Assembly: GCA_022059125.1 (NCBI GenBank)
Contig: JAEUWY010000015.1
Span: 930,001 to 994,000 of the forward strand
Reading direction: 5' to 3'
Length of the DNA stretch: 64,000 bases
DNA from: Corynespora cassiicola
Lineage: Eukaryota; Ascomycota; Dothideomycetes; Pleosporales; Corynesporascaceae
This document shows positions 1 through 64,000 of the stretch, piece by piece. Every line of letters starts with the position of its first letter. The first letter of the stretch is position 1. The position numbers were made by a program, and so were the translations under genes. The notes under the pieces were generated by a model. It did no database searches and was not told the origin of the DNA. It saw only the letters and a program-made list of their open reading frames with translations.

Positions 1-560
1 TTACCGCGGGGCGCACGCTGTGGACGCTGGCCCGGGACAACGCCACCCCGTTCGCGACACGACTCTCCAAAGTTGACAGGCGCCACGGCGTGCCCTTGAC
101 AGCGACCCTGGCGACGGCCCTGCTGGTCACGGTGCTCGGATGCATATACGTGGGCAGCACGACAGCATTCAACGCCTTCGCCGGCAGCTTCATTTGCATG
201 TCGTCGTCTTCATACATTGCGGCCATCCTGCCGCATGTGCTTACGGGCCGCAAGAACATACATTTCGGCCCCTTCAACCTCAACTACGGTCCCTTGGGGT
301 TTTTATTGAATGGCGTCGCGTGCGCATACATGGTGGTGTGGTTCGTTATATACTGCATGCCATTCGCTCTCCCGGTCACTGCTGCAAGCATGAACTATGC
401 GAGCTTACTGTGGGGCGGCTTCACCCTCTTCCTACTCCTTTGGTGGACTTTTGGCGCCAGGAAGGACTACGTGGGGCCGCGGACTACGGGCGGACAGACT
501 GAGATGGACTTGGTGAGAGATGGGGCGCACATTGTTCTGGAAGGCAAGGCGAAGGATTGA
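1..560 (+). CDS. APC-superfamily permease, C-terminal part (5' end outside window)
   Basis: An open frame enters from the left edge (first full codon at 3) and stops with TGA at 558-560. The first residues read TAGRTLWTLARDNATPF, the conserved loop of fungal GABA/choline/amino-acid permeases that precedes the last transmembrane helices. After it come hydrophobic segments such as ATLATALLVTVLGCIYVGS, then FLLNGVACAYMVVWFVIYCM and a final helix ending near GFTLFLLLWWTF, followed by a short charged cytosolic tail (RKDYVGPRTTGGQTEMD). The family moves amines or amino acids across the plasma membrane; the substrate cannot be told from this fragment. No intron is needed in the visible part. About 185 residues of a roughly 500-residue protein are present. 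The start and N-terminal helices lie outside the window. Confidence 0.82.
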   Translation, partial: TAGRTLWTLARDNATPFATRLSKVDRRHGVPLTATLATALLVTVLGCIYVGSTTAFNAFAGSFICMSSSSYIAAILPHVLTGRKNIHFGPFNLNYGPLGFLLNGVACAYMVVWFVIYCMPFALPVTAASMNYASLLWGGFTLFLLLWWTFGARKDYVGPRTTGGQTEMDLVRDGAHIVLEGKAKD

Positions 561-1381
561 GGCGGACCCGGCATACAGGTACGCGCCATGGCGAGAAGAC
601 TGAAAAAAGTGAGAATCGTAGATGTATAGTATGATATGCGAGGAATGCAATCATGGAAGCTGTTCGAAATGTCTCGATGCGATAGAGGTTCTCGCACTTG
701 TGTAGTTTCTCGACCGAATGGCCCACCCGACTCCTTTGCCCTTTGTAGGCAGGAGTGAAACAATGCCATTGGCGTCATTCCGAGAGATATCATTAGCACA
801 TTACCAAGCAACGGCTTGCATATCCGGGTCCCCGCCAAGCATATTGTCCGCCTCTGAACCCCTCACTACGCCCTGCAACGCCTTCCGAGTATATTGGTTT
901 GGGTCACCCACAGCATCACAATACGGTACCCGAATCATTATCAGCATAGCCGTCTATGTCATCAGTGCCGAGATGCCCGGAGCGAATTGTGACGCCGGCT
1001 TACGAATAAACGTGGTAGAGACATGGAAGTCAGAACCATGGTTGATGAGCGGTGACGCGCCAAGCTTCTAGAAGGGCCTGCATGCTTTCGGGATATGCGA
1101 CATGGGTCGGAAGCGATGGTGGCGAGAAGCAAAATAGGTAGTGCGCTTCAAGGTAAACATGAACAGATGGACTGCAATGTTGTTGTAGAAGTCATTTAGA
1201 CGAATAAAACATTGATGTAATCATTATACTTTTCATACATTATGAACATTAGAAGCATAGAGAAAATCATGGAAGCTGGCGGCAAAGCAAGCTTATACCG
1301 AGATACCCAAAAGGGTGGGTATAGATCCCGAACGCCAATAATACGCCACAAATCCTCAATCGTAGCAGTGACCAAGAACAA
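561..1381. other. Intergenic, no gene seen
   Basis: This stretch separates the 3' ends of the permease (+) and the peroxidase (-), which converge. Open frames here are short and have no protein-like character or splice-supported extension. It probably holds only the two 3' untranslated regions and terminators. Confidence 0.5.
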
Positions 1382-2460
1382 TCATTTCCCCAGAGGCCTG
1401 GCAACTGGCAATGTCTTGGTGCAGTCCTTCAAGTCGCTGAGATTGTTCACTCCGAGAAGGCTCATGCGAATGTAGGCCTTTGCGTAGTCTTCGTTCCAGT
1501 GAGGCTGATTGCCGACGAAAGCGAGCCACTCATCCTTGATGGACGGATGAACTGATAGCTTCTTGTCCGATGGAAGAACAAAAATTTTTGGGTTCTGCGG
1601 GTTCTGGAGGGTATCGTTGTAAAACTCGACATCCCAGACGCCCGGGGTGGTGTCAAGTGGAAATCCAGCCTTGGAGGGATCGACGAAGCGTTGTTTAGCC
1701 GAAGCATGCGCACCTACAAGAGCAGCAAGGTCATGTGCGCTGAAGCCCTTATCGTTGAATAGCTTGATCAGGTTGTCGGGTGTGTCGTTCGTATCCGGGA
1801 GGAGGCCAGTGGGAGCAGCCTTGGTGGCGTCTTTGCGGCCAACGAAAGTCCTGATGCGCGGACCCTTGGGGCAGGTAACGGTAGCGTGATTATGCGCATA
1901 CTGCGCGAGGTCTGCGTAACCAACGTTGAACTTTGATTGGACACCGCGGAGAAGAGTCCGGACGCTCTGCAAGCCATTGTTCTCGGGGCGATCTTGCTCG
2001 CCAAAGTCCATCAGCAGCGAGCCATCTGCACCACCGTTGGCCGAGTTCTTATCCCAGGATCCAGCGTCGTGGAAGCCCATGCGAACAGCAGCACGTGCAT
2101 TGTCATTACACTGACCATCGGCACCCTTGAACTGCTTGGTGAGCTCGGTAGAGACGTCCCACCCTAACACATTGTTAGCATGAAACGGTGGATTGGGCAA
2201 GTTGCGCTAGATTGAAACGTACAAACACAGCAAACGTCCAGAGAGGATAGACAAATGAGCGGTTTCGAGGAAATCTCATCAGACATCCCGGACTTGGCAC
2301 CACTCAAAATGTCTTTGATGAGTTGAGTGATTGCATTTAAGACACCATTCAGGAGGTCCTCGATCAAGCCTGGCGCAGCCTCTCGTTGTTCCAACGGCGA
2401 AGCTACAGCCAAAAAGGCCAACGAGAGAAGAGGCAATGCTAGCACGACTCTGCGGAACAT
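1382..2460 (-). CDS. Secreted fungal class II (ligninase-like) heme peroxidase
   Basis: Two exons, 2460-2223 and 2163-1382, flank a 59-nt intron (GTACGT...TGCTAAC...TTAG) and encode 339 residues. The N-terminus (MFRRVVLALPLLSLAFLAVA) is a signal peptide. A helical leader and a Cys pair (residues 77-78) precede the peroxidase fold. The distal site is R107/H111 in VRMGFHDAGSW, and the proximal heme ligand is about H232 in LVGAHASAKQ. GGADGSLL and GVWDVEFYNDTL are also typical of the family. Such enzymes oxidise phenolic or aromatic substrates with H2O2 outside the cell. The sequence resembles the ascomycete branch annotated as ligninase-like, not the white-rot lignin or manganese peroxidases, so lignin breakdown should not be assumed. 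The splice choice restores CCVWWDVS across the junction, which fits the family. The gene stands alone. Confidence 0.88.
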
Positions 2461-5251
2461 GTTGAGGAGAGGATCGAGCTACAGCCAGCGAATATGTAGG
2501 CAAAAGAGAGTGAATGCCGTGCTCTTCGACAAAGAAGGTTGGATACTGGCTGATCCTCAGAGGAAATGGACATGACCTTTATACCGATTCGATGACCTTC
2601 CCCTTTGAACCGAACTTGCACTTCGCTCTCCTCCACTCCCCGACTCGCCTAGCTACCTAGGCAGGCTACACCGAGCTCCCTGCTGGCGGTTGCAACATTA
2701 ACTGTAGACCAGACCGTGCCATCCGAAAATAGGACCTGGTCCCTGGTTTATCGCGAGCCCAGCGCGCCCTTGAAGAAAAGATCGACGGAATATCCTGGCC
2801 ACTGGCCGCGTTGTCAATAGTCAGGAAGCATATATTTCCCCGAATATGGAGAATATGCCTGCAGAGAGGGCAGTGTGCCGTAGTCCGATGTCCGGCTAGA
2901 ACAAATAAGCTACGCCGATTGAATGGACCGGCAGGGATGATTTGGTGCACCCGAAGGCTTGGCCCGAGCCTCGAACTCTGGTCATGCTGGTGATTCTCGG
3001 ATTCAATGCCTCAGGAATCCCATGGTAGGTGCAAGATACTGGCATTGCCAAGCCCACATATGTCATGATGCAGTGCTCCCAATTGTGCTGCATGTGGTTT
3101 GCAGGTTACACGAGCTTTGCATGCCGTTTGCTTTTGGATGGCATCTTGTCAGCCAGCCCATCTCTCTCTCTGTTGGCGAGTGCGAAAGATCTGTCCTGCA
3201 GATCGTCACAGAATCTACTGCTTTCGGCCAAGCATCGTGGCGCGCCGGCCTCACCCCGTCATCGTCTAATATCTTGGCCTTGCTAGGATACTGCGACTGC
3301 CAGCTGAACCCTAGGATTTGGATCTTTGCTGTCGGACTTGGGCTCTCGTATGCGGGTGAGATTGAGCTGCCTGATGTTTCTCGTGTTTACTCAGCCCAAT
3401 ACCAGCAACTACATCCTGAGAAGAGAAAATTATAAACTGCTGGTTAGCAGTGAACCTCTGTGTGATGATATGGATATGAGATGAGCGGACAAGAGAAAGA
3501 GATTTACAGCGCTAGAAGAGGGTGGACCGTGGCGCGGGGAGCCGAAGAGAAGCTAGTCACATGACGTAGCTAGAAATTACCTATTTCGTATAGGCCAACA
3601 ACGGATTTGGACGTTGGGCTGAGCATGCGGCAAAGACCCGACAAGGGTCACATCTTGAAATGGGGCACATCTGTTCCACGTCCCCAAAGACCTCATGGTT
3701 GACTGTCCGGCGGGCGACCCGTGCAGGTTGCCCCTGGAGCGTTGTCCAGAAGCTCTGGTCCGTTGTTTGGCATACCTAGGTACCCGCTTTAGTTTTCTCC
3801 ACGCGAGTGTAGGGTGAGTGATGCTGGTGTGCGCTGGTTAGGCTCAGTTGACGCTTGTTACAATCGACCTCGTGCTGATTGAGCGCGTGTCGATGAGGCA
3901 ATACATTCGTGCAGTAGACATGCATAACATGTTCAGGGAACTGTTGGCCGATGACTATAGCTGTAGTTCGATTGGTCTCCACTCCAACTAAAGAACAAGC
4001 GGCTGAGGCCGGATTCCTCGTAGCATTCCAAATTAAGAGCGCGGGGACTTGGCATCTGCCACGTGAGTCGACGAGTCATACAGGGCCGTGAAGTCACAGT
4101 GAGCTGAGAACTGAAAAGAATGCCGGGCGAAAGCCACATTCGGGACGAAACGTCGCCACTACAACGCCGTCGCGTAAGCCGACACGCCACTGAAGAGTAG
4201 ATGAATGGAAATACGGCAGCAAACACCAGGCATACACAACTGTATGCAGGTCTGGAGGCCTTGCTCTTCCCTGGACTTGGTCTGGAAGCATCCAAGGTGC
4301 AAGACGGTGTCTCTGCGTGGTTTTCGGGGGACGACGAGGCAGATCATACGACCCACCTTTGCCACTGCCACAGCTGTGGAGGCCCGAAGAACTGCTCCGC
4401 GGCGCTCGAGCGTCGACGGCGTGGTTTGGGATGTTACTTGGTTCCCCTGAGGGCAAAAGAGTCGACGGAAACATTTGCTTTTAGGGTAAAAATGCAGGTA
4501 CCCGATTACTCAGGTCAAGCTGAACACTGAGCACTCGATGACCTGAGCGCTCGCCGAACCATGGAGTTCGTGTTGGGTTTCTGTAGCGGTGAGCCAACAA
4601 CCTGCTTGTCTAGGTGGTCAGAAGGCTTGGTAACTCTCGAAGGATACGAGTCACGAGATTACAGGATGTCCTCGACTGATTTCCTGGCCGGGAGACAGTG
4701 CCCTGGTGACATTCTTGGGCTTGGTACCCTAGCATGCAACCCAGGAGCATTCGAAATGGGCTTTTGGCTGCGGCCGTGGCTCTCCGTGCATGAATGGGCA
4801 AGTCGACCGATGCACCGGATTGATAAGGGACCGACAGCGTGCCTTGCTGTTCGGTTGGACATGCGCATTGCAGTGCAGCAAGCCAGCGCTTGGTGTACAT
4901 GCAATAAATGTAGTGGTGGGATGCGGGCTACAGAGAAGGCAGCGGCCAAGCCAGTAAGCAATAGGCGTTCTTGTCCCCATCTCTATTTCTTTCGTGTTTT
5001 TTGGTGGAGCAGGCAGTAGAGGCGATAGGGGATAAAAAAAGGAAGGTCGAGGAGGGGATGAAGTAGGGTGCAGGCGAAGGCCGCAAACCGGTGAGAGGGG
5101 CGGGACGGCTGACTTCGCGTCACTGCCGCGTCGGTTAACTCCTAACGCCGCGACGGTGGCAACTCCACCCGCAACCGCATGCACAGCGGCTCTCCTCCTC
5201 GTCCATATCACCTGCCCCCCGTGATCACGGCCCTGCGACACGGCACCCGTC
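2461..5251. other. 2.8-kb intergenic region without a supported gene
   Basis: Several open frames up to 216 codons occur on both strands, but none has recognisable motifs, a signal peptide or convincing splice extensions, and they overlap each other. I treat them as chance frames. The left end carries the peroxidase promoter and the right end that of the WLM protease; a pyrimidine- and CA-rich tract near 5160-5250 is a plausible core promoter for the latter. No repeats, tRNA or mobile element were recognised. Confidence 0.45.
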
Positions 5252-6595
5252 ATGCCTCTCGGCTTTGAGCGCGTCAATGAGCGCACACAGCGCCCGAATG
5301 CCCTTATCAACTTCATCAAGCCGCTCCCCGGGCCCCACGCATCCGTCGCTGAGAACATCCTGAACCGCGTGGCAGCCATCTGCTATCCCTTCATGAAGTC
5401 GAACATGATTCTCGTTCAGGCACTGGAAGAGTTTCCATACAACAGAGAGTTTGTCGGGCGCAACTTCAACGCCGGCGAGGTCATACAGCTGGTCTTGAAA
5501 GACAGGAATGGGCGGTGGCTTCCTCAGCGCATGGTCGAGATGGTCATGGTTCACGAGCTTGCACATTGCAAGCAAATGAATCACTCCAAATCATTTTGGA
5601 AGGTCAGGGACGCCTATGCTGCCGACCTGCGAGGCCTGTGGGCGAGACACTACAGTGGCGAAGGCATGTGGGGTCGAGGCAGGAACTTGGAATCTGGCGG
5701 TGTCCAGGCCGATAGTGTCGACGTGCACGACATACCTGAGCACCTCTGCGGTGGCACCTATGGGCGCAAATCGAAGAAGCGGCGCCGTAATGCAAGATCC
5801 AAAGAGATGCTTTCATACGCCGAAAGGAAGCAGCGGCGCATCTTGAAGAAGTTTGGCACTGGAGGTCAAGCCTTGGGGGCTGACGACGAGACCAAGATCA
5901 AGCTTGAAGGCGGCGCCGTAAAAAAGGGTAAGCCCAGAGTCGCCGGAAGTGCCAGAGGCAGAGATCTCCGGGCCGCTGCGGCCTTGGCCAGGTTCGAGAG
6001 TTCTCCAAAAGAGCCAGCTGCCAAGGTCGAGACCGAAGAGCTGCCCTCAGATAGCGACACTGAAGAAGAATACGACGAACCAGCTGAAGAAGAAGTTGCA
6101 GTCGATGTCGACGGCAAGAAACTCGTAGACAGCAAGGGTCGCACGCTAGTCAAGATATGCGAGGACGAGGACAAAGACGACGGTGAGGCAAGACGAGAGA
6201 TGGATGAAATCCATGCCATTGAACTTGATCACGGCAAAGAAGGTAAAGACAACGGAGATACGGGGATCGAGCTACCGAAGCAACGGCCGGTGGAGAAGAC
6301 AAGCAAGGCTCACAGCGCGTCTTCAAATAGCTCGTCTCGTTCTCCTGCCAACAAAGTACACCGGCCAATTCCAAGTACCTCATGCCCTCTCTGTTCGCTC
6401 ATAAATGAGCCAGGGTCCACCACATGCTCTGCCTGCTCCCATGTTCTCGCTCCTAGGCTAGTCCCGGATCATTGGAAATGCAGTAAAACGATGTGCAAGG
6501 GCAGTGAGTACATCAATTCTGGGGACGTAGGCATCTGTGGCATTTGTGGATTGAAAAGGCAGAAACATGGGAGGACTGGGTCGGCTCCTGGATAG
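5252..6595 (+). CDS. WLM-domain metalloprotease with C-terminal RanBP2-type zinc fingers (Wss1-like)
   Basis: A single exon of 447 residues. Residues 1 to about 150 form the WLM domain: HELAH at 101-105 followed by H111 in NHSKSFW gives the HExxH-x5-H zinc site of the gluzincin-like Wss1/SPRTN group, and WGRGR marks the end of the core. A basic segment (SKKRRRNARSKEML) follows, then a long acidic linker around residues 250-330 (DSDTEEEYDEPAEEE). Two Cys4 clusters lie near the end: CPLCSLINEPGSTTCSAC (378-395) and WKCSKTMC...CGIC (408-425), of RanBP2/NZF type. Wss1 proteins cleave DNA-protein crosslinks and bind SUMO, ubiquitin and Cdc48, so a nuclear repair role is likely. The acidic linker may hold SUMO- or Cdc48-binding motifs, but I did not identify one. 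The start ATG follows a C-rich leader. Confidence 0.9.
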   Translation: MPLGFERVNERTQRPNALINFIKPLPGPHASVAENILNRVAAICYPFMKSNMILVQALEEFPYNREFVGRNFNAGEVIQLVLKDRNGRWLPQRMVEMVMVHELAHCKQMNHSKSFWKVRDAYAADLRGLWARHYSGEGMWGRGRNLESGGVQADSVDVHDIPEHLCGGTYGRKSKKRRRNARSKEMLSYAERKQRRILKKFGTGGQALGADDETKIKLEGGAVKKGKPRVAGSARGRDLRAAAALARFESSPKEPAAKVETEELPSDSDTEEEYDEPAEEEVAVDVDGKKLVDSKGRTLVKICEDEDKDDGEARREMDEIHAIELDHGKEGKDNGDTGIELPKQRPVEKTSKAHSASSNSSSRSPANKVHRPIPSTSCPLCSLINEPGSTTCSACSHVLAPRLVPDHWKCSKTMCKGSEYINSGDVGICGICGLKRQKHGRTGSAPG

Positions 6596-6916
6596 TAACC
6601 GACAGTTTTAGTTGTATATTTTGATACCCCTCCACTCAAATCCAAGTATACCCAAGCAAATAGCGCTGGGTACCTGGGCAGTCGAGATTCCAAAGATTGT
6701 GTTGTCGTCCCGATGAAGACTAGCGCCGCCAAGAGGAACCCGCCCAAAGCTCAAGCTCCGCAAATGGCACCAAACAGCTCCTCCGTCCGCATCACACGAC
6801 GACCACGACCCCCACGCCCACGACGCAAACAGCTACAGACGGCGACGAGTCCGCCTCTGCTTCTCTACGCCGCACCCCCTTTGCCCCTATCCATTCTTGC
6901 CCGAGCCATTGACATA

Positions 6917-7349
6917 ATGGCATCTCGATTCCTTGTCCCGGTTGCCCGCTCGGCTTCGAGCACCTTTGCCCGCGCTCCCGCACGCGCATTCCAGACCAGC
7001 GCCGTCCTGAGGTCCGAGGTTGCTGCTCCCGTGAAGAAGCCTGTTGGCGCCTTCCGGGGAGGGTTAGTCTTCCATCCTGCATACGCGCCAGATCCAATAC
7101 TGACCAGGCCATAGGCTTTTCGGCTTCCTCTTGGGTACCGCTTCCGCTGGCGTCGGCATGTACTACTATGTCGTCGATGAGTATCGCGTCTCCAATGAGC
7201 TCCTGACCGAAGACATTTACGTAGGTTGACCCCGGTATCGAACCGAATTACACAAGCTGATCCCTTCCCAGGCTCTCCAATCGGCGGTGCAGCGGATAGA
7301 AGGTTACGTGCGGACTTTGGAGGAGAAGACGGATGCTAAGAAGAAATAA
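6917..7349 (+). CDS. Small mitochondrial single-pass protein, unknown function
   Basis: Three exons: 6917-7062, 7115-7220 and 7272-7349. Introns of 52 nt (GTTAGT...CATAG) and 51 nt (GTAGGT...CCCAG) separate them, and all phases close to give 109 residues. The first ~35 residues (MASRFLVPVARSASSTFARA...) are rich in Arg, Ala and Ser and lack acidic residues, as in a mitochondrial presequence, with FQTSAVLR at the probable cleavage region. Then come PVGAFRGGLFGFLLGTASAG, which begins a transmembrane segment, and an amphipathic helix (DIYALQSAVQRIEGYVRTL) ending in KKK. It looks like an inner-membrane protein with one anchor and a short coiled coil. I recognise the general pattern in filamentous fungi but cannot name a function. 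An in-frame upstream extension to 6713 has no ATG-context support and would mask the presequence. Confidence 0.75.
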
Positions 7350-9450
7350 GCTCTTTGCGCGAGCTGGCATGAGCTGAACTGAGTTACAGCGAGGAAGACT
7401 GCTAAACAAGCCGACAAGTGCGTGCATGTATACATATCCCGCGTCCTGCCTCAACCTTGCTTTTTAGGGAGTGCGTTGGCCTATACCAATCAATTTCTTT
7501 CCAGCCTTCACCTGGAATCTTTCTTGTCATTGATGGTCGTCGGCTTCTTGTTCCCGCATGAAATAATGCTAAGCTCCCTAGGTTGCAAACAGTGGGGAAT
7601 CGTACCATTCGTGCCAGTCTTGCAAGAACCAGGGCATTCTCCAGCCTTTCGAAGTTAGCATTGTGACATATATGCAGTCTATTGGAGCCAACTACGCAGA
7701 TTCATGTAATGACGCTCACCAACTTGCATCTCGCAAGTCCTGGGGAAATGTCTGGCGGCAACTTTGCAAATCGTCCAAGGGACTCGTCAACATTTAGAGA
7801 CAAAACAAAACCATGAAACACGAGAGTGACGCGCGCTTGGATTTCGTAGGCCTCCCCCTGTTGGTGTTAAAGGTCATTTGACGTTTGAATGACGAAACAC
7901 TGGCCATCGGCGAACGCCGAACAAACCCTTGACACGACTGTTCAATTTTGGCTGCCATACTCCCAAATGGGTCACGTCACTTCATATAGTTGACCCAGCA
8001 CTCAGCTATCGCGTTTCTGTGCTAGGCCTGCGTGTCAGGCTTTCCAATGCGTTCTGAACCAGCGACGACAGAATCATTCCAGAAATACAGCAGGAAATGG
8101 TTTACCGCGCTTCCAAATTCACTCATGTAACCACAGACCAGAATAACTATGCATCTCCTTCCATGCCAAACCATCGGCGGTCGATTCTGCTCTGGGCCTA
8201 ATTTTTGGCGGACGCTTACATTTGCAGAATCATTGAGAGCGTGTACGTCACAGATTTGCATTTTGACTGTTTGAACATGCCGAGCTTGGGAACTTTGGGG
8301 ATCGTCTCTCACGTTCATTCCGTCTCATGAGATGGGCAAAACCGTGTGCGAGATTACAAACGCGAGGAAATGTGACAAGAGTACGTGGACAATGCATAAT
8401 CCGTAAATCAGCTTCAGACACTTTTTCAAAGTATTTTGGAAGCGAAACGAGCGGGGTTTATCACACAGACGCCTCCACATTGAGAGGTTGGGCTTCAGTA
8501 GGGACAGCGTGTCCCGGCGTCTCCGGTCACAACCAATAGCATGTGGTCTAGACCATGGTTTCCAATTCGATCACGATGCATAGTGGGCGTATATTCTGTG
8601 AGCACGTTTTCCGCCGTATCCTACATCTTCGATCTTGCATAGCTTTTCTCGATCCTCTGACATGATTTTTATCCCGGCCAACAGTGCAAAGGGAAAAGTT
8701 CCACGCGGCATAGCCGCGCAATGTGTCTAGGGACAAGGAGCAGCCCACTCCACAGTGAGCAGACCCACACAAGTAGACGTTTGATGCTCATCTCCACAGT
8801 GTGCCGTCCCAGACCCTTCTCCCCCTCAGTCGATCATAGACCCATGGCTCGGCCATCGACGAAGCACCATATCTACAATCTCGATCATGTTCTACCTCAC
8901 TGATCTTGCATACATATTCTCGATCTCCTCAGACAATCTTCCAAGGCCTGTTTCCCTTTACGTACCCCCATGCAGCAATGACCTGACCAGGTAGTCGGGC
9001 CGCATCCAGCTTCTTGGCACCTTGACACCAAATGTTGTGCATTTGGAATTAGCGTCAATCTATCAAGACGGTAGAGGCATGAAAAGGCTTCCTTGCATCA
9101 ACATTTTCTTTGAGGTGGATTTGTCCAAGAAAATCGCAATTCACGAGATGGAACATCTATCGGATGTGGTTTGCATGTTGGTGTTCGGCTTCACTTCCGA
9201 GGCTCGGCGCCGAACCGGAGAAAGAGCAAGGATTATGCATCCCCCTTCAACCGCCTTGGGATCGAATTTGGTCAAAATTCGATCGAAAAAAAATCAGGAA
9301 TCTTGTTTTCCCCATCTGACATACTTATGAGCGGATCTACCTCCGGTACCCCAACGCCATGTATATCCACCAGCCCTACTACTTCGTCACACACTGCGAG
9401 GCTCCCTCCGAGTTCACTTCCCTTGCAATCATTGGAGCCCTTGAACAACA
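7350..9450. other. 2.1-kb intergenic region with a degenerate repeat
   Basis: No coding sequence is supported. Only short overlapping frames occur. The stretch contains the degenerate direct repeat described at 8548-8937. The right end should hold the promoter of the gene at 9451. Confidence 0.45.
8548..8937. repeat. Degenerate direct repeat, two copies about 270 bp apart
   Basis: CTACATCTTCGATCTTGCAT starting at 8621 is echoed by CTACCTCACTGATCTTGCAT starting at 8892. Similarity continues as TTCTCGATC-CTCTGACA versus TTCTCGATCTCCTCAGACA. Upstream, TAGACCATGG (about 8554) is matched by TAGACCCATGG (about 8836) at nearly the same offset, so the unit is probably around 100 bp and strongly diverged. 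It could be an old local duplication or the remains of a small mobile element; no terminal repeats or target duplications were seen. Confidence 0.4.
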
Positions 9451-10536
9451 ATGGCGGCCGCCTGTGCAACCGCGAATCCTATCGACGTGTCTTTCGAACC
9501 AAACCCCGAATGGTCTCATCGATTTCCCCTCGACCTGCCAACAATTGATCGTTCCATTCGTTCTTCGCTCCTGAAATCCGAGCCCATTATTCTGCGCATT
9601 CGCCATTCTGGCGCACAGCATGGCTTCCTTTGCCAAAACTCCAACAGACCCTTGCTCAAGCATTTCCACCGCCCATCCTTCCACCACGAGCTGCTACACT
9701 CAGATCCCAAAAATGACGATTCTTACCTATTCCGATTTCCATTGAACGCTCTTCTCGCGTCATCAACATACCTGAGCTTGTGCTTCGAAGTGCGTCCCGC
9801 ATCCGAGATAATTATCCACCTCGGAAACCTGTTCCCCGGCTTCGTCAAAGAGGTGCTAGACTGGTACGCCGAGGCTTTAGAGGCCGACACGTGGTTTGAA
9901 TTCCCCATTTTCGAGGACTGGGAGCGTATTTGGTACTACTATTACATCTACGCCACCATGCGCGTGCTAGGCATGCACAACTTCACAGCCAATCTCCAAG
10001 TCTACCTCGTCAACCGACTCAACTCCGACATCATGCCTGGCCTATCCGATATCTCTGGCCTGAGCCAGGTATTGCAGCACCTACACTCAAGGGATCCCGT
10101 TGCGCAGCAGATTACGCAGACGTGCGCCCCCAGCATTGGAAACTCGGACGTCGAAGTAGAGCGGTTGCAAATCGCCGGAGGCATGGATATGGACGGACTA
10201 GACCACGGTAATATTTTCCGCAGAAAAAGAAACTCTTCCGTCGAGGACACTCGTGATGGGGTTGAATGCGCTCTGGAGCGCGGTGAGGGTGCCGGCGTCC
10301 AGGGGGCGGGCAAGGGTCCATTTCGAACCGAAATCAGAACCGTTGATTTAACGTCTGATCTGAAGGATGCTGACATGACCTCCTCAGATTCTTCCGTGGA
10401 TGATGGCATGTCGGATAATGACATGGATGCTGACGCTAGGAGTGCATGTGGCTCGATTGTGGTCAAGCATTTGGACTACGACTTTGAAGGCTACATTGAA
10501 GGAGACATGGACAAGGATATCGCGGGGAATGGATAA
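9451..10536 (+). CDS. Conserved-looking protein of unknown function with acidic tail
   Basis: A single exon of 361 residues. The first ~200 residues look folded: LRIRHSGAQHGFLC near 47, then FPLNALLASSTYLSLCFEVRP and an aromatic-rich helix pair (FVKEVLDWYAEALE, WERIWYYYYIYATMRVLGM, LQVYLVNRL). The pattern of a small strand/helix unit followed by helices recalls fungal BTB-like proteins with a BACK-like extension, but no clear BTB motif is present, so this is only a suggestion. The C-terminal third is acidic and Ser/Asp/Met-rich (TSSDSSVDDGMSDNDMDAD) and probably disordered. There is a candidate nuclear signal (RRKRN). No signal peptide or membrane segment is visible. The start ATG follows a pyrimidine-rich leader. 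Function not recognised. Confidence 0.65.
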   Translation: MAAACATANPIDVSFEPNPEWSHRFPLDLPTIDRSIRSSLLKSEPIILRIRHSGAQHGFLCQNSNRPLLKHFHRPSFHHELLHSDPKNDDSYLFRFPLNALLASSTYLSLCFEVRPASEIIIHLGNLFPGFVKEVLDWYAEALEADTWFEFPIFEDWERIWYYYYIYATMRVLGMHNFTANLQVYLVNRLNSDIMPGLSDISGLSQVLQHLHSRDPVAQQITQTCAPSIGNSDVEVERLQIAGGMDMDGLDHGNIFRRKRNSSVEDTRDGVECALERGEGAGVQGAGKGPFRTEIRTVDLTSDLKDADMTSSDSSVDDGMSDNDMDADARSACGSIVVKHLDYDFEGYIEGDMDKDIAGNG

Positions 10537-12694
10537 CAATTTTGACAATGTTGAATTTACACTGTCGGTCTTCTTCAAAGGGTTGACGGTCACCTGACCG
10601 TCTTTGGTTTTTTTACGCATCAACGGCGCTGGGTTTTGGAGAGTTTGATGTTTATAGATAATACCACACTCACTGTGGAGGGTATCTGGTGACGAGGGTC
10701 TGCTTATCGTGGGTTTATGAAATTGCTTTACTTGATTAATAAATACAAGTGGATTGATCACGCAGCTCATAGCATCTCGTGAAGGTGGACACATTGATGC
10801 TAACTAGATGCGACTGTGTTATCATTCCTTCGAAGATAAATCGGCAATAGACAGGCGTAAATGGCTGTTCTCCTAGCCGCATTCCCTCTAATCAGTGTGG
10901 GTCACCACCAGCTTAGCAATCTTCATTGCGCCGACAGTTTTACTTAGCCAATCATACTTTAACATACTGGTCCTACACCTCCCGATGAAATGGCCTTATT
11001 GTTAGGGTAGATTATCGTGACTCGGAAGACAAGACTTATTGAGTAAAAGGTGCGCGCGCACTTTTTCGCGAGGCCCGGGTGAGGGCGCCCAGAGTTATCG
11101 CGCAATGTCCATCAACCCAATCATAAATGAATCATCAGAGGGTATCCTTACCTCAGTCGAGTACTAGTTGAAATGAGGGATAGATCCAAAAGTAATGGTG
11201 TCAGGGCTGGAGGCAGACTGGTTAGTAGCCAACACTGGGCGAGCAGATACCACTGCGCCATATTTCATGCAAGGCGAAGCTCCACCGAGAGAATCCGGCG
11301 AAGAAAAGCGAGACCCACGACATCCATAGCTGCTAAACAAGCTAATAGCGGGTGTATGCTCTAGAAAATTCTTTGATACTCGTTCTGAAAGCATCAACTG
11401 CATGGTATCACCGCCACTGGACTCTCACCGTTGCAACTGGCTATCATCTCTCTCATTTTTCTTTTTCGTACTACCCGAATTCGATAAAAATACCCCTATA
11501 ACTCGTAAAATTACCTCAACATGTTCCAGCGGTCAGTGTCTGCACATCAAGCGCTACCAAGACAAATTCTAGATGAAACTCGTCACATGCGTCCGTCAAG
11601 AATGCGTGCAGCTGTTGCCACCTTGCCGTTCGAGCTGGTGTTTCATGAGCCGTGCCGCTCTACATTCATCATTCGAAGGCAGGACTCATCATCACGTATA
11701 AATAATTAACACGAATCTCGTCCAAAAACACTTTGTCGGTGTGATTTCGGCGCACGGGACTGATTTCTGGATTGAAAGCACAAGGCAGTGTCGTGTCGAC
11801 AGAGGAAGTGAAGATTTTTGCGGGCGCCTTATATGACGACAGTATGAAATCATCTTGATATGCTGTTTATGGTACGACCACAGCCCTCTACAAAAAGCTT
11901 ATGATGAATCTTTGAGTTTTGTTATTCAGTATCATGGTGTCCGGATTACTTCTGACCTCATTTACAAAGTGCATTGAATATAAGACTTCTGCAGTAAAGG
12001 GGTTGAGTCGTTATCGTGCGAGACAGCTTGGAAGTATTGTCGAAAAAAAAGCATTAGCGCAGCAGGAGACATCTTCATGCATCCCATATGCGATCTGCAT
12101 CAAATGACAAGTTATAACGGCCGAAGAACCTTGTTATTGAGTCAATAGCATGCTTGGCCGCTGTCGGGGTATGGTATAGGGCCTTGCCGCCCTATTATTC
12201 TGACATCCCCTCTTCAGTCAGATCGGCCTTGCAAAATTTATTCTACACCTTATGACCAAACATGGTATTGAGCACACGTATCATTTTCGGTCCGATCGAG
12301 TTTCCTTATAGTATTGATATTTGGAAAATCCGTCCTGTAAACTTATTAGCTTGCGTTCACCGTGTATTCTTGGATCTCAGCAATCTGATCGTCGTCAATT
12401 AGCATTGGGGGATCAGCCGATCGAGCCCTTTGTCTCCATTAGGCATCAATGCATTACGATCCTTTGTTCCTGCTTTCCTATTTGATTCCCTTTGACAAAA
12501 GTTCATGGCTCGCTTATGTACAAGGTGATTGCATCGATTGTAGCTTCGAGGACGTTCGCTGAAGGACGTTCGCCGATACCGGGCACCCTCGAAGTCTGGG
12601 CAAAGCGGACAAACAGCACTTCATCTTCATGATCACAATGCTAATTCCGATAAGAAAAAAACTAACTAGCATTCAAATAAATCGCCGTCTGTAT
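10537..12694. other. 2.2-kb intergenic region, AT-rich, no gene supported
   Basis: The sequence is moderately AT-rich with many stops in all frames. A short GC-rich patch (GCGCGCGCAC...GAGGGCGCCC) sits near 11052-11095. No protein-like frame, tRNA or terminal repeat was recognised. This might be decayed accessory sequence, but that is a guess. Confidence 0.4.
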
Positions 12695-14172
12695 CTATGA
12701 GATGAGTGTGAGAGTCCGTTCAATGTTCCCACAAATCCTGTCGACGAATCTATCCTCATCATCTTCAGCAAAACCTAGAGCCCCCACTCTCCAGCTCACG
12801 GTGTAAAACATACTTCCGTTCTTAACACTCGAGATGCTGAACGCCAAAGGGGCACTTATTACATGCCCCGGTTGCGCGAAAATCATTTGGGAAATATTTG
12901 CTGTGCTGCTCGCCGATGCATCATTTGGGTTTGTAAATGCCCCGATGTTGCTCAGCTCGAACGAACAATCTCGCTGCTGCCCAATTTTGCCAAGCGTCCA
13001 GTTTTTGATGCTGGGCAAATATCTTAGCAGCCCGATCGCCTGATCTTGAAGCGTCGAAGAAGATCGAGACAGATTGACTGTATATAGTCTAGCCGCTTCC
13101 CAATCATCCTCCGAGAATGTATCGGATGGGTCCTGTCTAGGATGTACCATGTAGCAACCGGATACAAAGTCGCCACCTTCTTCGCTGGGTACACCGAGAG
13201 CGGCTCGCATGTTGATTGGCGTTTGCGACACAAAATTGGTGACCTCAGTGTCTGGTATCGATGCACTTAAGGCTCGAGCGATGACCTGAAGCAAAGTTCC
13301 TGTCAACTTCGCATCGTGCTTCCTTGAAACATCGAGGATATGTTGCAGGTTTGTTGCCTTGATCTCTCGCATCTTCAGTTTGCTCCTAGTGGCTGTTGCG
13401 TGAAAGCAAATCTTAGAACCATTCCAGGTACCCGTGTTGGTGACGGATGCTGACGATCTTAGGCCAAGCAGTTTAATCACCGCCGTTGGCAGGAAAAGAC
13501 TTATGAGGGGCGACAGAAGAAATGACCAAGATATTGGAAGCTTCTGTGGTGTATCGAATGGATTTGGCAGTGGTCTAGATGGTGTGTGTATCACCCGAGT
13601 CGTTGCCTCTGCATTAGAACTGTAATTCCTACATGCACTTAAGAAAGTGCTGTGGAAAGACGACCCCGTTGGCCCGTCACCAATCATGTGCGAAAAAGAG
13701 AAGGCAACACAACACCCACGTTCGAGGGGAAGGACGATAATCTTCCAAGGCGGAATGTTGCGCAAGAATGGAGTGTCCAAATTTGCTTCCAGGATGTTCT
13801 CAATCCGGTCCATGGCATTGCCTGTGCTCCATCTTTCGAGTATGGAAACATGTTGTAGTAGGTCGATAGTTGGCACTTTCTGGAAAAAGGCTTTGTCCGT
13901 GTTCATATCTCCCACAGTGACTGATAGGTAGGGGTTCTCTTTGATACATGCTCTAAGAGGCTCGAAGAATGATTCAGGCGTACACATGTCGAAACTGTCG
14001 CCCAAATCGTAAATAGCCGCCACAATGACTGCATGATAGAAGCCCGCATCTTCGCGACTGATAGTACGTTGCTCATTGGGACCTATACAATATTTAGGAA
14101 CTCCGTAGGTGACAATCTCACTTGAGGGAAAATCCTACTTGCGAACCTCTGGAATTCGTTCGGCGATGACAT
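12695..14172 (-). CDS. Alcohol-acetyltransferase-like acyltransferase (HxxxDG type)
   Basis: The main open frame begins internally, but protein-like sequence (PNEQRTISREDAGFYHAVIV) continues upstream. A model with exon 1 at 14172-14139 (MSSPNEFQRFA plus one base), a 56-nt intron 14138-14083 (GTAGGA...TATAG) and exon 2 at 14082-12695 keeps phase and gives 473 residues. The fold belongs to the CoA-dependent acyltransferase superfamily: the catalytic HxxxD motif is in FSFSHMIGDGPTG, and the second lobe holds FVSQTPINMRAALG. The closest family is fungal alcohol/O-acetyltransferase (AATase), which transfers an acyl group from acyl-CoA to an alcohol or amine. The substrate is unknown. It is head-to-head with a C6 regulator, 394 bp between starts, which suggests co-regulation in a small specialised-metabolism or detoxification pair. 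The first exon is the least certain part. Confidence 0.78.
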
Positions 14173-14566
14173 GGAGAGAGTAACAAAGTTGGTAGCTGGG
14201 CGCAATGAGTGGTATCTTCAGTGGATGGCTACCAAGAACATAAAAGCATATAACTCAAAAGTGAACAGTACATTTGATACTCAGATTGGGAGAGGAATAT
14301 TCAAGCCCTTTTTAACTGTCTCACAAGATATATACAACAAGCCGTCCTCGCATAAACCTTACTAGAATGGGTATAGTGGACCGGCGACTTGTTTCCATTT
14401 GCGGTAAGGCGTCAGGGGCAGTTTGATAATCCAATCAGCTACTTCAGCTTCACCTGAGCCACTATGCAACTTTACAATATACGCCACATTGGTAACAGAC
14501 AAGCCCAAGGACTGCCTGATTCGTTGTGTAGAGCGCGGATCGTGTTATACAACTTCTTCCCGCCAA
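14173..14566. promoter_or_regulatory. Divergent promoter between acyltransferase and C6 regulator
   Basis: The 394 bp between the two start codons must serve both genes. It is AT-rich, with tracts such as TTTTTAACTG. No clear CGG...CCG pair was picked out, so self-regulation by the adjacent C6 protein is only suggested by position. Confidence 0.5.
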
Positions 14567-15988
14567 ATGGCCTCCGGCAACGCTGCGTGCGACCGCTGTC
14601 ACAAGAACAAGGAGAAATGCCAATATTCCAATCACAACCAACAACAATGTTCTAATTGCCATCGTTTAGGCTTATCATGTCTGCCGAGGCCAAGAAAACG
14701 TATGGGCCGAAAGCCAAGTACAAAGCCCTTTCCGCATGGTAGTCATGCTATTATCCAATTCTCAACTAAGCCTCGCCAACGGAAGGTTAACTCGGGGTAT
14801 ATCGGACAACCTTCAATATCGAATAGGTTGAGCCACCATACTTTCAGCCCAGTAACTCATATTTCACCCCATCTTTGCAAAATCCTTTCAAGTAGAGAAG
14901 GTTTCTTCAATACGCATCGCCACTTTATGCTAGGCCCGAGTTTTGCGGATGAGTTCCAGGCCACAATCTTGCAGCTGTTTCGCCACTCTTCTCAGATATT
15001 ATCTGAAGCCTATCATGCTATCCTGGAATTGTTGTTTGTCGATCGAGAGAGAAAAATATCGAATGAACTTTCCAGCATACGACTTGGCACACGGAGCCTC
15101 CAGTCCTTTTTGAGCCTTGTTTCATCTACAGCGACTATCGAAAACGCTGCAACGATACTCATGCACGGTCAAATCATGCTCGCTTTCAATGCTGCGCTAC
15201 CTCTAGGTTCCACTACGCGCGTCATTACACGTGGGACTTTATGGCCTGTGAGAGCCTTGTATCGTGAAATGCATCGAATGCAACATCTGGACTCTGTTAT
15301 TATTCCTCCCGTTCTGGTTGACACAATCGACTCTCTCATTCGGCGAGAAATGCCGGTAGTCCGATTGCCAACATCCCAACGCTGCGTTGTAGACAGATTT
15401 TCGGGGATCTGTTCATCATTACTGCCACTCCTTTACGACTTGTGCGAATGTAGCTATCATGATATTGCAGTATCAAGCGCAAAACACGATGGAGGAGCTG
15501 GTGTAAATGAGTGCAATCCGTATTGTGGCATCGAACACCGAATAAAGGCTTGGAGACCTCTATACCCTCCAGATTTTCTGAATAGATTCTCCACTTTGGA
15601 AATCACAGCTATGCAGGCGCAAGCAAGTTCGTACAAAAACGCAGCTCTTTTGATTATCCATCGCCTGAGGTTTCCGCTTGGAGTTGAAGATGGTGCTGCG
15701 CATGATTATGCAGAGGCTATATTGAAGGAGTTGTCTCCTCTGACAGGTTGGCCATATACTGGAGCAACCGGGCTCGGGCTCGATTTTCCCTTGTTCATCG
15801 CTATGATAGAGATACCCGGCTGGGGAGAAAAGGTTTTCAGAGCATTCGAACCTTTGAGGTATCGTAAACGGCAAGCTAAAGATATGCTGGAGTTCTTGAG
15901 AGTGATACAGAATTCGCGACTTATAGGCTACACAGGGTTGTGGTTTGATCTTGTTGAAGATAGTTTTCAAGGTGATTTTTTGCCGTAA
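14567..15988 (+). CDS. Zn(II)2Cys6 transcription factor
   Basis: A single exon of 473 residues from the ATG at 14567; an in-frame extension upstream to 14423 is unlikely because the zinc cluster sits at the very start in this model. The cluster is C8-x2-C11-x6-C18-x9-C28-x2-C31-x6-C38 (ACDRCHKNKEKC, CSNCHRLGLSC), followed by the basic linker RPRKRMGRKP. This binds CGG-type half sites, usually as a dimer. The rest (residues about 150-470) is a helical region like the fungal-specific regulatory domain, with FQATILQLFRHSSQIL and FDLVEDSF near the end. It is divergent from the acyltransferase gene, its likeliest target. The protein is shorter than many C6 factors but ends normally. Confidence 0.85.
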   Translation: MASGNAACDRCHKNKEKCQYSNHNQQQCSNCHRLGLSCLPRPRKRMGRKPSTKPFPHGSHAIIQFSTKPRQRKVNSGYIGQPSISNRLSHHTFSPVTHISPHLCKILSSREGFFNTHRHFMLGPSFADEFQATILQLFRHSSQILSEAYHAILELLFVDRERKISNELSSIRLGTRSLQSFLSLVSSTATIENAATILMHGQIMLAFNAALPLGSTTRVITRGTLWPVRALYREMHRMQHLDSVIIPPVLVDTIDSLIRREMPVVRLPTSQRCVVDRFSGICSSLLPLLYDLCECSYHDIAVSSAKHDGGAGVNECNPYCGIEHRIKAWRPLYPPDFLNRFSTLEITAMQAQASSYKNAALLIIHRLRFPLGVEDGAAHDYAEAILKELSPLTGWPYTGATGLGLDFPLFIAMIEIPGWGEKVFRAFEPLRYRKRQAKDMLEFLRVIQNSRLIGYTGLWFDLVEDSFQGDFLP

Positions 15989-16092
15989 AAATGTCAAAAA
16001 TGCAAAAATTTATTAGAAGCACTTCACTGAAAGCTATGTACCTCCATAATCTACTGACTAAATACTAACATCACTTCATTCACAATAAAGAG

Positions 16093-17133
16093 CTAGCATG
16101 CGGAGTTGGTTTGAGTCAAGAGGCCTAGTTTCCATGGAAGAGTGTCGTAATTTCCGCTTGCATTTGGATCCAAACCTTGATAAAGGTATCGCAAGTTGCA
16201 CGGGCTGATGGTCAAGGTCTGATCAGTATTCGTCCTTATGATCTCTCCATGGCTAATGCTTCTCGTCCAAGCAGCTCCATTGAAAGCCACATTGTTAGAT
16301 CGAGCAAAAGGGTTGGACTCCGTATTGGCCAGACCAGTCCATGGGCCAGATATGCTGTTTGCTGTCCACGAGCGGAACCACCGCTGGCCATCACTGCCAA
16401 TGGCCTCGACCAGAAGAAGGTATTTGCCATTGCCGAGGCTATAGACGTTAGATGCTTCGAATAAGGCATTCTTAGAATCTGACAGTGCAATCACAGGCTC
16501 GTTCATTCCATTCGGGAAGTTGGTCAGTGATGTCTGAGAACGATAGAGGTGGCCGTTGTCGTCCGAGGAGAAAAGATGGCAGTTGGCCGAGTCGCAAATG
16601 ACCCACATGTCAACCCAGTGACCGTTTCCTATGTTTTGGGCAATGATGTTGGGCATGCCACTATAGAAATTCTTGGGTGCGGTCCATCCAGATGGGTTGT
16701 TGATGTCCGGGTTGGTAGAGTATGCAGCGTTGCCGTTCTGGTAGACCAAGTACCACAGCTTCTGGGGGGCAAAGTAGAAGATTTCGGGAGCAGCACGGTA
16801 GCCTCGGCCGATTGGAGTTTGATCAAGATAGTGGAATGTCGCCGAACCTGCCTGGGCGAAGTCGGTGAAGCTGAAGTACACAAGATTGTAGCCGGAGGAC
16901 TGCGCCGTACTGGCGAAAACGTGGTATTTTCCATTGGAGTAGACAATGGAAGGGTCCTTTAACGCGGCAATACCGCGTCCGTCATTCTTAGGACCAATGA
17001 GAGCTGCGCTAGAGCTCCATTTGAAGCTGCTAGGAAGGTTCCCCGCCTGTCTGGGCAAAGAAGTAAAAGGGTGTGCAAGTGATATAGCCACCACGGCTGC
17101 AAGCACGAAGAAGGACCTCATATTGAACTGCAT
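16093..17133 (-). CDS. GH62 alpha-L-arabinofuranosidase, secreted
   Basis: A single exon of 346 residues. The signal peptide is MQFNMRSFFVLAAVVAISLA, with a possible dibasic-type processing site at LPRQ. The catalytic domain fills the rest: FKWSSSAALIGPKNDG, then ALKDPSIVYSNGKYHVFAS (the KDP Asp is the expected general base), HWVDMWVICDSANCHLFSSD (the VDM Asp is the pKa modulator) and FEASNVYSLG (the Glu is the general acid). These motifs and their order are those of GH62, a five-blade propeller that removes arabinose side chains from arabinoxylan. No carbohydrate-binding module is present. It converges with the C6 factor upstream, 104 bp between coding ends. Expression is probably tied to hemicellulose use, by analogy only. 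Confidence 0.93.
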   Translation of the reverse strand: MQFNMRSFFVLAAVVAISLAHPFTSLPRQAGNLPSSFKWSSSAALIGPKNDGRGIAALKDPSIVYSNGKYHVFASTAQSSGYNLVYFSFTDFAQAGSATFHYLDQTPIGRGYRAAPEIFYFAPQKLWYLVYQNGNAAYSTNPDINNPSGWTAPKNFYSGMPNIIAQNIGNGHWVDMWVICDSANCHLFSSDDNGHLYRSQTSLTNFPNGMNEPVIALSDSKNALFEASNVYSLGNGKYLLLVEAIGSDGQRWFRSWTANSISGPWTGLANTESNPFARSNNVAFNGAAWTRSISHGEIIRTNTDQTLTISPCNLRYLYQGLDPNASGNYDTLPWKLGLLTQTNSAC

Positions 17134-18056
17134 ATATTGAATAAGAATGTGGACACACCTATTTTCTTCACCTATAGCTGTATTTATATCCGCCCTGTTG
17201 GTCTATCTGAGCGGAAATTCCAAGGGAGAGGGGTAGACTACTTCGGCATGCTAGCCGTCGCACTAGGGTAAAATGAACGGGTCAGATTACCCTAGACTCT
17301 GGAGAGGCCTCCAATGAAACATGTTTGGCATATTTAGATTCCTGGGTTCTGCTAGTATCTTGAAACTTGAACGGCAATCCACCAATCAAAGGTAAAAACA
17401 AACAGTGAACGTTCAGGATTAGAGTGGAATAATCAAAATGGCGCCCGTTTCTTGTCCCGCGGGCTGTCCCGCGGGCTTAATTGTATATAAGCTTAATAAA
17501 ACCAATTGCCGCGCATGTCTGCATGCGTTTAAGAAGCTTGGGGCTATCCCAGCATGGAACGAACGGCTCGTATCCGAGATGAATCACGTGACACGATTCC
17601 CCGTTCAAGGCGTCTCGATCGATGACGTCTTGAAGTATCTTCACTGTTCACTTGGGGTTTTCATGCCTGGATAAGAACTTTTTCCAGGGCGCTGTCCACT
17701 TGGACCATATTAGGCACCGCGACTTCGGGCCGTTTCAACCATCCACGCCCTACGCAGCTGAAGTCGCGTGAAGGGCGTGCACCGCTAGCCTTGGCGCAAA
17801 AACTGAAGACCGCACTACACCCCAGGATTGTGCTCTCACATCAACCACGACAAGTCCATCGCCTTTGCCTACGATTTCTCGCCCATTAAAATTAATCAAT
17901 TTCCCGATTCGACTACCTCCTGGCATTTTGTGCGCGGTACAGTCACGTGGTAGCCCACCACCAGGGCTACGACACCTGAACCTCGGCATAAAACCAGTCT
18001 AACCTGGCAGAGTGCGTCGATTCGACGAAGCAACTGTGCGCAAGAGCTCTACCATC
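17134..18056. other. Intergenic region with one doubtful small frame
   Basis: The divergent region between the GH62 gene and the C2H2 regulator. A 78-codon frame at 17438-17674 (+) starts MAPVSCPAGCPAGLIV and contains a duplicated CCCGCGGGC motif near 17457-17476. It has no homology that I recognise, and I do not call it a gene. TATTTATATC near 17190 on the GH62 side is TATA-like. Confidence 0.4.
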
Positions 18057-19697
18057 ATGGAGCAGCACGAGGAGGATTGGGCAACCTCCAATCTAGTCAT
18101 GGAAAGCATGGGCGAGCCGTGGGGGTTGTCTGCATTGGACACAAGTTTTCTATGTGCGTGAACATAGACGTGACTCATGGTAGTGCACATTCGTGCTGAC
18201 TCGTGGGTATCAGTCGAGACGCCTGCCCGTCAATCTGTTGGTTTTGCAGATGAAGGGAGTACAGCAGACGCAGCTCCGTCAATCCTCGCACACTCCAACC
18301 CCATGGACCTATCTACGCTTCTTGACATGGCGCCACAGGTGCATGAGAACAAGATGCCCCAGCGGTCACTGCCACGACGAAGAAGCAAGTACCTCTTGCG
18401 GAGATCGAAAAGTGGCACCCGGCCAATTTCGATTCCCACAATAGGGCGCCACGCCGGGGACCAGTCGCTTGCCATGCAAAGGTGGCAGAACTCGCCGCCC
18501 GAGGCTGAGGCTGCATCCCTATCTGCCATATACAGCGCCCTTCATAGCGGACCAGAGAATGTGCCCCTGCAACGCGAACGGAGTCAGGAGGCTTTGCGAA
18601 GGTACCGTGGTCCACCCTCAATAACAAGCCTGGACAGTGGCGCCAGCGAGTCCTCCTTGCAGTCTGGTACTTCGAGTGCTTCGACATCATCTCAGCCTAC
18701 TCGTGCCACAGCTCGTTCGCAGCGCGGGCGCGGGATGCAAAAGAATAGCACTGCTAAGACCAAGAACACCGCAGATCGTATTTTCAAATGTACCTTTTGC
18801 TGTGATACCTTCAAACACAAATATGACTGGGCAAGGCATGAGAAGTCGCTACATCTCAACATGGAAGAATGGCAATGCACGCCACATGGTGGTGTTGTAG
18901 TCATGCCCCAGACAGGCCGTGTTCACTGTGCATACTGCAACATTCTCGACCCGACTGATGACCACCTTGCTTTACACAACCACAGCGCTTGCCAGCATGG
19001 CGGATCGACTCCTCGCACATTCCGGCGAAAGGACCATCTGGTTCAGCACTTACGTCTGGTCCATCACTTGGATACGCTGCCTCTGTTAGACGACTGGAAG
19101 GCGCAGACAGCCCCAATCGTGTCTCGATGCGGATTTTGCAATAAAACTTTGAACAGCTGGGAGGAGCGTAGCGACCATTTGGCTGCCCACTTTAGAAGTG
19201 GCAATACCATGGCTGACTGGCAGGGCACTCATGGTTTCGACAGGGCCGTAGCTGCTCGCGTTACTAATTCTCTCGCCCCTTACCTCATCGCCTCTGAGGG
19301 CTTGACCATAGTCCCATTTTCAGCGACCAATCCAGCTTCCATGGACCACGTCAAGCAGATTGCGTCACACATTGACCGCCTAGCAGCTTCTACGCCGCCG
19401 GAAGCCGAAGCCGAAGCCGAAGCCCAAAGTCTTGCTCTGTCACAATCGCGGGACCCCAGTCTCCCATCTCAACAAGAGATTGATACTGTCACTTTTACCG
19501 AGCTGCTGACACGTCATTTGAGTAGATTTGCAAGGCAGCAAATGACGATGGGTGTCATTCCTACCGACGAAATGTTCCAGCGCGAATCACGACGCGTTTT
19601 ATACGATGACGACCAGGACACTTGGAATCAAACTGTAGCTGATAATGTAGATTGGCTGGATGAATTCAGACTGCAGAATGGGTGGGAAAGAGAATAA
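18057..19697 (+). CDS. C2H2 zinc-finger transcription factor
   Basis: Two exons: 18057-18153 (MEQHEEDWATSNLVMESMGE...) and 18214-19697. The 60-nt intron (GTGCGT...GCTGACT...ATCAG) restores phase and gives 526 residues. Using the internal ATG at 18177 would start inside this intron. The first 200 residues are Ser/Arg-rich and low in order. Classical and degenerate fingers follow: FKCTFCCDTFKHKYDWARHEKSLH, HCAYCNILDPTDDHLALHNHS..C, FRRKDHLVQHLRLVH and CGFCNKTLNSWEERSDHLAAH. This arrangement, with a central RKDHL...H finger and a C-terminal helical region, occurs in a broad class of fungal nuclear regulators. There is a short EAEAEAEA repeat near residue 440. Target genes are unknown; the neighbouring gene converges on it. 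Confidence 0.82.
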
Positions 19698-19919
19698 AAT
19701 GATGGAGGCGAGGTAGAAGGATTGCATATACATACTATCATATCTATAATATAACTCTTGCATCAAGATAAACATTGAAATTGAGAAGGTATGTTTTGAC
19801 AGCTAAGTTTAATATGAGGATGGTGCTTTTGATCTTGGTTCTAGGCCTAGCAATGCAGGTTTCTGTTTCTACAAACCACCAAAAGAAGGAACTTGAGTAA
19901 TTGACTCCGCTTCTACTAT

Positions 19920-20950
19920 CTACAATGGTTTGCGGCCGACAACTACCAGCATGTCCATAGTGAACGACACACCCTGGTCGATTTCTTCGCCAGCCTTGGC
20001 CCAGAGCTCTTGAAAGTTCTTGTCAGTCCCAACGAGGCAACCGTTGCGTACTGCAATCCTCGAAATATGATGAAGCACCATTAACAAAGAATCCGTCATC
20101 GCCTTTCGCAATTCTTTCTTAACGTCCATTCTCTTGTCCTCGATAACTTCCAAGCCATGTTCCTGAAAAATTTTGCCCAAGTTGCCAATCCAAGAATACT
20201 CGAGGCCCATTGCTTTTAGTGATGAATCTAGAGCATTTGCCAGCAGCTCGTTGGTGGCAGCGATGGATGTGCGAGAGCCAGTGGGATCATCTCCTGGAGC
20301 CACGCCCTTCCCAGTTCCACCATCAAATTCATCCCACTGCAGGTAGCCTCCGGGCTTCAGCATCTGAAATGCATTGCGAACTAGTGGTGCGGGGTTGTTG
20401 TTCTTAACGACTCCGGTAAAGAGACGAACATGGACAACGTCATATTGCCCAATGTGTTCCTCAGGAATATTATCTGTGAATGCGTCTAGAACTTCCAGCT
20501 TGATGTTCTCTCGCAGGTTCGCAGACGCAGGAAAGTGCACAGGAGAGACATCAAGTCCAACCAATGCGCTTGTCGTTCCGCTGCTTTTGAGCTTGGAATC
20601 CAACGACAATAACCAAGCTCTGATTGGTTGTTAGTAAGATCTCGGTGACTACCATGGATCTCTTGGAGTACTTACACATGGCTCTACATACCTATTTTCC
20701 GAAGCACATGCCTGCTGAGCGTTTACCGTGTTGGCTCCCTAGCGTGAGGTGCATGTGGCGGGGTACATGTGGCGAGGTCCACAACAAGGTTCAGATATTT
20801 TAGTGTGTAGTCCATTGCCGGGATTCCATTTGTATAGTCCGCAAAGAGAACTAAACCCCGAAGCGCTTACCGGCGAAGATAGGATTGGATCTCACGGTAC
20901 TAACCTCGAATAGGAGTAATATCGGTCAATCTCGTAAGCTGGCTCTTCAT
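19920..20950 (-). pseudogene. SAM-dependent methyltransferase, apparently broken at its 5' half
   Basis: A long frame (20619-19920) encodes the C-terminal ~230 residues of a LaeA/GliN-like small-molecule methyltransferase: AWLLSLDSKL, GLDVSPVHFP (motif II), YDVVHVRLFTGVVKNNNP and MLKPGGYLQWDEFDGG. It has no ATG at its start. A canonical intron (20675-20620; GTAAGT...TTACTAAC...CAATCAG) lies just upstream, so earlier exons once existed. Family-like remnants can be read further up: EPAYEIDRYYSYSR ending at 20905, a 54-nt intron 20904-20851, then GLYKWNPGNGLHTKISE. After that the frame shifts. Where the SAM-binding motif I (usually ATGTG) is expected I find only DLATCTPP in another frame, within a short duplication of CGCCACATG. 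A stop lies before the next donor. No start codon was found. I infer a recent pseudogene; a mis-read exon structure is the alternative. Confidence 0.6.
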
Positions 20951-20964
20951 GTATCCAGTGAACA

Positions 20965-21515
20965 TGCTTCAACTTCGAAATCTATTATTCTCCGTTTTTC
21001 TCATAGCATCAATTCCAAGACTTGTACCCATATTTTACTCTCTATTAGCTAATAACTAAAGGATGACAGTATCTCATAGCCAACTAGGTGCCTTTCCGGG
21101 AGCGCTGCGATCTCCGTGATTTTACCTTCTCTAATTTCGACGTGGGTATTGGAGCTGTTTTGGATCTTGCAATAGCCACCGCAAATTGTACCCAGGATTT
21201 CCGTCGCCTGGAGGGCGATCGAGAATGCGGTTGGAAGAATTTGCCAATACTCACAGGCAGTATGAAAACACGCGATTTTCTTGCTGTAATCACGCTTTAT
21301 GGTCACTCGGAATTATGAAGACGACGATTTTACCAGTCTTGTCCATTCTAAATGCCCTAGGAGTCACTATAGCATTACAGTCGTGTCTTGTTATAGAGCG
21401 TGACTCAGTCGAGAAAATAGGAGATGTTTCATTGCCTTCACCAGTAATAAACTAGAAAAATCAATCAATCCTGCCATTTTCAACAGGATAGAGGCCGTTA
21501 TTGTATACAGTGCTA
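20965..21515. other. Intergenic, no gene seen
   Basis: AT-rich sequence between the broken methyltransferase and the 3' end of the permease. Short frames overlap on both strands without protein character. Confidence 0.4.
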
Positions 21516-23396
21516 TTATATTAGCCACTTTCGCCACCATGAAAGGTTCTCTTCAGGTGAAGCGGCAATTTGCTCCCTTTCCCTCTCAATGTCATGCATC
21601 TCAGAAAGGTCGATATCTTGTAGAGAGATAATACTAGATCTTGAAAACACGAAGGCGACTGTCCATAGAACTTCACGCAAGGTCAGTCCGGGTTTCCCAT
21701 GTAAAGCAGAAGGATTACTTACAGATGAATATGGCAATGTCGATATAGTAAGTCAAGAAGGTGCTGACACTCCAGCGTCCGGGAAAGAACACACTGTATC
21801 CAGAGAACAAGATTACTAGGACAAGAGCAACGGTGGTCGACCAGGCAAGGTAAGGCTGGAAGGGACTTTTGTATGGGAGGCCTGATAATGGTAAGTGTTT
21901 TTTCGAATATAAGTGAATGGAAGGGGAGCCTCACGATCGCGACTGATACCCTGCAGCTTCAATGCATAATAGAATCTTAGGTAAGTGACTTCGATGACCA
22001 GCCAACCGATCAATCCGGCGATTGTGGTGATGTTGACAAACCAGCCAAACACCACGGAAGAGTTGCTCCCAAGGCTGAGGTATACGAGCGGCATGAATAT
22101 AAGCGAAACAGCTACTGCCACATAAGGAGTTCCGAATCTGTTGGTGCGCAGCAGGATCCTTGGGGCCTGTTTGTCTTCGGCCAGGCCGTACAGCGTACGC
22201 GAAGCAAGGAATACACAGGCTGAGCCACAGCTGAAAGCGGATGTGCAGACGATCGCGTTGATGATCGATGGCAGGACTTTGATGCCGGCTCGTTGGAAAG
22301 CGATGACGAAAGGGCTCTGCTGAGCGTCGCCGGTGGATATTCCCAGATTCTCGTCGTTGTATGGGACCAGCATGCCTACGATAAATATGCTGACGACATA
22401 GAACACAAGAACACGCCAAAATGTCATGCGAACGGCGTTTGGAATGATGACCCTCGGGTTCCTAGTTTCGGCCCCTGCTATAGCGACGACTTGAATGTTG
22501 GCGTAGCTGTATGCGGCCGAGATGAGCGAGCTCCAGAAGCCCAGGAACTTTCCGGTATTTCCAGCTACTAGATATGCGTTAAAGGGCCCAGGATTCTTCC
22601 AGTAGCGGAATCCGATTCTATCGCCACTCGGGGAACCGCCAAGGTCAACGATGAGACCAGCGATGATGAGGCCAATGACTAGGAGAATTTTGAGAATTGC
22701 GAAGAAGACTTCGCTCTGGTGTTGGTGTTAGTCTCAAATCCTGTCCACAACATATTGAGCAACTCACTTCACCGTAAATACGGACGCCGCAGAAGTTGAT
22801 GGTAACAATGATTACGATGAATACCGAGTACCATACGGCCGGATTGATGTCGTTGCTCCAGAAGTTAATCAACGTCGCAGCAGCACTTAATTCAGCGGGG
22901 GCTGTGACGGCCATGGTGTACCCTGCATTTGGTTAACAACGAGTGGTGCGCAATTGTCGTCACTGGTGCTCACAAAAGTTCCATCCGGTCGCTATTCCAA
23001 GCGCAGGCTGTACAAACTTGGTCGCATGGCGTACAAAACCTCCTGTGACAGGCATGAAGGCCGACATCTCCCCCGTAGTCAATGCGACACCGCAAGCTAT
23101 GAGACCCATCATAATGTACCCGAAAAGCGCGCCCACAGGGCCTGCTGTTGCAATTGCTTGACCGGAGGCTAGAAAAAGTCCAGTGCCCTAAAGACACAAG
23201 TCAACACCGTGGAAAAACATCTGTTTGCCGTAGTGAGGTCACATACTATCATCCCAGCGATTGCAATCATGTTGATATGCCGACGGCTGAGGTCACGCTT
23301 AACCTCGTACGAGGTGCCGACGATTTGTTCCTCGACATCGGACTTGGATGCATAGTCTTGAGCGACCTGCATATCGTTTTTCTTGGAGATGTCCAT
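21516..23396 (-). CDS. Amino-acid permease (APC superfamily, fungal YAT type)
   Basis: Six exons: 23396-23247, 23187-22974, 22922-22768, 22715-21935, 21881-21723 and 21670-21516. The five introns are 51-59 nt, and every phase closes, giving 537 residues. The protein starts with a hydrophilic tail (MDISKKNDMQVAQDYASKSD). The YAT signature follows: DLSRRHINMIAIAGMIGTGLFLASG at the first helix, then GEMSAFMPVTGGFVRHATKF and ATGWNFWYTMAVTAP. About 12 transmembrane helices are expected, with LPYKSPFQPYLAW before the last pair and a charged tail. It imports amino acids at the plasma membrane using the proton gradient. Specificity is not clear from sequence. The intron splitting M-I|G-T-G in the first helix is well supported by protein continuity. 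Confidence 0.92.
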
Positions 23397-24287
23397 TGCG
23401 ATTTTGCGACGATTATGCGAGTTCGCTATTTGAAGCGGAAGATGAGCAGAGAAGCGCTCCTATGAGCCAGAGCCAGAGCGCCGATGCGAGGGAAGTACTT
23501 GTCGTCGGATAGATATCTAATTCGTGCGTAAACATGGTATCTTTGTGAGAATGCCGGTGTTCAGGTTAGGAAGTGAGAAACCGGCTGGGAGTCTCGTGTC
23601 ATGGTGCTTATCGAAGCTTATCACATCAGAAGGCCTGTTGGGTTGGTTCTCTGAGCGGAAGACACCGGTGGGTGGGGCTAAGTCACCGGTCGCCCACCAG
23701 CTTCGGGAGACACCTCGATTTTCGGCTTGCTGGTTGCCGAAGGGGCGAGACGATAAACTCCCCCCGCGAGTGTCTGGAGAGACAGTAAACTTACGATCCG
23801 AGGAGCGCGATATACCATGGAGAAAGACGATACTTTTCAGCTATATGACTTGCGAGTTGAAGTGGTCTGCCCTCCGGGAGAGCGCATCATTTGTGGCGCG
23901 AAAGAGGGAGACCACTTTACAGTACAAGGCGAGATGCTCTATTTGCCCCCCGGTCAGGGAATAAGTTTCTACAGTTTATGTATGCATTCACCTCCCCAAA
24001 ATCAGAATTTAATTAGGAGTTGATGCAGTGTAGCGGCTGTTCTACCATTGCTGGCAGCAAAACAAAGGCCAACACATAAGCATGATTGGATGTCCACAGA
24101 TGCCCTGATTGCGTGTCCCGATCCTAATTGTAAATCGCAACTGAAGATAATAAGAACTGGTCTTCGAACATTCAGTCATGCAGAAACTACTGTTGTTGGA
24201 TTGGAAGGGAATCATTGATTGGTTTTACACTGTGGAAGTGCAAGAAAGCTATGAAGACGCGGATTTAGGGTCCTAAGAATTAAGTCA
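23397..24287. other. Intergenic region, no gene seen
   Basis: It holds the permease promoter on the left (TATCTAATTCG near 23513) and the 3' region of the aldo/keto reductase on the right. A 146-codon frame at 23524 lacks motifs and is probably chance. Confidence 0.4.
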
Positions 24288-25943
24288 TCATCGATATTCG
24301 CTGCCACAATCCCCCATGCTCTCGAACATTTCCTTCCTTCTACTTTGCTCCAATACTCCCTCGATGGCCGCCTTGTCTTGCTCATCCAAAGTCCATCCGT
24401 AGGTTCTGAGGTTTTCCTCTGTATGCTCGCTGACTCCCATCCTCGCACCAACGATAACCGCACCAACGTACGGAAAATCAAGCACCCATCTTGAAGCGAC
24501 ATTTGAGATTGAAACTTGATGTTTGACAGCGATGCTTTTCAAAGTGCGGAGGAGAGACTGGAACAGATCCCAGCTACCCCATGCCTGGATCATTTCGAAG
24601 TATTTTCTCTGCGAAGGGGTCCTGTCGGGGCCGAAAAGCTGGGGCTCTGGTTGGTTGAGCCACTTATCGGCGAGAAAGCCACCGCATAGCGTGCCATATG
24701 TGAGGAGCTTGACGTTATGCTTTTCGCAAACAGCACCCATCTTGAATCTCGGGCGAGCGTCGATCAGCGAAAATTGGACCTGATTGGTAACGACATCAAT
24801 CCCACTATCGATAACCTCCTGGAGCCTTTGTGTGTCAAAGTTGCAAAGTCCTAGGAATCGGACCCTATCATCTTGCTGGAGGAGTTGGAGCGCTTGAATA
24901 TACTGGGGATCATCATAGTGTTGCCAGTGGAATTGCAGGAGATCAACCTTGTCAGAACCTAGCCGTTGGCACCTTTCCGTGACGTTGGCACGAATGACTT
25001 CTGGTGTGACGGTGATGTGATGAAAGATGCAGTATTTTGTGGCGCCAAATATGTCTTGTGGATGAGGATATGACGACCTCAATCGGCCAAAGATGACTTC
25101 TGCATCCCCATAATGGTCTGCCATGTCAAAAGCAGTGAAGCCTCTGCTGATGTAGTTGACAAACTGTTTGAACATCTGCGACTGCGACGCTACTCCCCAG
25201 GATGGGCTTGAAAGCTGCCATAACCCAGAAAAAAGTCTTGGAACGTCGGTAGTCTTGATTTTGAATGTCTCAAGAGATTTAGATGCCAGATCATCCACTG
25301 GGCTGTCTGTACGCCATGGCTCCCCGTTGATAATAGGTTGTTGCAATGTGTGGCCTAGTATGGAAGCCAAAACTGACGCACTCCGCTCAAAGGGGTATTC
25401 TTGTCCAGTTGTTGACCATTTTTCTCGACAGTGGACTAAAGATTCCAGCAGCGAATCCAGGAGTTGCTTTTCGTTGTCCGTAAAGTCGCGGGATCCTGCG
25501 CTGAATAACAGACTCTTCTGTACTGCTGTCAAAGCCTGGACGATATCTCCATCTATAGATGCCAGGCCATGCAGTAGTCCTTCTGTGTTGGGCATTTCGC
25601 TAAGTTCTGCCGTCTCTTCCACAATTTGCTTTAGCATCGGCAGGCTTTCGTAAACCAGACCACATCCTACAGTTACTCGTATACGTTGCTGGGCAAGGGT
25701 GAAATTTGATGTTGTGCGGACTCCCTCAACTGTGGGGGCGAAAAGCTGGTTCATAGGTTGTCCACTGAGTTTCCGTAGGTGGTTGCGCGTATGATGCTCG
25801 AAAATGGGCGTGACAGAAGAGTCCGTAGTAAGAATTGCTCTCATAACACTGCGTAGTATATCCGCTGGAAGATTTTGTATAACTGTGTCCGTCATCATAT
25901 TGACGTGAGCCGTTTTGGCGCTGGTCCGTGACGGGGCTGCCAT
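24288..25943 (-). CDS. Aldo/keto reductase with ~220-residue N-terminal extension
   Basis: A single exon of 551 residues. From about residue 230 to the end is an aldo/keto reductase barrel: VPRLFSGLWQLSSPSWG, then FTAFDMADHYGDAE (catalytic Asp and Tyr), FGATKYCIF (Lys), VDLLQFHWQHYDDPQY (His), FLGLCNFDTQRL, NQVQFSLIDARP and VGAVIVGARMGVSEH (NADPH site). These enzymes reduce carbonyls with NADPH in the cytosol. Residues 1-220 are a separate, mostly helical region (IQNLPADILRSVMRAILTTD, LLDSLLESLVHCREKW) that I do not recognise; ordinary members are about 320-350 residues. The gene is head-to-head with a C6 regulator (692 bp between starts), suggesting it is that factor's target. The substrate is unknown. 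Confidence 0.87.
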   Translation of the reverse strand: MAAPSRTSAKTAHVNMMTDTVIQNLPADILRSVMRAILTTDSSVTPIFEHHTRNHLRKLSGQPMNQLFAPTVEGVRTTSNFTLAQQRIRVTVGCGLVYESLPMLKQIVEETAELSEMPNTEGLLHGLASIDGDIVQALTAVQKSLLFSAGSRDFTDNEKQLLDSLLESLVHCREKWSTTGQEYPFERSASVLASILGHTLQQPIINGEPWRTDSPVDDLASKSLETFKIKTTDVPRLFSGLWQLSSPSWGVASQSQMFKQFVNYISRGFTAFDMADHYGDAEVIFGRLRSSYPHPQDIFGATKYCIFHHITVTPEVIRANVTERCQRLGSDKVDLLQFHWQHYDDPQYIQALQLLQQDDRVRFLGLCNFDTQRLQEVIDSGIDVVTNQVQFSLIDARPRFKMGAVCEKHNVKLLTYGTLCGGFLADKWLNQPEPQLFGPDRTPSQRKYFEMIQAWGSWDLFQSLLRTLKSIAVKHQVSISNVASRWVLDFPYVGAVIVGARMGVSEHTEENLRTYGWTLDEQDKAAIEGVLEQSRRKEMFESMGDCGSEYR

Positions 25944-26635
25944 CTTGTTGCGTTGTTATGTTTCGTCAAGTCTCAATTGCTGTGTCTTGTCCTAACAACT
26001 CTCGTCCTTCCTATATGACCTTTGTCGAATGTTCCGCGAGTGCAGGGGTGCAGAGAGAACGGGTCGCGCCCTGGCACACGGGCGCCGGCGTCTCAGCATC
26101 GAAGACACCGGTGAGGCGTGACGCACGACTGCGCGATTTAAGGAGCACGAAGAGCTAAGCGAACCAGGGTCCACCTCCACACTGCGTTATGCGGGGGAAC
26201 GAGGAAAGCAAATTCATCGCGAGCTTTGAGATCTCATAATAAAGATTTCGCAGCTCAGGGGATTGGCCATGAAAGATCTCGGCTTGGTGCAGAGCTTAAC
26301 GCCTAACAGTACAATCAGGGCAGACGCCAAGCTATTAGTACCTGGTGCGGGTCGGAATGACCTAGACTAGACCTGAACAAGATTCGGGACGGCAATCTTT
26401 GAGCGGGGTTTGATAAGGAGGTTCGCTTTCTAGACGTCGCGTGTGTGTGACTGAACACACGACTCGCCCTCGACCTTGCCATGTATCTGCAATCATATGA
26501 TTGATCGAAAGGGTCGAAAACAGCGTGGGAGCAGAGCCCGAATGGCGGAACCAACACCAAGAGAGAGGGCCTCGGAGCGAGGAGGCAAAGTAGCGTAGGA
26601 ATCATCGTTAGAGCCAACGAGTGGAGAGCTGACTG
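25944..26635. promoter_or_regulatory. Divergent promoter between aldo/keto reductase and C6 regulator
   Basis: 692 bp separate the two start codons. Scattered CGG/CCG trinucleotides occur (for example GGGCGCCGGCG near 26080), which could serve a C6 protein, but I see no clean spaced CGG pair. Nothing coding is supported here. Confidence 0.5.
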
Positions 26636-28821
26636 ATGACTAGCCCTAATGCATGTATCCAATGTAGGAAGGTCAAAATGAGGTGTCTTAAGTCACCTGA
26701 AAGTTCGAAATGTGAAAGATGTTTAAGAAAGTCGTTTGAATGCGAGTTTCGTCGGCATCGCCGAGGTCGAAAACCAGGCCACAGGTAACGACAAATACAG
26801 CCACAGTGGGTATAGGATACACGTTAACAACATTAAGGAGTAATTTATCGAGCAATCCAAACAGTGGCGTGACTGAGGGACCAGCCAATGCGGATCGTCC
26901 TAGCAACGAATTGCATAACCAAGAAGCAGTTACATTGCTCAATCCCCGGACTAGTAAAAACTATAATGCCCCTAATTCTAACGGCGGCGAAAATACGTTG
27001 GATTTATCACAGCAACGTAGATCTTCTCCTTCAGATGAGCAGGAAAGGTCGAGTCAAGAGTTCTGGACGCAGTCTACTGGATTTCAGCCATCGGACATTT
27101 TGAATCGTCAGGCGATGAAAGGGAAGTTCTCTTTGCAGAATGTACTCAGTACCACACACGAAGAGCAACCTGAAGACTTACAACAACAATTGTCAGCCGA
27201 TGATCCCATCGTAAGAGGTCTCGTCAATTTACACATCGCGGCATCTCTATTTGAAGGCTTCATGAAGCATTTCAACCCTTTCATCAGTCAACTTGATCCT
27301 GTTCTACATACTTTCGACTATGTCAGAATCAATTCCTCTTTTCTTTTTAGTACTGTTCTAGCAGCAGCGTCTAAATCTCTACATCCATCACTATACCCGA
27401 CTTTATATTTGCACGCCGAAGATCTGCTCGTAAACAGCTTCCGACATGGCTGGAAATCAGTAGAAGTGGTACAATCAATCTTGATTCTAACCTACTGGAA
27501 AAAACCGGACGACAGTCGCGCATGGCTCTCCGTTGGCTATGCTATCCGTATGGCCATGGAGCTCGGCTGGCATAAACTCTACCGAGACGAACCTGAAAAA
27601 GTCCGTGACATACCCGAGCTTGAAGTAAGGAAAAGAAGAAATTTGGAACGGACATGGCTTGTTTTGTTTGTATATGATCGCAGGTCAGTGTATGATGTGA
27701 TAGAGTACAGGCCAGATTTGTTGACAGCCGCATAGCATCAGCCTCCAAACCGGTAAGCCTTGGATGATCGAGAGAAGTACATTCATTGAGAGTGCCAATG
27801 ACTGGTACAAAGGCCTATTTTCCATCGCCAACGATAGGCTTCTCAGCGCATTTGTTACGCTTCGTTTAATCACCTCGTCGCATTTTGAAACAATGAACTC
27901 TTTCGGCATTGAAAACCAACGTGATAAAACACTTCAGTCCCGTTCATTGCTTAGATTATTGGACCGCCAGATTGAAGACTGGCAAAGTCGTTGGAGAGAA
28001 GTTGTAGCAGAGGATGGCGAAGCTTGTCATAGCTTCTTAGTACCATTCTATGGTAGCTATGCCAAGCTTCTACTGTTTACTTCTCCACTTCGAGCTTCCC
28101 TCGATCTCAGAGACATAGAGAGCTCAGTAGATACTGAAGCGATATGGAACAGCTGTTCTAGTGCACTGGAGATGCTGAGGCTGGTTTGCCATACATCAAT
28201 ATCCCCACAACTATATTTTGCCCAGGATTCGGTGCATATCATGATCGCATATGCAACTGTTTTCCTAATCAAAGTACGGTGAAGTCCTCGGGATTCCCTA
28301 TACTTGCTAACTTTATTCAGTTTCTTGTGTCAGCGCCCGACTTCATTCGGAACGAGATGGAATTGGCAGTCATGGACGCCATTCGCAACGCGGCACAAGT
28401 CTTTTCTAATCAGGGAGCCCCTGTCAACACCGGATGCGGGCTTCAAGCAAGATTCTTTGACAATGTCATCTGCGAATATGAGAATATCGATCGCCGTCGG
28501 CGTCGACGCAAAGAACGCGCAAGTCATCAAAGACCAGGCGCTTCAGGGGTGAGCCACAACCCTACCTTTCCTGCTCCGCAGATTTCACCGGTTGAGGCAC
28601 CAGAGATGTCGCTCACCCAAGCCATGGGAGCCCAGGTCAACCAGGCTACCGGTGGAGGAATTGGGAATGCTTTACATTACGATAGCACATTCTCCAACTC
28701 AGATACGTCCCCACAATCTTCGATGCAGGAATTTGGATTTGCAGATGACGAAGCGTGGGCTACAATATTCGCCAATGCTGGGTTCAGTATCGACCAAGGC
28801 GCCTTCTTACCCAATATCTAA
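26636..28821 (+). CDS. Zn(II)2Cys6 transcription factor with fungal-specific regulatory domain
   Basis: Four exons: 26636-26784, 26838-27683, 27736-28273 and 28321-28821. Introns are 53, 52 and 47 nt and phase is kept throughout, giving 677 residues. The zinc cluster is at the extreme N-terminus: C7-x2-C10-x6-C17-x8-C26-x2-C29-x6-C36 (ACIQCRKVKMRC, CERCLRKSFEC), then RRHRRGRKPGHR. The middle region is the fungal regulatory domain (PF04082-like): LVNLHIAASLFEGFMKHFNPF, RAWLSVGYAIRMAMELGWHKL and LFVYDRSISLQTGKPWMI, the last restored across intron 2. A basic run (RRRRRRKERASHQR) precedes a Ser/Gln/Met-rich activation-like tail. It sits between a reductase (-) and a secreted beta-glucosidase (+), so a pathway-specific role in using a glycoside is plausible but unproven. 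Confidence 0.9.
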
Positions 28822-29528
28822 ATTCTGTGGCTTCGAATTGAACTGATCACTCTGCTGGAATTATCTTATTCGTCATGCCGTGTTTTGTGATTAAATAATT
28901 TCTACGATGCAGGAAGAAGTGGTGGTGGATACCAGGGGTGATCATCGGGTAAATCTATCGCAGTATCCACCACCTGACCGGGCTCCTTCCAGAATACCGT
29001 CAGCCCGGACCAGATAGGACCACTGTCACTTAGCGCATATGGAGAGATATTATACCCCGCATGTTGACAATATTCGGATTTCTCGGAAGCCCAATTTGCC
29101 GCGAAATCTCCGCAATATTGTAATTACCACCGAAGGCCGGCCTTCTCTCCGTGCTGCCGCATCACGGGTACTCCCAAACAACAAGCCATCATCAAGACCT
29201 CCATGAATGAATTCCAAGTATTGAGCTAATTCGTGTTAGAATATGAAATCCTCCTACAAGAATAATAGTGAAAGTTTCGCGTGCGGGCATTACGGCGATT
29301 CGGCGAGCAGATTGTTTGTGAGATCTCACACCGGTGTCTCAAAGGCAAATGACACAACCGGTGAATTGACTACAGAAGCCTTGATTACCGACCACTCTTC
29401 TATCGCATTAGCTGCGGAGTCGATTCGGCCTAGATTCAATACCATGGAACCACTTAATGCCTTGATATAAACTATCAAGTACTATGTTTGACAGAACGAG
29501 GTGGCATTGGTATCGCCAAAACGGCTAC
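28822..29528. other. Intergenic/promoter region upstream of the GH3 gene
   Basis: This holds the 3' end of the C6 factor gene, a 12-bp inverted repeat at 28921-28974, and the promoter of the beta-glucosidase. CGG-containing words (ATTCGGATTTCTCGGAAG near 29071, CCGAAGGCCGG near 29129) could be C6 sites. A 75-codon frame at 29243 has no support. Confidence 0.4.
28921..28974. repeat. Perfect 12-bp inverted repeat with 30-bp spacer
   Basis: GGTGGTGGATAC (28921-28932) and GTATCCACCACC (28963-28974) are exact reverse complements. They lie about 100 bp after the stop of the C6 factor gene. This could be a transcript-end hairpin, a dimeric protein site or a remnant of a small element. Confidence 0.8.
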
Positions 29529-32158
29529 ATGCGGTCCATAATCTTTCTCGCTTTCGCCCTTGCAAGCCTCGAGCACCCTTGCTTTGCGAAAGCAACGCAA
29601 CCATGGCTAGACAAGACCTTACCAGTTGAGGAGAGACTGCAGTCTTTCTTAAAACAGCTCAACGCGACGCAAAAATATGCGATGGTACAGGGTGATACCG
29701 AGGTAATTGTGACAATGTCATTACGAAACTGTACACTAAGGAATTCAATCAGCTAGACGACAACGGTACAGGCGTCAACCCATGCATTGGTCACATCAGC
29801 GGCATTGAAGAGTTGGGAATCCCCTCGATTTGCATGGGCGATGGCCCAGCAGGTGTTGGTAACAGTCTAAATAATGTCACTACATTTCCAGCCCCTGTAG
29901 TGGCCGCGAGCTCCTGGAACGAAAGCCTTCAATATGCATACGGCCAAGCACTCGCGCAAGAACACATGGCCAAGGGACGAAATGTGGTTCTTGCCCCAAC
30001 GATAAACATCCTTCGATCTCCGCTATGGGCACGCGCAGCCGAGACATTCTCCGAAGACCCATGGCTGACTACGAGGATGGCCGTTGCTGGCACAAAGGGT
30101 ATTCAAAGCCAAGGAGCTGTCGCTTGCCCCAAGCACTTCGCAGCATACAATCAGGACACCAATCGTTTCGGAGATGGGCCAGATTGGAACACGGTCGATG
30201 TTTATGTTGATGAGCGGACACTGCACGAACTCTATCTGCCTGCATTTAAAGCCACAGTGCAGGAGGCAAAAGCAGGCTCCATAATGTGCTCCTACAACAT
30301 GCTCAACGGCTATTTCGCATGCGAGAATGACTGGCTGATGAACAAGACCTTGAGACAAGATTGGGGGTTCGATGGATTTGTCGTGGCGGATTGGTATTTC
30401 TCGACTCGCAGCACCGTCGCAGCCGTCATGGCCGGCCTTGACATTTCCATGCCTGGAGGTTCCTTGATGGAAAGTTACGGGTTTCCGGAATATTACGGAG
30501 ACTTGTTGATTGAGGCTGTCGAAAACGGATCGATTCCCTTTTCGCGCGTAGACGACATGGTCGCCAGGCTCTGGAGGCCAATGTTTGCTGTCGGAGCGAT
30601 CGATAATCCCTTGAGTGGAGACGCAGAATCAGTCGCGCGAACACAGGCTCACCTTGATTTGGCTCAAGAAATGACCGAGGAAGGCAGTGTTCTATTGAAG
30701 AACGACAACAAGGTCCTTCCTCTCAGCAGCCAGAAGTACAAGAAAATAGCTGTCTTTGGTGTCGATGGAACAGATCAGAGTCAAGTCTCAGAGAACCATG
30801 GAGGATTTGTCATTGACTCAACAATGATCGTCCAATCTCCGCTTGACGCTCTCAAAAGACGAGGCACCAAAGACAACATCACGGTATCCTATGCAACTAC
30901 TTACCCCGGAACCGATCAATTCCCTACTATCCCGTCGGCGATGTTCAAGAATAGAACACTCAGCGCGACATACTACACAACAACGGACTGGTCTGGCCCC
31001 GTCAATCAGACAATAATGGTTCCAAACATCACCTCTGCTTCCTATCCTCAAGAGCTCTGGCAAGCCTGGCCACAGGTATTCTCGTGCGTGTATTCTGGTA
31101 TATTTTTACCAAACACGACTGGAACGTATCACTTTTCCATGACGGGTCAAGGTGACGCCTTGCTCTACATCAATGAAGAGCTTGTCGGAAACATGACCAA
31201 GGCAAACTTTGGTAACACAGTCCAAGGAATCGCAAATCTGAAGGCGGGAGAAGAGGTGTCTCTGACCCTCAACTACTCCATGGGCTATTCTCTATCCACA
31301 GGCGCCTACGGGGTTACACTCGGTGTCGACGTGGGCAATCAGACTCGGGATTCCGAAGCAGATGATCTCGCCGACTGGGCAGACTTGAGCATCGTCTTTG
31401 CCTCGGATAGACACTCGGAGGGCCACGATAGCGCCACAGGCCTTGCTCTACCTGGAGATCAAGATGCCATCATCAGCAGGATTGCGAAACGCTCCAAGAG
31501 GACGCTTGTAATTCTCAACACCAACTCCGCGATTCTGATGCCTTGGATCGATGATGTTGATGCTGTATTGCAATCGTGGTACGGCGGACAGCAGATTGGC
31601 TTGGCATTGGAACGTATGTTGTTTGGTGATATCAGCCCCAGTGGCAAGCTTCCGGTCACTTATCCCAAGAGCTTGAACGACACCATCGGAATCACTTCCG
31701 ACCTTCATGTCCCCTACTCGGAGGGGTTGAACGTTGGATACAGATGGTTTGATCAGAACGGTATTGAGCCACTGTTTGCTTTTGGTCACGGCCTGACCTA
31801 TTCGTCATTTGAACTCCAAGGAATTTCAGTGGATACTTCAGGAAATGATACAGAACTCTTCGTAAAGATCAGTACTGTACTTCTCAACACTGGCAGTTGT
31901 GAGGCCAAAGAAGTGGTACAATTATACGTCACTTACCCTGATCTCGCTGAAGAACCTCCCAAGCTTCTCAAAGCGTTTGTGAAGGTTAGCCTCGGAGCAG
32001 GGAAGAGTCAAAGAGTAAGTCTCCAAGTAAAGAAAAGCGATCTCCAGATATGGAGTGCGAAGAGGGAAGAATGGCATTTTGTGGAAGGTGTCTATGAATT
32101 TTGGGTGGGCTTTTCTGCCATAGATCTTCCAATCAAGCAGACTGTATATTTGAGTTAA
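29529..32158 (+). CDS. Secreted GH3 beta-glucosidase with PA14 insert
   Basis: Two exons, 29529-29702 and 29753-32158, with a 50-nt intron (GTAATT...AATCAG) that restores GDTELDDNG; 859 residues. I chose the ATG at 29529 over 29484 because it opens directly on a signal peptide (MRSIIFLAFALASL). The (beta/alpha)8 domain includes GDGPAGVGN, CPKHFAAYNQDTNR and GFDGFVVADWYF, where the Asp (about residue 271) is the expected nucleophile. The second domain carries the likely acid/base region (SDRHSEGHDSATGLALPGDQ). Between the lobes lies a PA14-like insert (WSGPVNQT...GTYHFSMTGQGDALLYIN). A fibronectin-III-like end closes the protein (FELQGISVDTSG, EVVQLYVTYPD). The enzyme releases glucose from cello-oligosaccharides or glycosides. 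Next to a C6 factor and a reductase, it may belong to a small glycoside-use unit. Confidence 0.93.
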
Positions 32159-32729
32159 ACAGCAAACTGTAAATCACTGCTACAATAATGCAAACATTTC
32201 TCCCCTAAGGCTGTGGGATTCTTCACCCTGCTGCATATTGTAAGCCAAAAATTGGCTTACTCAGAATTTTGAAAAGTGTAATGAGGAACTGAGCCGATCT
32301 ATGGAGATCTTTGAGGATTATTGATAGAGTTAGCATCGGTACCTTAGAGAATTGATGGTACGGTTGCTTCTGTGCTTGTTGAAAGACGAGGGAGGATGTT
32401 ACTCGACCTGAGTGGCCCTGTATGCAGCTATATGGCAGGTAGATACACTCGGCTTGATTCTTTGATGTCCATATTATATAGAACAGTGATACGGCCTTCA
32501 CATATGTCAAATATACGAGTGCAGAGTGATTGGATTGGAATCGGGATTGCTCCTTGTTATTCTAAGCTACAAGATTCATGTGCGGAGACAGCAATAGGCG
32601 GGTATACTGAACTGGAAACTGAACTTGCGAATGATCTTACCCGTCTTCCTTGACGTAGGAATATGTACATGCTAGTCCTCTTCATGTGAGAGATCCTGAG
32701 CCCTGTCAATGTGCACAGGATACCAGTAT
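32159..32729. other. Intergenic, convergent 3' ends
   Basis: It lies between the stops of the GH3 gene (+) and OTU1 (-). No gene supported. Confidence 0.5.
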
Positions 32730-33710
32730 CTAAGAGGCCTCGCCGAAATCGGTGTGCCCGGTATCTGTTGCATGCTGGACAGCTCCACGCTCGCCTTGGC
32801 CCTGCCAACCGCAAGTGTTGCACTTGATGTCGAACTTTTGAGTGTCGGTATAATAGTGCTTCTTCTTCAGCTCCCCGCAGAGCTGTCTTGCAGCCTCCAA
32901 CATGACATCGTCGCTCGAGTCGAAAAGCTTGAGGTCGTTATCAGTGTCGTACGTCGACCCTCCGTCCGGAACGAAAGCGATGGTGTCATAGTGTATTCCA
33001 GAGTATACTAGAATGCAACGCTTTGATTTGCCCTCGTTAAATCTGTCTACGCGCAAATCTTGTACGTTGATGCTGGAAATTTCAATATCAAATTCTTGCG
33101 AAAGGATGCTAAGCTCGATGCCGCCACCCCATGAATCCGGGGATTGTATCCATTGGCAGTACTCGTCCGGTTTCCGCTGCAAAATGGCCTCGTTGTACAT
33201 TGTTGGGTTTGCTTGTATGGCTTGTGCCACGAGCGAACGCAACTCGGTCATGGAATCGAGCGAGGAAGATAAGACTGCGCTGCCGAGGGCTCTGAACATG
33301 CAAGAGTTGTCGTCGGGCATAACTCTCAGTACCATGGTGCCACCACGCGCAGGCACCGGAACCTCGGGAGTGTCCTTCAGATCAGGGCCCTGTTTTCTTT
33401 GTAGAGATAGCGGCGCCGATTTGGACTGCTCTGGCTCCTTCTTTTGAACATTCTCGCTTGGGTCCCCTGTGGCTTGACCTATTACTATGATTTGTGCTCC
33501 GTTCAGTTTGAGGTCCGTTTCGCTCAACTTGGTTGACAATCCGTAGAGTGCGGGATCGAGGGGTGTAGGCGGGAACCCCCATTTGAGCTCGAATAGGGGG
33601 AGGTTTGTGGCGTTGGAAATGGAAGACAGAAGGTCCGACACGGCGGCATCGTCCTCGAGAGAAAGCGTGTGCTGGCCGTTCGGCGCGCGAAGTCTTATTC
33701 TGATGGGCAT
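32730..33710 (-). CDS. OTU1: OTU-family ubiquitin thioesterase (Otu1/YOD1 type)
   Basis: 326 residues from the ATG at 33710; the frame continues upstream to 33938 without ATG, but MPIRIRLRAPNG is the natural start of the N-terminal UBX-like domain (residues 1-80), which docks on Cdc48/p97. A Lys/Glu/Pro linker follows. The OTU domain begins at about 125: MPDDNSCMFRALG holds the catalytic Asp and Cys137, SWGGGIELSILSQEF follows, and GIHYDTI holds the catalytic His240. A C-terminal C2H2 finger (C297, C300, H313, H319 in CNTCGWQGQGERGAVQHATDTGH) completes the Otu1 architecture. The enzyme trims ubiquitin chains on Cdc48 substrates in ER-associated degradation. It is head-to-head with the bromodomain gene. 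Confidence 0.94.
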   Translation of the reverse strand: MPIRIRLRAPNGQHTLSLEDDAAVSDLLSSISNATNLPLFELKWGFPPTPLDPALYGLSTKLSETDLKLNGAQIIVIGQATGDPSENVQKKEPEQSKSAPLSLQRKQGPDLKDTPEVPVPARGGTMVLRVMPDDNSCMFRALGSAVLSSSLDSMTELRSLVAQAIQANPTMYNEAILQRKPDEYCQWIQSPDSWGGGIELSILSQEFDIEISSINVQDLRVDRFNEGKSKRCILVYSGIHYDTIAFVPDGGSTYDTDNDLKLFDSSDDVMLEAARQLCGELKKKHYYTDTQKFDIKCNTCGWQGQGERGAVQHATDTGHTDFGEAS

Positions 33711-34229
33711 AATGCAGAAGGTGTAGTGTAGAGAGTATGGAGGTGGAAGCTCGATATGTAGAGTGGGAGCGTTGTAGGGGTCAGGGATGCGCCCAAGTGT
33801 CTGCGCTGGCGTGTCGTCACTTGAGCGGTCGAAGCGGGGCGGTCTGGGTTGGCGATCGGAACAACGGCGGCGGTTGTTTTGCAGGTGAAGGGGTGGCCTA
33901 TATAAACCGGAATTATGGAATGCCGAGGGCAAAGACACTTTTCAGTCAAGAGGCGATCGGTGACCGGTTTGTAAGCAGCAGAGTGTCCAGGTGATTGATT
34001 CCTAAAGTCAATACAAGTGGCCGCTGGGTGAAGGTTCCGGAAGCTTGCCGAAGCCGGAAAGGAAGACCCCTGCCGACGATCTGGATAATAGTTTTACCGT
34101 TTTCGTGCACGGACCCAGGGGAATCGCGACTTGACATTCTCGCCCTCACGACGCGCATTCGCTCCATCACGCAGTCGGTCATCGCGCAACACCGGGACTG
34201 CGCGCATACAGATCACGGAAGCGACCATC
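33711..34229. promoter_or_regulatory. Divergent promoter between OTU1 and the bromodomain gene
   Basis: 519 bp between start codons. TATATAAACCGG at 33899-33910 is TATA-like. No other gene here. Confidence 0.55.
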
Positions 34230-37017
34230 ATGGCATCTGCACGCGCGCCGAGCTCCACGCCGGTACCGACGACCGAAACCGCCGATCCAGGTACTGATGG
34301 CGCAGCATCAACTGTCACTGAAGAAGAGTGGCAGGCCATGAGCACGGTTCTCACCAATGTGTACGCGTACCGTACAGAAGAGTAAGTACCACGATGGATG
34401 CGGGTGTGGTTCGCGACATGCTGATGAACACTAGTGGCTACGATCCCACGAGTCTCTTCCACCGTAAAGTTAACAAGCGCTCGGTACCCGACTACTATGA
34501 TATCATTAAAGAGCCGATGGCTATGAGCATGATAAAAACTAAAGTGCAGAAGAGGGAATACAAGACTTTCTCCGAGTTTGTTCGCGACTTTGCTCTCGTG
34601 CCGCACAATGCGCAGGTCTACAACAGGCAGGATTCGCAAGCCTACGTAGATGCACTCGAGGTCAAGAAGGCGCTGGAGCAGGAGCTAAAGAAACTCGTTG
34701 ACGAGAAGATTGTGCCCGAAGATGTCGCAGCTCTGCCCTACCTCGGCGAAATTCCCGAACAAGATCCGCTTTTGCCCGAAGACGAGGAGGAGGATGAGGA
34801 GGAAGACGACGAAGAGGAGCTTGAGGTAGATGAGGAAGATGAAGAAGACGAGGATGACGACGGTAAGCGCAAGCGCAGGCGTGGACCTCGTTCAACGGCA
34901 GCCATCACCAAACGTGAAGGCGGTGGACGCTCGAGAGACGATGCAAAGGACGACCCCGAGTCTAGGAAGAAGCGGGGACGACCACCGCGGGTGGATACTC
35001 CCATGGAGGCCAGGATAAAGGCAATCATGAAGGGCATCAGAAAGCCCAGAAACCAGCTCAATAAGCTCATGGTCAGCGCATTCGAGCGCGTGCCCGATAA
35101 GGCCGTGATGCCCGAATACCACGCCGAGATCAAAAACCCGATGGCTATGGATATCCTCAAGAAGAAGCTCAAGCGCAAAAAGTACAACTCGGTAGACCAT
35201 TTCATGGTGGACGTCGAGTTGATGTTTGAGAATGCCAAGCAATACAACGAGGACGACAGCCAAGTCTACAAGGATGCAGTCCATCTGCAGAAAGAGGCCC
35301 GTCGGATCGCCAAAGAGGAGAAGGAGAAGCCCGATACCGAGTATGTCATGGAAGAGGGCCGCATACCCATGCCAGATGGCATTCTTCACAACGGCGAACT
35401 CTGGAAAGTCGGTGATTGGGTGCACATCCAGAATGCCAACGATCTTACCAAACCCATTGTTGCCCAAATCTACAGGACGTGGCAAGATTCTGAGGGTGGT
35501 AGGTGGGTGAATGCCTGTTGGTACTACCGGCCAGAGCAAACGGTGCATCGCTTCGACCGCCACTTTTTGGAAAACGAAGTCGTCAAGACTGGCCAATACC
35601 GAGACCATCGCATCGATGAAGTCGTAGATCGCTGTTTTGTCATGTTTGTTACGAGGTACAACAAAGGTCGCCCCCGAGATTTCCCGACAGACAAAGACAT
35701 TTACGTCTGCGAAGCGCGTTACAACGAGGAGAAGCACAAGTTGAACAAGATCAAGACATGGGCAAGTTGCTTACCGGATGAAGTCCGGGACAAGGATTAT
35801 GTGATGGATCTGTTTGACGCGCCTCGCAAGCTGAAGAAGGTTCCCAGTCCGATCGCTTACCTGTTGAAGGACGATCAAAAGGAGACCGACGACCTTCCCA
35901 AGCCAGAGTGGGGCGCGGAAAATGCCCCTCCAAAGATTGGCGCTGTTCATCGTCGCCCACGCGATCCGAAGGTGAGTTTGCATACTTTTACTAGTGAAAT
36001 CGTCATGAGGGAACGTTTACTGACTGAATTCAGGAATCTCCACCTCCCGAACCTACTCCCTCTCCACCGCCGCAGCCTCCACCAGCCCCAGCCATGGCCA
36101 CACCTACCATCCCCACACCTGCGCAGAATGGCTATGGTGATTCGCAGAGGAATTACCCCATCGCACAGGCACCGGTGGCTTCACCAATGCCCGCGCCAAC
36201 TCCGCAGCCTCACCACGTTCAGGCGGCATACACTCCCACTCACGCGTCCTCGTACCACACCCATTCTCAATCGCCTGTTCCACACGTACCTCACCAGTCC
36301 ATGCCATCAGCTCAGGGCTATCAGTCAATTACCCCTCACCTCCCGTTCGCGACTCCACAGCCTGCGGCACCGATCCCGCAGTATGCTGGAGCACGGCCTA
36401 CGCCGTCATACCAGCAGCCTATCATCCACCAGGCACCCATCGGTTACAAAGCCCCACAGCCAGTAGAGGTGTACATCCTGAACGACCATGCCAATGCATC
36501 CATTCCACCCGAGATTCGCGAGCAGTTTCAACGGGACGAACATGGGCGTGTCTTGTTCTTTACAGCCCCCCCGATCAACGTCGAACCAGTTGTACACCGG
36601 CCCGGAAGGGCTCTCGGCCACTCGGCTCAGTATCTTGCGGACAAGGCGAAGCGCGATGCCAAGATTGCTGCAAAGCGCAAAGCCGAAGCCGCAAACGCCG
36701 CTGAGCGGGAAGAGGCTGCAAAGAAGGCGCGCATCGAGGCGGAAGCCAAGTTCAAGAAGCAGGTCAATGAGCTCGGCACCAAGGCCATGAAGGCGCTGGA
36801 GAATCAGCTTGCATATGCAGTCAAGAAGGAGTACGAGTCTCTCTTCGACGGCAAGGACGTGCAGGGCGGTATCGCAAAGCAACTTGATGCCCTGGCCGAT
36901 GTGCAACAGAAGACGGCCGAGAAGAACCACGAACGCGAGATTCGTGAGCGCCAGCAAAAGACCAAGGAGCGGACCACGGTGACTGGAATGACAGTCAATC
37001 TCGAGGAGAAAGCGTAG
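34230..37017 (+). CDS. RSC1: Chromatin-remodelling subunit with two bromodomains and BAH (RSC1/2 type)
   Basis: Three exons: 34230-34381, 34435-35971 and 36034-37017, with introns of 53 and 62 nt; 890 residues. The first junction rebuilds YRTEDGYDPTSLF inside bromodomain 1. This domain (about 30-140) shows VPDYYDIIKEPMAM and ends NAQVYNRQDSQAY. A long Glu/Asp run (about 165-195) and an AT-hook (KKRGRPPR) follow. Bromodomain 2 (about 245-340) has MPEYHAEIKNPMAMD and NAKQYNEDDSQVY. The BAH domain begins GELWKVGDWVHIQN and includes GGRWVNACWYYRPEQT. The tail is Pro/Gln-rich, then PVEVYILNDHANASIPPEIREQF and a charged coiled coil. This order is that of yeast Rsc1/Rsc2, which read acetylated histones for the RSC nucleosome remodeller. 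The exon 2-3 junction lies in a Pro-rich linker. Confidence 0.93.
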
Positions 37018-37815
37018 GTTAGCCGTGGGTTTACAATGCCTAGTCATCGGTGATTAGGGTAGGATGGAATAGGATGGCAACGGCGTTGGTGTGAGAATGG
37101 CGTTTTACAAGGAATCAAAGGGTATATACCGAGTACCCGCTAGTCAACTTGCCTTGCAAGTTCTCAAGTCCCATAGGCAGTCATTCAGAATCAATTCAAT
37201 CAAGTCAATCCATAAAATTCAATGAAGTCTCATGTACTCGACTCGCCGAATCTATCCCAGAGAAGAAAGGGCTGCTCTAATAATCATTCCACCGCCGCAC
37301 TCGATCAACGAACCGACCTTCGCACCAACAACCAGGCTGCATCCTCGTGTCCACCATGCAACCGCGATACGATGTCGGCGCCGCTCCGCGCCGTCCCCGC
37401 GGAACCCTCCGCATCGGGCAACGCCCCATCACATGCGCGCAAGAGCTCAAGGCCACTAGCCCGCCCTTGCAACCAATCAGCGCCACGGCAAATGCGCTGA
37501 TGAACCTCGGCTGTTTCCCCAGCTTTTTCTGGTGCAGCATGCGGCGGCGGCGCGACGAGGGACGTCAGCCGGGCAAGGCAGGCGGACGGCCAATAGAGCC
37601 TCGGCAGAGTGTCAGGACGGGGAGCGGGAGTAGAAAGGACGTCTCGATCCGTTTCGACATCTTCAGCTGTGGGCTTTTTTCACATGTTTGGCTCTAGGTG
37701 GTGATATTGTTTGACACTCAGCTACCTACCTATACACCTTCATCCTTCGTCCTCCTCTCAAACCCTGCCTGACCTCCTCCACTGCGGCCCGTCCTATTCT
37801 CCAACCTCGCCCACA
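37018..37815. other. Intergenic region upstream of the cytochrome b5-ACAD gene
   Basis: GC-rich frames of up to 116 codons overlap on both strands and look accidental. CT-rich sequence just before 37816 is a typical fungal core promoter. Confidence 0.45.
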
Positions 37816-39463
37816 ATGTCCACCCCCTCCGAACCCCTAACCCGCGCCCTCGTCGCCCAGCACAACACTCCCGAGGACCTCTGGTGCATAATCGACCACA
37901 AAGTATACGACCTGTCCGACTTCGCGGACGCACACCCGGGCGGCACCGTCGTGCTCGAGCAAGTCGCCGGCACCGACGCGACCTCGGCCTTCTACAACCT
38001 GCACCGGCAAGAAGTGCTGCAAAAGTACTCTTCGCTGTGCATCGGCACCGTGTCGGGGGAGACGCCCGAGGTGATCGAGACCAAGGCTGGGGAGCTGAGT
38101 GCGGTGCCGTACGCGGAGCCGCTGTGGCTGCGCAAAGAGTTCAAGAGCGCGTACTTTAAGGATAGCCACCGGGCGCTGCAGAAGAAGGTGCGCGAGTTTG
38201 TGGACTTGTATGTCACGCCCGAGGCGCAGGAGAAGGAGCGCGATGGGACGTACATCTCGCAGGAGCTGATTGACCGCATGGCGGCGGTGGATTTGCACGC
38301 CATGCGGCTGGGGCCGGGCAAGCACTTGCACGGCAAGAATCTGTTTGGCGTCATGAAGGGCGAGGAGTTTGATTATCTGCACGACCTGGTGCTCGCGCAG
38401 GAGTTTTCGCGGATCAATGCGCGAGGGTTCCAGGACGGAAATATGGCGGGCATGATGATTAGTTTGACGGCAGTGCTGCAGTGGATGCCCGACTCGCCAT
38501 TCAAGAGGCAGGTCGTGGAGGAAGTCCTGAGCGGGAAGAAGAAGATGGCTTTGGCCATCACGGAGGCGTTTGCAGGGAGCGATGTCGCCGGGCTGCGGAC
38601 GACGGCGACCAAGACGCCGGATGGGAAGCACTACATCATCCGGGGCACCAAGAAGTGGATCACAAACGGCATGTGGTCGGACTACTTCGTCACCGGATGT
38701 AAAACGGAGAAGGGATTCAGCGTCATCCTGGTCCCCAGGCAGGAGGGTCTCGAGACGAAGCTGATCAAGACGTCGTACTCGACCGCGGCGGGAACGGCCT
38801 TTATCGAGTACAGCGATGTCAAGGTTCCGGTGGAGTATCTGCTGGGAGAGGAGCACAAGGGATTCATCGTCATCAGTGAGTCTATCCCTGTGGCGCCGAC
38901 GATTCAGATGCTGACGTTCCCCTAGTGAGCAACTTCAACCACGAGCGATTCATGATGTGCTGCGCTGTTATCCGACAGAGCAGGACGGTCGTCGAGGAGT
39001 GCCTCAAGTGGTGCAACCAGCGCATCGTCTTCAACAAGAAGCTCATCGAGCAGCCCGCCATACGTCAAAAGTGAGTCCCGTCCCATCTCCCCATCTCTTC
39101 CCACATACTCACAAAACAAAAAACAGGCTCGCCAAGATGATCTCCCTCGTGGAATCCAACCAAGCATGGCTTGAGTCGATTGCCTACCAAATGTGCCAAA
39201 TGTCATATGCCCAGCAGTCGAAACACCTGGGCGGACCGATTGGGCTCCTCAAGTCGTTCGCCACGCGTTCGGCGCACGAAATCGCAGACGAGGCGGTGAA
39301 CATTTTCGGCGGGCGAGGCATCACGCAGAGCGGCATGGGCAAGGTGGTGGAGATGTTCCACCGGACGTACAAGTTCGACGCCATCCTTGGTGGCACGGAG
39401 GAGATTCTGGCGGACCTGGGCGTCAGACAGGCGGTGAAGGGGTTCCCCAAGGCCATGCTGTAG
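37816..39463 (+). CDS. Acyl-CoA dehydrogenase fused to an N-terminal cytochrome b5 domain
   Basis: Three exons: 37816-38875, 38926-39070 and 39127-39463, with introns of 50 and 56 nt; 513 residues. Residues about 8-85 are a cytochrome b5 domain: LWCIIDHKVYDLSDFADAHPGG holds the first heme His (HPGG), and the second is in FYNLHRQEV. From about 105 to the end is an acyl-CoA dehydrogenase: MALAITEAFAGSDVAGLRTTA (FAD/substrate loop), GTKKWITNGMWSDYFVTG, HERFMMCCAVIRQSRTV and FGGRGITQSGMGKVVEMF, ending GGTEEILADLGVRQ with the catalytic-region Glu. The splice at IVI|MSNFNHERF is exact. No clear mitochondrial or peroxisomal signal is visible (C-terminus FPKAML). Electrons could pass between FAD and heme in one chain. 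Fusions of this kind occur in filamentous fungi; substrates are poorly known. Confidence 0.92.
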
Positions 39464-40323
39464 ACGCAAAGGAAAGAGCGAAAAATTTGGGAGGGCGCAT
39501 GACTGTGTAGGATAGATTAGAGGGCGACGACGACGACGATGGGTAGGACGGGACCATTGTCTACGACAGGCATTGAGACATGGCCTCAGGCAGGCGGGCG
39601 AGCGGTTTGGATCTGAGCTCTCAGGCGTGCCAAAACGAGGTCAAACAGCCGATAGAACTAGCGTATCGATAAACATGCAACCTTTGGAAACATTCAAGTG
39701 TTGAGGCCACCATGTGCGGCGCTCGCTCGCAGCAAGGTCTGTCGGTCGGTCGGTAGGGGAGCTTGCCGTGGAGGAACCCCCAGCAGAGACAAAACGTAGT
39801 AGCAGCCAAAAGCTTAATATATCCCCCATCTCACAAGGCGCAAAGCCGATAGACGACGCCGCCGCCACCCATCCATAGAATCGTGTGACACTGCGGCACT
39901 TTGCCCTATCGAACCAGCATGTCCCCCGTCGGCTCACAAAAAGGGCGCGCCTTCGGCAGACGCGGCACCCCCGTGGAACGGTTCTGGAACCTTTCGCAAC
40001 GGTGACAGCAGCCTGTCCCCCCCGCGCGAGCTACCTGCGCGACGTTCCGGGAAGATCTTGGCCTGGCGATCGTGATACATGGGCACAGACTGATGGGCCG
40101 GGACGAGGGGACCATGCGAGAGAAGCGGGAGGGGCGGGCTTCTGGAACGAGGAAAAGGGTTGGGCAGGACAAAACGGTGATGGCCGGGCACCTGATACAG
40201 GCGGATGCAGTCGTGACACAGATCTTCACGCGGTGGACAGGAAGGAGGAGCGGGCATTGAAAAGAAAAGAAGGGATAGGGTTTTTGGGGCAAGGGATGGG
40301 GATTGTTGACGGGGCATGGAGGT

Positions 40324-40341
40324 GTGGTGGTGGTGGTGGTG
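40324..40341. repeat. (GGT)n microsatellite
   Basis: About six tandem TGG/GGT units within the non-coding GC-rich block. Confidence 0.8.
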
Positions 40342-40432
40342 GCGGCGACAACGACAAGCAAGGCAGGCCGAGCAAGAAGGAAAATAAGCTTCTTCTTGTT
40401 GTTGTCTCTCCTCTCTCTCTCTTCCCCAAAGC

Positions 40433-40448
40433 AAAAAAAAAAAAAAAA
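40433..40448. repeat. A16 homopolymer
   Basis: Sixteen consecutive adenines after a CT-rich tract; a likely site of length polymorphism. Confidence 0.9.
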
Positions 40449-40820
40449 GATTGCAGGGCATGCACTCTTTTGCACAATGGAGACGATGCAGGGCGGGCCC
40501 ATGGCGACAGTCACATATGAGATGACGGGTTATGCGGGCGGTCGGAAAGTCGCACCAATCAAGGTGGCGGGCGTGGAGCGGTTCCGAAAGCGGAAATAAG
40601 ACGTCTCGCCTGGTCGTCCACGTGTTGCGTCGCGCTGCGGGCGGGCGCTGGGCGGGCGGTCGGCCTGTCGTGCATGAGACGGACGGGTGCTGCGCTGCAC
40701 GCTGCTGGACGCTGCTCTAGGCGACGTCGACGGCCGTGGACGCCGGCCACGGGTGACACGTATCGGCTTCATTGCAGAGTGCAGGGCGGGCGGGCAGGTG
40801 AGGCGAGCGCGCCGCAGGGG

Positions 40821-40840
40821 GGATGGATGGATGGATGGAT
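40821..40840. repeat. (GGAT)5 microsatellite
   Basis: Five perfect tandem GGAT units in non-coding sequence. Confidence 0.9.
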
Positions 40841-41877
40841 TGGCACGGTGGGTGATGTGCGGATAGCTGGTGCGCGTATCCACCAGCGCAACCCATCGAC
40901 GTCTTGGAGGCCCTCTTGTTGGGACTTGCCGTTCGGTGACGAAACGGGCGGTTTGAGGAGCCCGAGTCTGCCCAGATGGGCGGTGGCGAGAACTGCCTGG
41001 CGGACGCATACATGGTACCTACCACCACTACCACCACCTAGGCGCTGAGGCTCAAGCGACGGGGCCATGGCCGTGGCGCATCCGCTGCAGGGTGCCGATA
41101 CGGTACTAGAAGAATGGCTAGAGGGATGGCATGGGACGGAAGGGGGCCAGCCATGAGTGCCATGGTTCGGTCGGTCCAAGCATGGGGGTCGGCCTGCACG
41201 AGTGGCGGCCAGGACGCTCGCCAGGACGCTGGCCTGCACGCTCGACCATTGATGGGCCGGGGGGGCGTCTTGGGTTGGCGAGTCGTGCGCCGGTCATGGT
41301 ATTCACGCTGGCTGGTGCTGGCTTGCTGGATGATGCTGGTGGTCAGGTCTGGTGGACCTGGGCCATGCTGAGCCATGCTGAGCCCTTAAAAGCCCTCGCC
41401 GCTGCCGCTGCGTCACCTTGTTCCTGGCCTGACCTCTGACCTCTCTGACCTCTCGTACACAAGACCTTCTTCGTCCGCTTCCTCTTCCACCCTCCTCCGC
41501 CCGCTTCCATCCTGTCCTGTCCTCCCCCCTTCCAAGTCATCCGCAATTGTCATCGCCGCCAGCCCCGGCACAACAGCTCCGCCCCGGCACGCGACCTGCA
41601 TCCCAAGCTTTATCTTGCCTTATCGTCACCGAGGACGTCCCGACTGACGCACGCCCGGCTCCAGCACTAGACGTCAACCAGCGCCACCCTTCGTCATTTC
41701 CACAACTCTGCCCGAGCCTTGACCCTCACGCCTCTGACTCCTTGCTCCCGCTCGTCTGCAGCGCTTCATTGTTCTTCCACCACAGTCTCTACTACAACCA
41801 CAACGCCAGCCCAACAACCACCCACCACAACAACAACAACCTCGGCCTCCAGCCTCTACGCCTTCACACCCGCCAAC

Positions 41878-42511
41878 ATGCGCCGCTCCGACTCCATCTC
41901 CAGCCTTAGCTCCAGCGCCTCCATGGACGAGGAGACGATGCAGATATTCGTCAAGAACGTGTCTGGCACGAGCAGTGAGTCCTCCCCATCTCCATCCCCA
42001 GAGCACCCGAATCATCGCGGTACCTGCCCGTGATTCCGAACATCGGAATCATGTGCCCAACCCATCAACCCTCGCGCTGACCCTCTCCCCTCCAGCAATC
42101 CCCCTCACCCTCCCAACCTCGACCTCAATAGCCACCCTCCAAACCCTCCTCTCGGTGCGCACCCACCTCCCCTCGACCGACCTCCGTCTGGTGCACGCCG
42201 GCAAGCACCTCTCAGCCGCGTCATCCACCCTCTCCGACTACGCCATCGCCCCAAACAGCACCCTGCACATGGCCCTGCCCCTGCGCGGCGGCATGCCGCC
42301 CAAGAAGATCCGCTGCTCGTTCAAGGACTGCCGCGACGCTGCCCAGCGCATCGTCGGCGACTGCGGCTTCTGCTCCGGCCACTTTTGCGGGAAGCACCGT
42401 CTGCTCGAGGACCACAAGTGCGAGGGGCTGGAGGATTGTAAGAAGGAGTCTCACGAGCGGAATGCGAACAAGCTGAATTCGGAGAGGACGGTGGCGATTA
42501 AGGGGATATAA
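41878..42511 (+). CDS. AN1-type zinc-finger protein with ubiquitin-like region
   Basis: Two exons, 41878-41974 and 42096-42511, with a longer 121-nt intron (GTGAGT...GCTGACC...TCCAG); 170 residues. After a Ser-rich start (MRRSDSISSLSSSASMDEE), residues about 20-95 look like a ubiquitin fold (MQIFVKNVSGTSTIPLTLP, TDLRLVHAGKHLSAASSTLSD, LHMALPLRGG), ending in a ubiquitin-style LRGG. The C-terminal AN1 finger reads CSFKDC...CGFCSGHFCGKHRLLEDHKC. The ubiquitin-like plus AN1 pairing is typical of fungal stress proteins that link ubiquitin signals, the proteasome and Cdc48. The gene has a long C/T-rich leader, consistent with strong expression. Confidence 0.9.
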
Positions 42512-43659
42512 GATGGCAGAGAAGGTTGGCTGCCCACAGGTTGAGAGGCCACGCGCGAGAACGCTTGTTTGCACTGCACTGCATGGTACCTTTACATGTC
42601 CTTCCATCCATTCATCCCCCCGGCGCTAGCGGTACGCACACCTATCTCGTCCCGCCACACACGCACCATCACAAACATCCCCAACGCGCGTACTTTTAAT
42701 TTGCTTTTTTCATTTTCGTCAAACATGGGCTTTTTCGGCGGGTTCACCCTGAGTGCACGGTGCTAGGCGTCCTCTTATTATTTTTGTTCTGCTCCAAAGT
42801 TTGGTAATTGGGAGGCCGCTGCCTTTTTTGTTGGACAGGGCTGGGCTTCCTCTATTCTAGCTTGTTTCGTCCGGTTCTAAAGCTGCAGGGTGCGATGTCT
42901 GGGGTTTTGGGGCTTTTTTGGTAGCTAGCTAGCGAGCGATATGATGTTCTATATTCAATCTTTTTGTGTCATTGGTTTGGTGTGATGGTGATGTGCTGAG
43001 TGTGGGGTGCTTAGTGATGTTGTGTTGGGGTTGGGGTGAGGTTGAGGGATGGTGGATGGGCTGGGGAGGGTAGTGCCGGTGTGGGGTTGAGGCATGTGGA
43101 GCTCGGATGTGGATGGAGATGGACCGAGCAAAGCGGAAGCAGAGTGTGAAGAGCGTAGCCTGATCCTTTGCTTCCGCACAATTTCGCAGACGACGGATGG
43201 GTTCCTACGTCACGAGTACGTGGCGGCCGTTCCGCGGAGATATCCCTTTGCCTGTCCGGGATGATGATGACTTGTACACATTATGCGTGGTGGGAGCTGC
43301 CTTGGGATAGACGGGTTGGGGTGAGGATGGACATGTAATGGTGATGTGTTTATGGAAAAGGACCGTTGGTGCCAGGGTGATGCGCGGCTAGCGAAGCACA
43401 TGATGGCGGGTTGTCCGGATCTACAATGGAAGGGAACTGTGCGTTAGCCGGAAAGGGGAAGATGAATTTATATCAAAAGGATGGTCTTTGTGCTTGTTCT
43501 ATGACAAGGTTTGAATAAGTTGCGTGTAACGCTGGATAGACTGCAGGGTTTGGCTATGACTGAGAAAGGAGATGTATAAGTCGTTGGATACATTGCCAGT
43601 TCATACGATTGATGGAGATAAAGAAAATCCAAAGGAGATATAGAACTAAAGTCAGAACC
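42512..43659. other. Intergenic region, no gene seen
   Basis: Convergent 3' regions of the AN1 gene (+) and the membrane-protein gene (-). T/G-rich sequence with no protein-like frame. Confidence 0.45.
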
Positions 43660-45795
43660 TCAACCTGCCCCAAAATGTGGAATATACCTCGTCCCTGCAG
43701 GTACCTTGTACACATCTTGAGAAAGAAACCACAGATTGCGGAAACACTCAACGAGTACATACACTCTGGCCAAGGGATAGAATAGTATGACCGGCAAGCA
43801 CATTACTAAAGTGCATAACCAACCTAATAAACCCAATAGCGTTAGAATTAATTCCAAAGCTTCACTCAATTTCGTCAAAAGGGAAGAAGAGGTCTTTTTA
43901 CGTCCCAACTCCTCCATGCATATCAGCCACGCAAAACCTATTGAATGGGGGAGGAAATAACCAGGCAGTGGTATAGAGAGAAAGATCGATGAGGCCCTCC
44001 AGATTACCTGCTCTGTGCCATTAGAGAAAGGACAGGTCCATGCTAAGAGATGGAGACTGCCATATAGGCTCATTGCTGCCAAAGTGCCGAGTTTGAGCTT
44101 GAATTTAGAACGGATGTAAACATCGTCGTTAAGTCCATTTTTTGTCATTATTGGGTCTGGGAAACGGTGAAACAGGGCATCAAATACGCCATGCACCCAC
44201 GTCACCCAAAATAAATACCTCAACAAGCCCCTATACTTTCTACCCATATACTTAGTCCACGGGAAATTTTTTTTTTTAATATCCACATATCCATAGATGC
44301 TGTAACAGCTGCGGTCCTTTTTGTCGAAATCTATAGTGTATTGAGAACGCGCAAGTCTGAGACACTCAACGTCGCCGGGGGTAAGAGGCAATAGTATGTT
44401 TTCTAGGTCATATTTCACAACCCGAAAATTATGGCACTCGTTGGTTATTCTGAGCACTGGAAATTCAGTCGGCTGAGAAACACTAAGCGCATTTCCCATT
44501 TCCAGATGGTGAAACTGTCTTGCATAGCTCTCCGTATCAGTAAGAATAACTCCGTCCTTTCCATAATATTCTTCCTTGTCGATTTCAAGGGGAAGAGGGG
44601 GGGTGAGCATTAACGCACACCAAGTTTCCCCTTTTTTTTGTTTGCCTTGGAAATTTGCTTGGCATTTTCGGCGGCATCCAGCAATGCTGTTCATGGTCAT
44701 CCAAGCGCAGAGCTTTGCAACGTCCTCATTGTCTACTGGTATCAACGTTGGTTCGTCAATATCAAGAGGCTTATGCCACCATGCAACGTATATACACAAA
44801 CAGCAAATGGCGTGTGCGAAAGTGTTCATCTCGAGGAGGCTGATTGGGTAGTGCGTGGCTAGACGCCCTATGACCTGAATGCAGAACCAGACTGCCTGGA
44901 GACATACAAGAGTTTTGGCGAGTTCGTTTGCCTTGCTTTTATCTTTGATATTCTCTTCCGATATGTCCGGTATAAGACCACGGCGGGCGAGTTCCAATAG
45001 CCCTCGTTCGGTCAGTGTGAGTCGAGTCCGATTCTCGGGGAGAATGTTGAGCTCCATGCCGCTGGTATCGAATGCAAAACCCCCCATTGAAGCATAGTGG
45101 CTGTGCATTTTGGTCCATGGAAGCACTCTCCTTCGCTGCATTTGTGGCTCGGGGAACTCAGTCGTAGACTTATTTTCGGATTTTTCAACGCGAACTTCTT
45201 GATTACCCTGTCGGCCATTCTCTTCCAGTGATTGTCGGGACTCAGCAGACTCAATAGTAGACCTCGTAGCAGATTCTTGGACATGCCCTTCCCCATCACT
45301 CTGCTGATCGCTGTCATTCTGTGATTGTCTTAACTCAGTGGGCTGAACCGCAGAACTATTATTGGATCCTTGGACGTGTTCTCCTCCGCCATTCTGCTGC
45401 CTGTTACCTTCATGGGAGCCTTCGCCCTGGTCTCCTGGTTGGGTTTCAGGCAAACTTGCACCTGGCTGTGCCTTATATGGTGAATCTTGAGGCAATTCAG
45501 AGTCTAGGATTTCGGACATTTTCAAATGGAGATCCCGAGCGTCATGCCATTGGTAAAAGGCAACACATGCAACCACCTCAGGCATGAAGAGCCCCACAAG
45601 TAGCCAAAGAGTCTTGTTCCATTTCTGCTTAGAAACTTTTCCGTGCTCGGGAACGTTGAGGTGTAAAGAAGTCCAAACACAAAGCACTAGCGTCAGGACG
45701 CAAGTCGACAGAATATTGAATGTTCCTCTCTCGGTGGGTTCCGGTCTCCATATCGCCGTCGAGTTCACGGCGTCAGATCCGAATAGCGCCCACAT
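43660..45795 (-). CDS. Multi-pass membrane protein of unknown function
   Basis: A single exon of 711 residues. Hydrophobic segments: LSTCVLTLVLCVWTSLHL (29-46), LWLLVGLFMPEVVACVAF (63-80), two near 315-365 (VCLQAVWFCIQVIGRL, AHAICCLCIYVAWW) and three or more in the last 150 residues (LGTLAAMSLYGSLHLLAW, ILTLLGLLGWLCTLVMCLP). RGTFNILSTC...VWTSLHLNVP at the N-terminus and CIYVAWWHKPLDIDEPTLIP are a combination seen in a large family of fungal membrane proteins with no known role. Between helices 2 and 3 is a Gln/Glu/Ser-rich loop made of three imperfect 31-residue repeats. No catalytic motif was seen. The ORF is intact, including across a run of T near 44270. Confidence 0.75.
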   Translation of the reverse strand: MWALFGSDAVNSTAIWRPEPTERGTFNILSTCVLTLVLCVWTSLHLNVPEHGKVSKQKWNKTLWLLVGLFMPEVVACVAFYQWHDARDLHLKMSEILDSELPQDSPYKAQPGASLPETQPGDQGEGSHEGNRQQNGGGEHVQGSNNSSAVQPTELRQSQNDSDQQSDGEGHVQESATRSTIESAESRQSLEENGRQGNQEVRVEKSENKSTTEFPEPQMQRRRVLPWTKMHSHYASMGGFAFDTSGMELNILPENRTRLTLTERGLLELARRGLIPDISEENIKDKSKANELAKTLVCLQAVWFCIQVIGRLATHYPISLLEMNTFAHAICCLCIYVAWWHKPLDIDEPTLIPVDNEDVAKLCAWMTMNSIAGCRRKCQANFQGKQKKGETWCALMLTPPLPLEIDKEEYYGKDGVILTDTESYARQFHHLEMGNALSVSQPTEFPVLRITNECHNFRVVKYDLENILLPLTPGDVECLRLARSQYTIDFDKKDRSCYSIYGYVDIKKKNFPWTKYMGRKYRGLLRYLFWVTWVHGVFDALFHRFPDPIMTKNGLNDDVYIRSKFKLKLGTLAAMSLYGSLHLLAWTCPFSNGTEQVIWRASSIFLSIPLPGYFLPHSIGFAWLICMEELGRKKTSSSLLTKLSEALELILTLLGLLGWLCTLVMCLPVILFYPLARVYVLVECFRNLWFLSQDVYKVPAGTRYIPHFGAG
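45127..45402 (-). repeat. Three imperfect 93-bp coding repeats
   Basis: Within the membrane-protein gene, residues 132-223 fall into three units of about 31 residues, with matching positions RQQNGGGEHVQGS, DQQSDGEGHVQES and GRQGNQEVRVEKS, then TELRQSQ, AESRQSL and EPQMQRR. The third copy is the most diverged. Confidence 0.7.
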
Positions 45796-46128
45796 TGTGT
45801 CGTAGATGAATCAGGCTGGATAAGTGAGGGTTTTGGTGGTTTGGACACAGTGCAGCAAGGCTATGCTTATATGCGCACTTGGTGGCTGAGCAATGATAAA
45901 CACTGCCACATGATGCTGGTAGGTATTACTCCAATGGTGAACACTCAATGTCTTATTGCATTTCTTGGCCGCGCTGAATTTCCTATCAACGAGCCGGTGT
46001 GAAAAGCCACCACTGTCACTTGAATTGGATTCATTGGATCAGATCGAAGGAAGATTGCAGAGTTTGGCGGGTATTCATTTACTCGCTACATGGTAGTCGG
46101 CTAACAGCCTTGTTATTACCCAGCTGCC
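45796..46128. other. Intergenic, no gene seen
   Basis: 333 bp holding the promoter of the membrane-protein gene on the left and the 3' region of the SKI3 C-terminal gene on the right. Confidence 0.45.
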
Positions 46129-49100
46129 TTAAGCTGCCTTTACACACTCTGCCAACGCACCCCATCCATCCTTGGCCCATGGCGCAAGCACAACTGCTCT
46201 CTGCGCATCCTTGACATCGCCCGTGCCAGCAAATGCTTCAGCTAGACCATTCGCACTAAGCGCTCCAGCAGGGGCTACGCTCCTCCTTGCGGTTTCTTTA
46301 GCGAGGGTGGCCGCAAACGCATCTCCGCCAGCCGCATCCGCCAACTCAGCCCAACCGGTGTGCTTCCACGGCGCCAGCATGACTGCGCGCTTTGCCTCAT
46401 TGAGTTCCTCCTCTTCGCCGCCCTGGAATGCTGAGATCGCTTCGATAACCTTTTCGACTTTCGCAACTTGGTCGGCACCAAGCTCCTTATCCATGCGCAG
46501 GGAATTGAGGTCTTCGACCACTGCCTCCATAGTATCGATATCTTCGTCAAGAACTGCCATAGCGCCCAGGAGTGTGACGATTCCAACATGCTTTCCCCAC
46601 TTTTCAACTGCTGCGAAGAGTTGTTCTCTGGCGACCTCCTTCTCGTTCTCACCACCCTTGGCCCACAATACTTCAGCGAGGAGACAGATAATGTCGGGGT
46701 TAGATCCAGTGGCCTCGAGTGAGGTCCGGAAGTACGGGATGCTTGCCTCGATGTCACCACGGTAATAGTGAGCTAGACCAGCGGTCAATCTCGCAGATAG
46801 CCTAGTCTTGGACAAAATCTCCGCTGACATGATGGCCTTGTTAGCCTCCGCATCAAAGTCGGACAGAAGATCAAGAGCAGTCTCCGCTTCCTCCACCGCA
46901 TTCTCATACGATCCAGAAGCTAGCAGGTTTCGCGAGAGGTCCGTCTTTGCCTGAGCGTATCGAGCAAGTGCGGTCAAAGATTCTGACGACTCGTAGTCTT
47001 GCTCCGCGGTTTCACAGATGGAGGACAAAGCATCGATTGCAGAGTCATGGTTCCCGACACGCTCTAGGAACAGTGCAGCCAGATGTTTATGGGATATATC
47101 GTACGGAGCCTGGAAGTTCAACTGATGAAGCGCGAACAAGGGCTGGATCAGATTGGTAATGTTGTTCGAAGCCGATGCAGAGGACACCAGGTGGTCGAAT
47201 GTTGAAACTGAATACTGGCGCTTAGTGAGAAGCGAGGACGAGTCGGAAAGCTCGAACGCATGCGTAAAGTGTGACAGCGCTTCGCTGGCTTCGCCAATGA
47301 GCAGGGCAATGATACCCTCGCCCACCCAGGCTAGAGCATAATCCGGATCGGTTGACTGGGCGCGAGAAAAAGCTTGGTGAGCAAGCTCCTGATCGTTCTG
47401 CAACAAATAGAGGGTTCCGAGATTAGTCCATGCTCTTACGCTTCGCTCATTGAGATGCAAAGATCGCACAAAAGCGTGTTGGGCGACCTTGGGGTTGAGT
47501 GTCGTAGTAATAACACCGAGTGAGTTCCAGAACTCCGAGTTGCCAGCTTCAAGCTCGATCGCACGTTTGAAGCATTTCATCGCGGCTCTGAGATATGTCG
47601 TCAAATTGTGACCCTCGCCAATTTCCTGCTCCAGACATACGTGAGCACGATACTCCGTCCAGCCGAGGTTGTACCAGGCGACTGCCTGGGCGTGAACATC
47701 CCCTGCACAGCTGGCAATTGCCCTCTTTTGCGCTAGAATAGATGCCTTTGAAACGACTGCAGCTGTAGGAGTCTGGGCAGAACCGGCGGAAAGAGATTCC
47801 AACTCTCGAACACCAACACCGTCAATGTCCTTGTGTGCATCATAGTCCAGCGTGACCTCGGATTTGCTTTGCAGAAGCTTTTGGACATCTCCTAGCGGAA
47901 ATTTGTCCAACTTTTCCTGGACCCAGCTGAACAGACTGCATGCATCACCGACAGCCTTCCATAGATTAAAGGCGTCGGGTTTGTACTCGATGATCTCAGA
48001 TGCAACAGCAAGGCCCCTGGCGGCAGAGTCGGCAGCCTCTCCGAAGAAGCCAGTCTCAATGCAGCGCCAGCCCTTCTCCACAAGGGTTTGCAAAAGGGCA
48101 ATGGAAACACCAAACTCTTTGGGTCTCTCGCTCAATACCTCTTCATATCCCTTGATGGCATCGTCAAACTCGCTGAGCTCTCTGTTCACGTTCGCCAACA
48201 TGTACTTTGTGAACCAACTGTCTCCATCAGGCTTGTTCAGAACGACGCCGTCGGTTGGGTTTTCGGCATAATTGAAGGCACGCGCAGCGGAGTTGTATCG
48301 TCCCGAATTGTGATAGCTCTCTCCCAGGCCGACATACGAGTGGTAGTCATTCGGGCTAATCCGCAGGGCTGAAAGGAACGACACAATACTTTTCTGATAC
48401 TCTAGTTTGTTCATCTGGACAACACCAAGGGCAGAGTAAGGCCAGCTGACACCCTTCTTCTTTGACCCAGGTGCTGTGCGGACCTTGCCGGAGTCGACCA
48501 CTCGCTGCGAAACGACTTCAACAATATCCCACTCGCCTTGGTTGGCGAAAAGTCGAGCAAGACGCTCGGCAGCGACGATTTCAGATGGAGACAGCTCAAA
48601 AGCCTTTTGGAAACATTGCCTGGCTCGCTTCCGATCTTTGTTGTAATCTTCGTAAAAGATACCGAGTTTGGTGTATGCCGGTGCAAAGTTGGGGTTTGCC
48701 TTGATCGCAGCGAGGAACTTAGTGTAAGCTCCCTGTCGGTCCTTACGTGCCGCCTTGGAGGGATTCAATTCCCAGATGCAGACACCAATTCTATATAGCG
48801 TTTGTGCACGAAGCTCTCTTCCACGCGGCTTAGAGGCATCCATCTGGGGATAATCGAGGTACTCTTGGAGTCTTGCCAATCCGATCTCATAGTCGCCGCT
48901 GAGTGCTTGGCACCAGGCTGCCTCTGCACCGATGCGTCCATTGGAAGGGTCTTGTTCTAGGGCTTGTTCGAGAAATTCAACGGCTTGAGCGTACTCTTCC
49001 TCCTCCTCGAGAATGAGGCCGATGCCTATCAACGCTGAAGTGAATTGGGGTTTCCGCTGCAGTATTGATTTGAAAATCTCTTTGGCTTCCGGGTGATTCC

Positions 49101-49653
49101 TCGGAGCCTGGTAGTAGACTAGGGATGTGGCCAATGTGCTGCTTAACGCGTCCCGGATTCTGGAAGTGTCAGCCTATGTTTTCCTTTCCTCTCCTTCCCT
49201 TTTGATATTTTCTGTCTTTCTTTTTTGGATAGTGCAACCCAAATGCACATACCGTTGCATCGAGAGATCTGTCTTCTTAGCCTCGGCAGCCGCAAGCTTC
49301 AATCCCTTCCTGGTCGTCTCCACGGCGCTCTCATACTCTTCCAATGAGAGATAGTAGTCTCCAAGTAGGCAGTGGGCGAGTGGGGATTTTTTTGCTTCCA
49401 GTATGCCTTCGGTCATCAGGACTAAACAATCCTCCTGTGACAGCGGCACATCCTGGGTCAAAGCTACCCCGCCCTCGCTCAAATCTGGCGCGTCTCCATC
49501 CTCTTCATGGAGTGGATACTTTGAGATGCCGCTGCTGAGATAGCCAGTAACAACTTTCGACAAGCCCTGTTCCGGGAATAGCTCGACAAACTGCCTCAAG
49601 GTTCGGATATCCAGATCCAGCAGGTCGTGAGCGCTGTCCGCGTGAGACGCCAT
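46129..49653 (-). CDS. SKI3: Ski3 C-terminal part (TPR protein), separated from its N-terminus
   Basis: Two exons, 49653-49253 and 49159-46129, with a 93-nt intron (GTATGT...TTCCAG); 1143 residues. It starts MASHADSAHDLLDLDIRTLR, and from about residue 10 matches the interior of Ski3, not a normal N-terminus (QFVELFPEQGLSKVVTGYL). Many TPR helices follow: EAKEIFKSILQRKPQFTSAL, LGIFYEDYNKDRKRARQCF, AFELSPSEIVAAERLARLFA, AMKCFKRAIELEAGNSEFWN and WTNLGTLYLLQNDQELAHQA. In yeast, Ski3 scaffolds Ski2 and Ski8 and feeds mRNA to the cytoplasmic exosome. Full Ski3 is about 1400 residues; the missing ~290 lie on the opposite strand at 49980-50843. The ATG at 49653 has A at -3. The start TTG used by a longer frame at 49665 is not needed. 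The end of the protein (APWAKDGWGALAECVKAA) is normal. Confidence 0.9.
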
Positions 49654-49979
49654 TCTACAGAACAAGACTCCGGCAATGCAACGATAGCTCTAGGAATATC
49701 GGAATGAAAAGAACCGAACCGCGTGCTGGAACAGAGAAAGGAGGGGGGTGGCGGAGGTAAAGGCGTGGGGGTGGAGGGGAGCGAGGCGTGTTTGTGTCGT
49801 GAGCCTATAGGGCTGAGTTTGGGTTTGCTACTAGCGCGGACGTCATTGCCGCACTTCGACCTCCCCACCATTTCGTCCCTCCGCCGACAACCCAATATTA
49901 CCCGCTCCATGGCGCATATATAGCCGTGCCGTCTCCCACGGCAACCTATACCTAACGAGCACTCTCTCCGCCACCAAGA
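49654..49979. promoter_or_regulatory. Shared promoter between the two SKI3 halves
   Basis: 326 bp between the two ATGs. On the N-terminal side there are CCAAT-like sequence (ACCCAATATT, about 49890), a TATA-like CATATATAG at 49915-49923 and a CRE-like GACGTCAT at 49839-49846. A purine-rich GGAGGGGGGTGGCGGAGG tract (49740-49757) points toward the C-terminal half as a pyrimidine tract on its sense strand. Both genes must use this region. Confidence 0.6.
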
Positions 49980-50843
49980 ATGTCTACGAAAGCCGCCCTC
50001 AAGGCCGCAAAGGCCGCCATCGACGCAAAGAAGTGGGACGAAGCGAAGGAACAGGCCTCCGCAGTCATCGAGAAAGACCCCCAAAACTACTTCGCGAAGC
50101 TTTTCCTAGGCCGTGCAAACGATGCACTGGGCAAATTCGAGGACGCTGCGAAAGCCTACAACGACGCGACCGCCATCAAGCCCGACGACGCGCAGGCATG
50201 GCTTGGCCTGAGGGGCCTGTACGAGAAGCAGGGCCCCGCAAAGGTGGACGAAAACATACACGTGGGCGTGAAGCTGGCGGAGATATACATGAACCTGGAT
50301 GATCTCCACCGGTCGCAATCCGCCATCGACAAGCTCGTCGACCACGCGCGCAGACACGGCGCGAAGACGCAGTACGCGCGCGCCCTGACCACTCAGCTCC
50401 CCGACTCGCCCGTCTACTCTTACCTCGAGGGCCGACTCCCCAACCCTTCCGCTACATATACTCGCATCGCGGAGATACACGAGGAGGAGGAGGCGCAGAT
50501 GATTAAGAAGCAGATCGCCGAGCGCAGGACGCGCATCGGCGCGACGCAGGAGGGCACCACGATACAAGTCAAGAATGAAGTGTATGGGCAGAGCCCGCTG
50601 GAGGATATTTACGAGAGTATCATCAATTGGACAAGCGATGACGAGCTGCGCAGGGAGTATGAGGAGAAGCTGTTGCAACGGGCGTACGACACGTTACTCG
50701 TTCTGCCTGCCGGCAAGAAGGAGGAGAAGAGGGACAAGGTCATGAAGTTAGCGCACGACATGGTCATCATAAAGCATCCCTTCTTCCTTGCCTGGCAGAT
50801 CGAGTTGGAGTGGCGCTCTGGATTGGAAGTCGAAGCATACTAG
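49980..50843 (+). CDS. SKI3: Ski3 N-terminal part (TPR), now a separate gene
   Basis: A single exon of 287 residues. It opens with a normal Ski3 N-terminus: MSTKAALKAAKAAIDAKKWD, a TPR pair through NDATAIKPDDAQAWLGLRGL, LPDSPVYSYLEGRLPNP, ERRTRIGATQEGTT and RDKVMKLAHDMVIIKHP, ending LAWQIELEWRSGLEVEAY-stop. In intact Ski3 the sequence after the AWxIxLEW segment continues straight into a D-LD-(I/V)-x-x-LR helix, which here begins the - strand gene. So the break falls at about residue 280, with only a handful of residues unaccounted for. No good splice donor is seen near the stop, which argues against trans-splicing. The 3' end converges with RSA3, 197 bp away. Confidence 0.9.
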   Translation: MSTKAALKAAKAAIDAKKWDEAKEQASAVIEKDPQNYFAKLFLGRANDALGKFEDAAKAYNDATAIKPDDAQAWLGLRGLYEKQGPAKVDENIHVGVKLAEIYMNLDDLHRSQSAIDKLVDHARRHGAKTQYARALTTQLPDSPVYSYLEGRLPNPSATYTRIAEIHEEEEAQMIKKQIAERRTRIGATQEGTTIQVKNEVYGQSPLEDIYESIINWTSDDELRREYEEKLLQRAYDTLLVLPAGKKEEKRDKVMKLAHDMVIIKHPFFLAWQIELEWRSGLEVEAY

Positions 50844-51040
50844 GCGACATCGTTATGACCATATATGCCACGCGGGCGTTTGGAGCATTTGGGAGATCTA
50901 TACTGCGATTACAAGTGGAAACAGAGGAGGGGTATCTTGAAGTTTTTTTCTTATTACATATTTTTTCCCCTGCGAGATATCCATAGAGCCATTCTAGCTC
51001 GAGAGCAGAAATCTAATGCAATCATGAATGCTAGAATCGA

Positions 51041-51614
51041 TCACGCGCCTGCCGCGCCAACCACCCTCCGCTTCTGCTCCACTGAAAAGATGCCCTCGCC
51101 CTGCCGCAGAGCGTGGATCAGCATGGGCAGGCTGCTGGCCTTGAAGTCGGGCGCCTCGCGCACTTTGTCGAGGTCGTCGCCCAGCTCTGCCGTGATTTTG
51201 CGCAGGTAAATGGGTCCAAAATCTTCTTCATTGACCTGAGACTCTAAATTTCCGGGCTCTGGGGCTGGAGAGGAGTCTGAGTCTGCCATTGAGACATCGC
51301 TGCTGGACACCGGGGCTGCGGCCTTGTCTTTCTTTTCCTTTTTTTCCTTCTTCTCTTTGACAGTCACATCCTTGCCTGGTCAGCAAAGGTATACGGTCAA
51401 TGTAAAATGTGGGTCTTTACATTTTCAACAACCTTCTTCTTGCTCTTCTTAACCTCTACATCACTCTCACTTTCTGATGACGAAGAGACTGTTGGTTGGT
51501 TAGCTTTCTGTGCAAACGCCCGGAAAGATGGATGAGCCTACCCTCCGTCCGTGACTTTCTCTTCTTTGACCTTTTGCGCTTCTCAACGCCATTTGGAGTC
51601 TTTTGTGCTGCCAT
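51041..51614 (-). CDS. RSA3: Ribosome assembly protein 3 (Rsa3)
   Basis: Three exons: 51614-51542, 51488-51421 and 51370-51041, with introns of 53 and 50 nt; 156 residues. The N-terminal half is Lys/Ser/Glu-rich and disordered (KRKRSKKRKSRTE, SSSSESESDVEVKKSKKKV, VKEKKEKKEKKDK), as in nucleolar proteins. The conserved Rsa3 block is at the C-terminus: EEDFGPIYLRKITAELGDDL, DKVREAPDFKASSLPMLIHA and LRQGEGIFSVEQKRRVV. Rsa3 acts in the nucleolus in early 60S subunit assembly with the Dbp6 group in yeast. The last acceptor (GGCAAG) is less typical, but using the nearby CCAG leads to a stop. Confidence 0.88.
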
Positions 51615-53180
51615 TGTTGGTGTTTTGATTTGGGGTTTGCAGAAGTTAAGGTGAAGGATAAGTTTCCTTATCACCACGTGATTGTTATCGGTTATCGAAC
51701 GCTAGCTGGATATAGCTAGCCTTCTTCATACTCGTGTACCTAGGTAGGTAGTGGCATCCATGGATATCTGGTGCCCAGGGATCTCTTCATGCGGGGTTGT
51801 CCAACATCGCAATTTTCATGTGTATGTGGTTATCTAGCATCCCAAAGACTATCTACCCTTTTTTCTACGCACAGCCTACATGCTGGCATCCTGGTCCCAA
51901 TCCCTTTTTACTTGTAAATCACGATATTGTGCGGCTCAGCCTACCTAAGTACAGTTCAGTTTTACTGCATGAGCAGGCTCTGAATCAGAATATAGGCATA
52001 TAAGAATACAGCATTACTGATCTTAGCATGGAGACTATCCATCATAGAAGATGAAGATTGAGCATCGTCAAAATATGCTGAGGCGACTCAGAAAGTACTT
52101 ATTCGAGTACCATGGTCCCAAGCATCCTAAAACAGAGATCTTAGGCCTCCCGATCAACTATAAAGGTATAATATGGGCTTTTGTTGAGTTCACAATAAAG
52201 TCAGATATTCCTTCGCAAAGCTCAACTGGAACTAGATGCCACTCCGCACTTGTCCGAGGTTACTCACACTTCTGCGGGATCACTCACATACTCCAACCTC
52301 AGGCCTCAACCAGAAGACGGTCAACGAATATTACTTAGGAAATAATAAACCTCCAGCTATGTATCGATTTTGGACCCTCAAGCGGGTGCAGGAAAACTCG
52401 GAACTAGAGAGACCTCGAGTCGATGGACCCGATGCACGGCTACCTCCCTATACCAAAAGCGCTTTAGAGGACTAGGAAAATACTATGTAGCTGGAAGAAT
52501 TATCTCTTATACAAGGTGTGCAATATGTATGAATTTTACGTACTCAAATTTGGCTCTTCCAGTCCTCTGGACCTGTATAATGTCTTTCGCGCTACTTTCT
52601 CAGTGTCGGTGCAAGTTGGGCAATTTTTAATGGACAATTCTCTTATCATGGCTTGGCCCTTTTTGTGCTCTAGGGAGGAGGTGCCCAGTTCGAGTCATAT
52701 ATTGTTTACTAGGATACCCGTGTTCATTCATATGGTCCTATTCTACTCTAAATGGCGTGGTCGTAATCTGCTATCGTACCCAAGCGTTAGGTAGACTCAA
52801 AGATTACCCAGGTACGGGCCAAAGCCTTTTATCTGCACCGCAATATATATATTCAAAATCACAACTGAATTTGATGAAGATGCAGTATGAAGTGCGTTTT
52901 TGCAGTAGGTAGTGCTGAAACCTGGGAACATTGGTAGAAATATCAGGGCTTGTGCATGGAAAGAGATCGCGCTCGGCTAATTATGGCTAGCCAACTGTGC
53001 AAAAAAAATTATTTAATGCAATTTATAGAGCGAAAAAAAGTGTCAAGCTAAATACTGGCTCCACATGAAGAAATTATTATTTGAAAGCAGGGGCGTGCTC
53101 TTCTGTGATGCTGAAGCCAGCTATATATAATTTTAGATGTCTTCAGTTGTTCATCAATTACAATAAGTTGATATTTATCC
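51615..53180. other. 1.6-kb AT-rich gene-poor region
   Basis: From 51680 the base composition turns AT-rich, with many stops in every frame. The left edge is the RSA3 promoter. Frames such as 52051-52338 (+) have no motifs. Short T/A runs and TATATATA (near 52845) occur. This could be decayed repetitive DNA, but I found no terminal repeats or coding remnants to identify an element. Confidence 0.4.
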
Positions 53181-53279
53181 GGGCTTGTGGTCTAGTGGTA
53201 TGATTTTCCCTTAGCATCGCTTGAATCCTATCAAGCTCTAGCCTGGGAAAGGTCCTGGGTTCAATTCCCAGCAAGTCCA
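53181..53279 (+). tRNA. tRNA-Ala(AGC) with a 27-nt intron
   Basis: The acceptor stem GGGCTTG pairs with CAAGTCC and includes the G3:U70 wobble pair, the hallmark of alanine identity, with discriminator A at 53279. The D arm/A box is TGGTCTAGTGG (53188-53198); the T arm/B box is GGTTCAATTCC (53258-53268). The anticodon stem TTCCC/GGGAA closes a loop TTAGCA...T with anticodon AGC at 53213-53215. The intron (53217-53243) sits one base 3' of the anticodon and contains its own hairpin (GCTTGA/TCAAGC). The T-runs just after the gene (53281-53286) fit a Pol III terminator. The TTCCC-TTAGCAT-GGGAA arm is like yeast tRNA-Ala. Confidence 0.92.
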
Positions 53280-53718
53280 AATTTTTGCGAATTTTTTGCT
53301 ACGCTTATGCCATGATCATACTTGATGCGTCGGGTACTGCGCAGAATGCGTAAACTCTTTTTATGCCTCTCTTAGGCATGGCAGGCCAATTCCTTATAAC
53401 AATCGTAATTTTTTGTCGGCATCGGCAAAACTTCTCCATCTTTGGAAAACCGCAGGCAGGGCAAAGCTGGTTTTAGGCGCGATACATTCTGAAAGTGTAT
53501 GTGACGCCACCAACATGACCATTGTATGTAAATTCAAACCTCGCTCTGAGTCATGTCAGCTACTACTTTACTTACTATGACTCCAACACGGATGGGACAA
53601 AGGAAGACTCATTTCCGGCACAGTCACTATACCACCAACTCAAGACCATGCCTCCCGAGCTTTGGACCTCCAAAACCTTCAAGACTTCTTCATGAGAGGT
53701 GAAAGCTAACCAAGACTC
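53280..53718. other. Intergenic, GH16 upstream region
   Basis: Pol III terminator T-runs at the left, then the presumed promoter of the GH16 gene. No other feature recognised. Confidence 0.4.
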
Positions 53719-54758
53719 ATGCACTTAGTTCAGAAGATTCTCATTATGTTTTCTTGTGTTCACATGTTTGTCGCCGTGGTGCTTGCCTACCTTGCATCAT
53801 CTGCATCAGGCGCGTATACTCTTAACAAGACATACGATGCCACCAACTTCTTCTCAAGCTTCGATTTCCAGGACTCGACCGATATATGGAGCTATGGCAA
53901 CACCAATTACCTGTCTTTCTCCGAAGCGCAGAAAAAAGGGCTCGTGAAGAATGACAGTGACCGTGTCTTCTTGGGCGCAGATGCTGTAACGACCGGGGGA
54001 GAATGGCGTGACAGCGTACGGCTAGAGAGCAAAGAGGTGCTGAGTCGCGGCCTATTGATTGCGGACTTTGAGCATATACCCGGCCAGGCTTGTGGGATAT
54101 GGCCGGCATTGTGAGCGCTCTCGCATCTTATCTCTATATACCGGCTGACTGGGATAGCTGGCTTGTACATGATTCATATCTGGAGTTTGCCGAAATCGAT
54201 ATCATCGAGGGCATCTCGACGAATATTCACAACGAGCTCTCGATCCACACGAATAACCCAAGCTGTACCGTGGGTTCTGGCCAGGCATCCGGCCAGATTA
54301 TTGGCGTTAACCAGGTAGTCGAGTCAAACGGCAACATCGCCAAGAGCGGAGTGAGGGTTGCTAACGCTTTCGGAAGAGCGTTCAATGAGCATGGTGGTGG
54401 AACCTATGCAATGCAGTTGGAATTTGGAGGGATCTCGATATGGTATTTTCCCCACGGGACAGAGCCAGGCGATATCGCAAGCGGAAAACCAACACCAGCG
54501 AAGTGGCCCAGTCCTGTGATGCGCTTTGTACCGGCGCAGTGTGATATCCTAGCCGTGTGGAAAGAGATGAAGATTGTGCTCAACATCAACTTTTGCGGAT
54601 CCTATGCGGGGTCCTGCTGGGTGGGTGGCTGCGGTAGCACATGCAAGGCTCTGACGGGCATGTCAACGTGCGGCGAGTATGTCTTGAATAATCCAACTGC
54701 GTTCAAAGAAGCTTTTTTCCTCATCAGGTCAATCAAGCTGTATCAGGGAGAAGGGTGA
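53719..54758 (+). CDS. GH16 family glucanase, secreted
   Basis: Two exons, 53719-54110 and 54158-54758, with a 47-nt intron (GTGAGC...GGCTGACT...GATAG) that rebuilds CGIWPAFWLVHDSYLEFAEI; 330 residues. A signal sequence covers roughly residues 1-31 (VHMFVAVVLAYLASSASG), with an alternative ATG at 53746. The catalytic motif is EIDIIEG (ExDxxE: nucleophile and acid/base Glu), followed by NIHNELSIHT. Cys-rich C-terminal sequence (CGSYAGSCWVGGCGSTC) is typical of fungal GH16 mixed-linked or 1,3(4)-beta-glucanases. These act on beta-glucans of plant or fungal walls. No GPI signal was seen. It is the only protein gene I support within the surrounding AT-rich, gene-poor stretch. Confidence 0.92.
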
Positions 54759-55415
54759 GTTGTTGTAGGTTCGGACTATGGGCTATCGTTTTGGTATTCC
54801 GAGGAACTGTGTATAAGAGGGGAAATCCTCCCTTTTTTTCAATTGAAACCCTTTTGCCTCTGTTGCTCTTGGTTTGCGAGATCGGCTTGTTGACATATCG
54901 CGATACCTGTAATATGCTGGAAGGCAGCGGATCAGTCGGTCATACTAACACTTCAACCGCACCATGATCACAGACATTCTGAGAAAGAAATTTCTCATTA
55001 CAGGAGTCATGCTGAGATCGGATCGAGTCGTTCCAAGCATGTTACACGATTGTGGAGAGGAGGAAGGTCAGGAAGGCCAGGAAGGTCAGGACTAGATCGG
55101 ATGACGCGTTGACGCGATATCACGTTGCGCCGAGCCGAGGGGCAGTCGATCTTCCAACAACAGGGTCCAGAATCGCCTCTCCATTGCCGTAACATTCTCT
55201 TCCGACCCCGTCAGTAGTATTTCGACAAAAGATGCCAACCTGCCTCTTGCTGGAGATGCATTAGCTTGGTCTCGAAACATGGGGCCAGAATCCTTCAGGC
55301 CGCCCATGCCTAAGCCCCTTGCGGCTCGGCTCGATATTGCTCATGTTCTCCTTTCAGGCTCCCAGTATAACTCTACCAACTAACAGCGCAGTGCCGACAC
55401 CCTGCGGATTCCACA
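54759..55415. other. Intergenic region with a doubtful small antisense frame
   Basis: A 71-codon frame on the - strand at 55307-55092 (MGGLKDSGPMFRDQANASPA..., later VTAMERRFWTLLLEDRL) has protein-like composition and an ATG in acceptable context, 108 bp from the divergent start at 55416. I do not recognise it, and it may be chance or the remnant of a gene. GGAAGGTCAGGAAGGCCAGG near 55062-55086 is a short purine-rich repeat. Confidence 0.35.
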
Positions 55416-58224
55416 ATGCTTTACAAGGTCGCTAATGTGATCAGTGGCAGCGGGTCGGAAGCTGCCAAGCCAGACGAAGGCGCGTCCCTAACCTCAGTCC
55501 TCGAGACGCCCGCTCTCCGCATCGAGCTTGCCCTCCTCGTGTTGCTATGCACCGATTCCATGCGAAGCGAACTCGTCGCGACCTTCGATCCGAATAAGAC
55601 TCACCAAGCGGGCCCATCGACTGCGCCTCCTACGTCTTCGCCTAAGCCGCGCAATGCCACCCAAGACCTCATAAGCTTCGATGAGCCTCAGGATGAGACC
55701 GCATTGGTCGCGGAGAGAGCCAGACAAGCCCGGCAAAGGGAGATCGAGTCGACGCAAATGCAGGGCCTGCGGAGGAGTGCGTTGACATTCTTTGATAAAT
55801 GGCGAGCTTCAGTAATGCAGCGTATTTGTGATGTGCTGTGCGTGAGGGGTGAAGTCGTGCGGCAGGCCAAGATGAAGAGAAAGCAAAAGCTCGAAGAAGT
55901 CGAGAGAGAGAAACAGAGCAACAACTTGCTCATCGATTTCGGCGGGGACCCTTTCGGGGAGCAAGTCTCAAACCCCCAAGGAGCCACTGCCAATTCGCAT
56001 GCCGTTCAGAACAACCTAACAGCATTCGAGCAGGAAAAGCGGGTGCTGATCTTGCATTGTGTACTTTTGCTCATCCTGAGCTTGGAACATTATCCTGCAC
56101 ACTCTCGCGTGCTGCTTTCACATCTCACAGCCAGCCTCGGGCTTGAAGTGGATCTACTCGCCGAGCATGAGAAGTCGGTTGCTCAAGGCTTGCTCGCTAC
56201 GGCTGCCTCCCAAATGGATGCTGAAGAAGCTACTAAGAAGCAAGCTTCAAGTGATGCGACGTCCAGGAGGTGGAAAGTTGGACTCGCTGCCGTTGGTGGT
56301 GCTGTTCTCATTGGCGTGACAGGAGGTCTTGCCGCTCCCTTACTTGCGGCTGGTATTGGAACTGTGATGGGTGGCCTCGGCCTTGGAGCAGTCTCTGTAT
56401 ACTTGGGGGCATTGGCTAGTAGCTCGGTCCTTGTGGGATCACTCTTCGGGGCGTACGGAGCCAAAATGACCGGGGCTTTGATGAAACAGTATGCCAGGGA
56501 AGTCGATGACTTTGAGTTCATTCCCGTACAGGGTAGGTTGACATCTTGATTTGCAATACAGCTGACTAACGGAGCTAGATCCTGAAAGACCAACAGTGCA
56601 GCAAGAACAGCAGTGGGCAGAAGAGCAAGACGCTCGTGACCCTGCCAAACGTGAGCAACATCGATTACGTGTATGCATTGGCATTAGCGGATGGCTGACA
56701 TCTCCTGCTGATGTTAACAAACCGTGGGAGGTCATTGATTCCTCTGGCACTGAGCCTTTTGCCCTTCGCTTCGAAATGGACGCAATGCTTCGTATCGGCA
56801 ATTCGCTCAACGATGTGCTCTTCAGCTACGCATGGGATGGTGTAACCTACACCCTTGTCAGTCGCACTATCCTTGGTGCACTTTACGCTGGACTCTGGCC
56901 GCTGGGACTCATCAAAGCTGCCAGTGTGCTCGACAATCCCTTCTCTGTCGCGGTAGCCCGAGCTGATAAGGCTGGAAAAGTACTCGCCCGTGCGCTGATG
57001 GATGGCGTCCAAGGAAAGCGGCCTGTGACACTTATCGGATACTCGATCGGAGCGCGCGTCATTTATTCTTGCCTAGTAGAACTTGCGGAACAAAATGCCT
57101 TCGGCTTGGTCGAGAGTGCTGTTTTCATGGGCTCGCCAACACCTTCTGATAGCAAAACTTGGAGACAGATTCGCTCCGTAGTCGTTGATCGCGTCGTGAA
57201 TGTCTACAGTACTGAAGACTACATTCTCGGTTTCTTGTACCGGTCGACAAAGTTGCAAATGGGCGTGGCTGGTTTACAAGAAGTTCAGGATGTCCATGGC
57301 ATCGAGAATGCAAACATGAGCAAGCTTGTTTCTGGACACGACCGATATAGGTACTTGGTGGGCAGTATATTGGCCAAGATCGGTTTTGGAGAGCTTGATT
57401 TCAACAAGATTGCTGAGCAAGAGAGGGCGCTGGAAATGGCGGAGCGGAAGAAGGAACAAGTCAGAGCACAAGTCAAAAAGCACAAGCAAGATCGCCAGCA
57501 ACCAGACCCGTCTTCCCAGGGCGGAATCGAGTTGATTGTTGTTCAAGACAACAAGTCAGCCGGCTTAGTTGATGTCTCAGCATCTACTGTGGATCGTGTC
57601 ATATCGTTCCCTAGCATACAGCCAACGGTACCGCAACAAGAAATGCCTACTCAGCAACCGGCTCCCAGGCGGCCGATGATCACAATGCAACATAGGTCGG
57701 GCCAGCAACCTGCGATCCGGAGGCAGACGCCTGCGCTCATTCCCGCCGACCCCCAGGAGAGGACGCAATCACCACCAGCTGTGACGATGGACCCTCTGTC
57801 CGGAAGTATACCGACAACCACGAGATCATCTCCTCCCTCGCAGCAAACGCCATTCCCCGTCGTCTCTGTCGGGCGTCAACAGCAAGTGCCATCGAACATG
57901 GTACCGACACCCGCAGCGGCGCCCCAGCGCACCAACTTCACCCAGCCCGACTCGTCGGACGATGAGGATAACCACCAGATTATTATGCGCGACATCGACG
58001 ACCAAAAGTTCTCGCCGCCGCTGGAAGAAATGCTACGAACGCCAAAGCCCGCACCGCCTGCGGTGGCTCCGGTAGATACCGTCAAGACCACGCCAGCTGT
58101 AGACGTTGTCGCGATTGAGCCTGACGAGAATAGCGAGAGCGACGACGAGGTTAGCAGCGAATTTGGCGAGTTGAGTATGGTGGAGCCGGTGCCGCTGGAT
58201 GACAATGATTATGGATTGATGTGA
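55416..58224 (+). CDS. DUF726/Mil1-type membrane protein with lipase-like fold (TMCO4 homologue)
   Basis: Two exons, 55416-56532 and 56579-58224, with a 46-nt intron (GTAGGT...GCTGACTAAC...GCTAG); 920 residues. The N-terminal part is helical and charged (LTSVLETPALRIELALLVLL, then a coiled coil MKRKQKLEEVEREKQSNNLL). Two or more membrane segments lie around residues 288-355 (VGLAAVGGAVLIGVTGGLAA, GGLGLGAVSVYLGALASSSV). After the intron comes an alpha/beta-hydrolase-like domain: RVCIGISGWLTSP, YAWDGVTYTL and VTLIGYSIGARVIYSCL (GxSxG). The last ~330 residues are Pro/Gln/Ser-rich and acidic and look disordered. The yeast relative Mil1 works with the AP-1 variant at the late Golgi/endosome; human TMCO4 is uncharacterised. 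Enzyme activity is not established. Confidence 0.87.
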
Positions 58225-58471
58225 TGGGTGGCAGGTAGGAGTCGCCGGTAAGGATTTGCTAGATACCCGTATGTATTTTTTCTTGATCATTGTCTTACGT
58301 TTTCATTTTATTATGTTATATTTCATCATGCAATACATTTGCGTCACGTCACGTCGCGTCACTTCGAAGCAAACATATAAATAATAATTGTTTGTACTTG
58401 CTGTTTGGTCCTGGCCCAGCAAAGCTGAGAGAAAAGGCCCCCTGCAGCTCTTTGAATTGTTAAACAATGTT

Positions 58472-61400
58472 CTAGCTACTATTTATTGCTTTTACTATAG
58501 GGAACTCTAGCATATTTTCTTCTCCAACACTCGCGAAGACGAAAGGAATTGAGCCAATTTTCCTCTCTAATAATACAGGTGCACCTAGATTGCCTTCATC
58601 ATGGAAACAGTATTGATTAGAAGGCCGCTTGTTGAGCACAACCCGAACAACGGACTCGTCTGCTTCTTGGCTCTGGCCTTTGAGTAAGACCGCCTCTGAC
58701 GAAAGCATGTCTTTTGGTATCCGTGATAATGTCTCTGAGCGTGTTGTTCCATCCTCGCACAGCGTATATAAAACCACAGCGCCTGCAGCTTCTGATTGTT
58801 GGAGCTCAGACATCTCCGCTAGACCCCTGCGGTCACGTCTGAATGTGATGGTATTCGTCTTTTGAAGTGGCTGGTTGCCTCCTGCTATCAGGTCACGGAT
58901 GGATATTTTGCCTTCAGAAGAGCCCTGCATTGCTTGCGATAAGTGTTGCTTGCGCTTTGTAACTTCCAGCGGTGTATGTCCTCGCAACGTTTCCAGCACT
59001 TCTTGGATACCGACTACGACAAGCCCTGGACTTTTGTAACGCCCTGAAGTGCGGCCATGTAAGTAATTGCCGCAAGTAGAGAATGCTAGGCCTTCCAATG
59101 GGTCTCTGTGGACTCGGATTGGTTCACTCCCTATTTTTATATTATTAGAACCACGCGGATCAGAAATTAACTATCAACTTACCGGGATCTGAGAACATCC
59201 AGATGACTGTATTCGAGCGCAGGACGAAACATAAGACAGGAAGGTCAGGATGAAAGATGAAATGTCGGTCAAATAGATCAACTTGTACCTGGCCAAAGCC
59301 TGCGAATGGCAAGGAGGTTAAGAAGGCAGTCATGCTTGCTACGGTACTCGTTTCTTGCTTCCATTCTGGTGAATTTAGGCCTTGGTATACGATCAGATCC
59401 CATAGTTGGGTATCAGAAGAAAGCCAAAAGCCATCTTCGTTTCTCTCCGAGAATCTTGCGATGAAGAGATAGTCGCCCGATGGACTAAGCATTGCACCAT
59501 ATGAAAACCCTAAGGTGTTACGCGATTGATGCGAGCTATGTTGAATAGCCCAAGGGCAAAGATATTTGTGGTCAAACACGCATCGATAGGTAGTACCAGG
59601 TTTGCTAGTAGGGATGGTTGCTCGCACTACTATAAGACTCCCTAGCACAAGAACTTTGCGTAGGTCGTCCGACATGGTGGCCGGGCATCGAAAGCCCAGC
59701 TTCTTAAACGATGATTGTTTTTGTTTGTAACGAGACTCTTCAGAGGCTTCTAACAAAAGCAGCGTTATGTCTGATTCGGAAAGGTCAATGCTTAACTTGA
59801 ACTCGAGGCGCTTTTTCTCGATTGACCAGACTTCAAAACTGGCCTGCCATCCAGAAGAGTACTTGCTCGACCAAGCTTCCCTGTTACTAATCCCCGATGG
59901 AACATTTTGACTCAGTATTGAGCTGTATGCAGATAAGTCAGGGCGGCTCATGAGTACGCGAAAAGCTCTTAACCATGGTAGGTTTTTTCAATCTCACCTT
60001 GGAGGAATGATCTTAACGAATCCCATCTCGGATGCAGTTGATGATAGATGAGAGCGAATGAGAATATGATCCTTTTCAGGGATATGTCCAGATCCTATGC
60101 TTGTGATTTCGGCATCATTTGTGCAAGACCAAAAAGCGGATTTGGTGAATGCCGGGATACTGGGTTCCCAAATTTCATTTGGTGTTCCTGATAGAACATG
60201 ACCCCAAGTTTTGTTTAACTTGTCAAGGTCATTGTTGAACTGCTCTAGCTTTGACGCAAGATTCTCGAGCGCAATATGGTCACTCGGCGATCTCTCAGTC
60301 GCAGAATGCATACTGATAGTCATTCTGTGGCGAGAGATGGTGGAAAGGACCTTGGGTAGTCTTCCTAGGCTTGGTGGGGCTGCAAAAACCCAGGATGATT
60401 CTATCCAGGTCGTTGTGCATTGTCTTTGGCGAACAAATTCATCAATCACTTGAAAAAAATTCCGATATGAGTGATCCTCGTTTGGAAAGTTGGTTTTGGG
60501 TTGCTCCAAGTCGTACGAATCCAGCCCAATCTCTGCGTGACGAACCCAAAATCTAGAACAATAATCGAGCAGGTAAACTCTTTTCCGTACAAGCTCTTTA
60601 TCCGGCGTTTCTTGACTAGAACCACTCAATGGTTCATGAGGAATATGTCGAACAAGATATCGCAAGCAGGAAGAAGCTAGAAACCTGTGCGTTCGATGCC
60701 GTTGGAAGTTGTAGTCATGATTAGCACTATTGAAGTTTGATGGCTCTTGAGAGAGATATTCGCGGATGGAAAGATGAGCAAACCGCACCGTCCTATCTGG
60801 AGCTACTTCCAATAGAGCCCCAGAGATTGTGCTAATCGATCTTTCCATGCGGTCCTTCTGTATAAGACTTTGCTCGGAGAGAGAGGTTGCGTCATTGATG
60901 CCTAGTGCCACACGCATTTCATCAAGATGTAGTGGTCTGACCGAGCCGATTGCCCATTGGAAAGCATCTTTGCTTTTTTCCTGTAGAGATCGAGGAAGTT
61001 TCGCCTTGAGATTTGTTAGGATGGCCTGGTAAAGCATATCAAGACCTTCGAGTAAGACAAGGTTATCTAATGCGTCCAATCGATCTTGAATACTCAGACC
61101 ATCCCACCGCAAATAGTCTATCAGTAGCTTCGCCCAAAGAAACATGCCGTCTGCGTGTTGTGTGGTTCGTGAGAGCAAGTCGTCATAATCTTGATCATCT
61201 CCCAGCAATTCATCTTCGATAAGATCTTGCAAGCTGGGACCGAGGAATGAAATGATATCTTCGGAGTTCTGATCTGCATTGAGATGAACATGAATGCATC
61301 CACGTGATATGTTTGGCGGAATGCGAATATCGGGGCGGGTGAACAATGCAATCACTGGCTGTGTGACAGTCGTCTCCACTTCATGCAAAGACGGAGCCTG

Positions 61401-63155
61401 GATTTGGCCTGACTGTGATACAGAATGATCATTTGTTACTTTTGGAGTTGAACCAGTATTCTTCTCGCTGTGAATCGTACGGAGACCTTGGAAAAGCTTG
61501 TCGATATCTTGGCATTCGTCAATTGCATCAAACACGAGAATCGTGTTTGGATGTCGCTGCAACGACCATTGCAAAAGTGACATTACTTCACCTTGGCTGG
61601 CATATATCTGTCCCTTGCTATTCTTGTGCATGATTAAAGACGCGGCGTCTATCATGCCCTGATCATCCTGGTGGTTGTGGAGAAGCTGAGCTAGGACCGC
61701 ACGGAAAGCCTCCGAGGAAGTTGATTTTTCTAAGCGGTTTTGTAGTTTACTGAAAAAATAAAAGCAAATCTTGATGCTCTCCAGTAACATCGAACCGACG
61801 AGTGGTGATTTCATGGATACCGACTCTCGTAGTTGGTTGATGAGAGTTGCACAAAGGAAGGTTTTCCCGTACCCCGGTTTTCCTATTGGCTATCAACTGC
61901 TGAATCAGTTCTTATGGGGATCTTCCAACCTTCTATGATAATTACTGCGTTTTCTGGTCTTAAGTTGTCCTTCCAGGAAGACTCGGCGCCTTCCAGCCAC
62001 TTTTTATATCTTGGATCTTGTAAGAGCCATTCTCCAGTAGCATCTATTTTTTGAGTCATGGTTTCCTCATACAAGTCCTCCCAGCTTGTTGCATTGATCC
62101 ACTTTTTGAGTTCTGTTAAGCGGCACTCTGTTTGAGTATGAGTAACAGTTGGAGGTTTCCGAGAGGGGGAAAGTCTCACCCATGTCTTCTTTTTCCCGCT
62201 TCTTCCGATCATGGATCATTTCTGCACTCAAATCTGCGGTTTTTTCAATCTGTTTTTGAAATGCTTCATAATGAGTCATCATTTCGTTAGTCTGGGCTAC
62301 GTTCATTTCCAATTCAAAAAGCTCTGTGTGCTTGGTGAATCGTTTGAGAAGCTCTCCGAATCGTAGATCAAATGGCTTCCAAGAAACAGACCAAATAAGC
62401 TTAGATTCAACTCGAAGTCCTGTAGTCATCATGCGTTATTCGATTTCTGAATCGATCAATGTTCAAGGGTCTACGTTGGCTCACCTCGTTTTCTGGACAA
62501 TAATACAAATGCTTCCTCACAAAATCCGATGACGTCCCTATACAAGAGGGCCAGAACATACATAAGACGTGGATATGTTCTTCGGGAGCTAGTCAGGTCT
62601 TTGCCGATTCTTGAGATAAAATCCTCGTAGGCAGGTAGCTTATCCGACATCTCTTGCAGCATGTCACAAATTTTCTCCAGAAACGTGACGTAATTGACAC
62701 CAATCTAGGTCAGGATTATTCATTAATGATTCCCTTTTTCTTCACAGGCGAAAAAACAAAAGCCATACCTTGAAGATTAGCCGTACTGCTCCCCATGCAA
62801 GGGCGGCAAACTCCGGATGTGACTGGATGAAAATGCTAACGATATCGAAAAACGGTTCGAGCCTGTTCGAAAGGTTGGAAATACTTTCACAGCACCGTGT
62901 GAGCCTAGACTTTTTGGTCTTATGGTTATTGCACATATCTTTGATGCTGTCAATCATCGATTTCGAATCAGTGAACCCCTCAACCTCCACCTTCTTGTCC
63001 TCAGATAAACTGCCTCGAAAGTCTTCTAAGGTCTTCTTAAACAACTCTCTCGCTTCATCATACTGATATGTCCCTCTAATTCGAGAGCGTATCTCTTTAA
63101 TATGATCTCCAGTCTTGTCATCCTCAGTAGTTGATTTCGGCATGTCGACCAACAT
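58472..63155 (-). CDS. NACHT (STAND/NLR-like) protein with Goodbye-like N-terminus
   Basis: Seven exons: 63155-62769, 62704-62485, 62419-62180, 62127-61930, 61882-59998, 59922-59183 and 59130-58472. The six introns are 47-75 nt and all phases close, giving 1442 residues. Residues 1 to about 280 are helical (IRGTYQYDEARELFKKTLED, FAALAWGAVRLIFKIGVNYV), like the N-terminal region of fungal STAND proteins. The NACHT P-loop is GKPGYGKT at 349-356, rebuilt across intron 4. Walker B is ILVFDAIDEC at about 463-472. Winged-helix-like sequence (WAIGSVRPLHLDEMRVALGI, VRFAHLSIREYLSQEP) follows. The C-terminal ~450 residues have strand-rich, propeller-like character (GAMLSPSGDYLFIARF, PLEGLAFSTCGNYL) without clear WD signatures. 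Such proteins act in heterokaryon incompatibility or xenorecognition; the trigger is unknown. Confidence 0.85.
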
Positions 63156-64000
63156 TCACTAAATATCAGTTTTAAGGGTCACTGTACAGCTTACGTTTGA
63201 CTTAACTGCATTTCAAATGCTGTGTGGGATAAGTTCAACGGTCGTGTAAGCTTAGGGAAAAAGAAGAAATGCTTTCTAAGACTGCTGTTATGCGGGGTCG
63301 CGCGTGTGCAAGTAAGCAAAGAACAGCGTGTCATCATCTTAAAAAGGTGGGGTATGTCAGCTAAGGTGCGTGAGAAGCGAACAGGCCGGAGAAGCGAACA
63401 GGCTACTTTTACCAAGCTTTTTATACTTCTTACCTTGATCTTATTCATGCTTACTATTTGTATATTACTTCGTTTTGGCTTAGTAAAGCCAAATAGAAAT
63501 TACTCTTGCAGCTTTTTAAACAAAAAAAACATTAATTAAAATCAAAAGGTTATCCCTCTAATTACAGGCGAGTCCTCTGAGGAACAACAAAGAATGCTAT
63601 TATATAACTATTGAGAGCACTGCGTAACCACAAGAAGACTCTTTGAATGCTCAGTTACAAGTCTGTATTGGGTTCCCGGGTGCCTTACCATAGGTCTATT
63701 TTTTTTCTGCCTCCAGAACCTGGACCGCATAAGCGATGACAACACCACAGTTTCTAATTCTCTTCCTACTAAATCCGAATCGGCATTCCAGATATATAAC
63801 GGCCATCTCTACGACCTTGCATGGGTCACGCTCTTAGCCATTCAGCGGCCGCTCCTGAGCAAAACGCCCACGCGTCAGACTGATTACTTGTTCTTCTTGA
63901 ATACTTCTGTCACGCTAATTGTGGAATATGATTGGGCAAATAACAATATCGATCACTTGCGCAAATGGATCTTATGCTTCGCTTATGTGCCCTGCACCTT
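63156..64000. other. AT-rich upstream region of the NACHT gene
   Basis: The promoter of the NACHT gene and AT-rich sequence (for example AACATTAATTAAAATC near 63529). The last part overlaps the open frame listed separately. Confidence 0.4.
63615..64000 (+). CDS. Possible exon of an unknown gene running off the window
   Basis: A + strand frame is open from 63615 to the end (about 128 codons) but has no ATG. It follows an in-frame stop at 63612-63614. A good acceptor (TTTCTGCCTCCAG, ending 63716) suggests an exon beginning at 63717 with NLDRISDDNTTVSNSL, later SAFQIYNGHLYDLAWVTLLA and TDYLFFLNTSVTLIVEYDW. The composition looks protein-like, but I recognise no family, no upstream exon was found, and chance is possible. 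Confidence 0.3.

What the first reader, a model, noticed from the sequence alone, without database searches (positions are those of the whole stretch)
46129..50843. SKI3 split into two head-to-head genes by an internal inversion
Seen: a 287-residue + strand ORF ends where Ski3's N-terminal TPR arm would continue, and the - strand gene begins inside Ski3 (DLLDLDIRTLR) and runs 1143 residues to a normal C-terminus. The sum (1430) is the size of a full Ski3. Both parts have ATG, stop and intact coding sequence. Known: Ski3 is a single chain in yeast and other studied fungi. Inference: a single in-place inversion of about 1.2 kb (roughly 49,655 to 50,880) containing promoter plus N-terminal coding sequence of a gene once wholly on the - strand. 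The product would be a two-chain Ski3, a gene fission by inversion.
Basis: partly seen in the sequence, partly recalled or inferred. Interest (0 to 1): 0.92.

Follow-up and report, generated by a model that had tools for sequence, protein, structure and literature searches.

The report
Ancient inversion-split SKI3 gene pair
In a large group of moulds, a core protein of the cell's RNA-disposal machinery appears to be made as two separate chains from two back-to-back genes, since an ancient small DNA inversion cut its gene; this is unexpected because the protein is one chain in yeast, humans and the other fungi looked at.

Summary
The window (Corynespora cassiicola or very near, Pleosporales) carries a 287-aa Ski3 N-terminal gene (+) and, head to head across 326 bp, a two-exon 1143-aa gene (-) for the rest of Ski3. 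No second copy was found in the 44-Mb genome. It is no assembly error: stand-alone N-parts ending at the same place occur in many Pleosporales and in Gloniales and Mytilinidiales; 49 of 120 listed N-hits share a contig length with a C-hit. The closest intact Ski3s found are from other Dothideomycetes; 101 of 120 matched the junction pattern and read through the break. Split and intact sequences separate on one branch (100/99): simplest is one fission, probably over 100 million years old. The halves meet flush (279|280), as one in-place inversion of promoter plus N-terminal coding sequence predicts. Neither half has decayed. The cut frees 14 helices of the N-arm; a helical hairpin stays on the C-chain, before a linker with PDLSEGG (78 of 78 full C-parts, 0 of 120 intact). 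Most likely the chains re-associate in the Ski complex; untested. Orientation in relatives was not read.

The parts
49980..50843 (+). SKI3-N gene: 287 aa, 14 predicted helices of the Ski3 N-terminal arm, contains PF18833 (TPR_22)
46129..49653 (-). SKI3-C gene: 1143 aa, rest of the Ski3 TPR solenoid; exon 1 49253-49653, exon 2 46129-49159
49160..49252 (-). 93-bp GT-AG intron of SKI3-C
   Evidence: the annotated C. cassiicola Philippines protein P0121 is collinear with the spliced product
49654..49979 (.). 326-bp region between the two ATGs, presumed shared divergent promoter (inferred: the ancestral SKI3 promoter carried along in the inversion)
   Evidence: promoter function not tested
50817..50840 (+). 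codons 280-287, new C-terminal tail (SGLEVEAY) of the N-part, low confidence in the model from residue 282
49636..49653 (-). codons 1-6 (MASHAD), new start of the C-part; homology to intact Ski3 resumes at residue 11 by BLAST, at residue 7 counting back without gaps
49534..49608 (-). two-helix hairpin (C-part residues 16-40) left on the C-chain; would be the next helical repeat of the N-arm
   Evidence: C-part model weak overall, pLDDT about 60-83 here
49468..49488 (-). PDLSEGG motif (C-part residues 56-62) in the low-confidence linker: 78 of 78 full-length split C-parts, 0 of 120 intact hits (searched there with the looser pattern [DE]LS[ED]GG)

Best explanation
SKI3 was split once, in the common ancestor of Pleosporales (and most likely of Gloniales and Mytilinidiales too), by an in-place inversion of about 1.2 kb that carried the promoter and the first ~279 codons. 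The inversion left the promoter lying between the two halves, so both could be transcribed at once, divergently; the C-half gained a new start (mostly MASHADSAHD) and the N-half a short new tail. Shown: two complementary intact genes, no intact copy found, the same break across the clade, a tree that needs one change, no decay of either half, an N-part predicted to fold as the Ski3 N-arm. Inferred: the inversion itself; that the two chains assemble non-covalently, with the helical hairpin kept at the start of the C-chain completing the N-arm solenoid in trans; that the Ski complex here is Ski2 : Ski3-N : Ski3-C : 2 Ski8, with the N-arm as a separate and possibly dissociable subunit.
For: Complementary halves: N-part homology ends at R279; C-part homology starts at residue 11 by BLAST and at residue 7 counting back without gaps. 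Shared break: 118 of 120 listed N-hits end 3-15 residues after the conserved ...EW, 92 of the 120 at exactly 9; 78 of 79 C-parts that reach the start have a similar new leader, the 79th being an ORF that starts later. Linkage: 49 of 120 listed N-hits share their longest-contig length with a listed C-hit; five pairs show consecutive locus tags (J4E90_000539/000538, J4E91_001475/001476, ACET3X_001052/001053, J1614_002212/002213, IAQ61_010083/010084). Intact outgroups: 651 hits of which 120 listed, best 66% (Phyllosticta), no name that I know as Pleosporales among those that carry a name; 101 of 120 matched the junction pattern and all of these read through, 19 did not match the pattern and were not examined. 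Trees: N-region, 27 split rows (26 of the 120 hits plus the window) against 49 of the 120 intact, one branch 100/99, in 100% of 200 bootstrap trees; C-region, 16 of 120 against 24 of 120, one branch, SH-aLRT 100. No decay: with 40 of the 49 pairs against 93 of 120 intact, at C identity 0.65-0.70 mean N identity is 0.673 in both. Edges of the break not relaxed: tree-scaled rate split/intact 0.81 for N229-279, 0.98 for C1-38. N-part model pLDDT 91.9, closest fold yeast Ski3. Ski2-type domains present.
Against: No RNA, proteomic or interaction data were available. Orientation and spacing in relatives were not read, so inversion is seen directly only here. The annotated N-part of C. cassiicola Philippines was not among the listed hits (best hit 81%, another genus), so in that strain only the C-part was seen. 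N identity is lower by 0.02-0.05 in the split set in the C-identity bins above 0.70. N141-228 evolves faster in the split clade (split/intact 1.43; N1-90 1.22), a hint of some relaxation or of new roles (45 of 93 intact rows, 10 bootstraps per segment, wide errors). Pairwise identity suggested stronger conservation of C1-38; tree-scaled rates did not. The C-part model is weak (pLDDT 66, pTM 0.35). No inverted repeats lie at the breakpoints. C-parts of Gloniales and Mytilinidiales were not among the 120 listed.
Confidence: 0.8

Rival explanations
1. Head-to-head duplication of SKI3 followed by complementary decay: one copy kept only the N-part, the other only the C-part.
For: A known route to gene fission in general (recalled). 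It gives the same end layout, and the trees do not distinguish it.
Against: Complementary decay would be expected to leave overlap or gaps; here the halves meet within a few residues, and no remnant of the missing parts was found in the genome. Age could have erased remnants.
Confidence: 0.15
2. The N-part no longer works in the Ski complex: Ski3-C alone is the Ski3 of these fungi and the N-part has taken another role.
For: The human N-arm (TPR 1-8) is described as flexible and was left unmodelled in PMC8860381 (passages), so the C-arm can scaffold the complex; the middle of the N-part evolves faster than in intact Ski3.
Against: N-part and C-part appear on one contig in 49 matched cases; the last N-helices and the stranded C-hairpin, the surfaces that would touch, are not relaxed; overall N identity is close to that of intact Ski3.
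Confidence: 0.17
3. The halves are rejoined by RNA trans-splicing into one ordinary Ski3.
For: CTGTAG one base before the C-part ATG could pass for a 3' splice site (sequence, by eye).
Against: Both halves keep their own ATG and stop with similar new coding ends across the clade; by eye no GTAAGT- or GTATGT-like donor follows EWR in the N-part; tails differ in some lineages (EWKDG, EWRMDDR, EWRMVN), so no donor is shared. Not tested with RNA.
Confidence: 0.03
4. Assembly or annotation artefact.
For: None found.
Against: The same split is in records of dozens of other species.
Confidence: 0.01

Closest known systems
Split-Doa10 of Kluyveromyces (PMC3464245; abstract and passages seen)
   Same: A nuclear fungal gene split into two ORFs by a fission dated there to the base of a clade; there the two fragments were shown to assemble into an active enzyme.
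   Different: There the ORFs are collinear with an intervening sequence (508 bp in K. lactis) that acts as promoter for the C-part, and the clade is one genus; here the halves are divergent, the likely cause is inversion, the clade is an order or more, the protein is a TPR scaffold, and assembly has not been shown.
Ski3 / TTC37 (SKI3) of yeast and human (4buj, 7qdr; PMC8860381, passages)
   Same: Sequence of both parts and predicted fold of the N-part; N-arm followed by C-arm scaffold.
   Different: Single chain in yeast and human and in the intact fungal proteins seen here; two chains in Pleosporales.
Frequent intrachromosomal inversions (mesosynteny) in Dothideomycetes (PMC3516569; passages)
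   Same: The mutational process that would produce this.
   Different: It concerns gene order; the passages seen do not mention an inversion inside a gene that makes two working genes.
Split mitochondrial cox2 (PMC5374615; search listings only)
   Same: Natural fission into complementary genes.
   Different: Mitochondrial and, by its title, insertional.

Membership tests
Ski3 (superkiller protein 3 / TTC37) | N-terminal arm homologous to yeast Ski3, with PF18833 | tested here: met
Ski3 (superkiller protein 3 / TTC37) | C-terminal TPR solenoid homologous to yeast and human Ski3 | tested here: met
   (yeast E 3.5e-102; human TTC37 E 9.9e-48)
Ski3 (superkiller protein 3 / TTC37) | single polypeptide | tested here: not met
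Ski3 (superkiller protein 3 / TTC37) | Ski2 partner encoded in the genome | tested here: met
   Ski2_N (PF17911) and DSHCT matches within a 3.8-kb span on contig C2, same strand; the whole gene was not modelled
Ski3 (superkiller protein 3 / TTC37) | assembles with Ski2 and two Ski8 | not testable with these tools
   needs co-purification
Gene fission | outgroups carry the fused gene | tested here: met
Gene fission | halves complementary and both maintained | tested here: met
Gene fission | single origin in a clade | tested here: met
   one change suffices; on subsets of the listed hits
Fission by in-place inversion | halves on opposite strands, head to head, in the window | tested here: met
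Fission by in-place inversion | same divergent orientation in the relatives | not tested
   no fungal DNA collection; scans of viral contigs and genome contigs gave no relative
Naturally split protein that reassembles (split-Doa10 kind) | two transcripts and physical assembly of the two chains | not testable with these tools
   needs RNA-seq and pull-down

The most novel reading that the evidence does not exclude
In Pleosporales and near kin the Ski3 N-arm is a true separate subunit that docks in trans on a hairpin left at the head of Ski3-C, aided by the new PDLSEGG linker motif, and can come and go; the gating arm of the Ski complex would thus be independently made and regulated, from a shared divergent promoter, throughout an order of fungi.
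Probability: 0.35. Interest if true: 0.75.

Novelty: new variant of a known kind. Interest (0 to 1): 0.64.

Why it matters
A core RNA-decay scaffold that is one chain in yeast and human appears to have been two chains, stably, across a whole order of fungi. It is a natural experiment on the N-terminal arm of Ski3, which is present in the yeast crystal structure (4buj matched) but was left unmodelled as flexible in the human structures of PMC8860381. Evolution has marked a cut that is tolerated, kept the two surfaces next to it, and added a conserved linker motif, so the question 'what does the Ski3 N-arm do, and must it be covalently attached' becomes directly testable. It would also be a clear case of a small inversion making two working genes at one stroke because it moved the promoter between the halves, in a group known for frequent inversions (PMC3516569).

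Tried and rejected
Assembly error: rejected by relatives. Intact copy elsewhere: none found. Breakpoint repeats: two short two-copy direct repeats inside the N-part coding region, no inverted repeats. Bacterial-type promoter scan of 49500-50200: none found, and not meaningful for a fungus. Fungal relatives' DNA: viral contigs and genome contigs gave no relative, so orientation in relatives stays untested. Stronger conservation of the hairpin after the break: suggested by pairwise identity, not upheld by tree-scaled rates, so I claim only 'not relaxed'. C-part model too weak for a fold search, which was not run. A paper search on crown ages gave nothing; I use passages of PMC3516569 instead.

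Papers: no paper on a split Ski3 was seen in the listings (1 paper; 20 of 24; 8 of 8; 20 of 575, none with the word Ski3; 20 of 78); titles and abstract starts only were seen there. The library lacks most subscription journals, and a recent paper on the yeast Ski238-Ski7-exosome complex that I recalled was not held. Of PMC11540850 I saw passages and took nothing from it into the argument.
Full report
What is there. On the + strand, 49980-50843 encodes 287 aa with its own ATG and stop. On the - strand, 49653-46129 encodes 1143 aa in two exons around a 93-bp GT-AG intron at 49160-49252. The annotated protein of C. cassiicola Philippines (P0121) has the same length and differs at 5 of 1143 positions, so the window is from C. 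cassiicola or something very near: Pleosporales, Dothideomycetes. The N-part of that strain was not among the listed hits, so the split there is seen only from the C-part. The ATGs are 326 bp apart and the genes diverge. Residues 4-279 of the 287-aa part align to residues 5-292 of a yeast Ski3 chain, and it holds the Pfam domain TPR_22, PF18833; the 1143-aa part matches yeast Ski3 402-1344 and human TTC37. Neither half, nor PF18833, was found a second time in the 44.35-Mb, 23-contig genome. Ski2-type domains are there: PF17911 and a DSHCT domain within a 3.8-kb span on contig C2; the whole gene was not modelled.

It is not an isolated case. A database search with the N-part gave 186 hits, 120 listed, most of them 281-292 aa and the rest largely shorter ORF pieces. 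By my hand count 69 of the 120 carry a species name, 68 of them different: Alternaria, Bipolaris, Pyrenophora, Plenodomus, Didymella, Melanomma, Lophiotrema, Lindgomyces, Delitschia, Sporormia and others, and also Glonium (Gloniales), Lophium and Lepidopterella (Mytilinidiales); Zopfia is incertae sedis. Orders not given with a call are from my own knowledge. The C-part search gave 1543 hits, 120 listed; those that carry a name are, as far as I know, Pleosporales or close to them, with proteins of about 1140 aa, and the others are full proteins or ORF pieces from unnamed sources. 49 of the 120 N-hits share their longest-contig length with a C-hit, and five pairs carry consecutive locus tags. 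Annotators call both halves 'Superkiller protein 3' in Kalmusia sp. and Neocucurbitaria cava.

Where intact Ski3 is found. To reach full-length relatives I searched with the two chains in order, scored on the N-part only (651 hits, 120 listed). The best is 66% identical (Phyllosticta), followed by Macrophomina (Botryosphaeriales) and, by names I know, Dothideales, Trypetheliales, Venturiales, Capnodiales-type fungi, Aspergillus, Penicillium and lichens. A Pleosporales full-length Ski3 would be expected above these at 70-80%; none was listed. 101 of the 120 proteins matched my junction pattern and every one continues through the break; the other 19 did not match the pattern and were not examined.

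The break. N-part homology to Macrophomina ends at R279. C-part homology starts at L11 by BLAST and, counting back without gaps, at residue 7, which equals position 280. So the halves meet flush or within a few residues. In yeast the same spot is T292|D293. 118 of 120 N-hits end 3-15 residues after the conserved ...EW, 92 of them exactly 9 (RSG-EVEAY type); the exceptions are an Alternaria model that ends earlier (P0095) and a sequence that runs on through the break (P0119), which I take for a piece of an intact gene. Of 79 C-parts that reach the start, 78 begin with a similar leader (MASHADSAHD in 44), the other is an ORF that starts later. The tail differs in some lineages (EWKDG, EWRMDDR, EWRMVN, EWGHG).

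One event, old. In a tree of N-regions, 27 split rows (26 of the 120 hits plus the window) and 49 of the 120 intact rows fall on two sides of one branch (100/99; 100% of 200 bootstrap trees). A C-region tree with 16 and 24 rows gives the same (SH-aLRT 100). One change suffices; that does not prove one origin, but the shared break makes it the simplest reading. PMC3516569 (passages) puts the last common ancestor of Dothideomycetes at more than 280 million years and the main Pleosporales radiation at 133-97 million years, so the fission is likely older than about 100 million years. The same paper reports frequent intrachromosomal inversions in this class. I saw no Hysteriales name in my listings, so their state is open.

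Mechanism of the split. A single inversion of [promoter + first ~279 codons] turns one gene into exactly this layout: N-part and C-part divergent, promoter between them. The new tail of the N-part would then come from old upstream DNA, and the C-part needs only a new ATG. Duplication with complementary decay gives the same layout but would rarely leave a flush joint. No inverted repeats remain, which is unsurprising for an old event.

What was kept. In 40 of the 49 matched pairs (those with both parts near full length), N and C identities rise and fall together (r 0.86), and at C identity 0.65-0.70 the mean N identity is 0.673, the same as in 93 of the 120 intact proteins; in higher bins the split set is lower by 0.02-0.05. 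Tree-scaled rates, split relative to 45 of those 93 intact: N1-90 1.22, N91-140 0.87, N141-228 1.43, N229-279 0.81, C1-38 0.98, linker C39-66 0.49, C67-150 0.68, C151-600 0.93, C601-1139 1.15 (10 bootstraps each, several with wide errors). So the edges of the break have not relaxed, while the PF18833 block may have sped up. The linker after the C-part hairpin has a motif, PDLSEGG, in 78 of 78 full-length split C-parts; a looser form is in 0 of the 120 hits.

Structure. The N-part model is confident (pLDDT 91.9): 14 helices, the last ending at residue 281, low confidence from 282; the best PDB matches are the two Ski3 chains of the yeast complex (4buj_F and 4buj_B; TM 0.75 and 0.78). In the C-part model, which is weak overall (pLDDT 66, pTM 0.35), residues 16-40 form a helical hairpin followed by a low-confidence stretch 51-70. 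Fourteen plus two helices is 16, eight pairs, which agrees with the description of the human N-arm as TPR 1-8, flexible and unmodelled (PMC8860381, passages). I infer that the cut frees seven of eight helical pairs of the N-arm and that the eighth, left on the C-chain, is the natural docking site.

How it most likely works. Two mRNAs from a shared divergent promoter, two chains, non-covalent re-association through the cut edge, a Ski complex of five chains. The gene structure and its history rest on sequence and comparison; transcription, docking and function are inferred. Precedent for re-association of a naturally split nuclear fungal protein is split-Doa10 of Kluyveromyces (PMC3464245, abstract and passages), which however is collinear and confined to one genus.

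Novelty. Gene fission is a known kind; an inversion-born, order-wide fission of a core Ski subunit was not seen in the listings and 71 of an open-licence library. I rate it a new variant of a known kind.

Noticed in passing
49468-49488 (-): PDLSEGG is invariant in the Ski3-C linker of the split species aligned, in a stretch that is low-confidence in the model and variable in intact Ski3: a possible short linear binding motif.
   Followed up: partly
51041-51289 (-): Tail-to-tail neighbour of SKI3-N is an RSA3-like ORF (PF14615, ribosome assembly).
   Followed up: no
43660-45795 (-): 711-aa ORF next to SKI3-C with hydrophobic stretches (by eye) and no Pfam match.
   Followed up: no
proteins P0108, P0110, P0113, P0115, P0117: These relatives' N-part ORFs start just before DDAH, which suggests an intron there that the window's N-part (MNLDDLHRSQSA, no break) lacks.
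   Followed up: no
window versus P0121: Five substitutions in 1143 aa against C. cassiicola Philippines, so the window is another strain or a close relative; the N-part of that strain was not among the listed hits.
   Followed up: no
49980-50843 and 46129-49653: Third-position GC differs between the halves (N-part 0.78, C-part 0.57).
   Followed up: no
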